From Candidatus Tectimicrobiota bacterium (GTDB lineage Bacteria; JACPSX01): a stretch of 6,763 bases of DNA. A model generated the notes under the pieces. It was not told the origin of the DNA and made no database searches. It saw nothing but the letters and a program-made list of their open reading frames with translations. This document shows, one piece after another, positions 1 to 6,763 of this stretch. Location of the stretch: positions 13,776-20,538 of the forward strand of contig JACPSX010000201.1 in the NCBI GenBank assembly GCA_016193065.1. The letters run 5' to 3'. Every line of letters starts with the position of its first letter. Position 1 is the first letter of the stretch. Position numbers and translations under genes: made by a program.

Positions 1-28
1 TGCCGAGGATCCTTCCTCATGAAAATGA

Positions 29-70
29 CCTCCCATCCCTCCCCCTGCAAGAGGGGGAGGGCCTGGGAGG
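29..70. repeat. Long C/G-rich hairpin after the MFS gene, possible terminator
   Basis: The arms 37-46 and 52-61 pair over 10 bp around a GCAAG loop. After a small internal loop, 29-35 pairs with 64-70 for 7 more bp. On the minus strand it starts 6 bases after the MFS stop and is followed by TCATTTTC, a weak T-rich stretch, so it may end the MFS transcript. Its C-rich-then-G-rich layout, in the same orientation, resembles the palindrome at 2871-2913, suggesting two diverged members of one dispersed repeat family. Positions 1-28 show nothing else recognisable. Confidence 0.6.
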
Positions 71-76
71 GGGTTC

Positions 77-1321
77 CTATGCCTGCTGTGCCTGCGGGAC
101 ACCCTCCTCGACGGGCTTGTCGGGAATCATGTAAACGAGGAAGTTCGCGGTAAAGATCGTGGCGGCCAAAAAGTAAAAGGAGTATAGGATTCCAAAGCGA
201 TCCGCGATGAACCCGCAAATCGCAGGCGCAAAACCGGAAAACAGGGCTTGGATGCCAAATTGGGTGCTTACGGTGGTGCCGCTGATGTTCTTGGGAGCCA
301 GATCCATCATCCAGGCAAACATGACGGGGTGCAAGGAGAACAGGAAGAAGCCCAGGAAGGCCAGGACGCCGATGAAAAGGAAATTGAGTCTGAGGATGAC
401 CAGGGCGACCAGGAGGAGGCTGGTGGTAAGAAGTCCCGCAGTCAATACCGGGCGCCTCCCCTTCTTATCCGAAATGGTTCCCGCAATGGGAGAGGAGAAG
501 ATCCCCGCGGCCTGAACGACGGAGATGTAGCTTCCAACCAGGGCTGGAGAATACTTGAGCACATTGGCCAGGTAAATCGGCAGGAAAGTGAACAGTCCGG
601 ACTGAGTCATGGCCCGCATTCCGGACAAGCAGCAGAGAAGGAGGATGCTCTTGTTCTTGGCCAGCGTTTTCACCGCCTCCCAATATTCTTTCAAAGAGAG
701 TTCCTTCCCCTTCGCTTGATCTCGTACCGGGCCGCCTTTCGCGAGCAGCCTCCACAAGACGAACCCCATGAGGACTCCGGGAATGAGGTTGAGGATCAGC
801 ACGTGTCTCCAGATCACGAAGGTGAGGACGACACCGACGGCGAAGGGAGCCAACGTATTTCCCAGATTACCTCCCATGGAATGAAGGGCGATCGCGAACC
901 CTTTCCGCTCGGGGTAGCGATTCGCGAGGAGGGAGAGAGCGGCCGGATGCCATAGGTTGTTGCCGATCCCTACGAAGGTGATGACGAGCAAAGCGACCAC
1001 ATAGCTGGAGCTGAATCCGAGGAAAGAGTACGGGAGGCCTATGAGAGCTAGGGCCAGTCCCAGGAGAAAGCCGGTCTTTCCCACCATGTCCACAATGAGG
1101 CCGCCGGGCAGGTTGATGAAAAAGCTGGTGAAATGGTTCCATCCCATCAGCACCCCCACCTGGCTATAGGTGAGTCCCAGATCCTTGGCCAGATAGGGGA
1201 GGATGATGTATAAGGTGCTCGGGTACCAATGGGTGATCCCGTGCCCGAGACTTACCGCCACCAGTGTGGGATCGGTTTTCTTCAATCTGGCCCACGAAAA
1301 CCAGCCTTCTTTTTTCTCCAC
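77..1321 (-). CDS. MFS transporter, fosmidomycin-resistance (FSR)-like (414 aa)
   Basis: Inner-membrane carrier of the major facilitator superfamily, with about 12 hydrophobic segments between residues ~18 and 400. There is a hydrophilic central loop (about 191-224) between the two six-helix halves. Signature loop A appears twice: GGLIVDMVGK at 73-82 after TM2, and GTISDKKGRRP at 281-291 after TM8. WHPAALSLLANR (124-135) and SMGGNLG (148-154) are typical of the FSR/oxalate-like MFS branch. The start is GTG at 1319-1321, supported by AAGGGGG 5 bases upstream; the next in-frame Met is at residue 59, inside the second helix, and would remove TM1. It is co-oriented with the ligase gene but separated by a strong terminator, so it probably has its own promoter. 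FSR-like proteins export drugs or small acids, while others in the family import carboxylates. Direction and substrate cannot be decided here, and a link to the upstream pathway is only suggested by position. Confidence 0.93.
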   Translation of the reverse strand: MEKKEGWFSWARLKKTDPTLVAVSLGHGITHWYPSTLYIILPYLAKDLGLTYSQVGVLMGWNHFTSFFINLPGGLIVDMVGKTGFLLGLALALIGLPYSFLGFSSSYVVALLVITFVGIGNNLWHPAALSLLANRYPERKGFAIALHSMGGNLGNTLAPFAVGVVLTFVIWRHVLILNLIPGVLMGFVLWRLLAKGGPVRDQAKGKELSLKEYWEAVKTLAKNKSILLLCCLSGMRAMTQSGLFTFLPIYLANVLKYSPALVGSYISVVQAAGIFSSPIAGTISDKKGRRPVLTAGLLTTSLLLVALVILRLNFLFIGVLAFLGFFLFSLHPVMFAWMMDLAPKNISGTTVSTQFGIQALFSGFAPAICGFIADRFGILYSFYFLAATIFTANFLVYMIPDKPVEEGVPQAQQA

Positions 1322-1411
1322 AAGGGCCCCCTTTGCGTAAACTTTTTTGAATAGACCGGTGGGAACCGGGATGTTGTTTTGACAGGAGAAAGGCGAGGCT
1401 ACCTTAACTGT
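1322..1411 (-). promoter_or_regulatory. Leader region of the MFS gene, with small inverted repeat
   Basis: These 90 bases lie between the terminator and the MFS start, and should hold the MFS promoter. I see no convincing -35/-10 pair; a TATTCA on the minus strand (1354-1349) is the best -10-like hexamer but lacks a good -35 at the right distance. A short inverted repeat, CCGGT (1356-1360) and ACCGG (1365-1369) around a 4-base spacer, overlaps this spot and could be an operator or a small hairpin. Promoter placement is inference. Confidence 0.35.
1327..1334 (-). promoter_or_regulatory. Ribosome binding site that supports the GTG start of the MFS gene
   Basis: On the minus strand AAAGGGGG lies 5 bases before the GTG codon at 1321-1319. 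It is a purine-rich Shine-Dalgarno-type match at a slightly short but workable distance, and there is no competing in-frame ATG nearby, so it decides the start. Its Gs could pair with the CCC just downstream (1326-1324), which might weaken initiation. Confidence 0.6.
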
Positions 1412-1442
1412 AAAAAAGGCTTTCCGTCAACTGAAAAGCCTT
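1412..1442 (-). terminator. Rho-independent terminator after the CoA ligase gene
   Basis: Read on the minus strand, a 10-bp stem pairs AAGGCTTTTC (1442-1433) with GGAAAGCCTT (1425-1416), with one G-U pair and a 7-base loop. A run of six T (1417-1412) overlaps the stem base. It begins 7 bases after the ligase stop codon. The structure is textbook for an intrinsic terminator and should end the hyuA-hyuB-ligase transcript before the MFS gene. The stem also has A-rich sequence on its left side when read on the plus strand, but no gene faces it from that direction. Confidence 0.9.
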
Positions 1443-1449
1443 GGGCGCC

Positions 1450-2844
1450 CTAGGAGCAGTTCTCGTAAAGCTTTTCCAGAAGGGGGGCCTTGCGCAGACC
1501 CAGATCGGCGGCCCGGGGGAGAGATCCCGGCGACACCAGCTCCACCTCGGGGTGGAAGCGCAGCAGATCCGAGAGCTTTCGCTCCATTTCCTGCTTGAGG
1601 ATTTCCTGATCCGTGCGGCTCAGATTCTGGCCGTATTCCACCTTGAGTCGCAACGGAGGCGTTACCCGGGGTGGAGGTTCCAAGAGGACGATCCGCATCT
1701 CTCCCGTGACCCGAGGGACAAAACTGTTCACCACGTTCTTCACCGCGGCCGGGTAGACGTTGATTCCTTTCACGATGAGCATGTCGTCCACACGTCCCAG
1801 GATCCGGCGGCGCAGCCCCTTGACCCCGCAGGGGCAATCTTCCAGGAAGATCTGGTTGATGTCTCCCAGGGAGTAGCGCAGGGCCGGGCTTGCCTCCCAT
1901 TCCAGGGTTGTGAACACAAACTCCCCGATGGTCCCGTCCACAATGGGGAGGGGCTCTTTCGTTTGGGGGTCCACCAGATCATACATGATCACGTAGTCCT
2001 GGGAGACCACGTGCATTCCGAAGTAGGTGGAGGACCCGACGGAGGCCTCGCAAGAGATCGCGTAGAGTCCCCAGGGGCCTTGTCCCGAATCGTAGAGCTG
2101 AGCACCATAGGCCTCCTCGATCTTGCGCCGCACTTCAGGGAGGCCCGCGCCAGGCTCGCCAAAGCAGACAATCCGCTCCAGTCCCAGATCTCCCACGGGG
2201 GCCCCGATTGCTTTGGGAGCTTTCTCGATCAGGTACTCCGCATAGGAAGGGGTGCAGATCAGGGTTGTGGGCCGGGTGAGCCGGGCCATCTGCAGGAGAC
2301 GCTCACTTCCCCCTTCCGCTCCCACAGGGATGGGACGCGCACCCATGTGCTGCAGGGCCTGCACCACGGGGATCCCGCCGATCCACATGCTGAGGCCCAT
2401 GGCGTGCAGGACCGTTTCCCCCGGGCGGACCCCGGCGCGCCAGTACCCGCGGGCCATGACCTCGGCGGTTACCTGCAGGTCGTGTCTGGTAAATGCGTAG
2501 AAGGTGGGCCGACCCGTGGTTCCGGCGGTGGCATGGACGGCTATGACTTCATCCAAGGGTGCGCACAGGAAGAGTCCGAAGGGGTGCCCGTAGCGCTCCA
2601 GGGAATCCTCCTGGCTTCGCAGATCCTCTTCCTTGGTGACGAAGATGGGGAGTCGGCGAAAGTCTTCCAGGCTGCGAATGTCATTTGGTCTCACGCCGGC
2701 AGACTCAAACTTCTTCCGGTAAAACTCGGGGGAGTTCTCGTAGCAGTAGGCAAGCTGCTTCTTGAGCTTCTTCCAGTGCAGTTGTTGCAGTTTCTCCCCG
2801 GAGAGCAATTCCGCCGCTTCATTCCAGAACAATTTCTCGCTCAT
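1450..2844 (-). CDS. PaaK-like adenylate-forming CoA ligase (464 aa)
   Basis: Member of the phenylacetate-CoA ligase branch of the ANL superfamily. It would activate a carboxylic acid with ATP to the acyl-adenylate and then the CoA thioester, in the cytoplasm. In order: the PaaK N-terminal helix region with YCYENSPEFYRKKFESAGV (33-51); P-loop ATAGTTGRPT (105-114); FGEPGAG (228-234); A5 region YDSGQGPWGLYAISCEA (251-267); RYSLGDIN (323-330) with the ribose-binding Asp at D328; CPCG (337-340); hinge GRVDDMLIVKGINVYP (350-365), which is nearly canonical; C-terminal lid ending GSLPRAADLGLRKAP (440-454). Departures from textbook PaaK: Gln255 stands where A5 usually has Glu, and the lid lysine (probably K452) sits ~4 residues later than usual. 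Length is slightly above the usual 430-440. The ATG has a good ribosome binding site, and an intrinsic terminator follows the stop by 7 bases. It lies 96 bases after hyuB, so it probably acts on the carboxylate made by HyuAB. Substrate cannot be read from the sequence. Confidence 0.92.
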   Translation of the reverse strand: MSEKLFWNEAAELLSGEKLQQLHWKKLKKQLAYCYENSPEFYRKKFESAGVRPNDIRSLEDFRRLPIFVTKEEDLRSQEDSLERYGHPFGLFLCAPLDEVIAVHATAGTTGRPTFYAFTRHDLQVTAEVMARGYWRAGVRPGETVLHAMGLSMWIGGIPVVQALQHMGARPIPVGAEGGSERLLQMARLTRPTTLICTPSYAEYLIEKAPKAIGAPVGDLGLERIVCFGEPGAGLPEVRRKIEEAYGAQLYDSGQGPWGLYAISCEASVGSSTYFGMHVVSQDYVIMYDLVDPQTKEPLPIVDGTIGEFVFTTLEWEASPALRYSLGDINQIFLEDCPCGVKGLRRRILGRVDDMLIVKGINVYPAAVKNVVNSFVPRVTGEMRIVLLEPPPRVTPPLRLKVEYGQNLSRTDQEILKQEMERKLSDLLRFHPEVELVSPGSLPRAADLGLRKAPLLEKLYENCS

Positions 2845-2850
2845 GTGTTT

Positions 2851-2855
2851 TCCCT
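2851..2855 (-). promoter_or_regulatory. Ribosome binding site of the CoA ligase gene
   Basis: AGGGA on the minus strand sits 6 bases before the ATG at 2844-2842. It supports this start and shows that the ligase has its own initiation site rather than relying on coupling to hyuB, whose stop is 96 bases upstream. Confidence 0.7.
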
Positions 2856-2870
2856 AACAAATTTCCTCTC

Positions 2871-2913
2871 TGGCCCCCTCACCCTGACCCTCTCCCCCGT
2901 TGGGGTAGAAGGG
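2871..2913. repeat. C-rich imperfect palindrome between hyuB and the ligase gene
   Basis: The plus strand reads as C-rich blocks (CCCCCTCACCCTGACCC, then TCTCCCCC), a GTT turn, then GGGG and AGAAGGG. The inner part folds as 2888-2897 against 2902-2913 with two bulged bases. This CCCTCACCCTGACCCTCTCCC style is, to my knowledge, a dispersed intergenic palindrome seen in many proteobacterial and related genomes. It has no T-run on the minus strand, so it looks more like an mRNA hairpin or processing site within the operon than a full terminator. Confidence 0.6.
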
Positions 2914-2940
2914 AAAGCTTCGACCATCTCAGAATCGAAA

Positions 2941-4998
2941 TCAAGTATTGCCGGGCCGGGCGTCCGGCCAGCTTCCGTACAGGCGGAGGATTTCCTCCCG
3001 GGGCTTCTTGGCCGACCACTCCGGCTCGAACAGAGCATAGGGCTTGCCGCGCTTGATCCGGTCTGCGCGCTCGCGCCTGCGGCGCTCTTCTGTCTCAGTG
3101 TGATCCGCCCTGAGAGTTTGCGGATCGTAGACCACATGATAGACGTTTTGCGCGGTCCAGTGGGTGATGATCTGGTCCCGCAGGTCTTTCACGACGGCTT
3201 CGGGATCTCTCTCCAGGACATCCCCAAACCCTCCTCCACCCGTGTTGAGGCCCACGAAGATGTCGCCTTGCTGCAGGATGCGGTTGGCGCGGGCCACGGA
3301 TTCCAGTGTGTAGGTGCCGGAGACGGGACGCTCGCTCACCAGTTGAATCACGTCGCTGGGTACGCCGCCGTTGCCTTCTCTCAGCTTCTCGAATATGTCC
3401 GTCCCCGTGACCTGTACGCCGACCGGGGTGGCCGGCGAGTAGCCCCCGAAGATCCCCGAGTCGTGCGGGATCCGGCTGCCCTTTCCCAGGGAGTACATAC
3501 TTACCTGGGGAGCATGATAGACCACGTAGATCAGCTGGCTTCCCGAACCTCCCCGCCGCCGTCCGAAGCCGCAGCTGTTCTTGAAGTGCTTCTGGGCCAG
3601 AGTGAGGAAGGTGTATTCTTCTTCCATGTCCTCCGCGTCCCGGGCTTTTCCCCAAGGGGCCCAGAGGAAACCGTGGGAATCCATGCCGTCTTTGTCGGGC
3701 CGCGCTCCGCCCCCCTCCGTGTTTAAAAGATAAGTGATGAAATCCGCCACCGGCACTCCCCACTGGTTCACACCGCTGAATCCTGCGCCTCCCGAAGCAA
3801 TCCCCGGGCTGGCGGCACAAAGTTCCCGGTCGGGACTGGCAAAGAGCATCCGGGCAAAAACCGTGTGACACAGAGAGACCACCGTGCGGCCGATGATGGG
3901 GCTGTTCGCCACGGAGGCTTCCGGGCTCGCGTTTAGATAACACCCCTCGGGGACCGTGAAGGACAGAGGCCCGTAGGTTCCCGCCGAGGCGGGCAAATCG
4001 CACATGGGGTAGGTATGGAGATAATGCCCCACAAAGGCGGCCGTGGTATGCAGAAAGGCGTTGTAGGAGGAGGCGCTCTCGGGGGAAGTCCCCGTGAAGT
4101 CGAAGGTCAGCTCTTCCCCGTCGTTGGTCACGGTGAGGACGGTCCTCACCAGCCCTTCCTGGTGGCCGATCGTGTCAAAGAAGGCCACCGCCCGGTAGAC
4201 CCCCGGAATCCAGGAGCGGATCTTCTTGCGGGCGCCCTCCTCGGCGTGCTGGATGACGCGCCGGAAGAGCCCGCGGACAAAGGGCAGCCCGCGCTCCGCC
4301 GCCAGTTCCAGAAGGCGGCGGCGCATGCGGTCGGCCGCCGAGCACCGGGCCCGCACGTCGATCTCCTGCATGCGCGGGGCCCGGGAGATGAAGTTCACCA
4401 TCATGTCCATGAGATCCTGGCGCAACTGGAAGTTCTCAGCGATCTTGATCGGGGTGAGCTTCATCCCCTCGTAGTGGCGGTTGCGCGCTCCCACGGGCAT
4501 GCCGCCGGGCTCCGTCGCCCCGGTTTCAGGCTGGTGGGCCGCCGCGGAAGTCCAAGCGATCAGCTCACCGCCGGCAAAGACCGGCATGATCGCGATCTGG
4601 TCCGGGTTGTGCACGCCGCCCGCCAGGGCTTCGTTGCAGTAGAAAATGTCACCTTCTCTTACTCCCACGGTGGGAGCGTCCTTCAGATAGGTGAGGATGT
4701 ACTTGACCGGAAGCTGGGCGACCTGGGCGTGGAGGAAGGTGCCGCAGCTCGCCGACACCAGATCCCCCGCCGCCGTGTAAATTCCCACCACGAGGTCTCC
4801 GGAGCGCAGAAAGCTCGACACCCCGGTGCGGATGAAGACCTCGCGGGCCTCGTCGAGGATCGAGTTGATCTTGCCGTTGTAGATCTCGTATTCACCAGGC
4901 CCCAGCCGGGCCGCCTCTTCCAGCTCCGTTGCCGTGGGGGACTCGGGCTTGAGCCAGCCGCGGATCTTTTCCTTGATCTCCCGGTAATTGATGCTCAT
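2941..4998 (-). CDS. hyuB: HyuB / acetone carboxylase alpha-type catalytic subunit (685 aa)
   Basis: Metal-dependent catalytic subunit that partners HyuA in ATP-driven attack on a carbonyl or amide compound. The N-terminus (residues 38-90) matches the family start, with the substrate-site region VGIYTAAGDLVS at 71-82. The likely metal site is intact: H130-x2-D133 in GGVHNPDQ, then H155 in SAAAHQPETG. This HxxD plus His pattern is the one I recall binding metal in acetone carboxylase. Other family marks are TFDFTGTSPE at 298-307, SYNAF at 311-315, and the glycine-rich TGGGGFGD at 586-593. A charged tail of about 65 residues (about 620-685, with GKPYALFEPEW) resembles the extension of carboxylase alpha subunits. 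At 685 aa it lies between plain HyuB (~520-600) and acetone carboxylase alpha (~770). ATG at 4996-4998 follows the hyuA TGA by 3 bases. The nearest ribosome-binding match (GAAGG) is ~14 bases away, so translational coupling is likely. N-methylhydantoinase or caprolactamase-type activity remains possible. Confidence 0.93.
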   Translation of the reverse strand: MSINYREIKEKIRGWLKPESPTATELEEAARLGPGEYEIYNGKINSILDEAREVFIRTGVSSFLRSGDLVVGIYTAAGDLVSASCGTFLHAQVAQLPVKYILTYLKDAPTVGVREGDIFYCNEALAGGVHNPDQIAIMPVFAGGELIAWTSAAAHQPETGATEPGGMPVGARNRHYEGMKLTPIKIAENFQLRQDLMDMMVNFISRAPRMQEIDVRARCSAADRMRRRLLELAAERGLPFVRGLFRRVIQHAEEGARKKIRSWIPGVYRAVAFFDTIGHQEGLVRTVLTVTNDGEELTFDFTGTSPESASSYNAFLHTTAAFVGHYLHTYPMCDLPASAGTYGPLSFTVPEGCYLNASPEASVANSPIIGRTVVSLCHTVFARMLFASPDRELCAASPGIASGGAGFSGVNQWGVPVADFITYLLNTEGGGARPDKDGMDSHGFLWAPWGKARDAEDMEEEYTFLTLAQKHFKNSCGFGRRRGGSGSQLIYVVYHAPQVSMYSLGKGSRIPHDSGIFGGYSPATPVGVQVTGTDIFEKLREGNGGVPSDVIQLVSERPVSGTYTLESVARANRILQQGDIFVGLNTGGGGFGDVLERDPEAVVKDLRDQIITHWTAQNVYHVVYDPQTLRADHTETEERRRRERADRIKRGKPYALFEPEWSAKKPREEILRLYGSWPDARPGNT

Positions 4999-5001
4999 CG
5001 C

Positions 5002-6763
5002 TCAGCTCTCGACCTTCTCGATGACGCCGTTTCCATACTCATCCTTGCGGTAGCGCCACCCCGGGGCCAGGACCAGAGTGGTGTGGTCCGATTCGATGAT
5101 GGCGGCTCCTTCCAGGCGGTGCCCGCAGGAGAGCCGCTCCTCTGCATAAACCGGGGTGGATGTGACCCCTCCCGTCTCCTCCCAGAGGGCCTGTCGCTCT
5201 CCTACCAGGGCGATGCCCGGGTCTGTTGCGACCGGCTCGCAGCGGGCCGGAACGGGTCGTGGGTTGGGAACGAAAGCCTTGAGGATGAAGTTCTCCACGT
5301 CCACGCCGCTCTCCGGGAAAACGGACAGAGGGCTGTACGCTTCACTGTACTCGATCTCAAAGGCCCGGCAGAGTGCCTTCACGTCTTGCTCGCTGTGCAA
5401 GAACAGGGAGGGTGCGGCCGTGCGCTTGATGTCGAGCTGCCCGCCGTAGCGCATGTCGATCTCCAGGCTGTAGACGATCTCATCCTCTGCAAACCCTTCT
5501 CCGCTAAGATCCCGCCGGGCCTTTTTCTGCAAGGTTTCCACCGCCTGGTTAAAGGACTCGTAGTCTTCCAGGTAGTGCTGGCTTTTGGGATTGATCAGCA
5601 GCAAGCGCCGGGAGAGCTCGTAGATGTGCAAGGTATCGAGGGTCGAGGAACCGTAGGCGCAAAAGACCGGAGAATGGGGGAAAACGAGAATCCGCTCCAC
5701 GCCGGCAAATGAACCGAAGCCGCAGCAGTGAGTGGGACCGGCGCCGCCGTACGCAAAGAGGACGAACTCTTTTGGGTTGTAACCGCGCAGGGCCGTCTCC
5801 TTGTAAATGATCTGCCCCATCTTGGCGTCGACGATCTTCTTGATCAGAAGGGCGGCTTCTTCTACGGAGAGCTGGAGGGGGCGGGCGATTTTCTCTTCCA
5901 CGGTCCGCCGGGCTCTGGGAAGACTCAGGCGCTTTTTTCCGCCATGAAAGCGGTCCGGGTTCAAGTAGCCCAGGATCACATCGGCATCGGTCACCGTGGG
6001 CTCGCCGCCGCCCTGGTTGTAAGCGGCGGGCCCGGGCATGGCTCCGGCGCTGCGCGGACCGACTTCCAGCCGGTTTCCCAGCAGTGTATTGATCCAGGCG
6101 ATGGAGCCTCCTCCCGCTCCGATCGAGCGGGTCCACAGCATCGTGGAGCCCACCATCCACTTGTCGATCACCGGCTGGTAGTCGTAGAGGCGGGTGCTCC
6201 CCTGTACCACCAGAGAGAAATCAAAGCTCGTCCCTCCCATGTCGGCCGTGATGATGTTGGGCAAGCCGTAGATCTTCCCCCAGTGGGCGCTCCCCATGAG
6301 ACCGGCCACGGGGCCGCCGTTAAATGTTTCGATGGCGCTGGTGCGGAAGGACTCGGCCATGCCGCCCGTGTTGTGCACCAGGAACAGGGGGCGGCGATAG
6401 CCGCGCTGGCGCAGTTCATCGCTGATGGTGCCGATTTCCTCCGCGATGGCCTGGTGCAGGTAGGCGTTCAGGATCGTCGTCATGGCCCTCTGATACTCCA
6501 GGTGCTTGGGGAGGACCTGATGGGAGAGGAGCATCGGGATGGAGCCCAGGGTGGAGTCGGGGTATTCCTCCCGGAAGATCTCCTGGATGCGGAGTTCATG
6601 GGCCGGGTTCAGGAAAGACCAGAGAAGGCAGACGACGAAGCCCCGTGCTCCTTGATCCACCAGAGCGTGGATCTTCTCGCGCACGTCCTCCTCGTTCAGG
6701 GGGCGCACGATTTGTCCCTTGGAATTGACCCGCTCCCGGATGCCCACGGTCATTTCCCGGGGA
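5002..6763 (-). CDS. hyuA: HyuA / acetone carboxylase beta-type subunit, 5' end cut by window edge
   Basis: ATP-using subunit of a hydantoinase/oxoprolinase/ketone carboxylase, expected to be cytoplasmic. The first Met codon (6751-6753) is probably internal: the frame stays open upstream (Pro-Arg-Glu precede it), and the following GIRERVNSKG matches an interior stretch of the family. The N-terminal ~120-130 residues, with the usual DxGGTFTD phosphate-binding motif, therefore lie beyond the window. Counting from that Met: CLLWSFLNPAHE at 42-53, LVHNTGGMA at 125-133, NGGPVAG at 145-151, the second phosphate-binding motif ADMGGTSFDFS at 170-180, SIGAGGGSIA at 210-219, VGPRSAGAMPGPAAY at 231-245, TVTDADVILGYL at 253-264, FAYGGAGPTHC at 333-343, and the C-terminal AAIIESDHTTLVLAPGW at 550-566. 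The HNTGG stretch, as I recall it, favours the acetone/acetophenone carboxylase branch over 5-oxoprolinase. It is almost fused to hyuB downstream (3-base gap), so the two products very likely form one complex. Family is certain; substrate is unknown. Confidence 0.93.
   Translation of the reverse strand, partial: PREMTVGIRERVNSKGQIVRPLNEEDVREKIHALVDQGARGFVVCLLWSFLNPAHELRIQEIFREEYPDSTLGSIPMLLSHQVLPKHLEYQRAMTTILNAYLHQAIAEEIGTISDELRQRGYRRPLFLVHNTGGMAESFRTSAIETFNGGPVAGLMGSAHWGKIYGLPNIITADMGGTSFDFSLVVQGSTRLYDYQPVIDKWMVGSTMLWTRSIGAGGGSIAWINTLLGNRLEVGPRSAGAMPGPAAYNQGGGEPTVTDADVILGYLNPDRFHGGKKRLSLPRARRTVEEKIARPLQLSVEEAALLIKKIVDAKMGQIIYKETALRGYNPKEFVLFAYGGAGPTHCCGFGSFAGVERILVFPHSPVFCAYGSSTLDTLHIYELSRRLLLINPKSQHYLEDYESFNQAVETLQKKARRDLSGEGFAEDEIVYSLEIDMRYGGQLDIKRTAAPSLFLHSEQDVKALCRAFEIEYSEAYSPLSVFPESGVDVENFILKAFVPNPRPVPARCEPVATDPGIALVGERQALWEETGGVTSTPVYAEERLSCGHRLEGAAIIESDHTTLVLAPGWRYRKDEYGNGVIEKVES

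Follow-up and report, generated by a model that had tools for sequence, protein, structure and literature searches.

ApcC/ApcD-type genes and a PaaK-like CoA ligase gene in Candidatus Tectimicrobiota: a probable locus for ketone carboxylation and CoA activation

Genes and features of the locus

The window, by which we mean the whole 6,763-bp stretch of DNA that was analysed, has the following features.

5002-6763, minus strand: hyuA, open reading frame of 586 aa with an open 5' end
2941-4998, minus strand: hyuB, complete open reading frame of 685 aa
2845-2940, minus strand: hyuB-ligase gap of 96 bp with a short GC-rich dispersed element (from the sequence)
1450-2844, minus strand: PaaK-like acyl-CoA ligase gene, open reading frame of 464 aa
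1412-1442, minus strand: intrinsic-terminator-like hairpin and U-run past the ligase stop (from the sequence and RNA fold)
77-1321, minus strand: MFS transporter gene (Pfam MFS_1, 1e-61)

The layout is operon-like. The hyuA stop and the hyuB start are 3 bp apart, as the initial annotation had it, and the ligase gene that it placed downstream does start 96 bp past the hyuB stop on the same strand. The terminator that it had proposed is also real: a 10-bp hairpin, AAGGCTTTTC-agttgac-GGAAAGCCTT (1442-1416; fold z = -2.3), lies 7 bp past the ligase stop and is followed by TTTT. The hairpin at 1412-1442 was absent from the list returned by a consensus terminator scan. Because it stands directly past the ligase stop, the MFS gene beyond it is probably a separate or read-through unit, and the membership of this gene in the carboxylase-ligase system is uncertain. 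Comparison of its product with PHROGs gave no function.

The window ends where contig C84 (20,538 bp) ends, and thus the N-terminal ~126 residues of HyuA are missing, along with everything upstream of hyuA. The source genome (2.9 Mb, 294 contigs) is 86% complete. Short GC-rich dispersed elements of the kind found in the hyuB-ligase gap are common to several of its contigs (window 2845-2940; L061 1-225 and 2437-2459; L138; L141 814-993), and they also lie beside a second copy of apcC on contig C98.

Class of the HyuA and HyuB proteins

HyuA matches Pfam Hydantoinase_A (1e-67) together with Hydant_A_N/C, and HyuB matches Hydantoinase_B (1.6e-93). Against the NCBIfam models, HyuA scores 682 bits for ApcC, a value obtained from a fragment of 586 of about 712 aa, 405 for CapA and 291 for ApcA; HyuB scores 636 for ApcD and 154 for CapB. 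The best PDB matches are 5l9w_B for HyuA (1e-192) and 5l9w_A for HyuB (5e-175), both chains of the Aromatoleum acetophenone carboxylase, and these rank far above acetone carboxylase, N-methylhydantoinase and caprolactamase. In a maximum likelihood tree of 61 HyuA-like proteins, HyuA lies within the ApcC clade that includes 5l9w ApcC (13 rows at 100/95, 16 rows at 100/99), apart from CapA, N-methylhydantoinase and AcxA. Its nearest row is the second copy in its own genome (C98), followed by Bacilli and Dehalococcoidia. HyuB falls in an ApcD clade of 18 rows with a support of 100, obtained by a quick tree method without bootstrap. Aromatoleum ApcA and IaaCE were placed by NCBIfam scores and the literature (PMC5214803) rather than as full tree rows.

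HyuA retains the ATP motifs DMGGTSFD and GAMPGP, and the alpha-subunit interface fingerprint R/KERiDsxG (PMC5214803) is present as RERVNSKG. The PHOSPHATE 1 motif falls in the missing N-terminus of HyuA and is visible only on a homologous fragment at the end of contig C202. HyuB, with 685 aa, is as long as Apc-beta (684), compared with about 580 for hydantoinases and 776 for acetone carboxylase; this length and the three motifs all fit the Apc criteria of PMC5214803. The Asp-His-Asp-His metal tetrad of HyuB (D68/H130/D133/H155) is also kept, but since it is common to all branches of the superfamily (PMC8453981), it does not discriminate among them. Judged by sequence, hyuA is the gene of an ApcC-type alpha subunit (ASKHA ATP-binding subunit) with its 5' end cut, and hyuB that of an ApcD-type beta subunit.

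The initial annotation had proposed a ketone-carboxylase-like enzyme, and this is supported by the Apc branch in both trees and by the ApcC and ApcD scores. It had also allowed for the opening of a lactam or hydantoin, which we set aside, as both trees exclude CapAB and N-methylhydantoinase and the Apc models score higher; neither tree groups the proteins inside hydantoinases or oxoprolinases, the outcome that the annotation itself had named as refuting. Membership among hydantoinases, 5-oxoprolinases or caprolactamases is rejected on the basis of the trees, the scores and a beta subunit that is not about 580 aa. Caprolactamase CapAB and the ATP-dependent hydantoinases share with the window proteins two homologous subunits and conserved ATP and metal sites, but they form a separate clade with a beta subunit ~100 aa shorter. 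Acetone carboxylase AcxABC, rejected because HyuA and HyuB do not group with AcxA and AcxB, belongs to the same superfamily, and its product is likewise a beta-keto acid needing CoA activation. However, it forms a separate clade, its beta subunit is longer, and a gamma gene lies downstream of acxB, whereas open reading frames and Pfam gave no gamma gene between hyuB and the ligase gene or elsewhere in the window. The biotin-dependent HpeCBA/XccBCA route for hydroxyacetophenones (PMC9618137) involves a different protein family. The genome is unusually rich in the superfamily: genes of the HyuA type number at least 11, and there are several of the HyuB type; acetone-carboxylase-gamma-like genes adjoin three of the other HyuB genes (on C41, C54 and C262).

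The NCBIfam equivalog cut-offs for acetophenone carboxylase are 1500 bits, far above the scores of HyuA and HyuB. We therefore class the locus as Apc-type and not as acetophenone carboxylase, and the substrate need not be acetophenone. Furthermore, Gln344 of the ApcC pocket is Trp in HyuA and in no other sampled relative, and this replacement in the proposed ketone pocket suggests a different substrate.

The subunit set and related apc loci

Genome contigs and plasmids were scanned for ApcC/ApcD-type loci, and these turned up in Bacilli, Actinomycetes, Alpha- and Gammaproteobacteria, Dehalococcoidia and haloarchaea. Of the related loci, 15 have enough flanking sequence to be judged, and every one of them holds a complete apcABCD set, with apcA and apcB directly upstream of apcC. 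The initial annotation described a two-subunit enzyme. Two genes are indeed visible, but the description is doubtful because these relatives are arranged apcA-apcB-apcC-apcD(-apcE) and the contig stops inside apcC; the two-subunit look is probably just the place where the assembled contig ends. Contig C244 of the same genome carries an ApcA gene and then, at the contig edge, the first codons of apcB (DKVRITEYLDIDLDKELWCCNRCG), and in the 61-protein tree the place of this ApcA in the ApcA clade matches that of HyuA in the ApcC clade. An ApcE-like gene, which scores 38 bits with the NCBIfam ApcE model and is not linked to the window, lies at the edge of C172. The most economical interpretation is that a complete Apc set was split up in the assembly.

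A rival arrangement, compatible with the ketone-carboxylase chemistry, is a split system in which apcC, apcD and the ligase gene stand on their own under a separate promoter, while apcA-apcB (C244) and apcE (C172) either work in trans or have no connection with them. We consider this a serious possibility, though we lean against it. A matching 5' part of apcC is present on one contig alone, C202, where the upstream neighbour, 91 bp away, is a divergent M24 peptidase gene and not apcB. Among C202, C244 and C98, only C202 has k-mers in common with the end of the window. The overlap (C202 13588-14007, in L058, with window 6343-6762) covers 420 bp at 90% nucleotide and 96% amino acid level, its changes are mostly silent, and both contigs end there. 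With this 10% difference, C202 and C84 may be different copies or strains, so the C202 fragment may be a strain variant of the same locus, or a second copy or recent duplicate. The C98 copy (L061 226-3856) has an intact ApcC, 61% to the window's HyuA, and no apcB in the 200 bp upstream of apcC, which would also fit a split system; its ApcD, however, is decayed, with residues 1-226 absent and a frameshift. The apcAB genes found upstream in every one of the 15 relatives also argue against a split. It is unlikely that the alpha-beta pair is an Apc-type carboxylase working without alpha' and gamma in its operon, alongside a PaaK-like beta-keto-acid CoA ligase that was recruited independently. If true, a split or two-subunit Apc would be a stripped-down intermediate between the hydantoinases and the five-subunit carboxylase.

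Among the 386 genomes of a cross-phylum sample, close HyuB proteins occur only in the window's genome and one Tectomicrobia genome; the genomes sampled in this search for closer relatives are related to the window's genome at the same-domain level only. A Ca. Tectomicrobia genome (G047) has two ApcD-like genes, L059:8501-10519 (51%) and L060:8750-10750 (49%). They are orphan beta subunits: neither next to them nor anywhere else in the genome is there an ApcC-like partner (the best HyuA reaches 38%).

A URO-D-like gene matching the NCBIfam ApcE model is present in many of the related apc clusters. The following genes have the URO-D/MtaA fold.

L068:12053-12994: ApcE-like gene, ApcE model match
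L069:12064-13038: ApcE-like gene, ApcE model match
L076:6395-7354: ApcE-like gene, ApcE model match
L082:12039-12920: ApcE-like gene, ApcE model match
L141:7228-8208, minus strand: ApcE-like gene, ApcE model match

Their hosts are Bacilli, haloarchaea and a member of the Rhodospirillales, and the genes show no invariant His-x-Cys...Cys motif. For a Bacillus ApcE-like protein, the predicted structure (pLDDT 77) gave matches to a Methanosarcina methyltransferase, to URO-D and to the solved ApcE (9fou). ApcE-like subunits thus look more widespread than stated in PMC5214803.

The PaaK-like ligase and the proposed function

The ligase has the Pfam domains AMP-binding and AMP-binding_C_2, and its best PDB relatives are 6hdw, 4r1l and 2y4o. 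It shares the fold family and the C-terminal AMP-binding_C_2 domain with PaaK and 2-hydroxyisobutyryl-CoA ligase (HCL), but it belongs to a clade of its own outside both, without a characterised member among the sampled rows. Identity as the PaaK phenylacetate-CoA ligase is rejected by this separate clade and by scores of 215 and 246 bits with the PaaK models, against cut-offs of 646 and 700; identity as HCL is rejected by the tree. The clade also includes apc-linked ligases of Bacilli and haloarchaea.

A CoA ligase stands beside the apc genes in 9 of the 15 relatives, PaaK-like in six and another AMP-forming ligase in three. The clusters with a PaaK-like ligase are those of Bacillus timonensis, Fredinandcohnia, Paenibacillus validus and haloarchaea (L067, L068, L071, L076, L077, L085). 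They resemble the window in pairing ApcC/ApcD-type genes with such a ligase, and differ in having a complete apcA-apcB-apcC-apcD set with an ApcE/URO-D gene and in the place and origin of the ligase gene, which lies upstream, downstream or in convergent orientation and derives from different branches of the ligase clade. A single origin of the apc-linked PaaK-like ligases is rejected, since constraining them to one clade gave an AU p of 4e-37 (quick tree). Thus, by sequence comparison, PaaK-like ligases joined apc genes more than once. The hyuA-hyuB-paaK neighbourhood that the initial annotation proposed to look for in other genomes does recur, in Bacilli and haloarchaea, although not from one ancestral ligase. 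Ahead of the Paenibacillus apc-ligase cluster stands a gene for a PucR-type regulator (L071:1845-3782). Its product has the XylR_N "activator of aromatic catabolism" domain, which suggests an aromatic inducer for that cluster.

Could the ligase and the carboxylase be mere neighbours with no shared pathway? PaaK-like ligases occur widely (in 70 of 290 genomes), the apc-linked ones are not one clade, and the nearest relatives of the window ligase adjoin genes for acyl-CoA dehydrogenase, thiolase and related functions in fatty-acid-like clusters, a description that rests on annotation for the Variovorax locus and on open reading frame starts for the others. The shared strand, the 96-bp gap, the common terminator and the CoA ligases of the nine relatives speak against chance proximity, which we regard as improbable.

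The best explanation, and in our judgement a probable one, is that the locus holds the ApcC/ApcD-type genes of a ketone carboxylase and a CoA ligase for its product. The most likely function would be ATP-dependent carboxylation of a ketone to a beta-keto acid, which the ligase then probably activates with CoA. This is the logic of the apc-bal route of Aromatoleum (PMC4729919), and since there is a single characterised Apc enzyme (PMC5214803), the functional assignment is carried over from one rather distant protein. As in ApcABCDE and benzoylacetate-CoA ligase of Aromatoleum aromaticum EbN1, the CoA ligase is in the same operon as the carboxylase, HyuA and HyuB lie in the ApcC and ApcD clades, HyuA retains the ATP motifs and the interface fingerprint, and HyuB retains the metal tetrad. 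By contrast, the window scores lie far under the equivalog cut-offs, Gln344 is replaced by Trp, apcA, apcB and apcE are not on the window contig, and the ligase is of the PaaK-like clade. The initial annotation spoke of an undescribed route. The sequence of carboxylation and CoA activation is already known. The locus is a new example of an established type of degradation operon, in which only the ligase family and the substrate would be new.

In the proposed mechanism, ATP would phosphorylate the enol form of the ketone on the alpha subunit (ApcC), and a second ATP would activate bicarbonate on ApcA, the alpha' subunit, for which C244 carries a gene. The beta subunit (ApcD) would join the two activated parts by a C-C bond, giving a beta-keto acid. 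The PaaK-like ligase would adenylate this acid and convert it to the beta-ketoacyl-CoA, which thiolysis could then split into acetyl-CoA and a shortened acyl-CoA. We infer all of this chemistry, as well as the ketone as substrate and the service of the alpha', gamma and epsilon genes to the HyuA-HyuB pair, by analogy.

The main alternative to the proposed chemistry, and a very improbable one, would be an ATP-dependent two-subunit lactamase or hydantoinase (cf. caprolactamase and 2-oxoindoleacetyl-CoA lactamase) with the ligase acting first: two subunits are visible, the gene-order criterion of PMC5214803 gives hydAB for the hydantoinase type, and the CoA ligase IaaB activates indoleacetate in a lactamase-using pathway (PMC8360864; PMC5214803), but this logic needs a hydantoinase-branch HyuAB, and in both trees CapAB and N-methylhydantoinase group apart from the window proteins; HyuB also exceeds the hydantoinase beta subunit by 100 aa, and CapA and CapB score 405 and 154 bits against 682 for ApcC and 636 for ApcD.

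The probable ketone carboxylase locus places an Apc core in a lineage with no same-phylum relative sampled, and PaaK-like ligases appear to have been combined with apc genes on more than one occasion and in two domains of life. Together, these observations suggest that ketone carboxylation with CoA activation occurs more widely, and on a broader range of substrates, than the single Aromatoleum case would indicate, and that hydantoinase annotations can hide ketone carboxylases.
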